Below, piece by piece: positions 1-64,000 of a DNA stretch of 64,000 bases (its first letter is position 1; each line of letters begins with the position of its first letter). The stretch spans positions 1,815,150 to 1,879,149 of the forward strand of contig NZ_DF967965.1 of the NCBI RefSeq assembly GCF_001050195.2. Direction: 5' to 3'. The translations under genes and the position numbers were made by a program. The notes beneath the pieces are model-generated. The model was not told the origin of the DNA, ran no database searches, and saw nothing but the letters and a program-made list of their open reading frames with translations. The stretch is from Anaerolinea thermolimosa. GTDB taxonomy: Bacteria > Chloroflexota > Anaerolineae > Anaerolineales > Anaerolineaceae.

Positions 1-106
1 GCGAAAAAACCGGCGTGAGGTAACCACCCAGTGCCAGAGCGAGAAGCCCCGCTCCCAGCAACACCAGCACTCCGGCCTTCCAGAACTTCTTAAGAACAAA
101 AATCAT
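1..106 (-). CDS. mreC: MreC-like rod-shape protein, N-terminal fragment
   Basis: Reading the minus strand from an ATG at 104-106, a frame stays open to the window edge and encodes about 35 residues. It has a short basic start (KKFWK), then a hydrophobic helix rich in Leu, Val and Gly. This is what the N-terminal membrane anchor of MreC looks like, and mreC normally follows mreB directly, as here (38 nt gap). MreC links the cytoplasmic MreB filament to the periplasmic or outer-face wall machinery. Only the anchor is visible, so the family call rests mainly on position. The gene is truncated by the window edge, not broken. Confidence 0.55.
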   Translation of the reverse strand, partial: MIFVLKKFWKAGVLVLLGAGLLALALGGYLTPVFS

Positions 107-144
107 AGGTCAACGGGGGAAAAGCGGCCAACATGGATCGACCA

Positions 145-1209
145 TTAACCGCGTGAACCGTTACGATCGATACTCACCAGGAATTTTTCGTATCGTTCCA
201 GATCTTCCAGAATCATTCCTGCACCGCGTGCCACACAAGTCATCGGGTCTTCCGCAACCCATACCCTCAAATGGAGTTCCTCGGTCAACCGATCGGCTAA
301 ACCCTGCAACTGGGCTCCACCCCCTGCCAGGCAAATACCTGTCTCTATCAAGTCAGCCACAATTTCAGGCGGGGCTTCATCCAGGGCATCTTTGATCGTA
401 TCCACAATCACCTGAACCGAACCCGCCATTGACTCACGAATCTCTACCGAGGAAATTTCCAGCGACTCAGGTAAGCCAGAAATCAGGTTACGGCCCCGAA
501 CCATCATTGTCTTCTCTTCAGGAAGCCGATATGCAGAGCCAATCTGGATCTTGACCTGTTCCGCCATGCGCTCTCCGATGAAGAGGTTGTACTTGTTGCG
601 AATATAGTTAATAATATCCTGATCAAGCTCATCACCGGCTACGCGCAAAGACCGCGAGACCACAATTTCGCCAATAGACATCACCGCCACTTCGGTGGTA
701 CCTCCGCCAATATCCACAACCATGGTACCCCGTACATCTGAGACGGGCAACCCTGCTCCCAGGGCGGCCGCACGTGGCTCCTCGATGAGAAAAACCTCCC
801 GCGCCCCGGCTGCACTGGCCGCATCCAGAACTGCGCGTTTTTCAACTTCCGTAGCCCCAGAAGGGATTCCAATCACCACTCGCGGACGAGGCATCGGGAC
901 AATGCTCTGTTGATGAGCCTTGCTGATGAAGTATTCCAGCATCGCGTGGGTAATTTCGAACTCCGAAATGACCCCGTCCCGCAGTGGACGGATTGCGATT
1001 ACATTCGTTGGCGTTCGCCCCACCATCTCTTTCGCCTGTACACCGATAGCAATGGGTCGGCGGGTACGTTTATCGATCGTCACCCACGAAGGTTCGTTTA
1101 TCACAATCCCCTTCCCGCGGACGTTTACCAATGTATTCGCTGTCCCAAGGTCAATGCCAATGTCCAGCGAGAATAAACCCAACAACCATCGAAAGGGATC
1201 AAACGCCAA
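145..1209 (-). CDS. mreB: Rod-shape-determining protein MreB
   Basis: Bacterial actin homologue of 354 aa that polymerises under the membrane and guides cell-wall synthesis. The actin-type phosphate-1 loop is visible near residues 17-25 (DIGIDLGTAN), phosphate-2 as VVDIGGGTTEV near residue 165, and the adenosine motif as CLAGGGAQL near residue 293. The start is a TTG with GGAG about eight bases upstream; no ATG fits the N terminus, which begins with the usual short amphipathic segment (FRWLLGLF). A TATAAT lies at 1268-1273 on the same strand. It is followed by an mreC-like gene and faces away from the hydrogenase operon. Confidence 0.96.
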   Translation of the reverse strand: MAFDPFRWLLGLFSLDIGIDLGTANTLVNVRGKGIVINEPSWVTIDKRTRRPIAIGVQAKEMVGRTPTNVIAIRPLRDGVISEFEITHAMLEYFISKAHQQSIVPMPRPRVVIGIPSGATEVEKRAVLDAASAAGAREVFLIEEPRAAALGAGLPVSDVRGTMVVDIGGGTTEVAVMSIGEIVVSRSLRVAGDELDQDIINYIRNKYNLFIGERMAEQVKIQIGSAYRLPEEKTMMVRGRNLISGLPESLEISSVEIRESMAGSVQVIVDTIKDALDEAPPEIVADLIETGICLAGGGAQLQGLADRLTEELHLRVWVAEDPMTCVARGAGMILEDLERYEKFLVSIDRNGSRG

Positions 1210-1267
1210 GGGAATGTTCTCCAGTGATACTATTTAAGTTGGTTTTCAGGTACATACCTTCGCCCGA

Positions 1268-1273
1268 ATTATA
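1268..1273 (-). promoter_or_regulatory. -10 element of the mreB promoter
   Basis: A perfect TATAAT on the minus strand, about 58 bases upstream of the mreB TTG codon. No good -35 hexamer sits 16-18 bases further upstream. Confidence 0.5.
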
Positions 1274-1402
1274 CCATTTTTCGGGACTCCTATTTTTTAG
1301 TCCTCCTTTCTACCCCATCCATGATAAATGTCACTTGTTAAAGAGATAGGGGGGTCTTAGAATGGTATAGATTTTAACCGGATAAGATTACCTCTTTTAT
1401 CA

Positions 1403-1416
1403 AAACCGTGCGGTTT
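1403..1416. promoter_or_regulatory. Inverted repeat upstream of the hydrogenase operon
   Basis: The arms AAACCG and CGGTTT are perfect and separated by two bases, ending 34 bases before the first hydrogenase ATG. It resembles an operator for a dimeric repressor or activator. It does not match the Rex or Fnr consensus as I know them, so the regulator is unknown. Confidence 0.35.
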
Positions 1417-1450
1417 AGCCATTTTTCCACGTGAGGAGTGTAAAAGACGC

Positions 1451-3424
1451 ATGCTCAACGTAACCATCGATGGGAAATCTATTCAGGTTCCCGAAGGGAC
1501 CACTGTACTGCGGGCTGCGGAACAGGCAGGGATCAAGGTGCCAGTTTTATGCGATCACCCTCATCTCGTTCCTTTCGGCGGTTGCCGCCTTTGTGTGGTA
1601 GAGGTCGAAGGAATGCGCACCCTCCAACCGGCATGTTCCTTACCTGTAAGCAATAACATGGTCGTGAAAACCAATTCGGATAAAGTTCAGGCGGCAAGAA
1701 AATTTGTCTTAACCCTGATCTTTAGTGACCGCAACCATTTTTGCCCTTATTGCCAGGTCTCCGGTGGAGATTGTGAACTGCAAAATGCCGCCCTTGAGAT
1801 GGGTATGACTCACTGGGATTACCAGCCCAACTGGAAACCTTATCCGGTGGACGCTTCGCATCCTTACCTGGTCATCGATCATAACCGATGTATTCTTTGC
1901 CGTCGCTGCGTCCGTGCCTGCGGTGAACTGGTCGGGAATTTTACCCTTGGGATTGAGGAACGGGGAGCCAGCTCCATGCTCGTCTGTGATCTGGGCGTTC
2001 CCTTCGGAGAAAGCAGCTGTGTTTCCTGTGGTACATGCTCTCAGGTATGCCCAACCGGTGCTATTATCGACCGCCAGAGTGCCTATCAGGGGCTTGAGAA
2101 AAAAGTCGAACGCACGCCATCTATTTGCGTCGGTTGCTCAGTCGGTTGTGGCGTTGAAATCCTTACCCGAGATAATCGCCTGGTGCGCATTCTGGGGCTT
2201 TGGGATTCACCGGTCAATGGGGGCGTGCTCTGTAAAGTGGGTCGTTTCCTGCCGCTGGATGATGATCGCGAGCGAATCACTCGCCCCATGGTAAGGAAAG
2301 ATGGAAAACTTCAGCCAGTGTCCTGGGATGAGGCGCTTAATGTCATCACCGCTCAGCTAAAACCATTGATCAACCAGAAAACACATGGCGTTGCCGCCAT
2401 TGCCTCCCCACGGCTGCCTGTTGAAGCGCTGGCATCCTTTAAAAAGCTCTTCAAAGATGGCTTCAAGAGCGATCTGGTGACCAGCCTGGAAGAAGGTGCA
2501 ACCACAACCTCTGCCTCTCTGGTTGCGCAAGAAATGGGCGCCTTTGAAACCAATCTCGAAGCCCTTCAATCCGCTGATTGTGTGGTAGTCGTTGGAGCCG
2601 ATCTGTATCATGAGGAACAGGTTGTTGGCTTCATGATCAAGCGGAAACTGCCTGCCAATACTGCTCTCGTTGTCATTGACAGTGCAGATAACGAATTTAC
2701 CCACCTTGCCCGCGCAACCCTTAACCCCGTTGCCGGTTCAGAATCCTACGTGTTACGAGGGCTTGGGGCAGCTCTGGTAAAACTTGATCTCGCTAAAGGA
2801 ACTCCGGCAGGAATGAACGCCGAGGCCGAGCTCAAAACAGCCGCAGATAAAGCCGGAATTCGTTTAGAAGACCTCTCGCGGGTTGCCAGCCTCATCGGGA
2901 TGGCCTCTCGCCCGGTTTTTGTATATGGGCGGAAGGTCAACGCAGACACCCTTAAGGCCCTGGTTGAGCTTTCTCGCCTGGCAGGTGCTGGTCAGAGCCT
3001 GATCGGAGTGCGTGGAGCAGCAAACAGCCTGGCAGCTGCCCAGTTAGGATTGGAACAGCCCTTCAAGCGCAACGGCCATCAGGCAGTTTATGTAGCCCTT
3101 GGTGACGATCAACCTTCTCAACGTCTCGTTCAAGAAATTGAAGGGGTGCCTTTCCTGGTAGTCCAGGCCAGCCATACCTCACGGCTTACAGCCATGGCTG
3201 ATGTGGTTCTTCCGGTCGAAATGTGGGCCGAAACTTCCGGGCACTATCTCAACCTCGAGGGACGATTGCAGGCCTCAACACCTGCCCTTAAGCCCATGGA
3301 AGGGGTGTATTCGAATACCGCAGCCATTGAAGCAGTAGCAATGAGGCTGGGAATCGATGTGACCGTAGACTGGAAAGCCGAATTACAACAATCTCCCGCA
3401 CCTGTAACGCTTGCCATCGCCTAA
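1451..3424 (+). CDS. Hydrogenase electron-transfer subunit, HoxU/NuoG-like fusion
   Basis: A 657-aa iron-sulfur protein. Domains in order: a plant-type [2Fe-2S] ferredoxin (Cys34, 45, 48, 62); a His-Cys3 [4Fe-4S] motif of HoxU type (His96, Cys98, 101, 107); two ferredoxin-type [4Fe-4S] motifs near residues 148-205; then, from about 225, a Molybdop_Fe4S4 motif with four Cys followed by a shortened molybdopterin-oxidoreductase fold. The C-terminal part is too short for a formate dehydrogenase, so it is probably NuoG-like without molybdenum. It should wire electrons between HoxYH and an acceptor. GAGGAG lies 12 bases before the ATG. It is the first gene of the operon; no flavin/NADH subunit (HoxF or NuoF) precedes it. 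Confidence 0.85.
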   Translation: MLNVTIDGKSIQVPEGTTVLRAAEQAGIKVPVLCDHPHLVPFGGCRLCVVEVEGMRTLQPACSLPVSNNMVVKTNSDKVQAARKFVLTLIFSDRNHFCPYCQVSGGDCELQNAALEMGMTHWDYQPNWKPYPVDASHPYLVIDHNRCILCRRCVRACGELVGNFTLGIEERGASSMLVCDLGVPFGESSCVSCGTCSQVCPTGAIIDRQSAYQGLEKKVERTPSICVGCSVGCGVEILTRDNRLVRILGLWDSPVNGGVLCKVGRFLPLDDDRERITRPMVRKDGKLQPVSWDEALNVITAQLKPLINQKTHGVAAIASPRLPVEALASFKKLFKDGFKSDLVTSLEEGATTTSASLVAQEMGAFETNLEALQSADCVVVVGADLYHEEQVVGFMIKRKLPANTALVVIDSADNEFTHLARATLNPVAGSESYVLRGLGAALVKLDLAKGTPAGMNAEAELKTAADKAGIRLEDLSRVASLIGMASRPVFVYGRKVNADTLKALVELSRLAGAGQSLIGVRGAANSLAAAQLGLEQPFKRNGHQAVYVALGDDQPSQRLVQEIEGVPFLVVQASHTSRLTAMADVVLPVEMWAETSGHYLNLEGRLQASTPALKPMEGVYSNTAAIEAVAMRLGIDVTVDWKAELQQSPAPVTLAIA

Positions 3425-3463
3425 GCGCCCTTCTATTAACGGAGTATTTAGAGGAGATCTTCC

Positions 3464-4006
3464 ATGTCGAAACCAAAAATTTCAACCGATTGGATGTGCG
3501 GATGCGCGGGTTGCCACATGTCTCTACTGGATATTGATGAGCGCATCTTGAAAATTGCTGAACTGGCTGACATCCGTGCAACCCCCATCACCGATCTGAA
3601 AGAGCCTGACGAGTCCGGAGTGGATGTAGGTATTCTGGAAGGCGGCATCAATAATACAGCCAATGAAGAAGTGGCTCATCGCATGCGTAAGCGTTGCAAA
3701 ATCCTGGTAGCTCTTGGAGATTGCGCAGTATTTGGTGGTGTACCGGCCATGCGTAATTTCTTTACCCTGGAAGAGACCCTAAAGCGTGCCTACATAGAGA
3801 CAGAAAGCACCGACTCTGAGGGAAAAATTCCCGATAACCCCGAATTGGCCCGGATGACCAGGGTTCGCGCCGTGCATGAGGTGGTTCCCGTAGATATCTT
3901 TGTGCCCGGGTGCCCGCCTGATCCTGATGTGATTTACTACGTCCTCAGTGAACTGGCACAGGGTCGCAAACCCGAGCTTAAAGGTGAACTACTGCACTGG
4001 CATTAG
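3464..4006 (+). CDS. hoxY: [NiFe] hydrogenase small subunit, HoxY-like
   Basis: A 180-aa cytoplasmic small subunit of group 3 type: short, with no Tat signal and only the proximal [4Fe-4S] cluster. Likely ligands are Cys14, Cys17, Cys87 and Cys150 (the GCAGCH, GDC and PGCPP motifs). An additional Cys12 sits where HoxY proteins usually have a small residue. It passes electrons from the NiFe site in HoxH to the iron-sulfur subunit upstream. AGAGGAG precedes the ATG. It is 39 bases after the upstream gene and 12 bases before hoxH, so clearly co-transcribed. Confidence 0.92.
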   Translation: MSKPKISTDWMCGCAGCHMSLLDIDERILKIAELADIRATPITDLKEPDESGVDVGILEGGINNTANEEVAHRMRKRCKILVALGDCAVFGGVPAMRNFFTLEETLKRAYIETESTDSEGKIPDNPELARMTRVRAVHEVVPVDIFVPGCPPDPDVIYYVLSELAQGRKPELKGELLHWH

Positions 4007-4018
4007 GAGGTATCAAGA

Positions 4019-5449
4019 ATGGTCGCTGAAAAAATAACCATCGAACCCGTAACCCGAATTGAGGGGCATGCCAAAGTCACCATTCACATGGGAGACGATG
4101 GCCGGGTAAGCCGGGCATTTTTCCATGTCAACGAGTTCCGAGGATTTGAAAAATTCTGCGAAGGCCGAATGGTCTTCGAGATGCCCTTCATCACCCCGAG
4201 GATTTGCGGTATCTGCCCTGTCAGTCATCACCTGGCCGCCGCTAAAGCAGGTGATGTAGTTCTGGGTGCTCCCCCACCGCGTCCGGCATCTTTGTTACGC
4301 GAATTGATGCACATGGGGCAAATTGTTCAGAGCCATGGAATGCATTTCTTCGAGCTTGCCGGGCCAGACCTCTTGTTAGGTTTTGATGCCGACCCCGCCA
4401 TCCGGAATGTGTTGGGGATCGTTCAGGCAAACCCCGATTTAGCGGTCAAAGCCGTTGGATTGCGCAAATGGGGGCAAACCATTATCGCCACGCTTGGTGG
4501 GAAACGTGTTCATCCCAATTTTGCCGTTCCGGGTGGTGTAAACAAAGCCCTGCACCCCTCTGAACGCGACGCCATTCTCCAGGGGCTGAGCAGTTCCATC
4601 GAAACCATCCAGGCGGGAATCGCAGTCATTCGCGATTGGGCCGAGAAGAATATGGAAGACATACAAAAATTCGCAGTCTTCCCCACAGGTTATATGGGTC
4701 TCATCACCCCTGATAATGGTCTGGAGCTCTATGATGGCCAGATTCGCCTGATCGATCGCAACGGAACCCAGCTTGAGAGATTCAGCGCTCAGAATTATCT
4801 GGATGTCATCGCAGAACACGTAGAAGATTGGTCTTACCTGAAATTCCCCTATTACAAAAAATTGGGGTGGCCTCAGGGAGTCTACCGCGTTGGGCCACTG
4901 GGGCGGTTGAATATCTCCGACAAAGTGGATACCCCTCTGGCCAGCGAAGAATTCAAACGCTTTAAAGCCCTGAACCAGGGAAAGCCGGTAGAAAATACCC
5001 TCTACTACCACTATGCCAGGATGATCGAATGCCTGTTCGCCGCTGAACGGGTTCAGGTTCTACTGGATGACCCCGATATTCTCAGTACAGACATTCTCAA
5101 CACTCGCACCGAGATCAAGGGTGAAGGGGTAGGCGTCATCGAAGCTCCACGCGGTACTCTCCTGCACCACTACTGGACCGATGAACATGGCCAAATTAAG
5201 AAAGTCAACCTCATCGTTTCTACCGGACATAACAACTGGGCAATGAGCCAGGCGGTCGATTCGGTGGCAAAAACCTATATTCAAGGGCCCAAGGTAACTG
5301 AAGGCATGCTCAATCGCGTTGAAGCGGCCATTCGTGCCTATGACCCCTGCCTCTCATGCTCTACCCACGCTGTTGGCCAGATGCCCATGGTGGTAGACGT
5401 GTTCGATCCGCAGGGTAATCTCGTCCAGACCATCCATCGTGGCTTGTAA
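4019..5449 (+). CDS. hoxH: [NiFe] hydrogenase large subunit, HoxH-like
   Basis: A 476-aa catalytic subunit that holds the NiFe(CN)2CO site and interconverts H2 with protons and electrons. The N-terminal L1 motif is [11 protein letters not shown] (Cys63, Cys66) and the C-terminal L2 motif is DPCLSCSTH (Cys444, Cys447, His450). A 26-residue tail follows His450 and should be removed by the maturation protease encoded next. Motifs and length fit group 3 (bidirectional, cytoplasmic) hydrogenases, most like 3d. A perfect AGGAGG lies before the ATG. Subgroup assignment would need a phylogeny. Confidence 0.93.
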
Positions 5450-5473
5450 ACGTGAAAAAAAGTTAGCCTCTTT

Positions 5474-5497
5474 GCGGGTGGCTTTCGAGCCACCCGC
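5474..5497 (+). terminator. Hairpin after hoxH, weak terminator or processing site
   Basis: A perfect 10-bp stem (GCGGGTGGCT / AGCCACCCGC) closed by a TTCG loop. The following bases (ATTTCATG) are poor in T, so it may stabilise the hydrogenase mRNA end or terminate only partly before the protease gene. Confidence 0.5.
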
Positions 5498-5515
5498 ATT
5501 TCATGTGTAAAAGGG

Positions 5516-5521
5516 TAAAAT
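5516..5521 (+). promoter_or_regulatory. -10-like element placing the start site at the protease ATG
   Basis: TAAAAT ends seven bases before the A of the protease ATG at 5528. If used, the mRNA would begin at the start codon (leaderless). No Shine-Dalgarno sequence is seen before this gene, which fits. Confidence 0.35.
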
Positions 5522-5527
5522 CAAGCT

Positions 5528-6004
5528 ATGCGAGCACTGGTGCTTGCCTACGGTAATACAGATCGCCAGGATGACGGAGTAGCCTGGCACATTTTACGTG
5601 AACTGGCCCAACAATTGGGTACATTTCTTCCCCTTTCCCCCGCGGAAGAATGTGAAAAAGAAATTGGCAATATTCACCTGCGATACATGCTCCAATTAAT
5701 CCCTGAAGTTGCCGATGATTTTAAACAATATGACCGCGTCGTGTTCATTGACGCCCATACAGGGCACATCAAAGATGATCTTTATCTTGAAAATCTCACC
5801 CCGGTCTATCAACCCTCACCCTTAACTCATCACCTTACCCCTGCATCCTGCCTTGCCATCGCCGAAGCCCTCCACCACTCCGCCCCACAGGCTTTGCTTG
5901 TCTCGGTGCGAGGGTATGAATTCGGATTCTCATCCACCCTCTCAGAAAATTGTGCCCGATTGGTGCCGGTAGCAGTCAGGGCTATTTTGGAATGGCTTGG
6001 CTGA
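5528..6004 (+). CDS. Hydrogenase maturation protease, HoxW/HyaD family
   Basis: A 158-aa nickel-dependent endopeptidase that clips the C-terminal tail of the hydrogenase large subunit after nickel insertion. It opens with the family GN-x-D-x-DDGV motif (Asp16), has VVFIDA with Asp75, and a His pair at 101-102, the three positions expected to sense nickel. The VRGYEFGF and STLSE segments are also family-like. It lies 78 bases after hoxH, separated by a hairpin, and may have its own leaderless promoter. hoxH keeps a cleavable tail, so the two genes match functionally. Confidence 0.88.
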   Translation: MRALVLAYGNTDRQDDGVAWHILRELAQQLGTFLPLSPAEECEKEIGNIHLRYMLQLIPEVADDFKQYDRVVFIDAHTGHIKDDLYLENLTPVYQPSPLTHHLTPASCLAIAEALHHSAPQALLVSVRGYEFGFSSTLSENCARLVPVAVRAILEWLG

Positions 6005-6016
6005 AACTGGTATAAT
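5987..6016 (+). promoter_or_regulatory. Promoter of prfA-prmC
   Basis: TTGGAA at 5987-5992 and TATAAT at 6011-6016 with an 18-base spacer, overlapping the 3' end of the protease gene. The start site would be near 6023, leaving a leader of about 42 bases. Confidence 0.5.
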
Positions 6017-6064
6017 TATGGGTTGCTTGATCACAATGAAAGAACTTCTTGAAAGAAAAGACAC

Positions 6065-7138
6065 ATGCTTGAAACAATAGCAGCCATTGAATCACGATAC
6101 GACGAACTGGGTGAACTCATCGAGAAACACGTCGATGATTATCAAAAAGTAGCAGAACTGGCCAAAGAACGCTCCGATCTGGAAGAAATTGTCAACCGCG
6201 GACGCGAATATCGAACCATACTTCAGCAGATCGAAGAGGCCGAAAGCCTGTTGGAATCACCTGATGAAGAACTCCGCCAGCTGGCCGAGGCCGACCTTGA
6301 AACACTCAAACCTCGCGCTGAAGCTCTGGAAAAAGCCATAAAACTGCTTCTCGTCCCCAAAGACCCCCGGGATGACCGCAACGTCATCGTGGAAATCCGC
6401 GCTGGTACCGGTGGTGAAGAAGCAGCTCTTTTCGCCGGAGACCTTTTTCGCATGTATAGCCGGTACGCTGAAAAACGCCGCTGGCAGGTAGAGATTCTTT
6501 CTCAAAATGAAACGGGCATCGGGGGCTTTAAAGAGATTATCTTTCTTGTCAAAGGAAAGGGTGCTTACTCACGCTTGAAATACGAATCCGGTGTCCATCG
6601 AGTACAACGAATCCCGGTCACCGAATCCAGTGGCCGCATCCATACCTCAACCGCAACTGTTGCGGTCCTGGCTGAGGTGGACGACGTGGACATCGAGATC
6701 CCCGAATCGGATATTCGCATGGAAGTATTTCGTTCAGCCGGGGCCGGGGGCCAAAATGTTCAGAAAAACTCCACCGCCGTCCGCATCATTCATCTTCCAA
6801 CCGGAATCGTGGTTTCCTGTCAGGACGAACGCTCGCAGTTGCAGAACCGTTTACGGGCTATGAGTATCCTTCGGGCAAAGTTGTATGAGATTGAGGCCAG
6901 CAAGCGTCAGCAGGAACTGGAAGAAACCCGCCGCTCTCAGGTAGGCAGTGCAGAGAGAGCAGAAAAGATTCGCACGTACAACTTCCCACAGTCCCGGGTA
7001 ACAGATCATCGCATCGGGTTATCCTCCTATAATATCTCCGCCGTCCTCGATGGTGAAATTGATCAATTCATCGATGAACTGGCTTTACGCGACGAAGCCG
7101 AAAAGCTATCAGGTAATTCCTTTGATGATGACGAATGA
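6065..7138 (+). CDS. prfA: Peptide chain release factor 1
   Basis: A 357-aa class I release factor that recognises UAA and UAG and hydrolyses peptidyl-tRNA. The catalytic GGQ is in [10 protein letters not shown] near residue 230. The anticodon-like tripeptide appears as PVT in [10 protein letters not shown], the form of RF1 rather than RF2 (SPF). Full length. Its 3' end overlaps the start of prmC, whose product methylates the GGQ glutamine, a conserved and sensible coupling. Confidence 0.98.
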
Positions 7139-7970
7139 CCTGGGAAGCTGGCTCAAGAAAGCGAAATCTCTCCTTCAGGGTCAAAGCGACACACCCCTGT
7201 TAGAAGCTCAGGTGCTCGCCGCTCATATTCTTCAGAAACCGCGCTCCTGGGTCGTCAGTCATACCGAATGCCTTCTCGATCCGCCACAGCTCCAGGCTCT
7301 CGATGAAGCGCTCATGCATCTGTCGGCCGGTGTGCCGCTTCCCTACCTCACAGGAAACCAAGAATTTTATGGTATTCCACTGGAAGTATCTCCTGCAGTT
7401 TTAATCCCTCGACCCGAAACAGAGCTACTGGTTGAAACCGCTCTTGAATATCTCCGTTTGAACCCTTCAGCCCGCCGTGTGGTGGATTTCGGCACCGGTT
7501 CAGGGGCCATTGCGATTTGCATCGCCATGGAAATTACCGACACCAGCGTTATCGCTGTGGATATCTCCCCTGAGGCTTTACGAGTAGCTCGCAACAATGC
7601 CCGGCGCCACCAGGTCGACCAAAGGATTTCTTTTCTTCTGGCCGATCTTGCTGATCCGCTGGTTGGTACATTCGATCTTGTCACAGCAAATCTTCCTTAT
7701 ATCCCCTCCAGGGATGTGAGAAATCTGGCCGTCGCCAAATACGAGCCCGTTATTGCACTGGATGGTGGAGCTGATGGATTAAGCCTGATCACCCGTTTGC
7801 TCCATGACCTTCCACGGTTACTGGCTACCCCGGGCATGGCACTGTTTGAAATTGAGTATCGTCAGGGAGAGTCAGCCATTCAACTTGCAAAAGCCCTTTT
7901 CCCCATGGCCAGGATTGAAGTTCACCGGGATTACGCCGGAAACGATCGGTTGCTCCAGATCATCACCTGA
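7125..7970 (+). CDS. prmC: Release factor glutamine methyltransferase PrmC
   Basis: A SAM-dependent N5-glutamine methyltransferase of about 281 aa that modifies the GGQ of release factors. The SAM loop is [11 protein letters not shown]. The active-site tetrapeptide reads NLPY rather than the usual NPPY. I start at ATG 7125 (an adjacent ATG at 7128 is equally possible) because both overlap the prfA end; an upstream extension to 7050 would sit deep inside prfA and has no family support. No strong Shine-Dalgarno, so translation is probably coupled to prfA. Confidence 0.93.
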
Positions 7971-8114
7971 CCCCCCTTTATCTCGAATCGCTGGGTAATC
8001 CATTTCTCCTTAAGCTAAACCACAAAAACTGGATGTTTCTTATCTAATATTTAATTTGCTATCATCCATTTTTAAACCTGCATGGATATAGTGAGAGCGT
8101 ATTCTCCTCTTACA

Positions 8115-8168
8115 AGTTCTCCCACGCAGATGTGAGTGGCAGCACACCGGCGCGGGAGAACTCTTTTT
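8115..8168 (+). terminator. Long-stem terminator after prmC
   Basis: The arms AGTTCTCCC (8115-8123) and GGGAGAACT (8154-8162) enclose a 30-base loop with further pairing, followed by CTTTTT. It ends the prfA-prmC unit and could also serve the convergent VIT/VWA gene. A TATAGT near 8089 leaves room for a small RNA ending here. Confidence 0.7.
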
Positions 8169-8175
8169 AGCCAGA

Positions 8176-10533
8176 CTATCTCATCCAGCGTCTATAAAAC
8201 CAAAAACCAGCCACGAGGATGAGCGGCAACATAATCGTGCTACAAAGGGCGAAAGTATTCTTGCCGGTCTGCTCCGGTGAAGATTTTGTCGGAGTGTAAC
8301 CTGGAGAAACTCCCTCTTGACCTGCAGAAGGCGTGACAGATGGCGAAACTGTGGTCACAGCTCCGGGTTTATCCGCCATTTGCTCCACTCTGTAAGCCTT
8401 CCCGCCAATAACAACCAACACCCGCTCGCCCAGTGCCAGGGCTGGGCCGGCTTCTGGGTATGAATGAGCCAGCTCAAAATATCGGTCGGATAGAAACGGA
8501 ATGGCCTCTAAAGTCATACTCTCGGGGTCATAGGCTGTATCCACCCAGATTCCATCTCTGAAAAGGAATGTGCGCGCACCCACAATACGGATCATCGCCT
8601 GATCCTCATTCCCTACTTCAGGAGCAACCTCCGCCGATTTTAACGCCCCTTCACTGGCCGCTCGTTGAACAGCACCCTCCCCTGACGGGGGCACGACAGT
8701 AGATTGTGCTGCCTGAAGAGCCTCAGCAGCAATTTGATTTTGGCTTTCAGCCCCCAGCGGCATAGGTTCTGTAACAAGATAGGAAGTATAAGGCGTCACA
8801 ATGCCAAAACGGATGGACAGCCTTACAATTTGATCGATGCTTTCCTGATCGGCACCTTTCAGGCGAATCTGGTTGAGTAAATAACCAATTTTCCGGGTGG
8901 CCCATAAACGGGGAATTTCTCCAGATGAATCTTTAACCCCCGTAGAATCTTGTACCAGGTTCTGATCTGAATAAGTCAGCTGAGCAATCTCCCCGTTTAT
9001 CATTCCACGCACCGTGACTGTTGCCTTTCCTCCCTGCCGGTACCGCCCGACAACAAGGATCTGCGTCCCCGCGAATAGATCGGGAAGAGGCTGTGGATAA
9101 ACATCATAGACCCCGACTCCCTCAAAATGGAGGGATAAATCCGTCATCACAGGGGTTCCAATCCGCTCGTAGAATGCTGATACTGCTTCACCCAGAGATT
9201 CCCCCGGTTTCACATAGGTGCTTAACCCATGATGTTCACCACTCAGGGAATCCAGGAGCACCGTATCGACATCATACCCCACACCAAAAGTAAACAGCCT
9301 GACGTTCCCAGGTGCTACCCTGGCTACATTCTCTAAAATTTGTTGAGTATCGAGTTCACCAACCGTCGGAAGTCCATCCGTCAAAAAGATCAAATAGACC
9401 GGACGTTCCCGATCCGCTTGTGAGAGGGCTTCCAGTAAAGCCCGGTTGATGTCTGTGCTTCCAGCGGCGCTCAGTCCATCGATCCAGGCAATGGCATCCG
9501 CGGCTTCCTCCACCGTACGCATCCCTTCACGGAAAATTTCTACGCCGGTAGAAAAAGCAAGAAGGTGAAAACGATCCTCAGGATTCAATTTCCGAATCAC
9601 ATAGCGAAGAGCTTCCTGTGCCTGGCGGAATTTTTCCCCCTCCATGCTTCCCGAACGGTCGATGACGAAGATGACATCTTTTGGAACAATGCGATGGGTT
9701 GAACCAGGCCTGGCTGCCATTAATAACAGGAAATAACCATCTGCATCCTGTGGGTCTTCCGGATCTCGATAAGAAAAGAGATGAAAAGCTTCATCCTCCC
9801 CGGTCGAGAAATACAGGACAAAGTCATCCTCTGGAAGGACGTTCGTTGCCTCCCATCCGACCAGAGCCTGCCTATCTCCTGTACGGGTGACGTCTACAGG
9901 ATGAGATGGAGAATAGAGAACGCGTATGGGTTGTTCGCTCCGAATAGTCACCCGCAAAGAGACTTCTTCCAGAGGCCGGGTTGAAAATTTCTCGGTACTG
10001 AGAGGGTACGCATATCTGACCAGCCCGTTTTCTGCAGTTAAAACCTGGCTATACTCAAGTTGAATCCGCCGTTCCCCATGGGCCGGGATCGGGAAGATAC
10101 TCGCTTTCACCGCTCCCTGTCCGGCATACTCGAGGAGAGCCGGGTCACGTAATGAGAGAACAATATCATCATAGGTCTTTCGGGCTTCTTCTGCAGAAAG
10201 GACTTTGCCTTCCACGGGCTGGCCATCCACCCACAGTTTAAACTGGCTTACTACCGCATCCCTGGGTAACGGGAAGAGATATGTCCCTTCAATCGGATAG
10301 GAGTTCGGATTGAAAAAAACCTGGTCAACCCGGGTCACTGCAATTTGCCTGTCAATGGTTACCTCAACACGGTGATATCGGACTACCAGCTGAGATATGG
10401 GCCGTGGTAAATCTGGCGGGCAACGCTCGGGGATGCACGGGGGCGGGATGATAATGCCATCTGCATGAACCGGAAACCAGGTGGCACTAAGGCCAACCAG
10501 CAGGCTAATCAGAGCAATCCAAAGCTTCTTCAT
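8176..10533 (-). CDS. Secreted VIT and von Willebrand A domain protein
   Basis: A 785-aa surface protein. Signal peptide at residues 1-24 (basic KK, hydrophobic core, HADG cleavage region). A VIT domain covers about 45-170, then a VWA domain with the MIDAS motif DRSGSM (Asp292, Ser294, Ser296) and a later TDG, giving a metal-dependent adhesion site. The last 30 residues form a hydrophobic helix ending in RRWMR, a C-terminal membrane anchor. Architecture resembles inter-alpha-trypsin inhibitor heavy chains and the bacterial VIT-VWA proteins; substrate unknown. A strong AGGAGGAGG precedes the ATG. It stands alone, between convergent prmC and co-directional cydC. Confidence 0.88.
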   Translation of the reverse strand: MKKLWIALISLLVGLSATWFPVHADGIIIPPPCIPERCPPDLPRPISQLVVRYHRVEVTIDRQIAVTRVDQVFFNPNSYPIEGTYLFPLPRDAVVSQFKLWVDGQPVEGKVLSAEEARKTYDDIVLSLRDPALLEYAGQGAVKASIFPIPAHGERRIQLEYSQVLTAENGLVRYAYPLSTEKFSTRPLEEVSLRVTIRSEQPIRVLYSPSHPVDVTRTGDRQALVGWEATNVLPEDDFVLYFSTGEDEAFHLFSYRDPEDPQDADGYFLLLMAARPGSTHRIVPKDVIFVIDRSGSMEGEKFRQAQEALRYVIRKLNPEDRFHLLAFSTGVEIFREGMRTVEEAADAIAWIDGLSAAGSTDINRALLEALSQADRERPVYLIFLTDGLPTVGELDTQQILENVARVAPGNVRLFTFGVGYDVDTVLLDSLSGEHHGLSTYVKPGESLGEAVSAFYERIGTPVMTDLSLHFEGVGVYDVYPQPLPDLFAGTQILVVGRYRQGGKATVTVRGMINGEIAQLTYSDQNLVQDSTGVKDSSGEIPRLWATRKIGYLLNQIRLKGADQESIDQIVRLSIRFGIVTPYTSYLVTEPMPLGAESQNQIAAEALQAAQSTVVPPSGEGAVQRAASEGALKSAEVAPEVGNEDQAMIRIVGARTFLFRDGIWVDTAYDPESMTLEAIPFLSDRYFELAHSYPEAGPALALGERVLVVIGGKAYRVEQMADKPGAVTTVSPSVTPSAGQEGVSPGYTPTKSSPEQTGKNTFALCSTIMLPLILVAGFWFYRRWMR

Positions 10534-10587
10534 GGCAACCTCCTCCTGAGGTGTAGACGCAGGAGAAAGTCGCCTGGTTCCTGATTC

Positions 10588-12321
10588 TTAAAATACCCGT
10601 TTTTGGAGCAATAAAGCCTGCTGGTACCATCCCCCGGCCCTTACCAGTTCGGCAGGAGAACCTCTTTCAAGGATTCGTCCTTCACGCAAAACAAGAATTT
10701 CATCCATTTCCTCAAGTCCAATAAGATCGTGAGTGATCCATAAAATGGGTTTCCCTGCATAAGCCCCAAATAGGGTCCGTATGACAGACCGGGCAGATTT
10801 ATTATCCAGATTGGAGGTGGGCTCGTCCATCAGTAATATATCCCCTGCCTTTAACAAAGCCCTCGCCACTGCTACCCGTCTTCGTTCTCCCTCACTCAAC
10901 TGATCACCTTGAGCTCCTACCCAGCCCTGAAGCCCCCCCGGAAGTCTTCTTAAAAGGTCTTCCAGTCCGGCATCCAGAGCGGCCTTTTCGATTTCCCGAT
11001 CACTGGCATTTGCCCTTCCAAGACGCAAATTTTCTGCCAGCGAACCGCTGAACAATGTAATTCGCTGGGGGATCACTGCGAATCGTTGACGGATATTTTC
11101 TGGAGAGTAATCGAGGAGATCTCTTCCGTTGAGCCAGATTGTGCCTGCTGGAGGATCCCACAGACGAAGAAGCAATTGAACCAGAGTAGATTTCCCGGAA
11201 CCATTAGGGCCCAACAGAGCCAGGCGTTTCCCCGGGATTAACTCCAGACTCACCTCACTTAAAACCGGGGTAAATTCCCCAGGATAAGTAAATGTCAGTC
11301 CCGAAACATGCAATGCCCAATCAGAACCCGCGGATAAAATCGCAGAAGCACCGGGGAGTCGAACCCGAGGTTTTTTCTCCATAAGAGATAAAAGTCGTCT
11401 GGCCGATGCCAAAGCTTCTCCCAAAAAGGCAGCCCCCTGTTGTAAAGGTTGGATTGCCTCAAAAGCTGTCAATGCAACCAGGTATAAAACCGCCATAAAG
11501 ACCCCGTCTATCTGACTCGAACGCACGAGATCAACAGACGACCTCAATACCAGCCACGCAGTCCCATATTGAAAGAGAAGACTTAACGCCGAACCAGTTG
11601 CCAGAATTGAGGCGCGTTTTTCCTGTTGCCGATCGTAGGCATGAAATTGTGAGAACAATTCCAGTTTACGCTCCTCATGTTTCCCATAGGCCATCCATTC
11701 CCCCAATCCCTGGATAGTTTCCACCAGGCGGCGCGAGGTTGTTTCTCGCATGGAGGCAATGGATATCCCAACAGGTCTTCCCGACAGGTAAAGGAGGGCA
11801 GGTAACCCCACCCCGGATAACAGCAAGCCACAGGTGATGATCATACCAAGCCACGGTGAAAAGGCTCCCGTAAACCACACCACGCCCGTTGTAACCAACC
11901 CGGCAACCACGGTCGGGGCAATCAATCGAACGTAAAAATTCTCCAACACCTCAACATCCGCAATCACCCGGTTGAGTAATTCACCCCCTGAATACCCGGT
12001 CAATCTGGCAGGAGCCATTTCCTCCAGGATGGAATAATATTGAATCCGAAGTTCCGTAAGCAATCGAAAATTCACTGAATGTGTGACCAATCGTTCCAGG
12101 TAACGCCACACACCCCGACTCAATCCAAGGAAACGCACCCCCACAATCGCCACCTGTAAGGTTTCAATTCCCGGGTGTAGAGCAGCCGCTGATATTAAAT
12201 ATGCCGAGGTACCCATGAGACCAATTCCACTGGCAATGGCCGCAGTACCTAATAAAACCGAAAGCACTGCCTCTTTCCAAAAAGGACGCAACCAGCTCAA
12301 CAGGTGGAATAGAACCTTCAT
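10588..12321 (-). CDS. cydC: Thiol reductant ABC exporter subunit CydC
   Basis: A 577-aa ABC half-transporter with about six membrane helices in residues 10-290 and a C-terminal nucleotide-binding domain. Walker A is GPNGSGKST, Walker B LLMDEPTSNLD. The signature is LSEGERRR rather than LSGGE. CydDC exports cysteine or glutathione and is needed for cytochrome bd assembly in other bacteria. I place the start at ATG 12321, which overlaps the cydD stop as ATGA; a longer N terminus from 12366 would run into cydD. No cydA or cydB is present in the window. Confidence 0.88.
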   Translation of the reverse strand: MKVLFHLLSWLRPFWKEAVLSVLLGTAAIASGIGLMGTSAYLISAAALHPGIETLQVAIVGVRFLGLSRGVWRYLERLVTHSVNFRLLTELRIQYYSILEEMAPARLTGYSGGELLNRVIADVEVLENFYVRLIAPTVVAGLVTTGVVWFTGAFSPWLGMIITCGLLLSGVGLPALLYLSGRPVGISIASMRETTSRRLVETIQGLGEWMAYGKHEERKLELFSQFHAYDRQQEKRASILATGSALSLLFQYGTAWLVLRSSVDLVRSSQIDGVFMAVLYLVALTAFEAIQPLQQGAAFLGEALASARRLLSLMEKKPRVRLPGASAILSAGSDWALHVSGLTFTYPGEFTPVLSEVSLELIPGKRLALLGPNGSGKSTLVQLLLRLWDPPAGTIWLNGRDLLDYSPENIRQRFAVIPQRITLFSGSLAENLRLGRANASDREIEKAALDAGLEDLLRRLPGGLQGWVGAQGDQLSEGERRRVAVARALLKAGDILLMDEPTSNLDNKSARSVIRTLFGAYAGKPILWITHDLIGLEEMDEILVLREGRILERGSPAELVRAGGWYQQALLLQKRVF

Positions 12322-14066
12322 TTTTCCTGATTCGCTCCCCATAAGCCGGTAAACCTTCCGTTCCACCCGATCAAGTCGCCCCTGCTCCGCGTTTCTATCA
12401 CTTTTCCATCTGATAGAACAATGATATGCTCCGCACGTTGAATGGTTTGCATACGGTGTGCAATGACCAGAGTGGTTCTTTGCTTTGAGAGATCTCGTAC
12501 CACCTCATCAAGGATTGCCTCTTCTGGAGGATCAAGATAGACAGTAGGTTCATCCATTAACAACAGGGGGGAATTACGTAAAAAAGCACGCGCAAGTGCA
12601 AGTCTTTGCGCCTGCCCGCCCGATAACCTCACCCCACGTTCACCAACCGGAGTGTGTATTCCCTCTGGCAATGCTTCCACCCACTCTATGAGCTTAACCT
12701 TTTCGAGAGCATCGAAATAGGTCTCTGTACGCCCATCGTTTATTGCTATACGCAAATTGTCAAGGATACTTCCCCTGATAAGATAAGGACGTTGGGGTAC
12801 CCATGTCACCCACTTCCGCCACGCTTCAGGTTCGAGCGTATTTAATGCCCTGTTCCCGACAAGAATTTCCCCTTCGTTTGGATCAACAAACCGGAGCAAT
12901 AAAGCCAGTATGGTGCTTTTTCCGGCTCCACTCTCCCCAATCAGAGTCGTCATTACACCCGGGAGGATAGTGAAAGAGACCCTTTGCAGGGCGTCTTCTG
13001 CCCGATCTGGATATCGAAAAGTCACCTCGCGGAACTCAATTCTCATCGCCCGTGGGTCAAATCGGGGCAAAGATTCCAATCTCTGAGAAGAATTGGACGA
13101 GAGCACACTCCATTCAGGCTCTGCAAGCAGGTCATCCATTCGTTTTAAAGCACTTATTCCCCCGATGGCGGCATGAAACCGCATCCCCAGCATTCGCAAG
13201 GGCTGATAAAATTCCGGAGCGATCAGCAACAAAAAAAGTGCCACCTCGAAATCCATTTTTGCATACAGAAGACGTAAACCCACCTGTACAGCTATGATCG
13301 CCGTACTCAAAGTCGCCAGTAATTCCAGTGCCAGGGCTGAAAGAAAAGTTAACCGCAACACACTCATTGTAGTCTGCCGATAATGCTCGCTTTTCTCACG
13401 GACGCTCTCTACAAAGCCCCTGCTCTGACCCAACTCCTTCAAAGCTTGCAGCCCCTGCAGGGTATCCAGGAAAAAGGCGCTCAATTGCCGAAGTGCGTTA
13501 AATTGCCGGCGGGTCAGTCTTTCAGCAGAACTTCCAATCAGATACATAAAGAATGGGATCAACGGCCCGGTTACCGTAAGAATGATCCCTGATAGCCAAT
13601 CCACAGGAAAGACAAAAAGCAACACGGCCAGAGGAACCGTAGCCGCGAGAATCGCTTGCGGGATAAATTGACTGAAATAAGCATCCAGCGTATCCACCCC
13701 CTGAAGCAAGACTGCCGAAAGCTCACCCGCTTCATGACGGCGCGTGTAAAGCGGCCCTAGCCGAATCAGCTTTGCCAGAATTTGCTCTCGCAGAATCGTT
13801 TTCACCTGCCTCGCTGCTGACGCGCTGAACCGTTCATTTGCAAAGATCCACCCCGATCTGATAACTATTACTCCCAGAATAATCCAAAGCGTTGGTAACA
13901 CTTCATTTCTTCCACCCCCATGAACAAATACCTGCATTACAACCTGACTGACCAACTTTGCCTGGATTATCAAAAATATTCCTGCTGCAATACCCGCTAG
14001 AATACTCATTCCTATAGGCAGGAGTACCTTTCGCAGCAACCGAAGAAGATTTCTATCCAGGTACAT
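12318..14066 (-). CDS. cydD: Thiol reductant ABC exporter subunit CydD
   Basis: A 582-aa partner of CydC with the same layout: transmembrane domain to about residue 300, then an ATPase domain with Walker A GESGAGKST, signature LSGGQAQRLALARA and Walker B LLLMDEPTVYLD. The two subunits form a heterodimer in the membrane. There is no Shine-Dalgarno before the ATG; a TATAAT ends eight bases upstream, so the message is probably leaderless. It diverges from the UbiB-like gene with only 23 bases between start codons. Confidence 0.88.
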   Translation of the reverse strand: MYLDRNLLRLLRKVLLPIGMSILAGIAAGIFLIIQAKLVSQVVMQVFVHGGGRNEVLPTLWIILGVIVIRSGWIFANERFSASAARQVKTILREQILAKLIRLGPLYTRRHEAGELSAVLLQGVDTLDAYFSQFIPQAILAATVPLAVLLFVFPVDWLSGIILTVTGPLIPFFMYLIGSSAERLTRRQFNALRQLSAFFLDTLQGLQALKELGQSRGFVESVREKSEHYRQTTMSVLRLTFLSALALELLATLSTAIIAVQVGLRLLYAKMDFEVALFLLLIAPEFYQPLRMLGMRFHAAIGGISALKRMDDLLAEPEWSVLSSNSSQRLESLPRFDPRAMRIEFREVTFRYPDRAEDALQRVSFTILPGVMTTLIGESGAGKSTILALLLRFVDPNEGEILVGNRALNTLEPEAWRKWVTWVPQRPYLIRGSILDNLRIAINDGRTETYFDALEKVKLIEWVEALPEGIHTPVGERGVRLSGGQAQRLALARAFLRNSPLLLMDEPTVYLDPPEEAILDEVVRDLSKQRTTLVIAHRMQTIQRAEHIIVLSDGKVIETRSRGDLIGWNGRFTGLWGANQEK

Positions 14067-14073
14067 GGGCTTA

Positions 14074-14083
14074 ATTATATAAT
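14074..14083. promoter_or_regulatory. Symmetric -10 shared by cydD and the ubiB-like gene
   Basis: The palindrome ATTATATAAT supplies a TATAAT on each strand (14078-14083 plus, 14079-14074 minus). Each hexamer ends seven or eight bases before the ATG of the gene it faces, so both transcripts would start at or next to the start codon. No -35 hexamer is evident in either direction. Confidence 0.5.
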
Positions 14084-14089
14084 GAGGTC

Positions 14090-15775
14090 ATGGCCACTCC
14101 GCCCCGGATTCCCTGGATCGTCAGACGCCCCCTCCTTCAACGCTCTCAACAAATCATTACCACCCTCACCCGTCATGGCCTTGGATGGCTCCTCACCCAG
14201 GCGGCCTCTGGAGAAGATGGACGCCTTCGTGGGCTTCGCCGGCTTCTTAAACAATCGGCTCGCACCCAGGCTGAAGAACTGGTTCAGGCGCTCATCGAAT
14301 TGGGTCCAACGTTTATTAAATTTGGCCAGGCGCTCAGCGCCCGTGCCGATCTTCTCCCGCCAGCTTATATTACAGAGTTAAATAAATTACAGGATCTTGT
14401 TCCTCCCCTTCCATTTGACCAGATGGTTGCAGTCCTTCGCGATGAACTGGGTCGCTCCCCTGATGAAATCTTCGCCTATTTAGACCCAGAACCGATTGCT
14501 TCTGCTTCGATTGGTCAGGTATATTCCGCCCGATTGTGGGGTGGAGATGAGGTAGTGGTGAAAATTGTTCGCCCCGGTGCGGAACAAACCTTTGAACAGG
14601 ACCTGGAAATTCTCAATGACCTGGTTGACTGGCTCACCCGTTATACTGCGCTGGGGCAGCTCTACGACCTGCATGCTCTGGTCGAGGAGTTTGCCCACAC
14701 CGTCCGTAATGAGTTTAATTACATTCGTGAAGGCCGCAACGCGGATACTTTTCGTAAGAATTTTTCGGACGACTCACGCATTTACATACCGGTCGTCTAC
14801 TGGGACTACACCACGCGAAGGGTCATTACCCTTGAAAAAGTCACAGGGTTGAAAATTAATGACCTTGCTGGTATGGACAGGGTTAAAATTGATCGCCGTG
14901 CTGTGGCTGAGAATTTAATGCACTTTGCCTTACGTCAAATTTTTGAGTTCCGCCTCTACCACGCCGATCCTCACCCGGGAAATTTCTTTGTCCAGCCCGA
15001 TGCTTCATTAGCTGTGGTTGATTTTGGAATGGTAGGCCATATCAATGAACATACCCGGCGTACCTTCCTTGGCATTGCCCGGGCCATAGAACGCCGCGAC
15101 TCCTTTATGCTGGTTGATGAGCTTCTCGAAGCAGGGATCTTCACCCGTGGAATCAACCGACGATCCTTCGCTCGTGACCTCGAACGATTATTAAATCAAC
15201 TGAGCGGTATAGCCATCAAAGACCTTTCTGCGGCTGAAGTATTACGCGATTGGATGGATGTCATCCTTCGAAACGGGTTACAACTCCCGGGTGAGTTAGT
15301 CGCCATGACCCGCGCCATTGCGATCAGTGAGGGTACAGGCACGCTCTTATATCCCGACTTCAACCTCTTCGAATTTGCAGCGCCCTACCTGAAGTCCTTC
15401 TGGCAAGAAGAACAATCCCCATCCACCCTGCTACCTCGCCTTACCACGGCCGCATCTGACAGTTTAGAGCTTGGGCTCGATCTCCCTCGCCGGGCCATTC
15501 GCATCCTTTCGCAAATTGAACAGGGGAAACTAGAGGTGAATCTCAACCGGCAGGAGCTGGATGATCTGGTAGGAAAATTTCAAAAGATGACCAACCGCCT
15601 GACATTGGGCATGATTCTCTCTGCCGTGATCATTGCCCTGTCATTGATCATGGTCGTCTACCGGGCAGAGACATGGGAAACGCTGGGAAATTATATTTTT
15701 GGTTTCGCTCTGATCTCTTCGATCCTTTTTGGGGTCTGGTTGATCTGGTCTATCATTCGTACCGGCCGCACCTGA
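14090..15775 (+). CDS. ABC1/UbiB-family atypical protein kinase-like protein
   Basis: A 561-aa member of the AarF/ABC1/UbiB family. Visible motifs: KFGQALSARADLLP (the KxGQ motif near residue 76), ASIGQVYSA in place of a glycine-rich loop, DPHPGNFF (catalytic loop) and VDFGMVG (metal-binding DFG). Two hydrophobic helices close the C terminus. UbiB proteins support quinone or isoprenoid-lipid metabolism through an ATPase activity; the precise substrate here is unknown. Initiation is probably leaderless. The family is widespread, so ubiquinone synthesis should not be inferred from it. Confidence 0.88.
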   Translation: MATPPRIPWIVRRPLLQRSQQIITTLTRHGLGWLLTQAASGEDGRLRGLRRLLKQSARTQAEELVQALIELGPTFIKFGQALSARADLLPPAYITELNKLQDLVPPLPFDQMVAVLRDELGRSPDEIFAYLDPEPIASASIGQVYSARLWGGDEVVVKIVRPGAEQTFEQDLEILNDLVDWLTRYTALGQLYDLHALVEEFAHTVRNEFNYIREGRNADTFRKNFSDDSRIYIPVVYWDYTTRRVITLEKVTGLKINDLAGMDRVKIDRRAVAENLMHFALRQIFEFRLYHADPHPGNFFVQPDASLAVVDFGMVGHINEHTRRTFLGIARAIERRDSFMLVDELLEAGIFTRGINRRSFARDLERLLNQLSGIAIKDLSAAEVLRDWMDVILRNGLQLPGELVAMTRAIAISEGTGTLLYPDFNLFEFAAPYLKSFWQEEQSPSTLLPRLTTAASDSLELGLDLPRRAIRILSQIEQGKLEVNLNRQELDDLVGKFQKMTNRLTLGMILSAVIIALSLIMVVYRAETWETLGNYIFGFALISSILFGVWLIWSIIRTGRT

Positions 15776-15798
15776 TCCTTACACCACCGCAAAAATCC

Positions 15799-16479
15799 TT
15801 AAAAATCCAGCAAATAGAGCACATCTGCCAGGCAGGCAGCGAAAAGTTCATCCATCACTTCCATCGGCGCACTGTATGCTCCTCCAAATACCCCATCCCC
15901 GTAAGCCTCCCGGGTCTCACGGGCATTTAAGATGCCCTTCACATGCACCGAAAGTTTCTCTCCCGGCGGTAAATCAGCCACCCGGGTGAACGGGAAAGCC
16001 TCCATCCATGAAGCATGTTCCCGCGACAGCCCATATTTTCGGGCCACAGCTTCCACACTGTCGGATGTCCACCATGCATACCAGCTCAACCGTAGCCCTG
16101 ACAATTCATTCGCCAGCTCTACGAGTCTGCCACGGGCAGGGTCATTCCCGCCGTGGCCGTTCAATACCAGAATCTTTCGAAACCCCTGCTGGTAAGCCGA
16201 ACGAACGATATCCTCAACCACCTCCAGAAAAGTGGACAACCGCAGGCTAAAAGTGCCCGGGTAAGCTAAAAAATAGGGTGAAACGCCGTAGGGCACTGCA
16301 GGAGCCACTAAAACCCCCGTTTTCTTGCTGGCCGCATCTGCCAGAGCCATAGGGATTTGTACATCGGTAGCCAGGCTCAGATAACCATGCTGTTCGATAG
16401 CGCCAAGCACAAGAATGAGCCGATCATCTTGCTTCAGGTACGCTTCTACATCCATCCAGTTTAGATCTTCAATCCGCAT
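15799..16479 (-). CDS. Creatininase-family amidohydrolase
   Basis: A 226-aa protein of the creatininase fold. Metal-ligand motifs are visible: GAIEQHG with Glu28 and His30, the LATD segment, NGHGGN near residue 106, and HASWMEA with a Glu. Family members hydrolyse cyclic amides or formamides (creatinine, FAPy intermediates) or process the mycofactocin peptide. None of the partner genes of those pathways is nearby, so the substrate is undetermined. AAGGAG precedes the ATG. Convergent with the UbiB-like gene. Confidence 0.85.
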   Translation of the reverse strand: MRIEDLNWMDVEAYLKQDDRLILVLGAIEQHGYLSLATDVQIPMALADAASKKTGVLVAPAVPYGVSPYFLAYPGTFSLRLSTFLEVVEDIVRSAYQQGFRKILVLNGHGGNDPARGRLVELANELSGLRLSWYAWWTSDSVEAVARKYGLSREHASWMEAFPFTRVADLPPGEKLSVHVKGILNARETREAYGDGVFGGAYSAPMEVMDELFAACLADVLYLLDF

Positions 16480-16566
16480 GAGGTCTCCTTGTCCATATCC
16501 CTATCTTTTGTGTCGCTTTCCTGCCTAAAGGGTGGTCAGATTCCCTTTCAGGTTAATAAAAAGCCG

Positions 16567-16594
16567 AAAGCGCTGGTCAAGAGCACCAGCGCTT
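16567..16594. terminator. Bidirectional terminator after leuS
   Basis: A perfect AAAGCGCTGGT / ACCAGCGCTTT stem with a 6-base loop. On the minus strand it is followed by CGGCTTTTTATT, and on the plus strand by CTTTTTCTTT. Confidence 0.85.
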
Positions 16595-16603
16595 TCTTTT
16601 TCT

Positions 16604-19393
16604 TTATCCAACTATATTGACCAACCTGCCTGGCACATAGATTACCTGACGGGCTGTTCTCCCCTCCAGGAATTTCTGCACCGCAGGGTTTTCCAGCGCC
16701 AGACGTTTGGCGTCCTCTTCCTGAATATCAGCAGGTACAACAAGACGATCACGAACCTTCCCGTTAACCTGTAATACCAGGGTAATTTCTTCTTCTCGAG
16801 CGGCTTCGGCATCAAAGGAAGGCCATGCCTGAGTATGTACCGAATATGGCTTACCGAGTAATCCCCAGAGTTCTTCACTGATGTGTGGTGCAACTGGAGC
16901 CAGCATCTTTAAGTACATCTCAGTCACCTCATTCCAGATGGGCGACCCATACGCACCCGCTTGTTTAGCCTTTACCATTTCATTCATGAGCTCCATCAGG
17001 GCCGATACAATCGTATTGAACTCGAATTGTTCAAAGTCACGTGTAACCGATCGAAGAGTCTGATGAGCTTTCCGTCTGAGAGCTTTGAGCAGGGATTCTG
17101 AAGCTTTTCCCTCCCCTGGCTCTAACAACGTCAACCAGACACGGCGCAACCAGCGGTTCACACCCTGGATGCTCCCCGGGTCCCATGGCCCCCCTTCAGC
17201 CCAGCGGTAACCGAACATCATGAAAGCCCGCACTGTATCTGCCCCGTAGAGGCGTACCTGCTCATCCGGGTCAACGACATTCCCACGTGATTTACTCATC
17301 CGCTGGCCATCAGGCCCTAAGATTTGTCCCTGATTGCGCAACTGGAGCATGGGTTCGTTTCCCCGGGTGATTCCCAGATCTCGCAGAGCTTTATGGAAAA
17401 ACCGGGTGTAGATCAGATGCATGGTAGCATGTTCTGCCCCACCTGTGTATGTATCCACCGGCATCCAGTAATCATATTCCTTCGGATCAAAGGGCCCCTG
17501 ATCATAATGCGGGCTCAGATAACGGAGATGATACCAGGATGAACACATAAAAGTGTCCATCGTATCTGTTTCGCGTTCAGCTTTTGCACCGCATTGCGGG
17601 CAGGTAGTGAACCGCCACGTCGGATGCAATTTTAAGGGGCTTTCTCCAGTGGGTTTCCACTCCACATCGTCAGGCAATAACACCGGTAATTGATCTTCTG
17701 GCACGGGCACTGCACCGCAATGAGGGCAATAAATAATGGGGATGGGTGCCCCCCAGTAACGCTGGCGAGAAATTAACCAGTCACGCAGACGGTAATTGAC
17801 TGTCGCCTTGCCTTTTCCCTGTTTCTCTAACCAGGTAGTGACCGCCCGCTTGGCTTCTGTGCCTGGGGTTCCGCTGAATTCACCTGAATGGATCATGGTG
17901 CCATATTCGGCATGGAAGAGCACGTCCTGATAAAACGGCAGGTGACTCAACATCTCCATGACCGTGCGATTCCCTTGAACGGGCGGGTAAAGTTTCTTAC
18001 AACGCTCGAGAATCTCCCGGTCGGCTTCCACCGAGTCCAGTTCGATCACTCCATCATTGAATATAAATAGCCACTGCGTTCCTACAATCTCGTTCCAATT
18101 CTCAGGCTTCAGATATCGCCGCATCAGAGCCACATAAGGCTGCACCTGATCGCGTTGCAGAGTCACAAACAATCCCTCACCCGCTGAACCGACCGGGGCT
18201 TTGGTATACGAAATACCGGCTTGCTTTAACCCTGACTCGAAGGAATCATCCACCGATCCCGGGAAGACCAGACTTTTCGAAATCCCGTCCGGGCGCTCAA
18301 TCACCGGAATTATGGGCAACCCGTATTTAATCGCAAAGGCAAAATCCCGTTCATCATGCGCTGGCACCGCCATAATTGCCCCGGTGCCGTAAGACATCAA
18401 AACATAATCCGCAATCCAGACGGGTATACGCCGCCCATTGACCGGATTAATCGCATATCCCCCGGTAAAGACCCCGGTCTTTTCTTTTTCGGTAGACTCT
18501 CGCTGGATATCTGTCTGCCGTACAGCCTGAGCAATGTAGGCCTCTACCTCTGCCCTGTGGTCAGGGGTGGTTAAGCCTTCCACCAGAGGATGCTCAGGAG
18601 CCAGCACCATGAAGGTGGCTCCCCATAAGGTATCCGGGCGAGTGGTAAAGACCTCGATCGGCTGTCCATCTTCGGTGGTAAAGATGACACTGGCTCCTTC
18701 TGATCGGCCGATCCAGTTGATTTGCATATCCCGAACTTTTTCTGGCCAGTCAATGCCATCATAGTTCAGCAATTCTTCAGCATAACGCGTCGTTCTAAAG
18801 AACCACTGTTCCAGGTCTTTTTTGATCACCGGGGTACCGCACCGCTCACAATGTCGATCTTCGCCCCATACCTGCTCCCGGGCCAGCGTAGTATTACAAT
18901 TCGGGCACCAATCGACCGGGGACATTTTTCGATACGCCAGGTCATTCTTGAAAAATTGAACAAAAAACCACTGCGTCCAGCGATAGTATTCTGGATCAGA
19001 AGAGATGGCCTCGCGCCTCCAATCAAACATCGCTCCCATGCTTTTTAATTGCCGCCGCATGTTTGCGATATTTTTATACGTCCACTCCTTCGGATGAATA
19101 TTCCTCTTGATAGCCGCATTTTCTGCTGGCAGCCCGAAGGCGTCGAATCCCATAGGGAAAAGCACGTTATAACCACACATTCGTTTAAAACGTGCCCGCG
19201 CATCGGAGGGGGTCATGGCATACCAGTGACCAATATGAAGATCACCAGAGGGATACGGCAGCATGGTCAAGGCATAGTGTTTGGGCCGTGTTGGATCAAT
19301 ATCCGCGTGATACAATCCATCCCGCTCCCATTTTTCCTGCCATCGGGGTTCGATTTCGGCCGGGTTATAAACCGGGATAATCTTCTCAGGCAT
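16604..19393 (-). CDS. leuS: Leucyl-tRNA synthetase
   Basis: A 929-aa class Ia synthetase that charges tRNA-Leu. HIGH is at 53-56 and the KMSKS loop appears as RMSKS at 698-702. Zinc-binding Cys pairs occur near 163-185 and 556-602. The CP1 editing domain is present (GTGAIMAVPAHDERD at 337-350). Between about residues 375 and 495 there is a block of roughly 100-120 residues with no counterpart in the E. coli enzyme as I recall it. Start chosen at ATG 19393 because GGTGGAG lies just upstream and further codons would fall within the T-box leader. Expression is controlled by that T-box. Confidence 0.97.
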   Translation of the reverse strand: MPEKIIPVYNPAEIEPRWQEKWERDGLYHADIDPTRPKHYALTMLPYPSGDLHIGHWYAMTPSDARARFKRMCGYNVLFPMGFDAFGLPAENAAIKRNIHPKEWTYKNIANMRRQLKSMGAMFDWRREAISSDPEYYRWTQWFFVQFFKNDLAYRKMSPVDWCPNCNTTLAREQVWGEDRHCERCGTPVIKKDLEQWFFRTTRYAEELLNYDGIDWPEKVRDMQINWIGRSEGASVIFTTEDGQPIEVFTTRPDTLWGATFMVLAPEHPLVEGLTTPDHRAEVEAYIAQAVRQTDIQRESTEKEKTGVFTGGYAINPVNGRRIPVWIADYVLMSYGTGAIMAVPAHDERDFAFAIKYGLPIIPVIERPDGISKSLVFPGSVDDSFESGLKQAGISYTKAPVGSAGEGLFVTLQRDQVQPYVALMRRYLKPENWNEIVGTQWLFIFNDGVIELDSVEADREILERCKKLYPPVQGNRTVMEMLSHLPFYQDVLFHAEYGTMIHSGEFSGTPGTEAKRAVTTWLEKQGKGKATVNYRLRDWLISRQRYWGAPIPIIYCPHCGAVPVPEDQLPVLLPDDVEWKPTGESPLKLHPTWRFTTCPQCGAKAERETDTMDTFMCSSWYHLRYLSPHYDQGPFDPKEYDYWMPVDTYTGGAEHATMHLIYTRFFHKALRDLGITRGNEPMLQLRNQGQILGPDGQRMSKSRGNVVDPDEQVRLYGADTVRAFMMFGYRWAEGGPWDPGSIQGVNRWLRRVWLTLLEPGEGKASESLLKALRRKAHQTLRSVTRDFEQFEFNTIVSALMELMNEMVKAKQAGAYGSPIWNEVTEMYLKMLAPVAPHISEELWGLLGKPYSVHTQAWPSFDAEAAREEEITLVLQVNGKVRDRLVVPADIQEEDAKRLALENPAVQKFLEGRTARQVIYVPGRLVNIVG

Positions 19394-19415
19394 CACTCCA
19401 CCTCTTTTTCTCCAG

Positions 19416-19680
19416 GTAAAAAATAATAAAACCCTCGCCCACCAGGGACGAAGGTTTTCACTCCGCGGTACCACCCTGCTTGTTCATTGAACCAATGAAC
19501 CGCCTTGGATCGCGATAACGGGCGAAACCCGTCCCTGACTACTTACATTTCACCAGGGCCGCGCCAACCTTTTGGTGCATCAGGCGAGTTCAGTCTCAGC
19601 GCTCCGTAGGCGCACTGCCGGGCTTCCACCTCACCCTCCCGGCTCGCTGACGGATGACTTACTACTCCTGATATGCGTTT
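19416..19680 (-). promoter_or_regulatory. T-box leader of leuS, specifier CTC (Leu)
   Basis: On the minus strand, Stem I closes with GCA..TCAGG (from 19676) against CCTGATGC (to 19577). AGTC/GACT flank a specifier loop that reads GAACTCG, giving specifier CTC at 19588-19586, a leucine codon. The T-box core AGGGTGGTACCGCGG is at 19477-19463 and includes the bases that pair with uncharged tRNA NCCA. It is followed by a 13-bp terminator hairpin (19458-19428) and a T-rich tract. Uncharged tRNA-Leu should favour the antiterminator and raise leuS expression. Confidence 0.95.
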
Positions 19681-19697
19681 GGTTGTTAAGTTGATCA

Positions 19698-19745
19698 GGG
19701 CAGGTTTCCTCTCAACCCGAAACCTCGGGTAAAGCTTTCCTGCCC
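19698..19745 (-). other. Compound hairpin between tRNA-Ala(GGC) and the T-box
   Basis: An outer GGGCAGG/CCTGCCC stem encloses an inner ACCCGA-GGTT-TCGGGT hairpin. No T tract follows on the minus strand, so it is not a convincing intrinsic terminator. It may be a processing or boundary structure between the tRNA part and the leuS leader. Confidence 0.4.
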
Positions 19746-19760
19746 CGGCGCATAAACCAG

Positions 19761-19833
19761 TGGACCCAGGGGGATTCGAACCCCCGACCTTCTCAATGCC
19801 ATTGAGACGCGCTCCCAACTGCGCTATGGGCCC
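19761..19833 (-). tRNA. tRNA-Ala (GGC)
   Basis: A 73-base cloverleaf without encoded CCA. The acceptor GGGCCCA pairs with TGGGTCC, the T arm contains GGTTCGAATCC, and the anticodon loop ATGGCAT gives anticodon GGC, reading GCC and GCU alanine codons. It follows tRNA-Ala(CGC) by 57 bases on the same strand. Confidence 0.96.
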
Positions 19834-19890
19834 GGATTGTTTTGTTAAGCATTCGGTGCGCTCGGTCAGGGCAGATCACCTCTTGCCCAG

Positions 19891-19963
19891 TGGACCTGAG
19901 GGGATTCGAACCCCTGACCTCCTCAGTGCGATTGAGGCGCGCTCCCAACTGCGCTACAGGCCC
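19891..19963 (-). tRNA. tRNA-Ala (CGC)
   Basis: A 73-base cloverleaf without encoded CCA. The acceptor GGGCCTG pairs with CAGGTCC, and the anticodon loop ATCGCAC gives anticodon CGC, reading GCG alanine codons. It is the first gene after a strong promoter at 20015-19987. Confidence 0.96.
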
Positions 19964-19986
19964 TCGTTCGTACGAAGGGTAGCGTG

Positions 19987-20015
19987 ATTTTAATCGAACC
20001 CCAGGGGATTGTCAA
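19987..20015 (-). promoter_or_regulatory. Strong promoter of the tRNA-Ala (and possibly leuS) unit
   Basis: Minus-strand TTGACA (20015-20010), a 17-base spacer, then TAAAAT (19992-19987). The start site falls about 17 bases before the first tRNA. No second clear promoter is seen before the T-box, so transcription may continue into the leuS leader. Confidence 0.75.
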
Positions 20016-20120
20016 GCCAATGCAAGCCGCAGGAAACTCATCTGTTTCTCATTTCTTAATTCAGCCTCAACCTTGAGAGACTTTCCGACTGTCATTCCCC
20101 ACTCGCGAAAAAACACGGGA

Positions 20121-20126
20121 TATAAT
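20121..20126 (+). promoter_or_regulatory. -10 element of the aldo/keto reductase promoter
   Basis: TATAAT 29 bases upstream of the ATG at 20155. No clear -35 hexamer. GAGGTG serves as the ribosome binding site. Confidence 0.45.
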
Positions 20127-20154
20127 CTTATTATTCCATTCGTCGAGGTGAAAT

Positions 20155-21321
20155 ATGCAATATCGCTCTTTTGGTAAATTGGACTGGAAAGTTTCGGCCC
20201 TGGGTTTTGGCTGTATGCGCTTCCCAACCACTGATGGAACCCGTGGTGGCGCTTCCATCGATAAAGCTGAAGCCTCTCGTATGCTTTACTATGCCATTGA
20301 AAACGGGGTGAATTACCTGGACACCGCCTACCCGTACCATCGCCAACAAAGTGAGGTCTTCCTCGGCGAAGCCCTCAAAGGAGGTTGGCGTGAGAAAGTT
20401 CGCCTGGCGACCAAAATGCCTCACTGGTTAATGAGTGGACCCGATCAGTTCGACACGTTCTTCAACGAACAACTACAGAAACTTCAAACCGAATATGTCG
20501 ATTTTTATCTTTTGCATGGCCTGGATAAAAACAGCTGGCAAAAACTGCAACAATGGAATGTATTCACCTGGGTAGAAAAACGTATCGCCGAAGGACGCAT
20601 CCGCTATCTCGGTTTTTCTTTCCATGATGACCTGGATACCTTTAAGAAAATTGTGGATGGGTATGATTGGACCTTCTGCCAGATTCAACACAACTATATG
20701 GATATCGAAGAGCAGGCCGGTACAGCCGGATTGCGTTATGCAGCATCAAAAGGGCTGGCAGTTGTGATCATGGAGCCTTTACTTGGCGGAAAACTTGCCG
20801 CAACCCAGCCTGAGGTACAGGCCATCTGGGATACAGCACCTGTCAGGCGTTCACCCGCCGAGTGGGCACTTCAATGGCTCTGGAACCAACCCGAAGTCTC
20901 GGTGGTACTCAGCGGCATGTCCACCATGCAACAGGTTCAGGAAAATATCGCCGCCGCCGACCGTTCTAGAGTTGGTCTACTCACCGCAGATGAAATAGCC
21001 CTTGTAGACAGAGTGCGAGAGACTTACCGGAAGCTATGCCTGGTAGCCTGTACTGGTTGCCAGTACTGCCAACCCTGCCCGAACGAAATCAACATTCCAC
21101 TCCTGTTTGAGCTTTATAACTCGGGACACATGTACGGGGTGTTGGAAGAGGTCCGCCGCGCTTATCGAGACTGGATTCCCCCTGAAAAACGGGCAGATCA
21201 ATGTGCTCACTGTCACGAGTGTGAAGATAAATGCCCCCAGCATCTGCCTGTGTGTGATCTCCTGGAAAAGGTAGACCTGGTACTTTCTGGTAGTAAAACC
21301 TACGCCGAAGTTTTAGCCTGA
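20155..21321 (+). CDS. Aldo/keto reductase with C-terminal [4Fe-4S] domain
   Basis: A 388-aa oxidoreductase. Residues 1-280 form the aldo/keto reductase barrel: FGCMRFP at the N terminus, the catalytic DTAYPYH (Asp and Tyr), and later HGLDKN. Residues 295-370 carry two ferredoxin-like Cys groups (CTGCQYCQPCP and CAHCHECEDKCP) for one or two [4Fe-4S] clusters. This two-part architecture is common in anaerobes, where it may couple carbonyl reduction to ferredoxin; the substrate is unknown. A hairpin at 21329-21363 separates it from the next gene. Confidence 0.9.
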   Translation: MQYRSFGKLDWKVSALGFGCMRFPTTDGTRGGASIDKAEASRMLYYAIENGVNYLDTAYPYHRQQSEVFLGEALKGGWREKVRLATKMPHWLMSGPDQFDTFFNEQLQKLQTEYVDFYLLHGLDKNSWQKLQQWNVFTWVEKRIAEGRIRYLGFSFHDDLDTFKKIVDGYDWTFCQIQHNYMDIEEQAGTAGLRYAASKGLAVVIMEPLLGGKLAATQPEVQAIWDTAPVRRSPAEWALQWLWNQPEVSVVLSGMSTMQQVQENIAAADRSRVGLLTADEIALVDRVRETYRKLCLVACTGCQYCQPCPNEINIPLLFELYNSGHMYGVLEEVRRAYRDWIPPEKRADQCAHCHECEDKCPQHLPVCDLLEKVDLVLSGSKTYAEVLA

Positions 21322-21328
21322 GTTCATA

Positions 21329-21363
21329 ACCGGACTGCTCGATTTATCTCCGAGCAGTCCGGT
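21329..21363 (+). terminator. Hairpin after the aldo/keto reductase
   Basis: A perfect 13-bp stem (ACCGGACTGCTCG / CGAGCAGTCCGGT) with a 9-base loop. Only CTATT follows, so termination is probably partial and the DUF218 gene may be read through. Confidence 0.55.
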
Positions 21364-21380
21364 CTATTAAAGGGAATTCT

Positions 21381-22175
21381 ATGTTCGTGTTCCTCTCTAA
21401 ATTCATTCCCCCTCTAATCTATCCTCTCGGATTAGCCATCCTTCTCTTATTGATCAGCCTTTTCTTACAAAAACGCCCTCGCTTCCAGAAGGCCCTTGTA
21501 ACCTGTGCCATGATCATTTTACTCCTCGGATCGAACCGATGGGTCGCTGTCACGCTCGCGCGATCGCTGGAGTGGCAATATCTTCCTCAGGGAGAGATTC
21601 CTTCCGCAGATTGTATCGTCGTGCTTGGCGGTAGTACCGACCCTGCCGAACCTCCGCGTCCAACCGTCGAGTTGAATGGAGCCGCTGACCGGGTTTTTTA
21701 TACCGCATTGCTTTATCATCAAGGAAAAGCTCCGGTCATCCTCTCCAGTGGAGGCAACATTTCATGGCTGGACTCACGCTCTTCCACCCCGGCAGAGGAA
21801 ATGGCCATCATTCTTACCCAATTAGGAGTGCCTGAAGAGGCCATTCTAAAGCAAAACCGCTCTCAAAACACCTACGAAGATGCCCTGTATTCAGCCGCCA
21901 TCCTCAAGGAAAAAGGATTTTCCCGCGTGATTCTGGTCACATCCGCCATGCACATGCCCCGTTCGGTCGCTCTATTCCGAAAGCAAGGCATCGAAGTAAT
22001 CCCCGCGCCGGCGGATTTCTCGGTGACAGAGACCTCCTGGGGTCAATTAATCCACGCCGACTTTCCCGGTCTGGTCGTATCTCTTCTTCCCAACGTTGGC
22101 AACTTGAGCCTGACAACCAACGCCCTCAAAGAATATATCGGCATTCTGGCTTACCATCTGCGAGGTTGGTTATAG
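21381..22175 (+). CDS. DUF218/YdcF-ElyC-like membrane protein
   Basis: A 264-aa protein with two N-terminal membrane helices (about 5-27 and 37-52), then the DUF218 domain: VVLGGS, an SSGG motif, the NTYEDA segment (conserved Asn, Glu and Asp) and TSAMHMPRS. The ElyC/SanA relatives act in envelope integrity or lipid-carrier metabolism; the biochemical reaction is not settled. A second, more divergent DUF218 gene is at 57207-57830. The region up to 22184 is a short gap to the convergent glycosidase. Confidence 0.82.
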   Translation: MFVFLSKFIPPLIYPLGLAILLLLISLFLQKRPRFQKALVTCAMIILLLGSNRWVAVTLARSLEWQYLPQGEIPSADCIVVLGGSTDPAEPPRPTVELNGAADRVFYTALLYHQGKAPVILSSGGNISWLDSRSSTPAEEMAIILTQLGVPEEAILKQNRSQNTYEDALYSAAILKEKGFSRVILVTSAMHMPRSVALFRKQGIEVIPAPADFSVTETSWGQLIHADFPGLVVSLLPNVGNLSLTTNALKEYIGILAYHLRGWL

Positions 22176-22184
22176 CATTCACAA

Positions 22185-24935
22185 TTACTGCGCCACGATT
22201 AGATACCAAGCTACCTTTTCATCTCCGAGCTTTCGCTGGTAATCCAGAGTTATAAACTCACCTGCCACTGGAACTTCCTTTTGTTGCAGCATTCGGCCAT
22301 CCGGAGAGAAGGCCTGAATCAAAAGGTTTTGTTCATTCACCCACGCGGGTAAAGGCTTTATCCTGAGTGGGGTGTCCTTCCCTTTAGGCTGATAGATGGA
22401 AATCGCATCTCTTCCTCTTTCTTCAATAATGTAATGCTCCCCTGGGCTGAGCATCTCATCGTTATATCGGTTGAAAACACCTGCCACCAGGCTTCCATCC
22501 TTTTTCAGGAGTAAAAACCCATTCCCTGGCACACTGTATTCTCCCAAACTGTACGTTTTACTGGCATCCCAGTTGTAAAAAACCGTGGCGGTTTCGAAAT
22601 CCGTTTGGGTAACATTGTCATTGAGACTGGTATATCCCCGAACCCTCTCACCTGCATACGAAGCAAAAGCACGAAATTGGAAAGCAGCGACTACCTCCAG
22701 CATTTCATCATCTATACCACCCCCGTACTGCGAACGAAACAGGTCATAACTTAACTGATACCCCATGGCAGCATTCCAACCGAGAGTGGCTTTATTATGG
22801 GTGAAGGTCTCAGGTGCCAGGTTGTGTTGATAGAAAAATACCCGATCACGAGCCACCTGGGTGACAAAAGGGTAATATCGCCAGTTACCCTCTCCCCACC
22901 AGGATGAGGTTTCTCCCCTTCGCTCTGAAAGCATAACACTTCCATGAAAACCCACTTCCGTTTCTACCAGCTGATCGAAACCCCCTTCCGTAGCCAGGTG
23001 CATCTCTTCGAAGGTACGGGTATGCTCTATCCACCCCTGCAAATAAGAGTCAGGAGAGGGAGCCGCCTTATTATAGTCATACACCGCCGCTCTTGCACCT
23101 ATCTGGTCTTCGAAAAGAATATCGGCGATCTTCAAAGTTGAAAAATCATCCATTAATTGCTTTAACCGTTCCTGCACAAACGTTGCATAAGGAGAGACCA
23201 CATACCCATAATGAGGATCTGCCGGGCATCCATAACATTCTTCCAGATGCATTCCCTGGTCGTTTACCACCACCACATCCAGCAAACGAACTTCTTTGGG
23301 TAAGGTGCGCATGGTAGGAGATTTTCCATCCCACCAGGTAGGGTTGGTGTATGGCATTAAAAGCAATCCGCGAGCCCGAATCTCTGCTGCAACTCGCGCC
23401 AAATCTTCTGTGGTTCCAAAGTGGGAATCGGGGGGCAGGAAGTCAGGATAGTTCCGATCAAAGCCTCCCTCTTCGAAAAGAATATCGGCGATCTTCAAAG
23501 TTGAAAAATCATCCATTAATTGCTTTAACCGTTCCTGCACAAACGTTGCATAAGGAGAGACCACATACCCATAATGAGGATCTGCCGGGCATCCATAACA
23601 TTCTTCCAGATGCATTCCCTGGTCGTTTACCACCACCACATCCAGCAAACGAACTTCTTTGGGTAAGGTGCGCATGGTAGGAGATTTTCCATCCCACCAG
23701 GTAGGGTTGGTGTATGGCATTAAAAGCAATCCGCGAGCCCGAATCTCTGCTGCAACTCGCGCCAAATCTTCTGTGGTTCCAAAGTGGGAATCGGGGGGCA
23801 GGAAGTCAGGATAGTTCCGATCAAAGCCTCCCTCCCCATATCCTACCAGATGAATTAACCCCGCTCCAGGTAAACGGTCAAGGAGAGCCGGGTAATCGGC
23901 AAACGATAAACCCAATTGACTGGCATCTGCCTTAAGCAACGGAGCACGGCTGACCTTTTCAAACAACGGCCCAAGTTTTTCGCCCAGAGATTTGACCCGT
24001 TCGAGACCCGAATCTTTTCGATAGGCATCCGCCGCCTCCTCCCAGCTTCCCCCAATTCGAATATGGAGCACGGGGGAGACCCACGTTTTCTCCGGGGAAA
24101 TTCTTGGCTTGAACACATGCATCCAGCAGATGGATGTCTGATCAGGACAACCATTCAATTTAACCCCATAAGTAATGGGGGTAAGGGGTGGATTTGCCGG
24201 TGTAGTATAAAGAACAACTTGCCCACCAGCAGAGCGAATACCTGTGAAGTCTGCGAATACACCAGGCCATCCCGGATAAACTACCACGGCATCCCTTCCT
24301 CCCTGGGCAAAGAATCCCTGGTTAAGGATCACTCCCGGCATAATGGGCAGGAGAACTTCACGGATGGATTCTCTTGAACCCATCCAGCCATCCGGGAATC
24401 GAACCTCTGTCACTTCATACCCCTGGTGATTCTGGAGAGTAAGTTGTAGATCAAACTGGCTTTCTCCCACCGGTTTAACCCTTACTTCTACAGAAATGCC
24501 TTTTTCTGTTGCTGGATCCGGAACATATTGAAGCAACAACTCGTTTTTCTCAGATAGCCATTGATACCGAAAGGATCTTGTTCCAGTCATTGAATAATCT
24601 GTAGATGCCACAGTCTGTGCGCTGTAATTGAAAGCCAGCCTCCAAAGCGCCCCCTGTTCCGAAGAAAAGATCAGCTTTTCTCCACTGCTCCGCTCAATTA
24701 CAGCCAGCAGATTGCCGTTGGTTTGATCAAAAATAAGCTCTCCGTCTCGAGTTTGAAGCCTGAGCGTATTTTCTGTCGCATTATCCAACACAAGAGGAGA
24801 CGGGGTTCTAGCTGGACCTGGCGTTTTAGTTTCTTCCATGCGTCTTGCCCGTAAAACCCCAAACACAACCACCACCAGCAGCGCAACGAGAATCCCGCCG
24901 ACAAGTGCTCCAGCAATCCACCGTAACCTGTGCAT
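22185..24935 (-). CDS. Membrane-anchored DUF6259-type glycoside hydrolase-like protein with internal duplication
   Basis: A protein of about 916 aa. A signal anchor (long Val/Leu/Gly helix) sits in residues 4-28, a beta-sandwich-like region to about 330, then a barrel-like region (LMPYTNPTWWDGK, ADILFED, TEGGFDQLVETE) of the kind found in DUF6259 and related retaining glycosidases. I am moderately sure of that family. A block of 121 residues, from EGGFDRNYP to ADILFE, occurs twice in a row with no difference, so the likely ancestral length is about 795 aa. Start at ATG 24935, which has GGGAGGA just upstream. The duplication would repeat a beta-alpha section of the barrel and may disable or alter the enzyme. 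Confidence 0.65.
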   Translation of the reverse strand: MHRLRWIAGALVGGILVALLVVVVFGVLRARRMEETKTPGPARTPSPLVLDNATENTLRLQTRDGELIFDQTNGNLLAVIERSSGEKLIFSSEQGALWRLAFNYSAQTVASTDYSMTGTRSFRYQWLSEKNELLLQYVPDPATEKGISVEVRVKPVGESQFDLQLTLQNHQGYEVTEVRFPDGWMGSRESIREVLLPIMPGVILNQGFFAQGGRDAVVVYPGWPGVFADFTGIRSAGGQVVLYTTPANPPLTPITYGVKLNGCPDQTSICWMHVFKPRISPEKTWVSPVLHIRIGGSWEEAADAYRKDSGLERVKSLGEKLGPLFEKVSRAPLLKADASQLGLSFADYPALLDRLPGAGLIHLVGYGEGGFDRNYPDFLPPDSHFGTTEDLARVAAEIRARGLLLMPYTNPTWWDGKSPTMRTLPKEVRLLDVVVVNDQGMHLEECYGCPADPHYGYVVSPYATFVQERLKQLMDDFSTLKIADILFEEGGFDRNYPDFLPPDSHFGTTEDLARVAAEIRARGLLLMPYTNPTWWDGKSPTMRTLPKEVRLLDVVVVNDQGMHLEECYGCPADPHYGYVVSPYATFVQERLKQLMDDFSTLKIADILFEDQIGARAAVYDYNKAAPSPDSYLQGWIEHTRTFEEMHLATEGGFDQLVETEVGFHGSVMLSERRGETSSWWGEGNWRYYPFVTQVARDRVFFYQHNLAPETFTHNKATLGWNAAMGYQLSYDLFRSQYGGGIDDEMLEVVAAFQFRAFASYAGERVRGYTSLNDNVTQTDFETATVFYNWDASKTYSLGEYSVPGNGFLLLKKDGSLVAGVFNRYNDEMLSPGEHYIIEERGRDAISIYQPKGKDTPLRIKPLPAWVNEQNLLIQAFSPDGRMLQQKEVPVAGEFITLDYQRKLGDEKVAWYLIVAQ
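23107..23834. repeat. Perfect 363-bp in-frame tandem duplication
   Basis: Bases 23107-23469 are repeated exactly at 23470-23832. The match continues for two further bases (TC at 23470-23471 and 23833-23834), a 2-bp microhomology at the junction. The unit length is 3 x 121, so the reading frame is kept. There is no mobile-element sequence at the ends. Confidence 0.97.
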
Positions 24936-25054
24936 ACATCCTCCCTCAGTAATCATTGCTATACCTCAAATTCTACTATACCTGAATACAGCGTGTCCCA
25001 GAGGTCTATTTCTCCACGAAGGCTCTGACCTCTTGCATAATCAGATAAATATGG

Positions 25055-25092
25055 TATAATTTTTATTACCCCCCCCCGGTAGGGGGGGATTA
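25055..25092 (+). promoter_or_regulatory. csoR promoter and GC-tract operator
   Basis: TATAAT at 25055-25060, followed by nine C, GGTA and seven G (25069-25088), which form an inverted repeat just downstream of the start site. CsoR proteins bind such C-tract/G-tract operators, so this is very likely the autoregulatory copper operator. TAAGGAG at 25091-25097 is the ribosome binding site. Confidence 0.72.
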
Positions 25093-25107
25093 AGGAGTAT
25101 TCAAGAT

Positions 25108-25380
25108 ATGAGCGGAAGAGAAGAGGCTATCCAACGTCTAAAAATCGCTGAAGGGCACCTGCGAGGTGTCCAGCGGATGCTTGAAGAAGGCGCCTACTGC
25201 ATCGATATCATTCGGCAGATCCAGGCCGTACAGGCATCCCTCAATAAAGTGAGTATTCAACTCCTCGATCATCACCTCAACTCCTGTGTCATCACAGCCA
25301 TTCGGGGTGAAGACCCCAATGAACGTGAACGGGTGCTGAAAGAGATCAGCAGTGTATTCGAGGCCTCTTCTCGCCTGTAA
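25108..25380 (+). CDS. csoR: CsoR-type copper-sensing repressor
   Basis: A 90-aa all-helical DUF156 repressor. The Cu(I)-binding triad has the exact CsoR spacing: Cys31, His56, Cys60 (25 then 4 residues). Copper binding should release the protein from the GC-tract operator immediately upstream. It heads a module with a copper chaperone and a copper ATPase, which supports copper over nickel/cobalt (RcnR) or formaldehyde (FrmR) sensing. Confidence 0.9.
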   Translation: MSGREEAIQRLKIAEGHLRGVQRMLEEGAYCIDIIRQIQAVQASLNKVSIQLLDHHLNSCVITAIRGEDPNERERVLKEISSVFEASSRL

Positions 25381-25422
25381 ACTTTTCTGGAATACTCTAT
25401 CACTTTCTTTTTGGAGGTTTTT

Positions 25423-25632
25423 ATGAAAACCGTTACCTATCGGATCCCCAACATTAGCTGTAACCACTGCGTTCACACCATCCAGTCTGAAATTTCAGAA
25501 CTGGCGGGCGTTCAATCAGTAGTTGCCAATAAAGACACCCGGCAGGCCACCATTACTTTTGATACCCCCGCTACTGAGGAGCTGATCATCTCAACCCTCA
25601 AAGAGATTAATTACCCACCCGAACTATCCTGA
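25423..25632 (+). CDS. copZ: Copper chaperone, heavy-metal-associated domain
   Basis: A 69-aa single HMA domain with the metal-binding CNHC pair in the first loop. It should carry Cu(I) in the cytoplasm and deliver it to the ATPase encoded downstream. The ATG at 25423 has GGAGG five bases upstream; a longer frame from TTG at 25411 would overlap that ribosome binding site. 42 bases after csoR and in the same operon. Confidence 0.88.
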   Translation: MKTVTYRIPNISCNHCVHTIQSEISELAGVQSVVANKDTRQATITFDTPATEELIISTLKEINYPPELS

Positions 25633-25673
25633 ACGGTAGGCTCCTCCTTTTTGTACCTTTTCGAAGATGCCTG

Positions 25674-25718
25674 TTTTAGGAAAGCCTGAACTGTACACCA
25701 GATCAGGCTTTCCTAAAA
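25674..25718 (+). other. Long hairpin between copZ and copA
   Basis: A perfect 16-bp inverted repeat (TTTTAGGAAAGCCTGA against TCAGGCTTTCCTAAAA) with a 13-base loop, ending 13 bases before the copA ATG. No T tract follows it in the copA direction. It may protect or attenuate the upstream csoR-copZ message and set subunit ratios. Confidence 0.6.
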
Positions 25719-25731
25719 AGGAAGGAAAGCT

Positions 25732-28155
25732 ATGCCTGAGACAAAGCAAGTAACCTTACCCATTACCGGTATGACCTGTGCCAATTGTGTGGCAACCGTT
25801 GAACGAAACCTCAAAAAGGTCAATGGAGTGCAAACCGCCATTGTAAACTTATCTTCTGAGAGAGCCACGGTGGAATTCAATCCCGCCCTGGTTCAACTCA
25901 CTGATCTGATCGGACGGGTTGAACGCGCCGGTTATGGCGTGGCAACCGGAGAAGCGGACTTGCTCATCCGCCGCCTCAGTGACGATAACGATGCGCGTCG
26001 CCTGGAGAAAGTTCTTTCATCTATTGAGGGCGTAATCTCAGCCCAGGTCAATTTAGCCAGCGAACATGCGCGCGTTCGATACATTCCTACGGTGGTAAGT
26101 CAGGCCGACTTACGTAAGGCCATCTCCTCAGCCGGGTTCGAAACCGTTGAGACGGGTAACGAGGTCGATGATGCTGAAGCCCGCGCTCGGCAGGAAGAGA
26201 TGAATCATCAGTGGCGATTGTTGACTATCGGTTTAATCTTCACCATCCCACTGTTCCTTTTCTCTATGGCTCGTGATTTCGGGTTACTGGGGATGTGGGC
26301 TCACGAGCGATGGACTCTCTGGGCCATGCTGGGGCTGGCGGCTCCGGTTCAGTTCATTGTGGGATGGCAATATTACGTTGGGGCTTATAAATCACTGCGG
26401 AATGGTTCGGCAAACATGGATGTCCTGGTCGCCATGGGATCTTCTGCAGCCTTCCTTTACTCTTTGGGTGTAACCTTTGGCTGGCTGCAAGGTCACGTTT
26501 ATTACGAGACCGCTGCAGTCATTATTACCCTGATCCGGCTCGGTAAATTCCTTGAGGCACGCGCAAAGGGTCAAACCAGTGAAGCCATCAAAAAGCTGAT
26601 GGGCCTCCGTGCCCGTACGGCCCGCATCATCCGCAACGGTGCAGAAATTGAAGTGCCCGCGGATGAGGTTCTGGTAGGCGATGTGGTTATCGTCCGCCCG
26701 GGAGAGAAAATTCCTGTGGATGGCGTGGTGATTGAGGGGCATTCCACCGTGGATGAGTCCATGCTCACCGGGGAATCCCTCCCTGTTCCCAAAGGCCCTG
26801 GCGATCCCGTAATCGGTGCCACGCTGAATAAAACCGGCCTGTTCCGCTTTGAGGCCACTCGTGTGGGTAAAGAAACCGCCCTGGCTCAAATCATTCGCCT
26901 GGTAGAAGAAGCTCAGGCCAGCAAAGCGCCCATCCAGAAACTGGCTGACCGCATCAGCGCGGTATTTGTGCCAGCGGTGATCTTCATTGCAATTGCCACC
27001 TTTCTTCTCTGGTATTTTGTAATTCCGGGCCCCACTTCTCCTGACCCCGACTCATTCACCCGTGCCCTCATTCACGCGGTAGCTGTGCTGGTGATTGCCT
27101 GTCCCTGTGCCATGGGGTTAGCCACCCCAACCGCCGTTATGGTCGGCACTGGCAAAGGCGCCGAAATGGGGATTTTGTTTAAAAACAGTGAGGCTCTCGA
27201 ACGCGCGGGCCGAATTACAACCGTGGTTTTTGACAAAACTGGCACCCTCACACGAGGTCAACCCACAGTAACCGATATCGTGACTCTGCCAGACCGGTTT
27301 GACTCAAACGAGCTTCTGAGACTGGCGGCCTCGGTCGAGAAAGGGAGTGAACACCCCCTGGGTGAAGCCATACTGGCAGAAGCCAACGAACTTGGACTAC
27401 CGCTTTCCGACCCGCTGAGATTTCAGGCCGAAGTAGGCCTTGGTGTCACTGCTCAAATCGATGGCAGGCAGGTAACGGTTGGAAATGTTCGCTTAATGCA
27501 AGAAAAAGGGTTTTCCCTCAATGGATTATCCAATGAAGCTCAGCGTTTACAAAAAGAAGCCAAAACCGTGATGGCAGTAGCGATTGATCAGCAAGTGCAA
27601 GGGTTGATCGCCGTTGCCGACGCGTTGAAAGAAGGCTCTTCTGAAACCGTCCAACAACTTCGACAGCTGGGTTTGCATGTGGTGATGATCACCGGAGATA
27701 ACTGGCAAACTGCCCGCGCCATAGCACAAAAGGTTGGAGTCGACGACATCATGGCTGAAGTCCTCCCCGGCGAGAAAGCCGCCGCGGTCAAAAAGTTCCA
27801 GGGAGATCGAGAGGTGGTCGCCATGGTCGGAGATGGAATCAATGATGCCCCCGCTCTCGCTCAAGCTGATGTTGGGATTGCTATTGGCACCGGCACGGAT
27901 GTCGCCATGGCTTCGGCGCCGGTTGTGCTGATCAGTGGTGACCTGCGCGCTGTAATCCGGGCAATCAAACTATCTCGACTTACCCTGCGCACCATTAAGC
28001 AAAATTTGTTCTGGGCGTTTTTCTACAACGTCATTCTGATCCCTGCCGCAGCTGCAGGCTTACTTAACCCGATGCTGGCCGCAGCTGCGATGGCTTTCAG
28101 CAGTGTTTTCGTAGTCACCAACAGCCTCCGCTTAAGGAAGAAGCTCATCTCATAA
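25732..28155 (+). CDS. copA: Cu(I)-exporting P1B-type ATPase CopA
   Basis: An 807-aa membrane ATPase that pumps Cu(I) out of the cytoplasm. The N terminus has one HMA domain with GMTCANC (Cys16, Cys19) and a second HMA-like fold at about 75-140 that lacks the CxxC pair. Transport motifs: TGES in the actuator domain, CPC in the membrane, DKTGT with the phosphorylated Asp, SEHPLG, and GDGINDAPA. Eight membrane helices are expected. Third gene of the csoR module, followed by a strong terminator. Confidence 0.96.
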
Positions 28156-28171
28156 GGTTATTTTATTAAGT

Positions 28172-28216
28172 AATCCGGCAGGATGGGCAACGAACCTGCC
28201 GGATTCTTTTCTTTTT
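28172..28216 (+). terminator. Terminator of the csoR-copZ-copA operon
   Basis: An 11-bp stem (AATCCGGCAGG / CCTGCCGGATT) with a 12-base loop and a T-rich tail, CTTTTCTTTTT. Confidence 0.88.
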
Positions 28217-28271
28217 ATAGAGTTATAATAAAAAAAGTGAACAATCATTGACATGGAAAGTGAGGAATACC

Positions 28272-28691
28272 ATGTTCAAACGTATCCTTGTCGCTTATGA
28301 TGGTTCAGAATGGTCAAAACGTGCCGCCGAATTGGCCGGGAAGCTTGCCCGTGAACAAAAGGATACCCAGGTATGGGTCGTTTGTGCCATTGGAGCTGTG
28401 CCCACCACCCTGGGACAAACGATCGCTGATCAGTGGATCGCTGAACAAACACTAACAGGAGGGAAACTTCTGGATGAAGCCGTTAATCTTCTGGGAGATG
28501 TTCCAGAAATTCACCGCGAATTACTTTTCGGGCCACCAGCCGAAAGCATCATTGACGTAGCCGAGACACGCTCCTGTGATCTGATCGTGATGGGATCCCG
28601 CGGGGTGGGCGCTCTCACCGGACTTCTCCTGGGAAGCCAGTCTCATAAAGTGATCAGTCTGGCCAAGTGTCCAGTCCTGGTGGTTAAATAA
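28272..28691 (+). CDS. Universal stress protein, UspA family
   Basis: A 139-aa alpha/beta Usp domain. VAYDGSEWS at the N terminus and the C-terminal GSRGVGALTGLLLGSQS fit the ATP-binding type (G-x2-G-x9-GS). Start at ATG 28272 with GAGG upstream; a TATAAT lies at 28224-28229. It follows the copper operon in the same direction but is separated by a terminator, so the link to copper is not shown. Confidence 0.9.
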   Translation: MFKRILVAYDGSEWSKRAAELAGKLAREQKDTQVWVVCAIGAVPTTLGQTIADQWIAEQTLTGGKLLDEAVNLLGDVPEIHRELLFGPPAESIIDVAETRSCDLIVMGSRGVGALTGLLLGSQSHKVISLAKCPVLVVK

Positions 28692-28717
28692 AGCTGTGCG
28701 AAAGCCAGGGTTTACGG

Positions 28718-28723
28718 TATAAT
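28718..28723 (+). promoter_or_regulatory. -10 element of the tRNA-Arg promoter
   Basis: TATAAT ten bases before the first base of the tRNA. No convincing -35 hexamer. Confidence 0.5.
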
Positions 28724-28733
28724 CAGGGCAATT

Positions 28734-28807
28734 GCCCCCGTAGCTCAAGTGGACAGAGCGCCTGACTTCGAATCAGTAGGTTGTGGGTTCGAGTCCCGCC
28801 GGGGGCG
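28734..28807 (+). tRNA. tRNA-Arg (TCG)
   Basis: A 74-base cloverleaf with acceptor GCCCCCG pairing with CGGGGGC, D arm GCTCAAGTGGACAGAGC and T arm GTGGG-TTCGAGT-CCCGC. The anticodon loop CTTCGAA gives anticodon TCG, reading CGA arginine codons. CCA is not encoded. Confidence 0.95.
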
Positions 28808-28843
28808 CTGTTACCGCCGCAGGTACGGGTAAATAACCTGCCC

Positions 28844-28882
28844 TCAGCCTCCATAGTCATAAGACGGAGGCTGAATTTTATT
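28844..28882 (+). terminator. Terminator after tRNA-Arg
   Basis: A 9-bp stem (TCAGCCTCC / GGAGGCTGA) with a 13-base loop, followed by ATTTTATT. The stretch from here to the DoxX gene at 29050 holds AT-rich sequence and a strong ribosome binding site but nothing else I can assign. Confidence 0.7.
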
Positions 28883-29049
28883 ACCTTCGGGCTTCATGAC
28901 AGAATAGGATTTTAACAAATCTTTTAAAATTCCTCTTATAAAATTCTTACAAAATAGATGTAATAGAGATAACGAGGCAAACGGAAGATCACCGGTTCCA
29001 TTTTAGCTTACTCACAATACCTGCCAGGATGGAAAGGAGGTGAGAGGCT

Positions 29050-29571
29050 ATGTTGAACATGGACGTGGGAATCTTCGTTCTTCGGTTGCTGATCGGGTTG
29101 CTCTTTGTGGGCCATGGTGCTCGCAAACTCTTTGGTTGGTTTGGCGGCAAAGGGTTACAAGACACTACCCGGTGGATGGAATCCATGAACTTTAGACCAC
29201 CCCGTTTTTGGGCTGTTATAGCGGGGCTGGGTGAATTTCTGGGAGGGCTCGGTCTAACCCTCGGCTTATACACACCCATCTCTTCGGCTCTAATCATCGG
29301 GGCTTTGCTGATGGCCATCCTCAAGGTTCACTGGTCTCATGGCCTCTGGGCTTCCAATAATGGATTTGAATATCCACTGGTGAACCTGGTGGTCACAGCC
29401 TTCTTAGGTCTGTGGGGGCCAGGGTTGTATGCCCTGGATAGGATCTTCAATCTGAGCTACCCAACGCCAACCACATTTGCTGTTGCGTTGCTGGTAGTGA
29501 TCGCAGGGGTGATCATTGCACTCGCTACCACGGCCCACCAGGCAACCTCAGTTCGGCATCAAACATCATAA
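29050..29571 (+). CDS. DoxX-family membrane protein
   Basis: A 173-aa protein with four predicted membrane helices (about 7-24, 55-75, 80-98, 110-128 and a further hydrophobic C-terminal stretch). VGHGARKLFGWFGG near the N terminus is the DoxX signature. DoxX proteins are membrane components linked to quinone, thiosulfate or thiol redox balance; the role here is not determined. It has a near-ideal ribosome binding site (AAAGGAGGTGA) seven bases before the ATG, suggesting high translation. Confidence 0.85.
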   Translation: MLNMDVGIFVLRLLIGLLFVGHGARKLFGWFGGKGLQDTTRWMESMNFRPPRFWAVIAGLGEFLGGLGLTLGLYTPISSALIIGALLMAILKVHWSHGLWASNNGFEYPLVNLVVTAFLGLWGPGLYALDRIFNLSYPTPTTFAVALLVVIAGVIIALATTAHQATSVRHQTS

Positions 29572-29593
29572 ACGGATGATCTCCCCATTCCTC

Positions 29594-29624
29594 AGCCGGC
29601 TTTATAAAACGCCGGCTTTTTTTA
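29594..29624. terminator. Terminator after DoxX
   Basis: AGCCGGC / GCCGGCT with a 10-base loop and a run of T. It lies between the DoxX gene and the convergent histidine kinase. Confidence 0.82.
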
Positions 29625-29660
29625 TTTCGCACCACTGGTCCCTCAGCGAGGCACTTCTTC

Positions 29661-31076
29661 TCACTTCCCATCATACGGTTGAACGGGAAGGATAAAACGA
29701 ATGATTGTACCCTGCCCCTCTCGAGATTCGGCCCAGACCCGTCCTCCATGGGCTTCTATGATCGCTCGAACGATGGCCAGCCCTAATCCAGATTCACCAG
29801 CCTCGGTATGGCGCGAAGGGTCAGCTCGATAAAAACGCTCAAAGATCCTGGGCAATTCTTCCGCCGGAATCCCTTCTCCGGTATCTGCCACCGCATATTC
29901 CACCCCTTCCGGGGTTGGCCGGGCTGAAAGGGTAATGGTTCCTCCTTCAGGAGTATATCGGAGAGCATTACTGAGCAAGTTGTCCATCACCTGCATTAAC
30001 CGGCCCTCATCCATTCTGACTGACGGAAGGGATGGAGGCAGTTCAACTTTCAGGGTGACTCCCCGTTGCCGGGCATGGTGTTCAAACAATACCGCCGACC
30101 TCTCAAGGAGATGACTCGCCGGGAAGAGCTGCATTTGAAGTGCCAGTTCACCGGCATCCGCTTGAGAGAGGGTACGCAGATCTTCTACCATTTTTTGAAG
30201 GCGTTCAATCTCGCCATAAATTAATGCAAAGCGTTCAGGCGTAGGAGATAACACCCCATCTCGCATGGATTCGATATATCCACCGATCACTGTCAGAGGG
30301 GTACGAAGGTCGTGGGCGATATCAGCGGTCATTTGCCGTCTGCTTTGATTGGCCAGAGAAACAGCCCGGCTCATATGATTGAACGCCTCAGCCAGTTGAC
30401 CGATTTCATCCCTGGAATCGACCCGAACCTCCTGTTCCAGCGCACCGCCAGCGATTCGCCGAGAGGCCTCCATGAGGGCATTGATCGGTTGCACCAGCTT
30501 TCTGCCAAGCCATAACCCGATTATAACTGCCACTATTAGCCCCCCAAACATTGCGAGCAAGATGGCCTGATAGGTGCGGCGGAGGAAAAGAGTCTCTGCC
30601 GGGTTGAAATTGAAAATCCTCCCTGCCAGGAATACATATCCCACCGTACTGCCGTCAATGAGGATAGGCTCTGAATTTTTCAGCACATCATTCGGAAGCT
30701 TCGTGCCGGGAGGAAACCCCGGCTCAACCGAGACAACCACCACCCCATTCTGATCAGCCAGCCCGAACAAACCCCGTCTCTCGCGCTCGAACCCGGGGCG
30801 GCCATCCGGTTCCGGGATTCCTCCATTAGCGGCAGCCGGGGTAGGAGAAGTCAGCCACTGATAACTCCCCCATACCTCTGGAACCTGATCCCAGGAATGG
30901 TTTTCGCGATAATAATTGGCCAGCATCTGAGTAAGCGCATTTCTCTGTTGATCAATGATCAACCGGCTGAGCCGATCAGGACTGCTGGCTCGAATGATTA
31001 AAGCAACCAATCCCGAGGCAGTGAATGCCACAAGAACAAATGCCAGGATGATCTTCCAATAAAGAGAGATCTTCAT
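29661..31076 (-). CDS. Membrane sensor histidine kinase, BaeS-like
   Basis: A 471-aa sensor: membrane helix 7-29, an extracytoplasmic loop of about 135 residues, helix 168-190, a HAMP domain to about 245, the H box IAHDLRTPLT with phospho-acceptor His255, and an HATPase domain with N, G1 (DTGEGI) and G2 (GLGLAI) boxes. It pairs with the response regulator two bases upstream in the same operon. The divergent neighbours are a MacAB-like exporter, so envelope or drug stress is the likely signal. Confidence 0.92.
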   Translation of the reverse strand: MKISLYWKIILAFVLVAFTASGLVALIIRASSPDRLSRLIIDQQRNALTQMLANYYRENHSWDQVPEVWGSYQWLTSPTPAAANGGIPEPDGRPGFERERRGLFGLADQNGVVVVSVEPGFPPGTKLPNDVLKNSEPILIDGSTVGYVFLAGRIFNFNPAETLFLRRTYQAILLAMFGGLIVAVIIGLWLGRKLVQPINALMEASRRIAGGALEQEVRVDSRDEIGQLAEAFNHMSRAVSLANQSRRQMTADIAHDLRTPLTVIGGYIESMRDGVLSPTPERFALIYGEIERLQKMVEDLRTLSQADAGELALQMQLFPASHLLERSAVLFEHHARQRGVTLKVELPPSLPSVRMDEGRLMQVMDNLLSNALRYTPEGGTITLSARPTPEGVEYAVADTGEGIPAEELPRIFERFYRADPSRHTEAGESGLGLAIVRAIIEAHGGRVWAESREGQGTIIRFILPVQPYDGK

Positions 31077-31078
31077 TT

Positions 31079-31765
31079 TTACTCAGGCTTTCGAAAACGA
31101 TACCCAACCCCAAAGACGGTTTCAATCCAGACGGGGTCTGATGGATTGAGCTCGATCTTTTTTCGCAGGTTACGAACATGAATGTTCAACGTGCTGTTGA
31201 TTCCAGCGAATCCACTATCAGAAAGCCTCTCAGCCAGTTCTTCGCGGGTAAATACCCGCCCCGGAGAACGCATCAGGGTGGCCAGCAAATCAAATTCAAG
31301 TGGGGTTAAAGCGACCTCTTGACCTCGAACTTTCACAGTATGTTCACCGGTATCCAGCCACACCTCACCCACATGAAGAATTTCCGTTGGTTCTTTACCC
31401 TCCATGCTCCTGCGCAAAGTCGCCCGAATCCTGGCCGTCAGCTCACGCAAACGAAATGGTTTTACCACATAATCATCCGCCCCCAGGTCCAGACCCAACA
31501 CGGCATCGGTTTCTTCTTCCCGGGCAGTAATAATAATGATGGGCGTCTGACGTTCCTGCCGGTAAACTCGTAAAAACTGGTAACCATCCATTTTAGGCAT
31601 CATGATATCTAACAAAATTAAATCGGGTTCTTCGTGCCGGGCAGTGTAGAGGGCAGTTTGTCCATCAGATGCCGTAATGACCTTAAATCCCTGTTCGGTC
31701 AAATATTCCTGAAGAAGTTGTCTGACGCTGGATTGGTCATCCACTACCAAAATTGTGGCCGTCAT
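31079..31765 (-). CDS. OmpR/PhoB-family response regulator
   Basis: A 228-aa regulator with a receiver domain (Asp9-Asp10, phospho-acceptor Asp53 in LLDIMMPKMDG, Thr and Lys in the usual places) and a C-terminal winged helix with ALTPLEFDLL. First gene of the two-component operon, 195 bases from the divergent HlyD-family gene, so it probably controls both directions. No clear direct-repeat binding site could be seen by eye in the gap. Confidence 0.93.
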   Translation of the reverse strand: MTATILVVDDQSSVRQLLQEYLTEQGFKVITASDGQTALYTARHEEPDLILLDIMMPKMDGYQFLRVYRQERQTPIIIITAREEETDAVLGLDLGADDYVVKPFRLRELTARIRATLRRSMEGKEPTEILHVGEVWLDTGEHTVKVRGQEVALTPLEFDLLATLMRSPGRVFTREELAERLSDSGFAGINSTLNIHVRNLRKKIELNPSDPVWIETVFGVGYRFRKPE

Positions 31766-31960
31766 AATTCTCCTGCTTTTTGAATTTTTCGCACTTAGCG
31801 TATCACAGGCTCATTTAATTTTAGTGTAGAAAGGGTACATTTTTATCGGTTTGTTTTAGAAAACCCCCGCAAAAATTCACTTCCTCTACACAGGAAATAA
31901 ATACCTCTCCTATATGATGAGAACAAATTCTAATCTCTTCATGGGAGGAGTCTGGATACG

Positions 31961-33391
31961 ATGGAAACAAATCATTCGGTTCGTAAAACCCCAAACAGAA
32001 AGTTCATCTGGATTTTCTTGGGTCTGGGGGTCGTCCTCGGATTAGGGGCCATTTTTGTCTTTTGGTACCAGCCTTCCAGACAGGCTGTAGCGGCTACCCC
32101 GACAGCTTACAAAACCACAGTGGTGAGGCGTGGCAACATTATCCTTTCAGCCACCGGCAGTGGTTCCCTGAGCGCCGGGCAGGAGATCAATTTGTCCTTT
32201 CCAGTTTCAGGGAAGGTAGCCAGCATCACCGTGCAGGTAGGTGACAGAGTCTCTGAAGGTCAGGTGCTGGCTGAGCTGGCAGATCAGGCTTCCCTGGAAG
32301 CAGCCGTGTCTTCAGCAAAGGTTGACCTGATGGTTGCCGAGCAGGAGCTTCAGGATCTGCAAGATAACGCACAGGCTGCACTGGCAGCTGCCAGGCAAGA
32401 ATTGGTCAGTGCTCAGGAAGCCTATGACACCGCTAAAAATGAGGCCAAACAAAAGGGATGGAGACGCTGTGATGAAGATACCACCAAAGCATATTTAGGA
32501 TCCTACGAAAAACTGACCGAAAGGTTGGATTGGTATACCAGACAATATGATGGAAACTTCGACCCTGACTATTACCTGAATGTAATTGAACCTCTTAAAA
32601 ACCAGATCAACACGGCTTATGCCAATTACCTCTACTGTAGCACTTATACCGATGCCGAGATTGAGTCGTCCCAGGCAACTCTGGCAGTGGCTGAAGCCAC
32701 TCTCAATCAGGCCAAAGCAAAATTACAGAAACTGGAAGCAAATCAGGGAATCGACCCGGTAGAACTGGCTCAGGCACAAAACAAGGTCGCTACCGCCAAA
32801 CTTGCCCTTGAAACTGCCCAGAAGAACCTGGAAGGGGCCGTACTTCGAGCGCCATTTGCGGGAGTGATCATGGCAGTTAATGGTCAGGCGGGAGACACAG
32901 TTTCTGCCAACAGCACTTTGATTACTTTGGCTGATCTGGCCCACCCGATCGTCAACTTTTCCATCGATGAAACAGACATGGACAAAGTGGTAGTAGGGGG
33001 AACAGCCGAGGTAACCTTTGATGCCATTCCCGATGTAATTTTCAATGGCACAGTATCGCGCCTGAACCCAAGTCTTGAAACCGTAAGCGGCTACCAGGTA
33101 CTGACCGGGGTTATTAAACTCGATCCCGGCGATCATGGAAATCAGCTTCTGGAAGGTCTGAATGCCACCGTAGAAATCATTGCCGGAAAAGCCGAGAATG
33201 TCCTGATCGTCCCCATCGAAGCCCTGCGTGACCTGGGAGATGGTCAATATGCTGTCTTTGTCGTTGGCCAGGATGGTAAACCCCGCTTGAAAACCGTGGA
33301 AATCGGGTTAAAAGATAGCAGTTTTGTGGAAATTAAAAACGGTCTTCAGCAGGGAGAAGTAGTAACCACAGGAAATGTGGAGACGCAATAA
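31961..33391 (+). CDS. Efflux adaptor protein, HlyD/MacA family
   Basis: A 476-aa membrane-anchored adaptor. One N-terminal helix (residues 15-35), a lipoyl-like half (SGKVASITVQVGDRV), a long coiled-coil hairpin from about 110 to 285, the second lipoyl half (LRAPFAGVIMAVNGQAG) and a beta-barrel domain. The coiled coil contains an insert with two Cys. It works with the ABC subunits encoded next, whose gene overlaps its stop codon (TAATG). GGGAGGAG precedes the ATG. Confidence 0.9.
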   Translation: METNHSVRKTPNRKFIWIFLGLGVVLGLGAIFVFWYQPSRQAVAATPTAYKTTVVRRGNIILSATGSGSLSAGQEINLSFPVSGKVASITVQVGDRVSEGQVLAELADQASLEAAVSSAKVDLMVAEQELQDLQDNAQAALAAARQELVSAQEAYDTAKNEAKQKGWRRCDEDTTKAYLGSYEKLTERLDWYTRQYDGNFDPDYYLNVIEPLKNQINTAYANYLYCSTYTDAEIESSQATLAVAEATLNQAKAKLQKLEANQGIDPVELAQAQNKVATAKLALETAQKNLEGAVLRAPFAGVIMAVNGQAGDTVSANSTLITLADLAHPIVNFSIDETDMDKVVVGGTAEVTFDAIPDVIFNGTVSRLNPSLETVSGYQVLTGVIKLDPGDHGNQLLEGLNATVEIIAGKAENVLIVPIEALRDLGDGQYAVFVVGQDGKPRLKTVEIGLKDSSFVEIKNGLQQGEVVTTGNVETQ

Positions 33392-34155
33392 TGGATACCC
33401 CGCTTATCATTCAAACCATCTCATTGAAGAAATTTTACGGTGCAGGAGAGACCCAGGTGATAGCACTGGCCGGAATCGACCTGGAAATTCATCAGGGCGA
33501 ACTGGTAGCCGTCATGGGGCCCAGCGGCTCTGGGAAGAGTACACTTCTGAATATCCTGGCCTGCCTCGACCAGCCCAGTGAGGGTCACTACTATCTCAAT
33601 GGCACCGATGTAAGCTCTTTAAATCGTACCGAGCTGGCTTTCATTCGAAGCAGTAAATTAGGCATGGTATTCCAGTCCTACAATCTTCTCCCACGCCTGA
33701 CCGCCCTCGAAAATGTCATGCTTCCCTTGTTCTACCGCCGCGAGAACCGTTTGTCCCCGGCCCAAAATCGGGAACGTGCCATCGCTGCCCTGGATATTGT
33801 TGGGCTTTCTGGCCGCACTCATCATTATCCCAACCAGTTATCAGGCGGACAGCAACAAAGAGTGGCCATCGCCCGTGCGCTAATCAACAATCCGGTGCTG
33901 ATTCTGGCCGATGAACCGACCGGTAATCTGGATTCGCACGCCTCTGCCGAAATTATGGAGCTCTTCCAACAATTACACGAACAGGGCCGCACTATTCTCA
34001 TTGTCACCCATGAGCACGAAGTAGCCGATCAAACCGAGCGGATTTTAACCCTGCGCGACGGTGCTCTGGTATCCGATCATTCTAATGGGAAATCAAGGAA
34101 GTCGGAGCGTCCTTCATCTCAACCTGCTGTGGAGGTGCCACATGAACTTTCTTGA
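33391..34155 (+). CDS. ABC transporter ATPase, MacB/LolD type
   Basis: A 254-aa nucleotide-binding subunit: Walker A GPSGSGKST, Q loop in FQSYNLLP, signature LSGGQQQR, Walker B LILADEPTGNLDS, switch His in VTHEHEV. The type that pairs with FtsX-fold permeases. Its stop lies inside the permease gene (14-base overlap), showing tight coupling. Confidence 0.93.
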   Translation: MDTPLIIQTISLKKFYGAGETQVIALAGIDLEIHQGELVAVMGPSGSGKSTLLNILACLDQPSEGHYYLNGTDVSSLNRTELAFIRSSKLGMVFQSYNLLPRLTALENVMLPLFYRRENRLSPAQNRERAIAALDIVGLSGRTHHYPNQLSGGQQQRVAIARALINNPVLILADEPTGNLDSHASAEIMELFQQLHEQGRTILIVTHEHEVADQTERILTLRDGALVSDHSNGKSRKSERPSSQPAVEVPHELS

Positions 34156-35377
34156 AATCTTCAAAGAGTCATGGCGGAGTTTAAAAGCTAATAAGCTCCG
34201 TTCATTACTCACCACCCTCGGAGTAATCATCGGGGTGGCTGCGGTCATCGTGATGATCGCCATCAGTGCCGGTACCGAAGCTACCATTGCCGAGTCCATT
34301 TACAGCCTGGGCTCGAATCTGGTGTTCATCTCCTCTTCCTTCAGCCGGGTGGGCCCCAACCAGGGGCCACAGCCTCAGCAGGGCGGTCTGGTATATGACG
34401 ACGTGGCGGCAATCAGAGAGAAAGTGAAAGGGGTCACCGGTGCCACGGTTGACCAGCAGGCCAGTGTCACTGTGCGCTATAACTCCACCACCCTCGATGG
34501 TGTGACTCTCATCGGTACAACCCCCGATTACCCCACAGTCCGCGGTCTTGAAGTTGCTTCAGGACGCTACTTTAATGAGACCGAACTGGAACGTGCTCAA
34601 AAGGTGGCGGTTCTAGGAAAAACCATCGCCCAAAATTTGTTCGGTGAATCAGACCCTATCGGCCAAAGCATCATGGTTAACAAAACTCGACTCACGGTCA
34701 TCGGTGTAATGGCCGAAAAAGGCCTTGTGGGAGGAACCGACTTTGACCAGTTGATTTACACCCCCATCAAGGTAGTCTTTCAAAAATTCACCCCATCTCA
34801 ATTTGCCCGTTTCATGGGTGACCGCGTCAGGCAAATTACAGTTTCGGTAGACCCAAAAGCCAACCTCGATGATGTGGTACAACAGATCAACCTTTTACTT
34901 GCCACCCGCCACGGGGTTACCCTGGACAGCCCGGATTTCTCTATCCGCACCCAGGCAGATATTGTCAAAGCACGCGAAGAAACCACTCAAACCTTTCGAA
35001 ACTTGCTCATCTGGGTGGCCAGTGTTTCGCTGATCGTTGGTGGGATCGGCATCATGAACATCATGCTGGTGAGTGTTTCTGAAAGGACCCGCGAGATTGG
35101 CCTGCGCCAGGCGCTTGGTGCGACCCCCTGGGATATTCATTTACAATTTCTAACCGAGGCGTTAATGCTCAGCCTGGTGGGTGGAGTAATAGGTATGCTT
35201 GCTGGCATTGGCGGCTCCTTCCTCTTTGGAAAACTCAGTGAAATGCGTACGGTCATCGTCCCTTCAGCCATCGGGCTGGCGTTTGGCTCGGCGGCTCTGG
35301 TGGGAATATTTTTCGGTTTCCTTCCCGCCCGGCGTGCTGCTATGCTAGACCCCATTGTTGCCTTACGACACGAATAA
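34142..35377 (+). CDS. ABC transporter permease, MacB/FtsX family
   Basis: A 411-aa permease with one N-terminal helix (residues 20-44), a large extracytoplasmic MacB-type periplasmic-core domain, and three C-terminal helices (about 290-315, 340-365, 375-395). VSERTREIGLRQALGAT is the FtsX-family coupling segment. Start at ATG 34142, which has GGAGG seven bases upstream; longer frames would overlap the ATPase gene more. With the adaptor and ATPase it forms a mechanotransmission-type exporter. Confidence 0.92.
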   Translation: MNFLEIFKESWRSLKANKLRSLLTTLGVIIGVAAVIVMIAISAGTEATIAESIYSLGSNLVFISSSFSRVGPNQGPQPQQGGLVYDDVAAIREKVKGVTGATVDQQASVTVRYNSTTLDGVTLIGTTPDYPTVRGLEVASGRYFNETELERAQKVAVLGKTIAQNLFGESDPIGQSIMVNKTRLTVIGVMAEKGLVGGTDFDQLIYTPIKVVFQKFTPSQFARFMGDRVRQITVSVDPKANLDDVVQQINLLLATRHGVTLDSPDFSIRTQADIVKAREETTQTFRNLLIWVASVSLIVGGIGIMNIMLVSVSERTREIGLRQALGATPWDIHLQFLTEALMLSLVGGVIGMLAGIGGSFLFGKLSEMRTVIVPSAIGLAFGSAALVGIFFGFLPARRAAMLDPIVALRHE

Positions 35378-35398
35378 CCCCAATGAATAAGGATCCCT

Positions 35399-36088
35399 AT
35401 GAAAAAACTTTCCTTAACTCCTCTCTTAATCATCGTCTGGATATTAACCGCCTGTTCAGCAGGCAATACCACTGCCATGGCCAATAACAATACCTCTGGT
35501 GTAGCTGGAACACCTCAACCCTTCGATCCCACCAGCCTGCCTCTGGAATCCAAACTGGCTATGGGTACTCTTAAACTGGAAGGGACCGATCTGGCTGTCA
35601 CCAGAGAACAGGCCACCAATCTCCTTCCTCTCTGGAAAGCTGTAAAGTCCCTGGCAACCAGTGATACAACCACTCAGGACGAAATTAACGCCCTGTATCA
35701 ACAAATTGAGGAGACCCTCACCCCTGAACAGATTAATGCGATCAAAGCCATGACCTGGACCAGCCAGGAAATCCAGTCTCTCATGCAAAATTTCGGGATC
35801 GATACCTCTAATTTTGCTGGTACCCAGGGAGCAAACGGTCTTACCCAGGAACAACGGGCAACTCGAATTGCACAGTTTCAATCACAAGGCGGTGGAAACT
35901 TTCGGGGTGGCGAACCCGGCTTCCAGCCGCCAGCGGGGGGTGGTGAAGCGGGTTTTGCTCCACCTCCAGAATCCAGCGCTCAGCAAACCCCCGACCCCAC
36001 CCGCATGGCCAGTCGGCGACGGACAAGTATGAATCAGCTCTTCATCGACCCACTGATCAAACTTCTCGAACAAAAAATCTCCGGTTAA
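35399..36088 (+). CDS. Lipoprotein co-encoded with the MacAB-like exporter
   Basis: A 229-aa protein with a signal peptide and lipobox LTAC (Cys19). The middle, about 45-130, is helical and repeats segments such as TREQATNLLPLWKAV and LTPEQINAIKAM, reminiscent of small periplasmic sensors with LTxxQ motifs (CpxP/Spy type), though I cannot confirm homology. The C-terminal third is low-complexity Gly/Pro/Gln. Last gene of the exporter operon, 21 bases after the permease. Confidence 0.7.
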   Translation: MKKLSLTPLLIIVWILTACSAGNTTAMANNNTSGVAGTPQPFDPTSLPLESKLAMGTLKLEGTDLAVTREQATNLLPLWKAVKSLATSDTTTQDEINALYQQIEETLTPEQINAIKAMTWTSQEIQSLMQNFGIDTSNFAGTQGANGLTQEQRATRIAQFQSQGGGNFRGGEPGFQPPAGGGEAGFAPPPESSAQQTPDPTRMASRRRTSMNQLFIDPLIKLLEQKISG

Positions 36089-36109
36089 AAAACAACCCGA
36101 ACCATTCCC

Positions 36110-36145
36110 ATCAGAACAGGCATGGTTGCCTGTTCTGATTTTTTA
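36110..36145 (+). terminator. Terminator of the MacAB-like operon
   Basis: A perfect 13-bp stem (ATCAGAACAGGCA / TGCCTGTTCTGAT) with loop TGGT and a T run. Confidence 0.92.
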
Positions 36146-36209
36146 AGGGGAACACATGTATTTTTTCGATCCATCTTCTGGTCATTTTTCACACCCAAAT
36201 AAAGAGAAT

Positions 36210-36276
36210 GATTATCCGATATATCTCACGAATGAACCTTCTCTATATCAAAACTAAAGGTTCATTTCTGATAATC
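36210..36276. promoter_or_regulatory. Nested inverted repeat upstream of the DUF4405 gene
   Basis: Outer arms GATTATC (36210-36216) and GATAATC (36270-36276) enclose inner arms AATGAACCTT (36231-36240) and AAGGTTCATT (36257-36266). All pairs are perfect. The element ends 35 bases before the ATG. It could be a two-site operator or a folded leader. Confidence 0.55.
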
Positions 36277-36310
36277 AGGCCATTGAATTCCTTCCAACAA
36301 GGAGATCCCC

Positions 36311-36832
36311 ATGCATAAAATTAATCTTTTTCTGGATGGACTTCTGCTCACGGCATTCCTGGTCATCATGGAACCCCGTCTCACAGGTGTTCCATGGCAC
36401 GAATGGCTTTCCATTGCCCTGGCCGTGGCTTCGGTGATCCACCTGCTTCTTCACTGGCAATGGATCGTCGAGGTTGGGAAATCCCTTTTCCGAAAATTCT
36501 TCCATCGCTCTCGCCTGAAATGGATCGTAGACAGCCTGTTATTCACATCCTTCACCATTACAATGTTTACCGGGCTTCTCATTTCCGAGAGCTTCCTGCC
36601 TGCCCTTGGCCTCAGAGGTTCACGTGATTTCCTCTGGAGAGGCCTTCACGGTACTACAGCCAACCTGACCCTTCTTCTGGTTGGATTGCATTTTGCCTTG
36701 AGTTGGGACTGGGTAGCTACCATGTTCAAACGGTACCTTCTCAACCCTATCCGGAAACGCTTCTCTCCTCGCAGACCGACTCCCATGCCGGCTCCATCCC
36801 AATCCATTCCTCCCCTCTCTAAATCTTCTTAA
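36311..36832 (+). CDS. DUF4405-type membrane protein, cytochrome b-like
   Basis: A 173-aa protein with four hydrophobic helices (about 8-22, 32-50, 72-92, 115-135). Histidines sit in pairs of helices (IHLLLHW near 44-48, LHGTTAN near 113, GLHFALSW near 126), a pattern that would suit membrane-bound haem b, as in small cytochrome b561-like proteins. Function unknown. The tail is Pro/Ser rich. It forms an operon with the next gene. Confidence 0.7.
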   Translation: MHKINLFLDGLLLTAFLVIMEPRLTGVPWHEWLSIALAVASVIHLLLHWQWIVEVGKSLFRKFFHRSRLKWIVDSLLFTSFTITMFTGLLISESFLPALGLRGSRDFLWRGLHGTTANLTLLLVGLHFALSWDWVATMFKRYLLNPIRKRFSPRRPTPMPAPSQSIPPLSKSS

Positions 36833-36846
36833 CCGGGTGAGCAAAG

Positions 36847-37218
36847 ATGGCTATAAAAGTTTCTCTAAAAGTTTTATTGAAGTCAGTCATCATTCTCCTG
36901 GTAGCAGGGATCATTGCAGGTGGTTTTTACCTTCTGGTAACCCGATCCCGGGCTTCCTCAGCCATACAAGGAAACAGCTCCATCCGCTTTGAACAACGCT
37001 CACAATACCCGGGTGAAGCCCCTTCCAGGTCGTCTCTATTGGGTAGGTCCGAAAGTGAGTTTGGTGACAGGGGCTTCGAAGGGCGGCATGGTCGAAATGG
37101 AAGCCTGGTTGCCTGGCTTGAGATAGCCCGTAACCTCGGGCTGATTGCTCTGATTACCTTCTTTGTGGTGGGCCTTCAGTGGGTCCTGAAGCGTTTGAGG
37201 CGACGGCCCATCCCATGA
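36847..37218 (+). CDS. Small two-helix membrane protein
   Basis: A 123-aa protein I do not recognise. It has a membrane helix at 10-31, a charged extracytoplasmic loop rich in Arg, Ser and Gly (about 32-85), a second helix at 92-112, and a basic tail (KRLRRRP). It starts 14 bases after the DUF4405 gene and ends just before a terminator, so the two probably work together in the membrane. Confidence 0.6.
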   Translation: MAIKVSLKVLLKSVIILLVAGIIAGGFYLLVTRSRASSAIQGNSSIRFEQRSQYPGEAPSRSSLLGRSESEFGDRGFEGRHGRNGSLVAWLEIARNLGLIALITFFVVGLQWVLKRLRRRPIP

Positions 37219-37227
37219 TGAAACCAG

Positions 37228-37254
37228 GCTCCCGATCATAAATCGGGAGCTTTT
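37228..37254 (+). terminator. Terminator after the DUF4405 pair
   Basis: A 9-bp stem (GCTCCCGAT / ATCGGGAGC) followed by TTTTC. Confidence 0.72.
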
Positions 37255-37334
37255 CATGATTCCTCCTGCAAACAGGGAATCTGAAGCTCATCTCCCCGTA
37301 ACCTGAGAGGACGTTTGACGACAAAGGAAGTGAA

Positions 37335-39386
37335 ATGACTACTTTTCGTCGTATTTTACTCATTTTCACAGGTCTGATCGTATTATTGAGCAGTCCGGCA
37401 CTGCCAGCCCGATCAGCACAGGCCATTTTGTCTGTTCCGTTTTCTCAGGTTTACCAGAGCGACACCACCAGAGTATTTCTCCCCCTCATTTCAAAGCCCG
37501 CCCCCATCGCCGCTGGCGAATGGACACAACATGCCCACGATGCCCTTCATACCAGCTACACCAGTCAGTCCGTTCCCACTCCCTGGCGCTGGAAGTGGTC
37601 ATGGAATGGCCCCGACTCCCTGGGGCGGGTGAGCAGTGGAAAGTTCTCCCTTCCGCGGAACACCCAGCCGGTGACCGGTGGTGGGCGGGTGTACATCGCG
37701 GCTGGTAGCCGCGGTGTGTATGCACTCGATCAACAGAATGGAGGGCAATTGTGGAATAGAAATCCCGGGGGGGCGATTAACTCCACTCCAGCATACGACC
37801 CTTCCAGCGACTCGTTATTTGTGGTATCCAGCAATGGCCGTTTATACCGCCTGAATGCATCTACCGGACAAACTACCGGGGAATTTAACAGCGGCGCTGC
37901 CAGTGACCTGCCACTCCCCCCTGCTCTGTATGCTGGGCGGGTATATTTCAGCATGGGAACGCGCGTTTACGCGATTGATAGCAATTCCATGCAACCTTTT
38001 TGGAGCTATAACGCAGCCTCCAATGTCCATACGCCTCCTGCCTTTTCTCCCTCAACCGGCCTGGTGGTAGCCATCAGCGAAGACCTCTACGTTCATGCCA
38101 TACGCGATGCCGATGGTTCCCGTGCCTGGCGATCAAAACCCACACCTTTGAACCCGGGAGAACCAGGGAGCAGTTCGAACAACGCCGAAGTAAAATATGG
38201 CTGGCCAGTGATCGCCGAAGGGCACGGGCTGGTTTTAATCAAACTCCGCCTCGACTGGCAAACCATGTGGACCTGGAGCCCCTGGCCCACTTCCAATGCC
38301 ACCATGCGTTCCAACCTGTCCAGTCGTCCCGACGAACAGGCCCTCTTCGCCTTACGTCTTTCTGACGGCAATATTGCCTTCAGAACCAATGTAGGGCACG
38401 GTGGTTTCGGCGATGGAGGTTACATGCCCATGGGGCCTCAGCCAGTGGTGAAAAGATTCGATGACGGCACTGAGGTAGCTTACGTGGTCATGCGCGGCTC
38501 TCCCTGCCTGGTGAGCGGATGTGACGGGCGGGGGGACTCGCGCCTGGGTGAAATGCTGCTCGACGGGCAAACCATTACGGGCTTCCAGGCTGGCGATGTT
38601 CGTTTCATGCAGAATACCTACTTTCCCACCGATGAGCAGGCCAATTTATCCATGGCCGGAAACGACATTTTCGGCGGCCACTGGATGTTCGGCCTTGCCC
38701 ATCGTATTCTCGACCGCTCCCCATCCCGTGGAAGTTCTGCAAATAACGCCATCACCGTGTCTAATTTGCCCCATATCATCACCTCCGCCAGCAACTGTGG
38801 ATTCAGTTCCACCCATTACTGTTCGACCTCTCTGGTTCAGGATGGCGATCCTCGCAACATTCCCGCGGGTTTTTATATTTACTACAACCAGGGTAAGGTC
38901 TACGATCAATACTGGGGGGCCTATGCCGTCTGGGTAGTCAGTAACAACCTGGTCCTTTTCCGCTCCAATGACGGTGCCGTAGTTGCTCTGGAAACGGGAA
39001 ATCCCACCTCGCTGGAGACCCTGGCTGAAACCAATTCTCTCCCATCTCTGGATAGCACCCCTCCAACGGATATTCCCCCTTCTTCGCAACCCGAGCTCAT
39101 CAACGTTTCGCAGGCTCAGGAGTATGCTGGAAAGGTCGCCACCGTCGAAGGTGAAGTGAAGTACATCTTCAACAATGGCAAAAATTACCTTCTGGGTTTT
39201 GCCTATCCCCACCAGGGTGTATTTAAAGCACTGATCCCTATACCAGACTGGCAAAACTTTGACGCCCCTCCCGACACCCTTTTCACGGTTGGGCAGCAGA
39301 TTCAGGTAAGCGGCCTGATCGAATGGTACCAGGGTGACCCGGTCATTTACGTTCACCGGCCAGATCAAATCCAAATCCTCCCCTAA
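37335..39386 (+). CDS. Secreted PQQ-like beta-propeller protein with C-terminal OB-like domain
   Basis: A 683-aa exported protein. Signal peptide in residues 1-28. Residues 55-560 hold repeated propeller blades of the PQQ-dehydrogenase-like type (GGRVYIAAGSRGVYALDQ, SLFVVSSNGRLYRLNA, VYFSMGTRVYAID). The last 95 residues (AGKVATVEGEVKYIF to the end) look like an OB-fold domain of the kind seen in extracellular nucleases and sugar proteins. No catalytic residues can be named. It is flanked by terminators and is probably monocistronic. Confidence 0.75.
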   Translation: MTTFRRILLIFTGLIVLLSSPALPARSAQAILSVPFSQVYQSDTTRVFLPLISKPAPIAAGEWTQHAHDALHTSYTSQSVPTPWRWKWSWNGPDSLGRVSSGKFSLPRNTQPVTGGGRVYIAAGSRGVYALDQQNGGQLWNRNPGGAINSTPAYDPSSDSLFVVSSNGRLYRLNASTGQTTGEFNSGAASDLPLPPALYAGRVYFSMGTRVYAIDSNSMQPFWSYNAASNVHTPPAFSPSTGLVVAISEDLYVHAIRDADGSRAWRSKPTPLNPGEPGSSSNNAEVKYGWPVIAEGHGLVLIKLRLDWQTMWTWSPWPTSNATMRSNLSSRPDEQALFALRLSDGNIAFRTNVGHGGFGDGGYMPMGPQPVVKRFDDGTEVAYVVMRGSPCLVSGCDGRGDSRLGEMLLDGQTITGFQAGDVRFMQNTYFPTDEQANLSMAGNDIFGGHWMFGLAHRILDRSPSRGSSANNAITVSNLPHIITSASNCGFSSTHYCSTSLVQDGDPRNIPAGFYIYYNQGKVYDQYWGAYAVWVVSNNLVLFRSNDGAVVALETGNPTSLETLAETNSLPSLDSTPPTDIPPSSQPELINVSQAQEYAGKVATVEGEVKYIFNNGKNYLLGFAYPHQGVFKALIPIPDWQNFDAPPDTLFTVGQQIQVSGLIEWYQGDPVIYVHRPDQIQILP

Positions 39387-39413
39387 AGTCCAGAACCATT
39401 TTCCTGTTCAACC

Positions 39414-39456
39414 AAAGACACCCACCAGGATCAATCTTCAGGGTTGGTGTCTTTTC
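39414..39456 (+). terminator. Terminator after the propeller gene
   Basis: AAAGACACC / GGTGTCTTT arms with a 23-base loop that has some internal pairing, ending in CTTTTC. Confidence 0.65.
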
Positions 39457-39460
39457 AGCC

Positions 39461-39489
39461 TTGCATTCCTCAGTACCCATCGGTACAAT
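39461..39489 (+). promoter_or_regulatory. Promoter of the Sua5 gene
   Basis: TTGCAT (39461-39466), a 17-base spacer and TACAAT (39484-39489). The start site would be near 39496, leaving a leader of about 11 bases with no ribosome binding site. Confidence 0.6.
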
Positions 39490-39506
39490 TGCCACGCATA
39501 CCCATC

Positions 39507-40577
39507 ATGAATCCAGTCACCCGCATACTCACCATCTCCGAAAGAAACCCCGACCCCTCTATCATCGCTGTGGCCAGCCAGGCCATTTTAGAGGGGAAAC
39601 TGGTGGCCTTCCCTACCGAAACCGTGTATGGCTTAGGGGCAAACGCCCTCAACCCCGAGGCAGTAGCCCGCATTTTCTCGGCTAAAGGGCGCCCGGCTGA
39701 AGATCCGCTGATCATCCATCTGGCATCTCCAAGCGATCTTCCCCGTGTAACGTTGGAAGTTCCCCCCATGGCATTACTTCTGGCACAGGAGTTCTGGCCA
39801 GGGCCGTTAACCCTGGTGTTACGGCGTCACCCGGCCGTTCCTCCCTCTGTCTCCGCAGGCCTCGACACAGTTGCTGTTCGAGTGCCCGCTCATCCAGTAG
39901 CCCTGGCCCTGATTCAAACAAGCGGTGTTCCCATTGCCGCCCCGTCAGCCAACCTGTTCGGTCATTCCAGCCCTACCACTGCCCGCCATGTATGGGAGGA
40001 TCTTTCCGGACGGATCGACCTGATTTTAGATGGCGGCCCCACACCGGTGGGGGTTGAATCCACCGTTCTGGATCTCACCTCTTCCATACCCACCATCCTA
40101 CGGCCTGGTGGAGTAACCCTGGAAGCCTTACAGGAAATCATCGGGGACGTACACACGCTCAAGAACTCCCCTCTTGACAGAGGGAAACCTCAGGCATCTC
40201 CCGGGTTACTCGGAAAACATTATGCTCCTCATGCCCGGCTTATCCTACTAAAAATGGTCAACCCCACCTCTCTGCATCAAACCTTAAGGCGCCTTGTGAG
40301 CGATGAAACCAGCAAGGGAAACCGGGTTGGGCTCCTCATTGCCTCAGAGGATCTCCCTTTTGTCCAGGATCTTCCTGCTAAACTGGCGGTGATTGGCTCT
40401 CTGGATGACCTGGCAACAGTTGCTCGGAATTTGTATGGCGGAATCCGCCAGCTGGATCAGGAAAACGTCGATCTCATCCTGGCACGTGATTTTGGGAATT
40501 TTGGTCTGGGAATGGCTATTCGAGACCGCCTTTCTCGCGCCTCATCTCAGCAAATAACGGACGATGAGCAACCCTGA
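39507..40577 (+). CDS. Threonylcarbamoyl-AMP synthase, Sua5 type
   Basis: A 356-aa enzyme that makes threonylcarbamoyl-AMP from Thr, bicarbonate and ATP for the t6A37 modification of tRNA. The YrdC domain covers 1-215 (FPTETVYGLGANA, KGRPAEDPL, PSANLFGHSSPT, VESTVLDLT, RPGGVT); the extra Sua5 domain follows to the end. Start at ATG 39507, since the promoter lies immediately upstream and an extension to 39444 would run through it. Confidence 0.93.
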   Translation: MNPVTRILTISERNPDPSIIAVASQAILEGKLVAFPTETVYGLGANALNPEAVARIFSAKGRPAEDPLIIHLASPSDLPRVTLEVPPMALLLAQEFWPGPLTLVLRRHPAVPPSVSAGLDTVAVRVPAHPVALALIQTSGVPIAAPSANLFGHSSPTTARHVWEDLSGRIDLILDGGPTPVGVESTVLDLTSSIPTILRPGGVTLEALQEIIGDVHTLKNSPLDRGKPQASPGLLGKHYAPHARLILLKMVNPTSLHQTLRRLVSDETSKGNRVGLLIASEDLPFVQDLPAKLAVIGSLDDLATVARNLYGGIRQLDQENVDLILARDFGNFGLGMAIRDRLSRASSQQITDDEQP

Positions 40578-40610
40578 TCTACATCATGAGACACAAACGG
40601 GAGGGCACCT

Positions 40611-41813
40611 TTGGACATCGAAATCCTGCATCCTGAACGGCTGGCCTGCTGGTGTAATCGTCTTCAATTTCCTGGGCCGGTCATCGAAGATCTCCAGAAG
40701 CTGGCAGAGCAAATCCAATCCAGCCCGTTCCTTTTCGATAAATTCGCCTCTATCTATACGAAAACAGTCCTCAGGGGTGAATGGCACCGCGAGTGGACTC
40801 CTTTGCCCATGGATCCGGATGTGGAGACAGTCCTTGGCGAGGCCACTGTACGTTTCTATTTTCTGGCTTACCTGGCGGCTTTACCCCTGGCTCATCAAGA
40901 GTATCTCCGACGTGGCATTTCTGAAGCGATCTTTGATGCCACCATGGCTGATATACGCTTCTGGCTCTGCCAGGAAATTTCAGAAAATGGCACCTGGCGG
41001 TTTGACCAGTTTAACTGGATCTGGAGACACCTCTCCTGTGAACTCTTTCGTCTCGGGCGTCTGCAATACATGCTGATCCTGTTCGACTCAGGAATCACCG
41101 CTTTTCGCCATCGCCAGAGCCAGCGTATCCTGATACTCGCTGATCCAGACATGCTCCTTCGGGCAGATGGTTATGCGTTTGAAGCCGGTAAGTATCCTCC
41201 AGAGTTTAAACATCTTGAGCCAGAAAGGAAGCCGGAGGAACCCTGGCGACCTGACTTCAGAGAAGAACCCGATGGCTGGTTCGGATACCCTGTATCACCT
41301 TATGGGTTTGTCCTGCGCCATCCCAGGTTTTTAAACCGCACTGAATGGGAGCTAATGTTACAACGGGGAGATCCTGTATTGGATATTCACATTCCTCGGG
41401 GTGATCCTTTCCACCCCGAGGCTATTCGCGACTCGCTCTACCAGGCACAGGCTTTCTTTTCCGAGCAATACCCCCACAAACCCTATAAAGCCCTGTTCTG
41501 CCACACCTGGTTTTTCACCCCTCAGCTCCAAAAAATTCTACCTCCAACAAGTAATATTGTTCGTTTCCAGCGAGAGTTTTACCTTTACCCTCACGATGGA
41601 GGTCCGGGCTTTCTCTGGTCTTTTGTGTTTGGCGAGAAAAATACCGACCCCGCATCCGCACCACGAGACACCTCCCTGCGCAGAGCCGTGCTGGACTGGC
41701 TGGCGGAAGGAAAAGAGCTGTTCGACCTGCCCGGAGTGGCCTTTCATGGGCCACAAAAGTGGGGAGAGCAACCTTACATGCGGCAGTGGGATGAACACGA
41801 TCCTGAAGTTTAA
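40611..41813 (+). CDS. GNAT-like acyltransferase-domain protein of unknown role
   Basis: A 400-aa cytoplasmic protein. The pattern of Trp-rich N-terminal half, then YMLILFDSGITAFRHR, the segment DIHIPRGDPFHP, and FCHTWFFTPQLQKIL recalls the paired GNAT-like N- and C-terminal domains of acyltransferase-domain proteins seen in Firmicutes; I recognise this only from memory and without a defined substrate. The start is TTG at 40611 with GGGAGG five bases before it. It follows Sua5 by 33 bases and is probably in the same transcript. Confidence 0.55.
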   Translation: MDIEILHPERLACWCNRLQFPGPVIEDLQKLAEQIQSSPFLFDKFASIYTKTVLRGEWHREWTPLPMDPDVETVLGEATVRFYFLAYLAALPLAHQEYLRRGISEAIFDATMADIRFWLCQEISENGTWRFDQFNWIWRHLSCELFRLGRLQYMLILFDSGITAFRHRQSQRILILADPDMLLRADGYAFEAGKYPPEFKHLEPERKPEEPWRPDFREEPDGWFGYPVSPYGFVLRHPRFLNRTEWELMLQRGDPVLDIHIPRGDPFHPEAIRDSLYQAQAFFSEQYPHKPYKALFCHTWFFTPQLQKILPPTSNIVRFQREFYLYPHDGGPGFLWSFVFGEKNTDPASAPRDTSLRRAVLDWLAEGKELFDLPGVAFHGPQKWGEQPYMRQWDEHDPEV

Positions 41814-41838
41814 AGAACATTTTCTCCAAATGAATCCA

Positions 41839-41869
41839 TTGGGGCTGCCTGGTTTTCAGGCAGCCCCAA
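41839..41869. terminator. Bidirectional terminator between convergent genes
   Basis: A perfect 13-bp stem (TTGGGGCTGCCTG / CAGGCAGCCCCAA) between the acyltransferase-like gene and the subtilase. Confidence 0.82.
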
Positions 41870-41889
41870 TTCTTCACTTACCAGAAGGC

Positions 41890-44800
41890 TTATGGTTGAA
41901 CCGTAACCGCAATAGCCTCTTTCCCTTCAGGGTTGCCATTTTTAATACCCCCACGGGAGCCATCGAACATCAACAGCACACCAGACTGTGTCACCGGAGA
42001 GGTGACACCGGTATGCACAACAGTCAGGGAGCTGGAACCACCCGCAGGAATATCGTTAATCAACCCAATGTAACGCTCTCCACCCGGGACAACCACAATA
42101 CCATCAATGTAGCTCATCACATTACCGGTAAAGTAGTTATCTTCAGATTGAACCAGAACATCCAAAGGCTGGCCAATTGAAGGTACCGGGATAGGCCCAC
42201 CCAGGGCCGCCGGACGGGTTGGGTCAGAAAGCTGGCTGCCACAAATAGTCAACACCATATTGGCCGTATTGGAGCCATGATCGGTGAAGAAAAAGGCACT
42301 GGCACTTCCGGTGCGCAAGTTCACCACCCATGCCAGATTCCGACCATCGTTCAAAGTATTCAAGGTGAAATCGGCATTGACCACGGCGAAGTCAAAAACT
42401 CCGTCCCGATCAACGTCGATGTAAACCCATGCCTGGTAGGGTGTCTCTGGTGTGGTACTTCTCTGATAGGCATGAATGGCAAACTGCATCAGGAAGGTAT
42501 TCCCCGGGCAAATTCCGGTGCCGTCATAGGTTATATAACCGACGTTTTTAAGCACCGTCACCGGTTGACCTTCGCCTGCGAACCCGCTTGCCAGGTTGAA
42601 TGGATTCACGCCAACCAGCGCATAGGTATCAACCTGAGCCGTTGCCACCCCTTTATTGGTGAAAGTAACAGGTGTGTTGAGCTTCACGCTTGATACCCCT
42701 GTTACACTGGCTGCCTTTCGAGGTAACACATGCCAGGGCAGATTAATATTGTTGAAAGAACCCGAGTTGGGGGTCAGAACAAGGTAGCCATCATACTCAA
42801 AGGTCGTTAGCGTGGTTGCGTCACCTCCCTGAGACCCCAGGTTTATACCCCAATCGCGTAAGAGGGCGCCATTGATCGTAAGGGTCACAGTGAAGCTCTT
42901 GCTACTCCTTTTGGGAACATTGATCGACGGAGGCGCATCCACCGAGACCGCACCGGTTGCCTGATCATCCGCAAAGCGGAAGGTAGGAGTGATCGTGTAT
43001 GTAACTGCTTTATCTGAGTAGTTCTTTACCATTACCGTGCGTTTGATCTTGGTAACCCCCGTTACATCTACAAAACCAAAGGAGAGTGCCCCAATTTGGC
43101 TAACGCTCTCCCAGGCTGCAGCTTTGGCCGCGGCTGCACGATCAACCCGCACCTCACCGCTACCGATCCGCGAGATCGGCGCCAGACCATCTCCAAAGAG
43201 AGCCGGCTTGTTCATGATATTGGTTTCTGCATTGTTCATCAACCAGGTTTTTATTTCCTGAGGAGAAAGGAAGGGGTTGACATCCTTGATGAGAGCAGCG
43301 GCACCTGCCACCATCGGTGAAGCCCCAGAGGTACCTCCGAAAGCTTCGGTTCCCGTGCCCGAACCCGCCACAGCGGAAACGGAGGCGCCCGGTGCGCCAA
43401 TTTCCGGTTTAATCATCTGGCCGTACATTACAGCGTTCCCATAAAACATTTTCCCCATCGTCGGCCCACGGGAAGAGGAACCCACTACTGTACCCACCAG
43501 AGAAGGGCGGTTAGCCGGATCAAGTCTTGCGGTCACGCCCACAGCCAGCTGGCTTTTGATTCGGTTGGCATCTACCTGACGGATCATGTACCCCGGGACA
43601 TTCGGTGTACCTCCACCAAAGCCCCCTTCAAAGGGGTCTCCAGGGGCAACCAGCCCGATGATCCCGGCAAGACCGCCTCCTGCCGCAATATTGCTGATTT
43701 TCACGCTAAAACCACAGGTACCCCGGTCAACCAGCACAATTTTACCGGCCAGCGAGCCAGGCGCAAAAGCCGAGCAACCAAGCAAATTACCGCCGGCCCC
43801 ATCCCCGTACTGTACGGGCGCTTCAATAACCGCGGTCAATGGAGCTGACCATGGCTGGAATACCGCTCCATAGGTACCTGCAATCACAGGCGGGGTCAGA
43901 ACCTCAAGCCCTTGAAGAGCCGCAGAAGGCACTTCCGTTTGAGCGACCGAAAGAGCAGTTCGTGCTCCACTGGGTGTGCCCACAATATACGGTTTATCTG
44001 CACTATTTCCTGCCGAAGATACGGTCAGAATTCCAATGGCTGTGGCATTATCTACGGCAATCGCAGTTGCATTATCGTAGTTCTGCCCGTATAACGCCCC
44101 CAGAGACATGTTGATGATATCCACATGATCTGTGGTATCCCCGTTCTGATCCGGATCAACTGACCAATCAATGCCCTGGAGGATGGCGACCCCACTGCAA
44201 GAACTGGATACAGCCGAACAGACCTTCACGGCATACAGACTCACCTCCGGGGCAACCCCCTTTTTCCCTCCAATAATATCCGCCACGTGGGTTCCATGCC
44301 CACCGGCGCACAACCCGCCAATTACCGCCGGCCCACAATCAATAGGGTCTTCATCCGGCGCCAGAGGGCCATTCGGCCAGACCTCGCCCACAAAATCATA
44401 TCCACCTACCACACGAGCTGTTGGGAAGAGACCATCCCGGGTGGTGTTTTTCGGGTCATTGGTCGAGGTACCGTAAGCATCCAGATAAGCCTGGAGAGTA
44501 CCCGGCCCGCCGAATGCCTCATGGGTGTAATCAATCCCACTATCCAGCACCGCCACCCTGACATCACGTCCACCATATCCAGCCGCCTGAACCGGAGCAG
44601 TCGCCCCAATATAAGGCACTGTTTCCGAAAGATCCACTTCATAAAGACCAACCGGATTAATGGCTATCACGCGCGCATCACGAACGATCTCTGCCAGTTT
44701 GGTGGCATCCACCTCCATCATCACCGCGTTCAACACCATTCGCGTCCGACCCAGAACCGTTGCCCCGGGATCAATTGCCTTAACCAGGTTGATTACCTCA

Positions 44801-45096
44801 TTCTGCTGAGCGTCAATAGCCGCTGCCTGCCTTCTTTGTGAAGCAGGATCAGGAGCGAGGCCTGCTGGAGCAGCCGAGAGACGAATGACCACCTGACGAT
44901 ACCCTGCCTGTGTGGCAAGCCCTGGGTCCAGTCCCAGATACTCAGTTTCGGCTGGGGTCTGAAGCAGAAGATCGTCAGCACGGGTGAAAGATGGCAGTGG
45001 AACATCGGCTCGAGCTGGTGACACTGTCGAAAACCCAAGGCCGATGATAAACAGGGCCGCTATTACCCAACGGCCAACCAATTGAAGACCTTTCAT
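41890..45096 (-). CDS. Secreted subtilisin-like serine protease (S8) with PA insert
   Basis: A 1068-aa exported protease. Signal peptide 1-31 (ending ARA-D). An inhibitor-like propeptide covers about 60-155. The catalytic triad is Asp185 (VAVLDSGID), His267 (GGHGTH) and Ser590 (GGTSGAS). A protease-associated insert lies at about 400-520 (KIVLVDRGTCGFSVK). The last 450 residues hold Fn3-like beta domains. Start at ATG 45096 with GGAGGGAG upstream; a TTG at 45147 in frame lacks a good site. The gene sits behind a folded leader with its own strong promoter. Confidence 0.93.
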   Translation of the reverse strand: MKGLQLVGRWVIAALFIIGLGFSTVSPARADVPLPSFTRADDLLLQTPAETEYLGLDPGLATQAGYRQVVIRLSAAPAGLAPDPASQRRQAAAIDAQQNEVINLVKAIDPGATVLGRTRMVLNAVMMEVDATKLAEIVRDARVIAINPVGLYEVDLSETVPYIGATAPVQAAGYGGRDVRVAVLDSGIDYTHEAFGGPGTLQAYLDAYGTSTNDPKNTTRDGLFPTARVVGGYDFVGEVWPNGPLAPDEDPIDCGPAVIGGLCAGGHGTHVADIIGGKKGVAPEVSLYAVKVCSAVSSSCSGVAILQGIDWSVDPDQNGDTTDHVDIINMSLGALYGQNYDNATAIAVDNATAIGILTVSSAGNSADKPYIVGTPSGARTALSVAQTEVPSAALQGLEVLTPPVIAGTYGAVFQPWSAPLTAVIEAPVQYGDGAGGNLLGCSAFAPGSLAGKIVLVDRGTCGFSVKISNIAAGGGLAGIIGLVAPGDPFEGGFGGGTPNVPGYMIRQVDANRIKSQLAVGVTARLDPANRPSLVGTVVGSSSRGPTMGKMFYGNAVMYGQMIKPEIGAPGASVSAVAGSGTGTEAFGGTSGASPMVAGAAALIKDVNPFLSPQEIKTWLMNNAETNIMNKPALFGDGLAPISRIGSGEVRVDRAAAAKAAAWESVSQIGALSFGFVDVTGVTKIKRTVMVKNYSDKAVTYTITPTFRFADDQATGAVSVDAPPSINVPKRSSKSFTVTLTINGALLRDWGINLGSQGGDATTLTTFEYDGYLVLTPNSGSFNNINLPWHVLPRKAASVTGVSSVKLNTPVTFTNKGVATAQVDTYALVGVNPFNLASGFAGEGQPVTVLKNVGYITYDGTGICPGNTFLMQFAIHAYQRSTTPETPYQAWVYIDVDRDGVFDFAVVNADFTLNTLNDGRNLAWVVNLRTGSASAFFFTDHGSNTANMVLTICGSQLSDPTRPAALGGPIPVPSIGQPLDVLVQSEDNYFTGNVMSYIDGIVVVPGGERYIGLINDIPAGGSSSLTVVHTGVTSPVTQSGVLLMFDGSRGGIKNGNPEGKEAIAVTVQP

Positions 45097-45199
45097 AAGA
45101 CTCCCTCCTAAGAAATCAAGAACAAAGAATAAGAAATCCTTTTTCAAGAAAATATCCCTATAACCACCCTCCTTTCCAGAAAACCTTCACGAAACCCTT

Positions 45200-45311
45200 T
45201 GGCGGCTGATGGATTAATTCCAAAAAACCTCGTTCAGGTAGAACCTGCCAGGGCACTATGGAAAAGTCGTAACACCCCTTTTTTCATCTAATCCAAAGAA
45301 AAAAGCCGCCA
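45200..45311 (-). promoter_or_regulatory. Unclassified structured RNA leader of the subtilase gene
   Basis: On the minus strand the transcript should begin at the 5' arm TGGCGGCT (45311-45304), which pairs with AGCCGCCA (45207-45200). Inside are a second stem TGGATTA/TAATCCA (45295-45289 with 45216-45210) and a CAGGT-TCT-ACCTG hairpin (45247-45235), with additional A-run/T-run pairing between. This nested multibranch layout is typical of riboswitch aptamers, but it matches none I know (SAM, TPP, cobalamin, c-di-GMP, c-di-AMP, lysine, T-box). About 100 bases separate it from the ATG. Confidence 0.55.
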
Positions 45312-45316
45312 GATCG

Positions 45317-45345
45317 ATAGTACAATTTTAGATATTAAATGTCAA
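45317..45345 (-). promoter_or_regulatory. Promoter of the subtilase transcript
   Basis: TTGACA (45345-45340), a 17-base spacer, TACTAT (45322-45317). The start site is predicted at about 45310, the first base of the leader's closing stem. The remainder of this 400-base gap (45346-45499) is AT-rich with no assigned feature. Confidence 0.78.
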
Positions 45346-45499
45346 GGAACAAGACAATTCATTCTGGAACAATGAAAACCTTTTTCCGAGTGGAACATTT
45401 CATAACCTAAACGCGTCTTTTCTATAAAGGTTAGAAAGAACAGCTTCTACTCGAATACCCATTGACCTTCTACCGGTATTTCCATGAAAGGATTGACCC

Positions 45500-45949
45500 A
45501 TGAAAATCACTGCGATACTCTTCACAACTCTTCTGCTATTCATCCTGTTTGCCTGTTCTCCCCTCACCAACACCCCGCAACAGGCTTCTCCCACTTCAGT
45601 GAATACCTCAACTCTCCCCCCAGCTCCAACCCACACCCCTTCCCCGGAGGAACCAATCATGTCTCCCGTCACGAATGCGCCTGTTACTGGTGAAGCCCCT
45701 CAGGATGTACTGGATAAGGTTCTGACCGACCTTGAACAACGGCTTGGGCACAAACCATCCCGGATTGAAATTCTCCGCAGTGAATTTGTCACCTGGAATG
45801 ATGGCTCGCTGGGTTGCCCAAAACCAGGGGTGTACTACACCCAGGCAACCGTCGATGGTTACTGGATCATTATCAAAGCTGATGAAAAGACCTATGATTA
45901 CCGTGTGGCCAGCTCGCAATCCACGCCAGTCTTATGTTCTGAATCGTAA
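45500..45949 (+). CDS. Small lipoprotein of unknown function
   Basis: A 149-aa protein with a signal peptide and lipobox LFAC (Cys19), a Pro/Thr/Ser linker to about residue 65, and a compact globular domain. The domain contains NDGSLGCPKPGVYYTQ, a motif I know from several bacterial secreted or lipoprotein families with no defined function, and a second Cys near the C terminus that may pair with it. Single gene ended by a strong terminator. Confidence 0.7.
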   Translation: MKITAILFTTLLLFILFACSPLTNTPQQASPTSVNTSTLPPAPTHTPSPEEPIMSPVTNAPVTGEAPQDVLDKVLTDLEQRLGHKPSRIEILRSEFVTWNDGSLGCPKPGVYYTQATVDGYWIIIKADEKTYDYRVASSQSTPVLCSES

Positions 45950-45956
45950 ATAACCA

Positions 45957-45997
45957 ATCAGGCGTATGGGGTTATGCTCCCATACGCCTGATTTTTC
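45957..45997. terminator. Bidirectional terminator
   Basis: A perfect 14-bp stem (ATCAGGCGTATGGG / CCCATACGCCTGAT) with an 8-base loop and TTTTTC. It ends the lipoprotein gene and, from the other side, the sugar operon. Confidence 0.92.
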
Positions 45998-46008
45998 GGT
46001 CTGAGGTG

Positions 46009-47097
46009 TTATTTTCTTAAAATGGTTTCCAGAACATCCAGAGCCCGGGTTACCAGCTCCATATTTGCCTGGCTGCCCATGTGCCCCAATCGGAATACCT
46101 TGCCTGCCAGTGGGCCATAACTTCCCCCCACAACCAGTCCATGTTGACGGGCTCGCCGGTCTAGCGCTTCCCACGGGATAAACGGTGGCACTTTCACCGC
46201 CGTCACCGTTGGAGAAGGAATCGCCTGCGCAGCCGGAAATAATTCATAACCAATTTCCTGCAACCTTTGCCGGCAAAACCGCGCAACCTGGTCATGTCGG
46301 GTAAATACTGCATCCAATCCTTCTCTTAATATCAACTCAGTCGCTGTATGCAGCGCGGCCACTCCATGCCAGTAAGGCGTGTAGGGGAAGTAAAAATCAC
46401 GTTGGGCGGTTGAGAACGGTTGCAGGGCATCATACCCGATATAACCCACTTCATGGATAACCTCCCAGGCTCGTTCGCTGACCACAACAAACGAGGTAGA
46501 GGGGGGAGCTGAAAGGGCTTTTTGTGAACCTCCCAGCAACAGATCAATCCCCCAGGCATCTACCTCTACGGGTGCACCAGCCACACTGGAAACCGCATCT
46601 ACGTAAAGTAAGGGTACTCCATGTTTTTTCTTCAGCCTTCCCAGCTCTGCCAGCGGGTTGAGCGTCCCTGAAGGCGTCTCACAGTGAACTACGGTGATCA
46701 TTTTGGGTTGAAACGTCTGGATGACCTGATCGATATCCTCCCAGTCTCGAATGGTTTCATCGTAAGGCAACCCAACCGTCTTCACTTGAGCCCCCAGGTT
46801 GCGGGCCATATCTGCGATCCCATACCCAAACACGCCGGTAGCAATGGAAAGTACCCGGTCTCCGGGCCTCAGAGTGCTTTTGAGCGCCCCCCAAAGAGCC
46901 AGCATTCCTTCACCGGTCATGATCACCACCCGATTCTGGGTCTGGAGAATCTTCTGAAGGTTGGCCTCCGTCTGGTTATACAAATCCAAAAATTCTGGTT
47001 CAAGATCCCCGGATCCATAATCCTTCAGGTAAACCTGCCTGATCTCTTCAGGCACACGAACGGGCCCGGGAACCATTGGAATAGGATATGTTTCCAT
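46009..47097 (-). CDS. Class V aminotransferase, serine/alanine-glyoxylate type
   Basis: A 362-aa PLP enzyme of the small class V family. The PLP Lys193 is in GGSQKALSAPP, preceded by the VDAVSS aspartate. Members transfer amino groups from Ser, Ala or ureidoglycine to glyoxylate. It is the last gene of a four-gene operon for sugar use; if the pathway yields glycolaldehyde or glyoxylate, glycine formation would be a natural outlet, but that is inference. AAAGGAG lies 12-14 bases before the ATG. Confidence 0.85.
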   Translation of the reverse strand: METYPIPMVPGPVRVPEEIRQVYLKDYGSGDLEPEFLDLYNQTEANLQKILQTQNRVVIMTGEGMLALWGALKSTLRPGDRVLSIATGVFGYGIADMARNLGAQVKTVGLPYDETIRDWEDIDQVIQTFQPKMITVVHCETPSGTLNPLAELGRLKKKHGVPLLYVDAVSSVAGAPVEVDAWGIDLLLGGSQKALSAPPSTSFVVVSERAWEVIHEVGYIGYDALQPFSTAQRDFYFPYTPYWHGVAALHTATELILREGLDAVFTRHDQVARFCRQRLQEIGYELFPAAQAIPSPTVTAVKVPPFIPWEALDRRARQHGLVVGGSYGPLAGKVFRLGHMGSQANMELVTRALDVLETILRK

Positions 47098-47107
47098 TAT
47101 CTATAAT

Positions 47108-48040
47108 CTATCTCCTTTCTGGCGGAAAAACCTCAGCTTCTGCAGGATACCCGTGGTAATCCCCCAGAACCTGTACCGCAGATGCCCCCACCCTCGCCCC
47201 CGCTTTCAGGCAATCGATAACCGGTAGGCCGCGTAACCAGCCTGCTAAGAAGCCAGCATCAAAACCATCCCCTGCACCTACCGGGTCAACCACTTTCTCC
47301 ACCGGATAAGCCGGAACATTCACAATTTCTCCGGCATCCAACACAAACGCACCTTCCTCCGCTTGTTTAAACACCACAATCGAAGGCCCCAGAACAGACG
47401 CAGCTCTCAGGCTCTCTTCTGCCCCTTCCACCTCCAACAACGCCCGTGCATCCTCGTGGCCCATCAGCAGAAAATCAGCCTGTTTCATCAAAGGGAGGAG
47501 GTTTTTTCGGGCGGTTTGTTCATCCCACAGGCGTGCCCGATAGTTAGGATCAAATGAAACCTTCATTCCTCGTTCCCTGGCCATCTCAATGGCTTTCTGA
47601 CAGGCATCCGCACAGGAAGCACTTAATGCCGGGGTGATTCCGGTCAGGTGTAAAATTTTAGCCCCGGTAAACCACTCCTCCCGGAGATCCTCCACGTTTA
47701 ACCGTGATGCCGCCGAGCCATTTCGATAATAATAGACTCGCCGCTGACCATCGAGAAAGTGTTCTCGAAAGAAAACACCCGTAGGAGCGTTTGGGTCTGT
47801 GCTTATCGCCCGGGTATCAACTCCTTCTTTCTGAAGCGTTTTGTAAATACGCGCCCCCAAAGGGTCAGCTCCAACCCGGCTAATAAACAAAGCACTGTGC
47901 CCCAACCTGGCCAGCCCGATACACAGGTTCGACTCAGCCCCGGCGATATCCATGCGCAAATCCGAACAGACCTCAAGGCTCACTGCTTCTGCCGGGTAGA
48001 TTAACGCCATACATTCACCGAGCGTCACCACCTCAGCCAT
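47108..48040 (-). CDS. PfkB-family sugar kinase, 2-keto-3-deoxygluconate kinase-like
   Basis: A 310-aa ribokinase-fold enzyme. N-terminal VTLGECMALIYP and GGA/AGAESNLCIGLARLG, and the C-terminal DPVGAGDGFDAGF with the catalytic Asp and anion hole. Sequence style is closest to KdgK (phosphorylates 2-keto-3-deoxy sugar acids), which suits the neighbouring dehydrogenase and fucosidase. Substrate not proven. Its start overlaps the end of the SDR gene by 8 bases. Confidence 0.82.
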   Translation of the reverse strand: MAEVVTLGECMALIYPAEAVSLEVCSDLRMDIAGAESNLCIGLARLGHSALFISRVGADPLGARIYKTLQKEGVDTRAISTDPNAPTGVFFREHFLDGQRRVYYYRNGSAASRLNVEDLREEWFTGAKILHLTGITPALSASCADACQKAIEMARERGMKVSFDPNYRARLWDEQTARKNLLPLMKQADFLLMGHEDARALLEVEGAEESLRAASVLGPSIVVFKQAEEGAFVLDAGEIVNVPAYPVEKVVDPVGAGDGFDAGFLAGWLRGLPVIDCLKAGARVGASAVQVLGDYHGYPAEAEVFPPERR

Positions 48041-48926
48041 GATTCTCCCTCAAGTACCCTGCTGAGGGGTCCCTTCGGCTGAATTTTGGTGACCAACCGA
48101 GCAGGCGTTTTGCCTTGGTACAATCAACCAGGCTTCGATAGGGCTGACCGTTGAAATATTCCTCGCGGCTGATCCTCGACCAGGGCAGGGAAGCATAAAA
48201 GGTCTCTACCAATTCCTCCGATGGTCGGTCTGAGGTGGTGTCATCAGCTGTCAGCAAGAACGCCTCATGACCCGAAACAGGCGCAACCAGGCTGAGCAAC
48301 ACTGCCTCACACACATCACGTACATCTACATAAGAAAAGAAATCATTTTTTCCAATCTGTTCTTTCTGCTCAGGAGGTAGCCAGCTCCACCAGTGGTCCC
48401 TGGAAGAGCCCGGATGCCAGACCGCAGTAGGTCGCAGGCTTATCACAGTCATATTACTCCGTAAAGCGAAAGCCTGGCATAACTCTTCGCCGATATGCTT
48501 TGAAAGGAAGTACGAACGAGTCACAAAGTGGGGAATTTCATCGTCCAGGGGGAGATAAAGCCCGGTGTGATGTGGCTCGGCCTGTCCCAGGGCATTAATA
48601 CTCGAAAAATTCACCACTCGCTGTACTCCAGCTTCGGCACATGCCAGAAGCACATTCCACGTACCACGAATATTAGTCTCTAATACCAGATCATCCCGGC
48701 CAGGAACATCATAAGCAATGGCCGCCAGATGCACCACCGCATCTACTCCCTGAACCAGACGCCGAACCAGAGTTAAGTCGGTAATATCACCAGGGTAGTG
48801 CTCACGGCCTTCTTCTGGTTTTTGAGCCTGTAAGTCGGTGGTGATTAAAGAATGCCCGGCTTCTAATAATCGTTTTGTCAACCAGCGTCCAATACCACCA
48901 TTACTACCTGTGACAAGGATTTTCAT
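48033..48926 (-). CDS. Extended SDR / NAD-dependent epimerase-dehydratase family protein
   Basis: A 297-aa Rossmann protein with NAD loop TGSNGGIGRWL, Asp-binding strand end TTDLQ, and the catalytic Tyr-Lys in YFLSKHIGE. Relatives include uronate dehydrogenases and sugar epimerases. Start at ATG 48926; the upstream frame to 49007 overlaps the fucosidase end. Between the fucosidase and a KDG-kinase-like gene, a sugar dehydrogenase role is more likely than epimerisation. Confidence 0.8.
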   Translation of the reverse strand: MKILVTGSNGGIGRWLTKRLLEAGHSLITTDLQAQKPEEGREHYPGDITDLTLVRRLVQGVDAVVHLAAIAYDVPGRDDLVLETNIRGTWNVLLACAEAGVQRVVNFSSINALGQAEPHHTGLYLPLDDEIPHFVTRSYFLSKHIGEELCQAFALRSNMTVISLRPTAVWHPGSSRDHWWSWLPPEQKEQIGKNDFFSYVDVRDVCEAVLLSLVAPVSGHEAFLLTADDTTSDRPSEELVETFYASLPWSRISREEYFNGQPYRSLVDCTKAKRLLGWSPKFSRRDPSAGYLRENHG

Positions 48927-48973
48927 ACCCACAACCACCTCACCATTTGTCCACCAATCCCACCACGGAGCGC

Positions 48974-50233
48974 TTATTTCAAGACCAGCTCCACCACCGT
49001 ATCCCACTCATCGGGTAACTCAGCGGTTGGGAAGGAAAGAAAGGCATCTTCTGGATATTCAGCCGCATTCCATGGACGCTCAAGGCGAATCTCAGAGTCA
49101 TCGGCCAGAAGTCTGGCATAGGCAATCTTTCCTTCCAGACCACGCAGATTAATCGGGCCAATCCCCCGCTCCAAAATATGAGCGTAGAGCCTGTTTCCTT
49201 TACGCGTCCAGCGCCCCCACTCCGGGCGTTCTAATGTCGCATGCCCACAACCATAAATACTTTCCCCATTGCGGTGCATCCATTTTCCTACCTGATGGAG
49301 AATATCCACGCATTCTTCAGGGATTTCTCCCTTGGCAGTGGGCCCCACATTGAGCAATAAGTTGCCACCTTTTGATACACATTCCACCAGCGCCCTTACC
49401 ACCGTACGGGGTGACTTCCAGTTTTTATCCCAGGCGGCGTACCCCCAGTGGTCGTTGAGAGTAATACACGCCTCCCACGGAATGGGCTCTCCGGCTTCGT
49501 TGGTTACTCCCTCAGGTGGGATAATTTGTTCTGGAGATGCAAAATCACCGGCATAAATCTCTGGCTCACGGGCTTTGATATTTCCACCCAGGCGGTTATC
49601 AATCACAATACCGGGTTGCAGCCGCCGCACCATCTGCACCAGCTCGGTAGCCCTCCAGGCTTCTCCTTGCATATCATCATAGGAAAAGTCGAACCAGATA
49701 ATATCGATCTTCCCATAATTGGTCATTAATTCTTCCACCTGATGGTGCATATATTCCACATATCGCGGCAGATTCCCTCGATGATCCTGATATTCGGGGT
49801 TATTCCGATATGGGTGGATGCGATCTCCCGCAACCGGGTAATCAGGATGATGCCAGTCGAGCAGAGAATAATAGAAACCAACTTTCAGCCCTTCAGCTCT
49901 GAAAGCTTCCACATACTCCCGTATCAGGTCTCGTTTTGCAGGGGTGTTGGTCGCTTTATAATCAGTATACTGACTGTCAAACAGGCAAAATCCATCATGG
50001 TGTTTAGCCGTCATGACAGCATACTTCATTCCAGCCGTCCGAGCCAGGTGCGCCCATGCTGCCGGGTCATAATGGATGGGGTTAAAGGTGCCAAAATAAG
50101 ATTGGTATTGCCACTCCGGAATACTTTCCTGTTGTTTCACCCATTCGCCCCGGGCAGGAATGGCATAAATCCCCCAGTGAATGAACATACCAAAGCGCGC
50201 CTCAAGAAACCATTTCAGATATTCTTTTTCCAT
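48974..50233 (-). CDS. Alpha-L-fucosidase, GH29 family
   Basis: A 419-aa cytoplasmic enzyme (no signal peptide). Family hallmarks: RFGMFIHWG near the N terminus, KYAVMTAKHHDGFCLFDS, GFYYSLLDWHHPDY, and IDIIWFDFSY with the nucleophile Asp of WFD. It hydrolyses alpha-L-fucosides, retaining configuration. First gene of the operon, with GGAGGAG before the ATG. Cytoplasmic location implies import of fucosylated oligosaccharides by a transporter outside the window. Confidence 0.93.
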   Translation of the reverse strand: MEKEYLKWFLEARFGMFIHWGIYAIPARGEWVKQQESIPEWQYQSYFGTFNPIHYDPAAWAHLARTAGMKYAVMTAKHHDGFCLFDSQYTDYKATNTPAKRDLIREYVEAFRAEGLKVGFYYSLLDWHHPDYPVAGDRIHPYRNNPEYQDHRGNLPRYVEYMHHQVEELMTNYGKIDIIWFDFSYDDMQGEAWRATELVQMVRRLQPGIVIDNRLGGNIKAREPEIYAGDFASPEQIIPPEGVTNEAGEPIPWEACITLNDHWGYAAWDKNWKSPRTVVRALVECVSKGGNLLLNVGPTAKGEIPEECVDILHQVGKWMHRNGESIYGCGHATLERPEWGRWTRKGNRLYAHILERGIGPINLRGLEGKIAYARLLADDSEIRLERPWNAAEYPEDAFLSFPTAELPDEWDTVVELVLK

Positions 50234-50403
50234 GATCTCCTCCAGGTATTCAGGGATGATCGAAAACCCGACTATTGCTTATCCGAAAGTATTTATAGCA
50301 TTAATCGATCCATCCAACCAATGAACCCCGTACCAGAATCCTGTGCACTCGTGTCCTGTAACGTACCTTGAAAAGCTTCCCGAGGGCTTTCAATGATTCA
50401 GAT

Positions 50404-50409
50404 TATAAT
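50404..50409 (+). promoter_or_regulatory. -10 element upstream of fluoride riboswitch 1
   Basis: TATAAT 19 bases before the closing stem of the riboswitch, so the RNA would begin about 10-12 bases before the aptamer. No good -35. Confidence 0.5.
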
Positions 50410-50427
50410 TGATACAAATATCACCCT

Positions 50428-50505
50428 GGCGATGAAGCTCGCCATAATTGTCCTCTGACTGATAGCTTCTACTTTATGACTCGAAAAAGTAGAGGCACAT
50501 TTTTT
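50428..50505 (+). promoter_or_regulatory. Fluoride riboswitch 1 (crcB motif) with terminator
   Basis: Closing stem GGCG (50428-50431) / CGCC (50440-50443) around ATGAAGCT; P3 GTC-CTCT-GAC; the conserved CTGAT; and a pseudoknot GAAGCT (50434-50439) with AGCTTC (50464-50469). The same AGCTTC strand also forms the base of an 11-bp terminator stem (50465-50475 / 50486-50496) followed by ACATTTTTT. Fluoride binding should hold the pseudoknot and prevent the terminator, an ON switch. It lies directly before the DUF6062 gene. Confidence 0.93.
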
Positions 50506-50520
50506 ATTCAGGATAAAGAA

Positions 50521-51285
50521 ATGGCATTTGCCCTCTCCATCGTCACCCTTGAAGAAGCCCTGGAAAAACCCGGTTGCGCCATTTGCCGACTGGAGCATGA
50601 AGCCGCCATTCGATGGATCGACACCCTTCTTTGGGAAAATACCAACGACCCGGCAACCCGAAAACCAATCAATAATGCGTACGGCTTCTGCCCGGAACAC
50701 ACCCGAATGCTTGTTGCCATCGAAATATCCAATAGCGGTCCAGTTTTGGGCGTGAACATTATATATTCCCTCCTGGCAAAAATCGTCAGCCAGGACTTAA
50801 AGAAAGTCAGGAGCCAACCCCAAGCCCAAACACGGTTTTCTAAAGTCCTGCGAAAATGGGGAGAAAAATTTTTTCAGCGAAAAATCTCCATCATCCTTCA
50901 GCCCCAACAACGATGCCCCGTATGCGAAATGGTAGAACAATCCGGGAGAAATATCCTTTCCATTTTGTTTGAGGTCATTGAAGCTAAAGATCAAAAGTTA
51001 ATCGAGGCTTATCAGCGTTCGAATGGCATCTGCCTCCAGCATTTACGCATCGGGCTGGAAAATTACATGGTTCGATATCCAAAATCAGCAGATTTCTTGA
51101 TCCAGGACACGATTAACCGCCTTGACACCCAACAGCGCCAGATGTTGGAGTACATTCGAAAACATAACTGGGCTTATCGGGACGAGAAGCTAACTCCTCA
51201 AGAGCGTATAGCATGGCTCCGCACGCTCACTTTTTTTACAGGTTATCCGGCAGAAAAGTTTAATCACCGGATAGATGAGTTTTAA
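50521..51285 (+). CDS. DUF6062-type protein under fluoride riboswitch control
   Basis: A 254-aa cytoplasmic protein. It carries four Cys/His groups: CAIC with a following His (Cys19, Cys22), a GFCPEH pair near 57-60, CPVC near 133-136, and GICLQH near 170-175. This looks like two repeats of a CxxC...CxxH metal site, as in DUF6062. No enzyme motif is visible. ATG 50521 has AGGA eight to ten bases upstream; an earlier ATG at 50476 lies inside the riboswitch terminator and is excluded. Its control by a fluoride sensor is the best clue to function. Confidence 0.75.
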   Translation: MAFALSIVTLEEALEKPGCAICRLEHEAAIRWIDTLLWENTNDPATRKPINNAYGFCPEHTRMLVAIEISNSGPVLGVNIIYSLLAKIVSQDLKKVRSQPQAQTRFSKVLRKWGEKFFQRKISIILQPQQRCPVCEMVEQSGRNILSILFEVIEAKDQKLIEAYQRSNGICLQHLRIGLENYMVRYPKSADFLIQDTINRLDTQQRQMLEYIRKHNWAYRDEKLTPQERIAWLRTLTFFTGYPAEKFNHRIDEF

Positions 51286-51331
51286 GGGAAATAGCTTAAT
51301 CGAATACAGCAAAAACCCTGGGATTCCACAT

Positions 51332-51754
51332 CTATCCGGTATGGCGATCCCATCGCTGTACATTAACGTGCCCTTCATTCAGGTCAACCAGCAACTCTTT
51401 TGCCAGATCAGAAACCAGTCGAGAAGGATGCTGGCTGGCCCGTTGCAAGATCTTGATCCGATCAGGATGAGGTATTTTTACCACCGCCAGTAAAACTGCA
51501 CGAAGGAAAAAATAATCCTCCTCATTTCCCTCAATAATCTTTATAAATTCCGGTAAAGCGCGTTCGCTCTTTAAATTTCCGAGAATTTGGGCAGCCATGA
51601 TCCTTCTCTCAGGCAATGTGTGATGCAATGCAGCCAACAGCTTATCCTCAAAAGCCTGCTGTCGAAATTCGTCAAGAGGGTATCCACAATGAGGGCAGAC
51701 GCGTTCATTCGCGGCAACCTCCGACCAGCATTGAGGGCAGTAATAAGTCAACAT
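51332..51754 (-). CDS. Zinc-ribbon plus HEAT-repeat-like protein
   Basis: A 140-aa protein. The N terminus is a zinc ribbon (Cys6, Cys9, Cys20, Cys23). Residues 35-125 are helical with HEAT-like pairs (RRIMAAQILGNLKSERALPEF, ending in SDLAKELLVDL). Probably a small adaptor or regulator; no further function can be assigned. It is convergent with the DUF6062 gene and diverges from the enolase unit. Confidence 0.65.
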   Translation of the reverse strand: MLTYYCPQCWSEVAANERVCPHCGYPLDEFRQQAFEDKLLAALHHTLPERRIMAAQILGNLKSERALPEFIKIIEGNEEDYFFLRAVLLAVVKIPHPDRIKILQRASQHPSRLVSDLAKELLVDLNEGHVNVQRWDRHTG

Positions 51755-51906
51755 CAGAACACTCTTCTAAAAGATAACCAGCATTCTATCATTTGCTCCC
51801 TATCATAACCCTAAACGAAATAAAAGAACAAGTTTGTTGATCAAATAGCGATTCATTACACGCCGGTTAAGAAGCATGACCGGTTAAACTCCTGCTCCAT
51901 GAAGGC

Positions 51907-51934
51907 TTGACATCGAAATTAAGCCGTATACAAT
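51907..51934 (+). promoter_or_regulatory. Promoter of the enolase transcript
   Basis: A consensus TTGACA (51907-51912), a 16-base spacer, and TACAAT (51929-51934). The start site falls at about 51941, the first base of the riboswitch. Confidence 0.85.
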
Positions 51935-51940
51935 CAACAT

Positions 51941-53351
<1,411 letters not shown>

Positions 53352-53381
53352 TAAACTTTGTCTCTTACCTGAGTGTTTCAG

Positions 53382-53413
53382 GGGCATCCAGCCATTGGGC
53401 TGGATGCCCTTTT
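53382..53413 (+). terminator. Terminator after eno
   Basis: A perfect 12-bp stem (GGGCATCCAGCC / GGCTGGATGCCC), loop ATTG, then TTTT. It may also serve the convergent MutS-like pair. Confidence 0.9.
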
Positions 53414-53433
53414 AGTCCTCATTTCATATTGCC

Positions 53434-54966
53434 TCAGGTAGCAATTTCCTGAGTAGCTGACTCGGGTACCGGTGAAGTGTTTCCAAAGACGGAAGAATAG
53501 ATATCCTCCCCAAAACTTGTTGGAAGCGGCTCTCCCTCGATCAGCTTAAATGTGCGCTTTCCACCCGACTTCCTTTCAGCTCGCAAAAACAAAAAGCGCT
53601 TATCTCGCTGAGTGTAGAAATTATGGGCAAACTCGTAGAAATGCGTCACAAAAAATACCTTGATCTGCCTCTCCAGAAACGCAGTAGTGATCTGCCTCCC
53701 AATTTCTGATCCTTCACGCTCATTGGTGGACGCAAAGGATTCATTGAATAACACGACGCTATGTGGAATGAGATGATCCACAATGTCACTCATTCTACTC
53801 AGCTCTTCATCCAGCTTTCCACTTTTCATCGAGGCATCTTCTTTACGCTTATAGTGTGTAAAAAGATGAGCGCATACATTCGCAGAAAATTCATCAGCCG
53901 GGACAAACATACCGCATTCCATCATCAGTTGAGCCAGACCAATGCTCCGTAAAAAAGTAGATTTTCCCCCCTGGTTGGCCCCCGTGATGATGAAAAGCTC
54001 CTTACCATCTCCCTTTCCATCATTTCCCACCACTTTCTGCTTCATAGTCAGGGCCAGACAAACATCATATAAGCCACGAAAGGAATGCTTCCGTTCGGTC
54101 ATTGGCGCAGGAGAAGGGAATGTAACCGGGCATCCCATCTCATTTAGTTTTTCATATAAATTTAAGCACCCGATGTAGAAAGCCAGTTCGGTTTGCAGCA
54201 TACGAAAGAAACTATCTACATGGTCAGCAGATTGAGCAAGGGCATTAGCCACCAGGTTAATCCCTCTGTCTTTTAATTCAGACAGGGCCCTGTTTCCTGC
54301 ATCATCCCGTTCACTGATATAAAAACTGTAAACTGGCTTTCTCCGAAGAAGAATATCACTCACACTCCGCCTTTTCACAGGCATTTTCAACAAAACATAA
54401 TCCATTCCCTCGTTACCCATTCCCAGTCTGGCACCCAGCAAAACACCTTGCCGAAACCTCAAAGCCTTTAGATGCTGAACAGCCTCCATGAAAAAACTAT
54501 CGTCAAGCTCTTTTTGAATCATCTCAAAAAAGGCCTTAAAGCCTCTGGAAGCAAATACCGCCCCATGTTCTTCGGCGATATGACGTAATTTTCTTAACTC
54601 ATCTAAAAACATCTCCATCATTTCAATAGAGCTACTCAAAATACCACTTGGGTAATAGGTAAATATACCCATCCAGTTCTTCCTTTTGTTTTCCATCGCC
54701 TCAATGGGAATTTGATATATTTCTCTGATCACCTCGGGATGGTTCAAACAATCTTGCAAAATTTCCTGGCGGTAACGAATTTCTTCTGGATCTTTTAAAC
54801 CCGTCAGAACCACTTGCCTGGCTACTTTGTACAGAAATTTATCCCCTCTAGCCATAGCATTCCATAAAGTGTTCAATTCCAAATCCTGAACCAGGTCCTC
54901 CTCATTAAAAGGAAGAGGTTGTTCAAGGTCTAGATCTCTATCTGGGTACATTAAGTAAGCTTTCAT
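53434..54966 (-). CDS. MutS-like ATPase B, second gene of the pair
   Basis: A 510-aa protein with a helical MutS core-like half (about 50-290) and a MutS domain V ATPase: Walker A GANQGGKST (329-337), Walker B VVLFNES with Asn408-Glu409 in place of the usual Asp-Glu, and a switch His442 in VTHFYEF. There is no mismatch-recognition domain, so it should not be called MutS or MutS2. The tail after 490 is low complexity. Its ATG overlaps the stop of the first gene (ATGA). Likely a heterodimer partner of that protein. Confidence 0.85.
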   Translation of the reverse strand: MKAYLMYPDRDLDLEQPLPFNEEDLVQDLELNTLWNAMARGDKFLYKVARQVVLTGLKDPEEIRYRQEILQDCLNHPEVIREIYQIPIEAMENKRKNWMGIFTYYPSGILSSSIEMMEMFLDELRKLRHIAEEHGAVFASRGFKAFFEMIQKELDDSFFMEAVQHLKALRFRQGVLLGARLGMGNEGMDYVLLKMPVKRRSVSDILLRRKPVYSFYISERDDAGNRALSELKDRGINLVANALAQSADHVDSFFRMLQTELAFYIGCLNLYEKLNEMGCPVTFPSPAPMTERKHSFRGLYDVCLALTMKQKVVGNDGKGDGKELFIITGANQGGKSTFLRSIGLAQLMMECGMFVPADEFSANVCAHLFTHYKRKEDASMKSGKLDEELSRMSDIVDHLIPHSVVLFNESFASTNEREGSEIGRQITTAFLERQIKVFFVTHFYEFAHNFYTQRDKRFLFLRAERKSGGKRTFKLIEGEPLPTSFGEDIYSSVFGNTSPVPESATQEIAT

Positions 54967-56498
54967 CCTGGAATCCGCTCCTTAATCTGTTCATAGGTCA
55001 ACCGATATTTCTTTGCAATATGAATGGCGAACGAAAGGCCATCGGCCGGTTTTCTTATCACCTTAAAGGTCCGAATCATAGGGTTATCTGGTAATACAGT
55101 GCTGACCATACTGACGGTTTTCTTGTGATAAGAAGTCAGTTCATCGATAAACGTTACCCAGACGCAAAATGCATCCAGCTGTACAATGGCCTCCATCACT
55201 CGCTTGCTTAAAAAGGTGGCATCCTTCAAGGAAGTCGAAGTAAAAATCTCGTTCATAATCAGGATGCTATCTGAGGTAGCATGTTTCAGGATTTCGTGAA
55301 TCCTGACCAGGTCATCCTGCAACTTACCCCGAAGGTTGCGGATATCTTCCTCTTTTTCGAAATGGGTATAAATCTGGTCCCACAGGAATACATGGGCTTC
55401 CTCCCCGGGGACGGGAAGACCCAGGCTGGCCATATAGTGGATTTGCCCAAACATACGCGCAAAGGTGGTCTTTCCACCCTGGTTGGGCCCAGTGACCACA
55501 ATGATCCTTTCATTTTCTCGGAGCTCAAAATCATTGGTGACAACGGGCAGTGCCCCGGTCACACATTGATTGGCCAGTGCAATATCGAAAGCTTCGTAAG
55601 CCCAAACCGTTTTCTCCGTGTTTGAAACCTGCGGGTAACAGAATTTCAGGCCAGCCTGTTTCAGCCTGGAAATGAATTCAAAATAAGCCAGATAAAACTG
55701 AACTTCACGGTCGAACACCCGAATCGTCTCATCCATAAAATCGAGATGATCCTGGCAAAACCGGTCTAAGGCACCAAAAATCTCCGGGTAGAGTTTCGCC
55801 ACACAATCTAAAATCTGGGCCTCAACATAACTCATGCCAGCTCCACCGAGCTTAAGACGATAATCCTTCACCGCTCCTTGTTTAAATTTCAAGAAGGTCT
55901 GTTCTACCTCCTGACTGTAATCAGGTTCCGACTCATAAGCCCGAACTTGCACCCAATTCCCTTTGATGTGAACGCAATATTGAATAGTGGCCAGTTCATC
56001 TTTTATTTTTCTTGCTTCCGCCATCATGGCGGTGAACCGTTCCGATTCCACATAATGATGCAGATAATCACGCAGGGCCTTTAGTCCTCGTGATTGGAGA
56101 TCTACCGATGAAATACCTGCAGCAAGTCCTTCCACAGCCTTACCATAGGCTAAAATCGACTCCAGGAACCACCCCTCTTTATGATTTTTGAAATAAAGCT
56201 GATCAATCAAACCCAGATATCGGCGTGCCAAAACCATTTGTTCAGCAAACGCCTGAACCTCTTTTATCAAGAGCGGGTTTTCCAGGTCTTTTCCCACCTC
56301 TTGTCGATAGAGAATCTGATCGATATCATGGAGAGGGGTATAGAAAAAAGGCTTAAGCCTGTAATCCTGCCGCCCAGATACAATTTCTTTAACTGCCTGA
56401 TCCAGGTTTAAGTCCGGAAAGTAAACGGGTTGTCCAGCAGATTCTGCCTGTTCGGCAATTCCCCTGTCTAGAAAAAGAACACTTAGAAAAACTGTCAT
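54963..56498 (-). CDS. MutS-like ATPase A, first gene of the pair
   Basis: A 511-aa paralogue with the same plan: helical core 50-300 and ATPase with Walker A GPNQGGKTT (337-345) and Walker B ILIMNEIFTST (Asn416-Glu417). The switch region reads VTFIDEL, so the usual His is absent. Together with the next gene it probably forms an asymmetric ATPase dimer acting on nucleic acid or ribosomes; the substrate is unknown. GAGGTGA before the ATG. Directly downstream of fluoride riboswitch 3 on the same strand. Confidence 0.85.
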   Translation of the reverse strand: MTVFLSVLFLDRGIAEQAESAGQPVYFPDLNLDQAVKEIVSGRQDYRLKPFFYTPLHDIDQILYRQEVGKDLENPLLIKEVQAFAEQMVLARRYLGLIDQLYFKNHKEGWFLESILAYGKAVEGLAAGISSVDLQSRGLKALRDYLHHYVESERFTAMMAEARKIKDELATIQYCVHIKGNWVQVRAYESEPDYSQEVEQTFLKFKQGAVKDYRLKLGGAGMSYVEAQILDCVAKLYPEIFGALDRFCQDHLDFMDETIRVFDREVQFYLAYFEFISRLKQAGLKFCYPQVSNTEKTVWAYEAFDIALANQCVTGALPVVTNDFELRENERIIVVTGPNQGGKTTFARMFGQIHYMASLGLPVPGEEAHVFLWDQIYTHFEKEEDIRNLRGKLQDDLVRIHEILKHATSDSILIMNEIFTSTSLKDATFLSKRVMEAIVQLDAFCVWVTFIDELTSYHKKTVSMVSTVLPDNPMIRTFKVIRKPADGLSFAIHIAKKYRLTYEQIKERIPG

Positions 56499-56514
56499 TT
56501 ACTCTCACCTCAAT

Positions 56515-56590
56515 AAAAAAGCCTCTACCGGCGTAAGCTCCAGTAGAGGCTATCAGTCTGCCACAGACATTGATCGCGAGCCTCATCGCT
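56515..56590 (-). promoter_or_regulatory. Fluoride riboswitch 3 (crcB motif) controlling the MutS-like pair
   Basis: On the minus strand: closing stem GCG/CGC around ATGAGGCT; pseudoknot GAGGCT (56584-56579) with AGCCTC (56551-56546); P3 GTCT-GTGGC-AGAC; and the conserved CTGATAGCCTCTACT. The terminator is GCCTCTAC (56550-56543) against GTAGAGGC (56528-56521), with extra G-C and G-T pairs inside, followed by TTTTTT. The sequence is close to the T. petrophila aptamer as I remember it. The MutS-like ATG follows 16 bases after the T run. Confidence 0.95.
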
Positions 56591-56613
56591 CTATTGGACT
56601 TCTTTCAAAAAAA

Positions 56614-56619
56614 ATTATA
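56614..56619 (-). promoter_or_regulatory. -10 element of the riboswitch 3 transcript
   Basis: A minus-strand TATAAT 24 bases before the aptamer. No clear -35. The remaining stretch up to 56751 shows nothing I can assign. Confidence 0.5.
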
Positions 56620-56751
56620 CCACCAATCTATGATAGAAAGGTTAGAAAATAGGTCGGGCAATGGTGTCACCAGCCATCATCCAGCATCTGGTTTTTACAC
56701 AGAACTGATGGCGGGAAAACAATTTCATTGTCAGCGTCTCTATCCTTATCC

Positions 56752-56906
56752 TTGACAGTCCCTTTTTTAAGTGATAACCTTGCGGACGTGTAAGACGCTT
56801 GGAATTCGCCTCAAAATCGCTACAGCCTTGCCCGGGTGGGCATCTGCAAGAGGGTTTGTTGGCGGGACTGCGTCGCCGAATTCATTTCTAGATGGAGTGT
56901 GTAAGA
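56752..56906 (+). promoter_or_regulatory. Cold-shock gene promoter and long 5' leader
   Basis: TTGACA (56752-56757), a 17-base spacer and a weak -10 TAACCT (56775-56780). The leader of about 120 bases can fold: GAATTCG (56802-56808) with CGAATTC (56877-56883), and an inner GCCC-GGGT-GGGC hairpin (56830-56841). Long folded leaders are common on cold-shock genes, where they act as temperature sensors; that role here is inferred. Confidence 0.55.
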
Positions 56907-57125
56907 ATGTCTGATCGTTATGTTGGCACCGTCAAATGGTTCAATGCCACCAAAGGTTATGGCTTCATCGGCCGTGACGACAACAATGGAGATGACGTTT
57001 TCGTGCATTTCTCAGCCATTGAGATGGAAGGTTACCGTTCCCTCAAGCAGGGCCAGAAGGTAGAATTTGAGATCGAACAAGGTCCTAAAGGACTCCAGGC
57101 GGCTCACGTTACCCCCATCAGCTAA
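56907..57125 (+). CDS. Cold-shock domain protein
   Basis: A 72-aa OB-fold RNA chaperone. RNP1 is KGYGFIGRD and RNP2 DVFVHFSAI, with VKWFNATKG at the start. Binds single-stranded RNA and DNA and melts structures. ATG 56907 with GGAG nine bases upstream. Monocistronic, with a terminator at 57145. Confidence 0.95.
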
Positions 57126-57144
57126 TTCACAGCATTAACCACGT

Positions 57145-57178
57145 TCAGGGGCGTCTAAAAACGCCCCTGATTTATTTT
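57145..57178 (+). terminator. Terminator after the cold-shock gene
   Basis: A 10-bp stem (TCAGGGGCGT / ACGCCCCTGA), loop CTAAAA, tail TTTATTTT. Confidence 0.88.
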
Positions 57179-57206
57179 AAAAAGCTCATCGTAGAGCATT
57201 CTTTGA

Positions 57207-57830
57207 TTATTTATCCAGACCCAGCAAGGTGGCAAAAATTCTTAAATACTCTTGAAACATGGCCTTCCAACCTGCCCGGTGCAAAAACCAACCCCTGACG
57301 GTATACCAGTGCCCACGCACCGAATGCACCTGAACAGATAATCCGGAATCACGAAAGACATTCGAAAAAATAATCTGAGCCCGGCGGCTGTGGTAGGGAT
57401 CTGTCACCACAATACACGAACGCCACCCGCGTTCTTCCATCAACTGACGAATAGCGGCAGCCTCTTCTCGGGTATTGGAAGCTGTGTGACGGGTAATATC
57501 TATTTGTGGAACAGCCAGCCCCCGGTTAGCAGCCTCGCTGAACAGATAATCTGTCATCCGACGTCCACTATCTGCCATTGCATCCGTATCGGTGAGGATT
57601 AAATAACGGGCATACCCTTTCTGGATTAACTGAACGGCCTCGTCAATCCGATCAATTTCTCCCCCGCTCAACACCGCTACCACATCCACCTGGCTCAAAG
57701 GAGGTTCAGAAATGATTAAAAATCGACCCGCGCCCCACAACCCGGCCAGGATAAGAAAAGCCACCAACGGCAATACTAAAATGCTAATCGCGAAAGCCCC
57801 TGCGCAATTCCGCAGAGTCCTTTTGTTCAT
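57207..57830 (-). CDS. DUF218/YdcF-like membrane protein
   Basis: A 207-aa protein with one N-terminal membrane helix (about 8-35) and a DUF218 domain: VVAVLSGGEIDRI, LILTDTD, a SNTREEA segment and VVTDPYHSRRA. Start at ATG 57830 with GGAGAG upstream, overlapping the patB stop as ATGA; a longer frame to 57890 lies in patB. Second DUF218 gene in the window. Operon partner of patB with no evident functional link. Confidence 0.8.
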   Translation of the reverse strand: MNKRTLRNCAGAFAISILVLPLVAFLILAGLWGAGRFLIISEPPLSQVDVVAVLSGGEIDRIDEAVQLIQKGYARYLILTDTDAMADSGRRMTDYLFSEAANRGLAVPQIDITRHTASNTREEAAAIRQLMEERGWRSCIVVTDPYHSRRAQIIFSNVFRDSGLSVQVHSVRGHWYTVRGWFLHRAGWKAMFQEYLRIFATLLGLDK

Positions 57831-58981
57831 TTTCTCTCCAGAGCCGCGCGCATCCTCTCCAGAGCCTCCAGGAGAACTGCCCGCCGGCACCCAAAATTTA
57901 ACCTCACAAATCCATCTCCACCTTTTCCAAAAACCTCCCCATCGACAAGTGCCACCCGCGCCTCTTTTAAGAAAAATTCCCCTGGCTTTTCATGGATCCC
58001 TGCTGAACGACAATCAATCCATGCCAGATAAGTGCCCTCAGGCAAGGCCATCTTCAGATCAGGCATGGTCTCCCGGATGACATCATACAGAAGGTTACGG
58101 TTCACCTGTAAATAACGCAACACCTGGGCAAGCCACTCGTCCCCCTCCCGATAAGCTGCCTCTCCAGCCACCATACCCAGGATATTCCCATGCCCCACCA
58201 GACCACGCCTGGCTGCCTGAAAGCGCCTGCGTAGTTCGGGATTCTGAATGATCGCATAGGAGCAATATAAACCGGGAATATTGAAGGCTTTACTCGGCGA
58301 CCCGAGAGTAATGGTCATTTGGCCAATTTCCGGGCTCAGGGAAGCAATGGGAACGTGTCGGTGTCCCTCAAAAACAAGTTCCCCATGAATTTCATCTGCA
58401 CAGATTAAGACATTTCGCTTCAGGCAAATTTCTGCCATTGCCTGCAATTCTTCGCGCGTGAACACTCTACCCACCGGGTTGTGCGGATTGCACAACAGAA
58501 AGAGACAGGTAGTAGAATCCATCGCGGATTCAAACCGCTCAAAGTCGATTGTATACCGCCCATCAGGTTGGCGGCATAACTCCATTTCCTGGCGCAACGC
58601 CCCTGCATTGAGAGGAGCGCTCAAGAATGGCGGGTATACCGGCGTCTGAACGAGCACACCCTCTCCCGCTTTCGTAAATGCCTGGCAAGCCAGGTTGAAG
58701 CCCGAAATAACCCCCGGGAAGAGCACCACTTCGTCAGGATTTACCTTCCAGCCGTACAATCTTTCCATCCGTTCGCTTACTGCTTCACGCAGGCCCGGCC
58801 CATCTTTTCCATAACCAAACACCCCATGAGACAACCGATCGGATAAAGCGTGCACAATGGGTTTGGCCACGCGAAAATCCATATCTGCTACCCACAGGGG
58901 AAGCACATCCGATTCATATTGATTCCATTTTTCGCTATCGCTTGAGCGACGATCGATAACTTCGTCAAAGTCATATACCAT
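57827..58981 (-). CDS. PatB/MalY-type cystathionine beta-lyase-like aminotransferase
   Basis: A 384-aa fold-type I PLP enzyme. PLP Lys231 in LGSPSKAFN, the Asn and Asp of NPHNPVG and CADEIHGELV, and WVADMDFR near residue 30, which are typical of the PatB/MalY branch. These enzymes cleave C-S bonds in cystathionine or related thioethers. GGAGGCG before the ATG. Confidence 0.88.
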   Translation of the reverse strand: MVYDFDEVIDRRSSDSEKWNQYESDVLPLWVADMDFRVAKPIVHALSDRLSHGVFGYGKDGPGLREAVSERMERLYGWKVNPDEVVLFPGVISGFNLACQAFTKAGEGVLVQTPVYPPFLSAPLNAGALRQEMELCRQPDGRYTIDFERFESAMDSTTCLFLLCNPHNPVGRVFTREELQAMAEICLKRNVLICADEIHGELVFEGHRHVPIASLSPEIGQMTITLGSPSKAFNIPGLYCSYAIIQNPELRRRFQAARRGLVGHGNILGMVAGEAAYREGDEWLAQVLRYLQVNRNLLYDVIRETMPDLKMALPEGTYLAWIDCRSAGIHEKPGEFFLKEARVALVDGEVFGKGGDGFVRLNFGCRRAVLLEALERMRAALERK

Positions 58982-59071
58982 ATCGCCTCCACATGCGGAG
59001 GATTATACTCCAGCCTTTTCTTCTAAAAAACAATCCACCTCCGAAGGTGCCATGATATACTTCATCGATAG

Positions 59072-59986
59072 ATGATCGCAAAACCCATCTCCCCCCCTCA
59101 AATTCTGCTGCTCCCTTCCCCCGATTGGGAAGATTACGAGTTACTTGATAGTGGAAACGGCGAGCGCCTGGAAAGATTTGGCCCGGTCACCTGCATTCGC
59201 CCAGATGTCGAAGCCATCTGGAAACCGGCCCTCCCCGAGACAGCCTGGCAAAAAGCTCAAGCCCGCTTTGTCTCTACCCCCGAAGAAAACGGTGGGCACT
59301 GGGAATGGCGGGTTCCCCCTCGCGAGCGCTGGGCGATGCAATACCGTAACCTGCGGTTTTGGGCCCAGGTGGGTGGCTCCAAACACCTGGGGGTTTTCCC
59401 GGAGCAGGCCAGTCAGTGGGATTGGATCACAGAGCAGGTTCAGAGTGCCAAAAGGCCGCTCCAGGTTTTAAATCTTTTCGGGTATACCGGCCTGGCGACC
59501 CTTGCCGCCGCTCAAGCCGGGGCACGGGTTACCCATATTGATGCCTCCCGAAAGGCCATTGCGTGGGCGCAAGAGAATCAACGCCAATCCGGTTTGACAG
59601 ACGCCCCCATTCGCTGGCTGGTAGACGACGCCATGAAATTCGTCCGTCGCGAACAACGGAGAGGTTCCAAATATGATGGAGTTATTCTCGACCCCCCAAA
59701 ATTCGGCCGGGGGCCTAAAGGTGAAGTTTGGGAATTCTTCAAACTCCTCCCTGAACTGCTTCAGGAGGTTGGGAGGATTCTTGGGCCTCATCCCCGGTTC
59801 ATTTTACTCACGGCTTATGCAGTTAAGGCGTCAGCAGTTACGCTGTATTACGCCGTTCAAGAATTAATGCAAACCTGGCCCGGAGAAACTGAAGCCGGAG
59901 AAGTTGTGTTAATTGAAAAAAGCGCAGGACGATACCTTTCAACCGCAATTTTCGCCCGCTGGCACGCTAAAGGAGGAAAAACCTAA
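59072..59986 (+). CDS. SAM-dependent methyltransferase, RlmI/RlmK-like
   Basis: A 304-aa class I methyltransferase. SAM loop VLNLFGYTGLATLAAAQAGA, HIDASRKAIAWA for the ribose, and the catalytic-type motif ILDPPKFGRG. The fold matches the rRNA methyltransferases of the RlmI/RlmK group, though it lacks an N-terminal PUA domain. TATACT at 59056-59061 lies close to the ATG and there is no ribosome binding site, so the leader is short or absent. Followed two bases later by proC. Confidence 0.82.
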   Translation: MIAKPISPPQILLLPSPDWEDYELLDSGNGERLERFGPVTCIRPDVEAIWKPALPETAWQKAQARFVSTPEENGGHWEWRVPPRERWAMQYRNLRFWAQVGGSKHLGVFPEQASQWDWITEQVQSAKRPLQVLNLFGYTGLATLAAAQAGARVTHIDASRKAIAWAQENQRQSGLTDAPIRWLVDDAMKFVRREQRRGSKYDGVILDPPKFGRGPKGEVWEFFKLLPELLQEVGRILGPHPRFILLTAYAVKASAVTLYYAVQELMQTWPGETEAGEVVLIEKSAGRYLSTAIFARWHAKGGKT

Positions 59987-59988
59987 CT

Positions 59989-60828
59989 ATGAATCAGACC
60001 CCAATCATTGCATTGATCGGACCCGGCGCCATGGGTGAAGCCATCATTGGTGGCCTGCTTCGGAAAAACATCATTACACCGGAACGTATCCGCGCCTCTG
60101 GCCCGCTGGCCACCCGGGTAGAGGCCTTGCATGAGCGCTATGGCATTCAACCATACACCGATAATGCCCAGGCTGTGCAAGGCGCTGATATGGTGCTCCT
60201 GGCTGTAAAACCTCAGAAGCTTTCCCGCGTCATCTCTGGCCTGCGCGGAAAAATCTCTCCCAGTGCAGTGGTTCTCTCCATTATCGCAGGGGCAACCATC
60301 CAGATCATTTCAGAAGGGCTACAGCACCAGGCGGTCGTCCGCGCCATGCCCAATACCCCGGCCCAAATTGGCGAGGGTATTACCGTCTGGACAGTCTCTC
60401 GTTACGTAACCCCTGAACAGATGGAATTCTCTCGACAGGTATTGCTGGCTCTGGGCCAGGAAGTCTTCGTTGAAGAGGAAAATTACCTCGATATGGCAAC
60501 TGCCCTATCGGGCACCGGGCCGGCTTATGTTTTCCTTTTCATGGAAGCCCTCATCGACGCCGGCGTTCATATGGGTTTCCCTCGACGTATCGCCGAGCAG
60601 CTGGTCAACCAAACGATCCTCGGATCTGTTTCATATTATCAAAAAATCGGAGGGCACCCTGCACAGTTACGCAATCAGGTTACTTCACCGGGTGGTACCT
60701 CTGCCGAAGCTTTGTATTACCTCGAGAAAGCCGGTTTTCGCACCGCTATCTCACGCGCCATCTGGGCAGCCTATGAACGGTCACTGGAGCTTGGGAAAGG
60801 CCTGAACAGTAAGCCACCGGAAGAATAA
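59989..60828 (+). CDS. proC: Pyrroline-5-carboxylate reductase
   Basis: A 279-aa enzyme for the last step of proline synthesis (NAD(P)H-dependent). GPGAMGEAIIGGLL is the dinucleotide loop, RAMPNTPAQIGEG and ATALSGTGPAYVF are family signatures, and VTSPGGTSAEAL near the C terminus binds the substrate. AAAGGAGG lies upstream, within the end of the methyltransferase gene. Two bases separate it from that gene. Confidence 0.95.
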   Translation: MNQTPIIALIGPGAMGEAIIGGLLRKNIITPERIRASGPLATRVEALHERYGIQPYTDNAQAVQGADMVLLAVKPQKLSRVISGLRGKISPSAVVLSIIAGATIQIISEGLQHQAVVRAMPNTPAQIGEGITVWTVSRYVTPEQMEFSRQVLLALGQEVFVEEENYLDMATALSGTGPAYVFLFMEALIDAGVHMGFPRRIAEQLVNQTILGSVSYYQKIGGHPAQLRNQVTSPGGTSAEALYYLEKAGFRTAISRAIWAAYERSLELGKGLNSKPPEE

Positions 60829-60878
60829 CGATCTTATCCTTCCCCCTCTGTCTCTCTTCTCGCCGGGATGTACATCCT

Positions 60879-60923
60879 AAGACACCATCCCCTCGTTTAT
60901 AAACAGGAGATGGTGTCTTTTTC
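60879..60923. terminator. Terminator after proC
   Basis: An 11-bp stem (AAGACACCATC / GATGGTGTCTT) with a 19-base loop and TTTTC. The convergent small membrane protein gene ends here too. Confidence 0.82.
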
Positions 60924-61137
60924 ATATCAAACCGAAAGCCTGTACAAGTCTAAACCAGTCGGTGTCAAAGATGATCGAGACCAAGAGAAGGATGAAAAGG
61001 ATAAACAGGATTACCCCGCATCCACAACCCAGGCAAGAGCCGCTCTTCCAGCCGAAAGTCCGTTGTAATCCATCGTAGACCCAGCGAAGAAGCCCAATTT
61101 TCAACAACCCGATTAAACAACCGGGACGTTCGTTCAT
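60922..61137 (-). CDS. Small Cys-containing membrane protein
   Basis: A 71-aa protein I do not recognise. The N-terminal half is amphipathic (LLKIGLLRWVYDGL), then comes a Cys-rich turn (CLGCGC), then one strong membrane helix (VILFILFILLLVSII) and a short tail. GGAG lies about nine bases before ATG 61137. Four cysteines, three of them grouped, could bind a metal or lipid. Confidence 0.55.
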   Translation of the reverse strand: MNERPGCLIGLLKIGLLRWVYDGLQRTFGWKSGSCLGCGCGVILFILFILLLVSIIFDTDWFRLVQAFGLI

Positions 61138-61267
61138 AAAGGACACTCCTTTCAAAAGTCTTTACGAAAACAGGAAAGAAAAGTTTCTCTGATTCCTCAC
61201 CAGGATGAATAACCGCCGGGATGATTTCTTGCTTCTTCTTCCAGTTGGTTGTAAACCACCCATACAG

Positions 61268-61273
61268 TATAAT
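61268..61273 (+). promoter_or_regulatory. -10 element of the AHSA1-PDZ-DinB gene
   Basis: TATAAT 47 bases before the ATG at 61321. GGGAGGA is the ribosome binding site. Confidence 0.45.
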
Positions 61274-61320
61274 GAGATAGATTTTCCTGACATTAAGGGG
61301 TTCTCTACGGGAGGACAGGC

Positions 61321-62535
61321 ATGACCAGCAGCCTGAAATATACCCAGCCAGTCAATGCTCCCATATCCCAGCTCTTCCGCGCCTTTACCAATGCCACAGC
61401 TCTGCGCGAATGGCTGTGTGATATCGCTACGGTCGAACCTAAAGCCGGTGGGCGTTTTTACATCGCCTGGCACAATGGTTATTACGTATGCGGTGAATTT
61501 ACTTCCATCGAACCCCAGCATCAGATATTCTGGACATGGCATGGCCGGAATGAGCCTGCACCGACCCGGGTTGAAATAACTCTCCAGAATTCAGGCGAGC
61601 GTTCCACCCTCCTCACCTTGGAGCATCTTGGTCTGGGCAACACAACGAAATGGGAAAAAGCCCGTGAAGAAATAGCTCGCGGATGGACCAATGCTATTAA
61701 AAACCTGGTTTCGGTTCTAGAACAGGGGCCAGATCTTCGGATTATCAATCGTCCCATGCTTGGTGTTTCCTTTGGTGAATTTGACGCTCGGCGGGCTGCC
61801 ATGCTGGGTATACCTGTTGAGACCGGTATGCGAATCGAGGGAGTTTTTGAAGGGTTTTCGGCTCAGAAAGCCGGGCTGATGAAAAACGATGTTTTAATCA
61901 CCCTGGGAGGACACCCCTGCAACGATTTTCCAGGTGTCCTCCGCATTCTTGAAAAATACCAGGCCGGTGATGCACTCGAAGTGGTTTTCTATCGAGGAGC
62001 CGAAAAAAAACAACTGCTCCTCGAGCTGTCTCGCCGTCCGCTCCCAAAAATCCCCTCCACCCCGCAAGCCTTAAGCCAGGCAGTTCAATCCCTTTATACC
62101 CGTGCCAATGACATGCTTGAAGAAGCCCTCCAGAATGTTTCAGAGTCAGAGGCTGAATTTAAACCCGCACCTGAGGAATGGTCGATTAAAGAAGTCATTG
62201 CCCACCTCATTCATGTCGAGCGCGACACTCAGGCTTATATCAACGATGTCGTCTTCAGCCAGGAGCGGGTCAGTGATGGTTACTCTGACAACCTGAATGC
62301 CAGGGTAGCTGCAACTGCCAGCGTTTTTCGAACCATCGCTTATCTTCTGGATGAGCTTAAAAGAGCAGAAGACGAAACGATCTTCCTCCTGCGCGAGCTT
62401 CCCGAGAATTTTGTGGCCAACAAAGGTAGCTTCTGGCGACTGGCCTTTCAACTCCTTCAACTGGAGTTTCCCGCTCACACCCAGGAGCATGTTGACCAAA
62501 TTCGCGCGAACCTGAAAGCCGCCCGGACGGGTTAG
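61321..62535 (+). CDS. AHSA1/SRPBCC-PDZ-DinB three-domain fusion protein
   Basis: A 404-aa cytoplasmic protein with no signal peptide. Residues 1-145 form an AHSA1-type SRPBCC ligand-binding fold (VNAPISQLFRAFT, ALREWLCD, GWTNAIKNLVSVLE). Residues 150-235 are a PDZ domain (GMRIEGVFEGFSAQKAGL, NDVLITLGG). Residues 250-400 are DinB-like, with EWSIKEVIAHLIHVE and the C-terminal HTQEHVDQI supplying the His residues of a metal site. I know of no described protein with this order. No catalytic function can be named. Confidence 0.78.
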   Translation: MTSSLKYTQPVNAPISQLFRAFTNATALREWLCDIATVEPKAGGRFYIAWHNGYYVCGEFTSIEPQHQIFWTWHGRNEPAPTRVEITLQNSGERSTLLTLEHLGLGNTTKWEKAREEIARGWTNAIKNLVSVLEQGPDLRIINRPMLGVSFGEFDARRAAMLGIPVETGMRIEGVFEGFSAQKAGLMKNDVLITLGGHPCNDFPGVLRILEKYQAGDALEVVFYRGAEKKQLLLELSRRPLPKIPSTPQALSQAVQSLYTRANDMLEEALQNVSESEAEFKPAPEEWSIKEVIAHLIHVERDTQAYINDVVFSQERVSDGYSDNLNARVAATASVFRTIAYLLDELKRAEDETIFLLRELPENFVANKGSFWRLAFQLLQLEFPAHTQEHVDQIRANLKAARTG

Positions 62536-62544
62536 TACACTTCC

Positions 62545-63339
62545 TCATCCCGCGAGCTCCCGCATCACCTTTAAGGCCTGCTGACTCTCTGGTTCAAAGT
62601 TTACATATCCTGCCTCCAGACTTACCCGGCCGGTATATCCACTCTGGATTAACGCCTCGAAAAAGGCTCGCCCCGTCTCATCAATAACAGCAGGGAAAGT
62701 TCTTCGGTTTGGTTCAGCAAAATGTGCATGAGCTACCCATTCGCGTGCTGTCCGAGCCACCCCAAAATCCTCATTCTCTTTTACCATGTGGTAAATATCA
62801 AGCAACAGGCGCACAGAAGGGTGATCAACCAGTCTGGCCAGGGCAAATCCCTCGGCCGCGGTATGAATAAGGTTCGTTTCATCTCGGTTAAGCGGTTCAA
62901 TCGCAATCACAATTCCAAAACGCCGCGCAATTTCTCCCGCTGAGCGTAACATCTCCACCAGTTGAACCCAGGCCTGTTCTTTTGGAAACCCCTCAGGCAC
63001 CCGGCGAGCGCCACCACTTCCAAACACTACCACCTGTACCCCCAACTGGCCAGCCCTGCCAAGTGCATGTTCCAGATAATCTTTTACCGCCTGACGATTC
63101 ACTTCCGCACCTGTGAGCCTTAAAGTTCCGGGGAAGAAAAGGTTACAGGCCTCACACACCATTCCACTGCCCTTTAATTTCCTGACGGCCTCTGAAAAAT
63201 CCTCTTCACTCAAGCCCGCCAGTGTGGAAAGCGGCCATTCTACATAATCAAATCCAACGTGTCTGGCCAGGGATAAAAAATCAAATTCGTGACCATTCGC
63301 ATTTTTTCCACTCAAAAAACCACAAATTCCCAGTTTCAT
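62545..63339 (-). CDS. Sugar phosphate isomerase/epimerase-like TIM-barrel protein
   Basis: A 264-aa AP-endonuclease-2-fold barrel. Metal-ligand segments: IAIEPLNRDETN (Glu), LLLDIYHM (Asp, His), VAHAHFAEPNR (His), VSLEAGY (Glu). Relatives are hydroxypyruvate isomerase, IolE and tagatose epimerases. Substrate unknown. GGAGGTGAGAGG before the ATG. Confidence 0.85.
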   Translation of the reverse strand: MKLGICGFLSGKNANGHEFDFLSLARHVGFDYVEWPLSTLAGLSEEDFSEAVRKLKGSGMVCEACNLFFPGTLRLTGAEVNRQAVKDYLEHALGRAGQLGVQVVVFGSGGARRVPEGFPKEQAWVQLVEMLRSAGEIARRFGIVIAIEPLNRDETNLIHTAAEGFALARLVDHPSVRLLLDIYHMVKENEDFGVARTAREWVAHAHFAEPNRRTFPAVIDETGRAFFEALIQSGYTGRVSLEAGYVNFEPESQQALKVMRELAG

Positions 63340-63375
63340 TTCCTCTCACCTCCTCCCGACTTGCTTCACTGACGC

Positions 63376-64000
63376 TTAATTCCCTGATAGTCTTTTTAGA
63401 GCATCCATTACTTCAGGCTGGTCGGGCTGAATTCGTAGAGAAACCAGATAAGCATTTCGCGCCAGATTCTTTTCGCCCCTTTCACTGCGCCACCCGGCCC
63501 AGGTGTTCAACTCCTCCTCAATCCGGGCAGTTTGTTTCAACACCTGTGCTGCTTCCACAGATTGACCATTCCAGGTATAAGCCAACCCCAGCGCCTTGAT
63601 TATTGCCGGGTTTGCCGGGTCGGCTCTCACAGCGGCTTCAAATTCACTGACCGCTTCAGGAAAACGTTCTTCGTCTTCTAAAATCATTCCAAGATAAAAA
63701 TGTGCGCTCCGTTGGTTCTCTCTCCGAAAGACTGAGTCTCTCAATAAGCGCTCGGCCTGGCTTTTCCAATTTACCCTTTCTACCTCCGATACCCCGGGTT
63801 GTAATTCAGCCCTCATATAACGCAACACCCCCATATTACCATCCCAGGTGGCACGATCCAGCGGTATAACCAAAGCCATGATGCCCCAGAAGAGAACAGG
63901 GAAGACGAAAGGAATCCACGTTCTCGATCTGGATACAGGTTCCAGGTTCTTCAAACGTCCGACGATTAATCCAGCCAGCAGGAAAAAGGGAAACCAGCAC
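63376..64000 (-). CDS. Membrane protein with C-terminal TPR repeats, 5' end missing
   Basis: The frame is open to the window edge, so the gene starts outside. The visible 207 residues begin with a hydrophobic helix (FPFFLLAGLIVG), a basic linker, a second helix (FVFPVLFWGIMALVI), and then two or three TPR-like units (HFYLGMILEDEERFPEAVSEF, AIIKALGLAYTWNGQSVEAAQ, AYLVSLRIQPDQPEVMDAL). O-antigen-ligase-type proteins often end this way, but the diagnostic part is not visible. A TTG at 63954 is an unlikely internal start. Confidence 0.55.
   Translation of the reverse strand, partial: CWFPFFLLAGLIVGRLKNLEPVSRSRTWIPFVFPVLFWGIMALVIPLDRATWDGNMGVLRYMRAELQPGVSEVERVNWKSQAERLLRDSVFRRENQRSAHFYLGMILEDEERFPEAVSEFEAAVRADPANPAIIKALGLAYTWNGQSVEAAQVLKQTARIEEELNTWAGWRSERGEKNLARNAYLVSLRIQPDQPEVMDALKRLSGN

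Follow-up and report, generated by a model that had tools for sequence, protein, structure and literature searches.

Why a bacterium should place genes for MutS-like ATPases under a fluoride riboswitch is the question raised by this locus of Anaerolinea thermolimosa. The usual account of fluoride resistance consists of export and overproduction of the poisoned enzymes. An association of mutS genes with this riboswitch (crcB RNA) has been in print since 2010 (PMC2864571), which bears out the earlier note in placing MutS-like genes among fluoride riboswitch targets. While the link is already known, the paired family and its changed ATP site are described nowhere in the literature searched, which covered fluoride riboswitches and fluoride resistance in connection with MutS (the gene lists of Baker et al. 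2012 lay outside this scope). From comparative sequence analysis, the two genes almost certainly represent a distinct subfamily of MutS-type ATPases, a pair of paralogues encoded by overlapping genes behind a fluoride riboswitch, which turns up in the fluoride-resistance islands of numerous bacteria as well as on plasmids.

Both genes are read from the reverse strand of the window, the 64,000-nucleotide stretch of DNA analysed here. The first encodes the 511-residue protein B (54963..56498; PF00488, 80.2 bits) and the second the 510-residue protein A (53434..54966; PF00488, 74.7 bits), stop and start codons overlapping in an ATGA at 54963..54966, in agreement with the arrangement described earlier. 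Upstream, on the same strand, lie an intrinsic terminator (56520..56551) and the third fluoride riboswitch of the window (56543..56592; pseudoknot GAGGC/GCCTC). Further fluoride aptamers are found on the forward strand. One of them (51939..51996; RF01734 33.4 bits against a gathering score of 34; 48.3 bits with R2, described below) precedes an enolase gene (52068..53351; TIGR01060, 662 bits), which is convergent with the B-A pair; the genome has a second enolase gene at C1:377301, 65% identical to this one. Another (50426..50472; RF01734 39.1 bits; R2 56.4 bits) precedes the gene of a DUF6062 protein (50476..51285, forward strand; PF19538, 72.2 bits), whose predicted start codon overlaps the aptamer match, so that the real start may be further in.

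The aptamer of the pair does not appear among the RF01734 matches at E≤1, nor genome-wide at E≤10, and this copy stays below the Rfam gathering score. It was recognised with models built from 61 aptamers, which had been picked by a pattern and a filter for a four-pair pseudoknot; 40 of them were aligned for model R1 and 38, none from the A. thermolimosa genome, for R2. R2 gives a match of 42.8 bits (E 2.6e-11), while the 50.6 bits obtained with R1 are a product of construction, since the window aptamer was in the R1 alignment. According to the alignment and pair counts, the window copy has P1, P3, the pseudoknot and the conserved GATG and CTGAT, in a set of sequences pre-filtered for the pseudoknot, whose pairing in 100% of the aptamers is therefore partly by construction. 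Aptamers at the same position elsewhere pass RF01734 (e.g., in genomes G055, G072, G118, and G206), and that of a B. multivorans plasmid scores 49.8 bits. The segment 56543..56592 is a predicted fluoride riboswitch aptamer. The terminator comprises a 12-pair stem followed by a T run, and for the surrounding 51 nt the folding energy is −22.3 kcal/mol (z −4.9). Its 5′ strand includes a strand of the pseudoknot; with this strand in common, aptamer folding and termination should be mutually exclusive.

The association extends well beyond this genome. Among 92 testable pair loci, drawn in part from the best 80 of at least 584 hits, 55 have an aptamer immediately in front of the pair; because L058 and L166 are duplicates, both with the aptamer elsewhere, this equals 55 of 91 distinct contigs. 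R1 includes sequences from loci on which it was searched, and among loci whose aptamer lies outside the training set the figure is 28/65. At control loci of MutS1, MutS2, and KamC-like genes it is 0/22. No aptamer was found in the fetched DNA of 21 of the 92 pair loci, and simple pattern scans, which give chance hits as well as misses, are excluded from all these counts. Judged by the independent RF01734 model, an aptamer is present in 24 of the 28 pair-bearing genomes, compared with 57 of 223 that lack the pair (Fisher p 7.7e-10).

The pair itself is a conserved unit by sequence comparison. Within the window's phylum, the A gene occurs in 28 of 251 genomes, and every one of these has B as well, two as single-gene hybrids, so that the co-occurrence analysis called for earlier gives a strict result. 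Of the phylum's 26 pairs, that of A. thermolimosa among them, 21 show the ATGA overlap, as do 53 of 62 others. The wider genome search was narrowed to the best 80 of at least 584 confirmed hits, and percentages accordingly do not apply to all bacteria; one contig (L058 and L166) enters two times into the sets of 92, 105, 107, and 108 loci, 105 A proteins, and 88 B proteins. B-A pairs recur among further phyla, and 48 plasmid records carry them too, with plasmid copies annotated as 'DNA mismatch repair protein MutS'.

That label, the usual one for these genes, describes the proteins poorly. Both exceed the MutS_V (PF00488) gathering score of 30.2 bits, and the Pfam search (E≤0.001) returned no other domain, with no mismatch-recognition, connector, SMR, or KOW match; this agrees with the lack of mismatch-recognition domains stated in the earlier note. 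Structure models (pLDDT 85.3 for A and 88.7 for B) match the MutS/MSH2/MutS2 core at Z ~30 and show two low-confidence strands, compared with the four strands that a review gives for the clamp of MutS. Walker A and the catalytic Glu are retained in both proteins. In each, the first Asp of Walker B is replaced by Asn (N408-E409 in A, N416-E417 in B), as had been observed at the outset. Asn-Glu occurs in 103 of 104 readable A proteins (one of 105 unread; relatives from the phylum and the best 80 of at least 584 hits), the sole other being L117 with Asp-Glu, and in 85 of 85 readable B proteins (three of 88 unread); the two hybrid genes are kept apart in these counts, and one contig is counted twice. 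A second clade-wide change concerns the trans Ser-Thr of MutS, replaced by Gly-Lys/Arg (G383-K384 in A, G391-K392 in B). All 22 MutS-type controls have Asp-Glu and 21 have the trans Ser. The clearest difference between A and B is the switch His, kept only by the second protein as first noticed: A reads VTH (T441-H442) and B reads VTF (T449-F450), with His442 invariant in 73/73 aligned A-type and Thr449-Phe450 in 58/58 aligned B-type proteins.

Beyond MutS_V, the pair belongs to none of MutS1, MutS2, and KamC by the tests applied. With MutS1, the pair shares the MutS_V ATPase domain and the core/lever fold, but it differs in having no mismatch-domain match, in both ATP-site replacements, in consisting of two co-occurring paralogues, and in its fluoride aptamer; the NCBIfam scores of 61-85 bits compare with cut-offs of 480 and 641.7, and Asn-Glu and Gly stand where MutS1 has Asp-Glu and Ser. 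MutS2 has a similar core, its residue 1 aligning to model residues 19-24, but scores of 68.0 and 76.1 bits against 400, a separate clade, and the missing SMR match argue against membership. KamC, named by NCBIfam as the reactivase ATPase of lysine 5,6-aminomutase, is another MutS-like ATPase (profile of 508 positions). Here the scores are 69.9 and 52.3 bits against an equivalog cut-off of 300, and the tree is also against it; a KamC-like protein (283 bits, below that cut-off) has an Asp-Glu Walker B and groups with MutS2. By sequence, KamC is not a close relative and serves only as an analogy. In the tree, A and B form two conserved clades on the opposite side of a 100/100 branch from MutS1 and MutS2. 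PADLOC, with best scores of at most 18 bits, offers no basis for a defence system, and the PHROGs matches are to two families of unknown function.

Strict co-occurrence, translational coupling, and two conserved clades indirectly support the obligate A-B heterodimer proposed in the earlier note, while one active site, its further proposal, is no more than a possibility, as neither protein has lost Walker A or the catalytic Glu. In E. coli MutS, Walker B DEXX substitutions abolish ATPase activity (review); ATP turnover by the pair may therefore be low, a point against the mechanism set out next. The identical Asp-to-Asn change exists in the laboratory-made E. coli MutS D693N (PDB 3K0S), which differs in its unchanged trans Ser668. 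In the mechanism that we prefer, fluoride would release the terminator, and A and B would be co-produced and dimerise via their ATPase domains, giving two unlike ATP sites, one with and one without the switch His, each reshaped by Asn in cis and Gly-Lys/Arg in trans. By analogy with reactivases, the dimer may be a slow ATP-gated remodeller of protein, not DNA, a tentative and somewhat doubtful guess. It would prise open Mg-dependent enzymes held by Mg-fluoride-phosphate, with enolase and pyrophosphatase, standard fluoride targets, as first candidates. The whole statement, comprising pair, dimer, and remodeller, is possible at a hardly better grade. It is rather unlikely that the pair represents a new class of enzyme reactivators driven by ATP, in which a heterodimeric MutS fold with a rewired two-site ATPase frees Mg-fluoride-phosphate from trapped enolase and pyrophosphatase.

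Gene neighbourhoods bear on this proposal in both directions. Genes for enolase, CrcB, pyrophosphatase, or antiporters are frequently near the pair across phyla. Enolase (>120 bits) occurs in 22 of 108 pair loci and is co-directional within 300 bp in six, again including the best 80 of at least 584 hits; the order is aptamer-eno-B-A in L106 and L132 and aptamer-pyrophosphatase-B-A in L054. However, such co-residence may only reflect a common fluoride island, since the commonest co-directional neighbours in 105 loci are DUF190-CBS (16), dynamin-like (14), and MFS (14) genes, against seven for enolase. The same ranking speaks for a rival reading in which the ATPase would assemble or regulate partners at the membrane or in ion homeostasis (CrcB, antiporter, dynamin-like protein) instead of metabolic enzymes; we judge it improbable, as the set of neighbours changes between loci. 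A role akin to MutS2 in ribosome or RNA quality control, with the heterodimer splitting or marking ribosomes stalled by fluoride complexes of translational GTPases, would suit the absence of any mismatch-recognition match and the structural matches to MutS2 (ribosome-bound form 7qv3, Z 27.2 and 28.3; model 9a5o, 29.9 and 30.8). It is nonetheless rather doubtful given the missing SMR and KOW matches, the separation from MutS2 in the tree, and the lack of a prominent translation gene among the 14 neighbour clusters listed.

The earlier note had also suggested a fluoride-tolerant ATPase. On this reading, Asn-Glu and Gly-Lys/Arg would make the site immune to Mg-, Al-, or Be-fluoride, and the pair would take the place of a fluoride-sensitive ATPase. 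Walker B residues of MutS stabilise Mg-bound water (review), and an altered second shell could therefore change metal-fluoride binding. Five single-gene relatives from the same phylum (L080-L084), on the same side of the 100/100 branch, differ from the pair in being one gene, in keeping the switch His, and in yielding no aptamer match (E≤1e-3) within the locus DNA retrieved, but all five carry the same Asn-Glu and Gly-Arg site; the suggestion consequently lacks specific support and is unlikely. Inspected by eye, the neighbours of these genes gave no functional clue. DNA repair or protection under fluoride, implied by the plasmid annotation and the MutS fold, is in line with the DNA-damaging stress suggested by Weinberg et al. 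in 2010, but is more improbable still: MutS_V alone was detected, the Asp-Glu and Ser-Thr hallmarks are replaced, and the genome already encodes MutS_V proteins of 881 and 806 residues, taken as MutS1 and MutS2.

If the pair acts on proteins as a remodeller, MutS-fold ATPases work outside nucleic acids in stress biology, and a true reactivator would add a repair route for fluoride poisoning to export and overproduction. In either case, a widespread riboswitch-linked ATPase pair, plasmid-borne in places, has been hidden by its mismatch-repair label. One plasmid island combines the pair with crcB, eno, gpmA, ppaC, and an antiporter gene. The fluoride operon of the highly fluoride-resistant E. 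cloacae FRM (PMC5533749) comprises a piece of a P-type ATPase gene, crcB, gpmA, eno, uspA, and ppaC in the order found on the E. coli plasmid p027_SK3a, but shows no MutS gene in the gene-table passage; the terms 'DNA repair' and 'mismatch' are absent from the paper, and this case counts against the proposed role of the pair. Plasmid p027_SK3a itself bears a copy of the pair, so that the question is open to experiment in a laboratory strain.

Fluoride control of the pair is predicted from its leader. A putative fluoride aptamer (56592-56543, minus strand; 42.8 bits, E 2.6e-11) was recognized by R2, our covariance model of 38 aptamers, none from the window's genome, and is absent from the Rfam matches. 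It runs into a terminator of 12 base pairs (56551-56520, minus strand), and a 51-nt stretch around the latter has a folding energy of -22.3 kcal/mol (z -4.9). Since the 5' strand of the terminator includes the pseudoknot strand, fluoride should turn the pair on, as predicted from the sequence. Eight aptamers were found at E≤1e-4 in the 4.17-Mb genome, and R2 returns the same eight. By position and Pfam, the genes behind them encode CrcB followed by DUF190-CBS, a P-type ATPase, a dynamin-like protein with a DUF6062 part, a pyrophosphatase-like protein, an MFS transporter, a DUF6062 protein, an enolase (a second one, 65% identical, lies elsewhere in the genome) and the pair.

The pair consists of B (56498-54963, minus strand, 511 aa) and A (54966-53434, minus strand, 510 aa). 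These ORFs confirm the ATGA overlap of two MutS domain V genes described in the earlier note, and its statement that mismatch-recognition domains are lacking also holds, MutS domain V being the sole Pfam match in each. In profile searches, both proteins, like their copies on an E. coli plasmid, score far under the NCBIfam cut-offs of the MutS, MutS2 and KamC models. Two longer MutS_V proteins of the same genome (881 and 806 aa) were taken as MutS1 and MutS2; the Walker A of the 806-aa protein is of MutS2 type. A tree of 52 ATPase domains (18 rows of A plus the ATPase part of two hybrids, and 17 of B) places A and B each to one side of a branch supported at 100/100, and another 100/100 branch separates them and five single-gene relatives from MutS1, MutS2 and a KamC-like protein. 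The split between A plus B and the single-gene relatives has only 88/26. Host phyla are mixed inside both clades, a pattern consistent with transfer between lineages.

The predicted models (pLDDT 85.3 for A and 88.7 for B) match MSH2 8rz9 (Z 30.4 and 31.6, rmsd 4.2 and 4.4, 377 and 399 residues, respectively) and MutS2 9a5o (Z 29.9 and 30.8, rmsd 4.5 and 3.7, 383 and 395 residues), with MutS structures close behind. At the place of the MutS clamp, described as four strands in a review (PMC3848065), they show two short, low-confidence strands. The Asn that the earlier note saw in place of the first Walker B Asp is a family trait, the Asn-Glu dyad being present in 103 of 104 A, 85 of 85 B and all five single-gene relatives. 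Two further ATP-site positions were taken from an ungapped stretch before Walker B. The place that we take to be E. coli MutS Ser668, following the numbering of that review, is Gly in 102/104 A, 76/85 B (Ser in nine) and 5/5 single-gene relatives, and the next residue is Lys or Arg in 103/104, 84/85 and 5/5. Of the 22 MutS1, MutS2 and KamC-like controls, all have Asp-Glu, 21 have Ser and 21 have Thr. The A/B family thus lacks an acid in cis and has acquired a base, which would face the partner's nucleotide if the dimer is MutS-like. According to the same review (PMC3848065), the Walker B residues of MutS stabilize Mg-bound waters and substitutions there abolish ATPase activity. Structure 3K0S is that of E. 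coli MutS D693N.

The two paralogues form a conserved unit. In the window's phylum, taken as Chloroflexota, A (E≤1e-40) was found in 28 of 251 genomes and B, at the same threshold, in all 28 plus G119, where the match is a fragment near a contig end. Two of the 28 (G104, locus L075, and G062, locus L078) carry one gene with a B-like start and an A-like end, each with an aptamer upstream; these are either natural hybrids or assembly artefacts. Their B/A junctions lie at different places (genes at 7229-8752 and 6588-8153, both minus). The ATGA overlap is kept in 21 of 26 two-gene loci of the phylum, window included (exceptions L059, L061, L066, L067 and L068), and in 53 of 62 loci of the genome_contigs collection with both genes readable. 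That collection holds at least 584 relatives; among the best 80 there are 78 with a B homologue, sometimes cut or broken, upstream in the same orientation. Of the other two, L164 is truncated by its contig edge, and L163 belongs to a genome (G271) with more MutS_V matches, among them two adjacent ones resembling a full pair. Anaerolineae are numerous among the best matches of the collection, which is why the window's phylum is taken as Chloroflexota. The titles of the records mention Chloroflexi, Bacillota, Spirochaetes, Desulfobacterales, Proteobacteria, Caldatribacterium and others, many being metagenome bins with possibly wrong taxon labels; isolates include Pelotomaculum, Moorella, Thermoanaerobacterium and Caballeronia. 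In Rubrobacter radiotolerans (L192, 6255-7890), B seems to be broken in the annotation into two ORFs, the latter of 384 aa, beside a complete A. A gut 'Bacteriophage sp.' record (MT837116.1, 2137-3555) encodes a distant relative, 26% identical over 93% of A.

The aptamer accompanies the pair well beyond this genome. From 107 loci (27 of the phylum and 80 of genome_contigs, excluding the window, fragment L079 and non-pair loci L080-L086), 15 were dropped for a B that was truncated, missing or too close to an edge, leaving 92 testable loci on 91 distinct contigs. Of the 92, 55 have a same-strand aptamer (E≤1e-3) no more than 700 bp away; once loci whose aptamers trained the model are removed, the count is 28 of 65. 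Sixteen further loci have one elsewhere in the fetched DNA at E≤1e-3, and 21 have none there at that threshold or with Rfam at its gathering score. At E≤1e-3 there was none in 22 MutS1/MutS2/KamC-like control loci or in the seven loci L080-L086; all matches listed for these two sets had E≥0.5. The single-gene proteins of L080-L084 combine Asn-Glu with Gly-Arg in the ATP site, and no fluoride aptamer was found close to their genes. At the genome level, the Rfam model places an aptamer in 24/28 genomes with the pair versus 57/223 without (Fisher p 7.7e-10, which overstates independence as the genomes are related); R1, our 40-aptamer model biased toward pair loci, gives 26/28 versus 54/223. In alignment A5, whose aptamers were pre-filtered for pseudoknot pairing, 7 of 12 base pairs show two-sided changes. 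The earlier note counts MutS-like genes among fluoride riboswitch targets; this has been in print since 2010, when Weinberg et al. placed the crcB motif before 'DNA repair (mutS)' genes (PMC2864571). A term search of a 2024 fluoride-resistance review (PMC11139923) gave no hit for DNA repair, mismatch or ATPase, and no paper describing the A/B pair was found in the literature searched.

Plasmids also carry the pair: 48 of 72,556 records have a match to A at E≤1e-20, which spans 80% of A or more in 47, including Klebsiella (18), Citrobacter (6), Rhodococcus (6) and Enterobacter (5), and 21 are predicted conjugative. E. coli plasmid p027_SK3a has an Rfam-grade aptamer of 59.4 bits, followed by an antiporter, a universal stress protein, B and A; by megablast, this pair is present in only 1 of the 5,426 E. 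coli complete genomes. Facing this set are genes for a P-type ATPase, crcB, gpmA, eno, a universal stress protein and a DHHA2 protein; in content and order they match the fluoride operon of E. cloacae FRM, whose table passage (PMC5533749), unlike the plasmid, has no MutS. A 49.8-bit aptamer immediately precedes B on a B. multivorans plasmid. The only Rfam-grade aptamer of a Rhodococcus plasmid precedes crcB, not the pair; on a Rubrobacter plasmid the Rfam aptamer points away from the pair, and R1 gives a weaker one (24.9 bits) before it.

The riboswitch link, the coupling of the two genes and the limits of the family are well supported. As to function, we favour a protein remodeller that would act on fluoride-trapped magnesium enzymes, a target that is itself not well supported. 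This reading is preferred because enolase and pyrophosphatase sometimes share a transcript with the pair, because the nucleic-acid parts are missing or reduced in A and B, and because one MutS-like protein, KamC, is named a lysine 5,6-aminomutase reactivase by NCBIfam. Enolase (>120 bits, either strand) occurs in 22 of 108 loci, window included (two of them truncated at the end of the fetched DNA). By our estimate, a random gene of a 4-Mb genome would land in a given 14 kb about 0.4% of the time. It is co-directional within 300 bp in L065, L100, L106, L127, L132 and L144; the order is aptamer-enolase-B-A in L106 and L132, and aptamer-pyrophosphatase-B-A in L054.

The evidence against a remodeller is real. 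Shared islands require no physical link, and transporters are at least equally frequent neighbours. A crude chain rule over 105 loci, with clusters named from one representative and partly by eye, gave co-directional DUF190-CBS in 16, dynamin-like proteins in 14, MFS in 14, CrcB in 8 and enolase in 7. Moreover, FRM thrives with no pair reported in the table passage (PMC5533749). The strongest rival is a MutS2-like action on the ribosome or RNA.

Some other features deserve mention. A cspA-type thermoregulator match (window 56799-57173) scores 66.2 bits, below the gathering score of 78, and a zinc-ribbon and HEAT-repeat protein (51332-51754) recurs next to the pair in a few loci. DUF6062, a Cys-containing fluoride-linked domain, stands alone at window 50476-51285 and forms the C-terminal part of the dynamin-like protein (G000:C1:923419-925227 of the same genome), both behind fluoride aptamers. 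Behind another lies a 483-aa protein (G000:C1:960332-961783) that has a pyrophosphatase domain at its N terminus and matches bacterial PH weakly; a homologue of this protein directly precedes the pair in L054.
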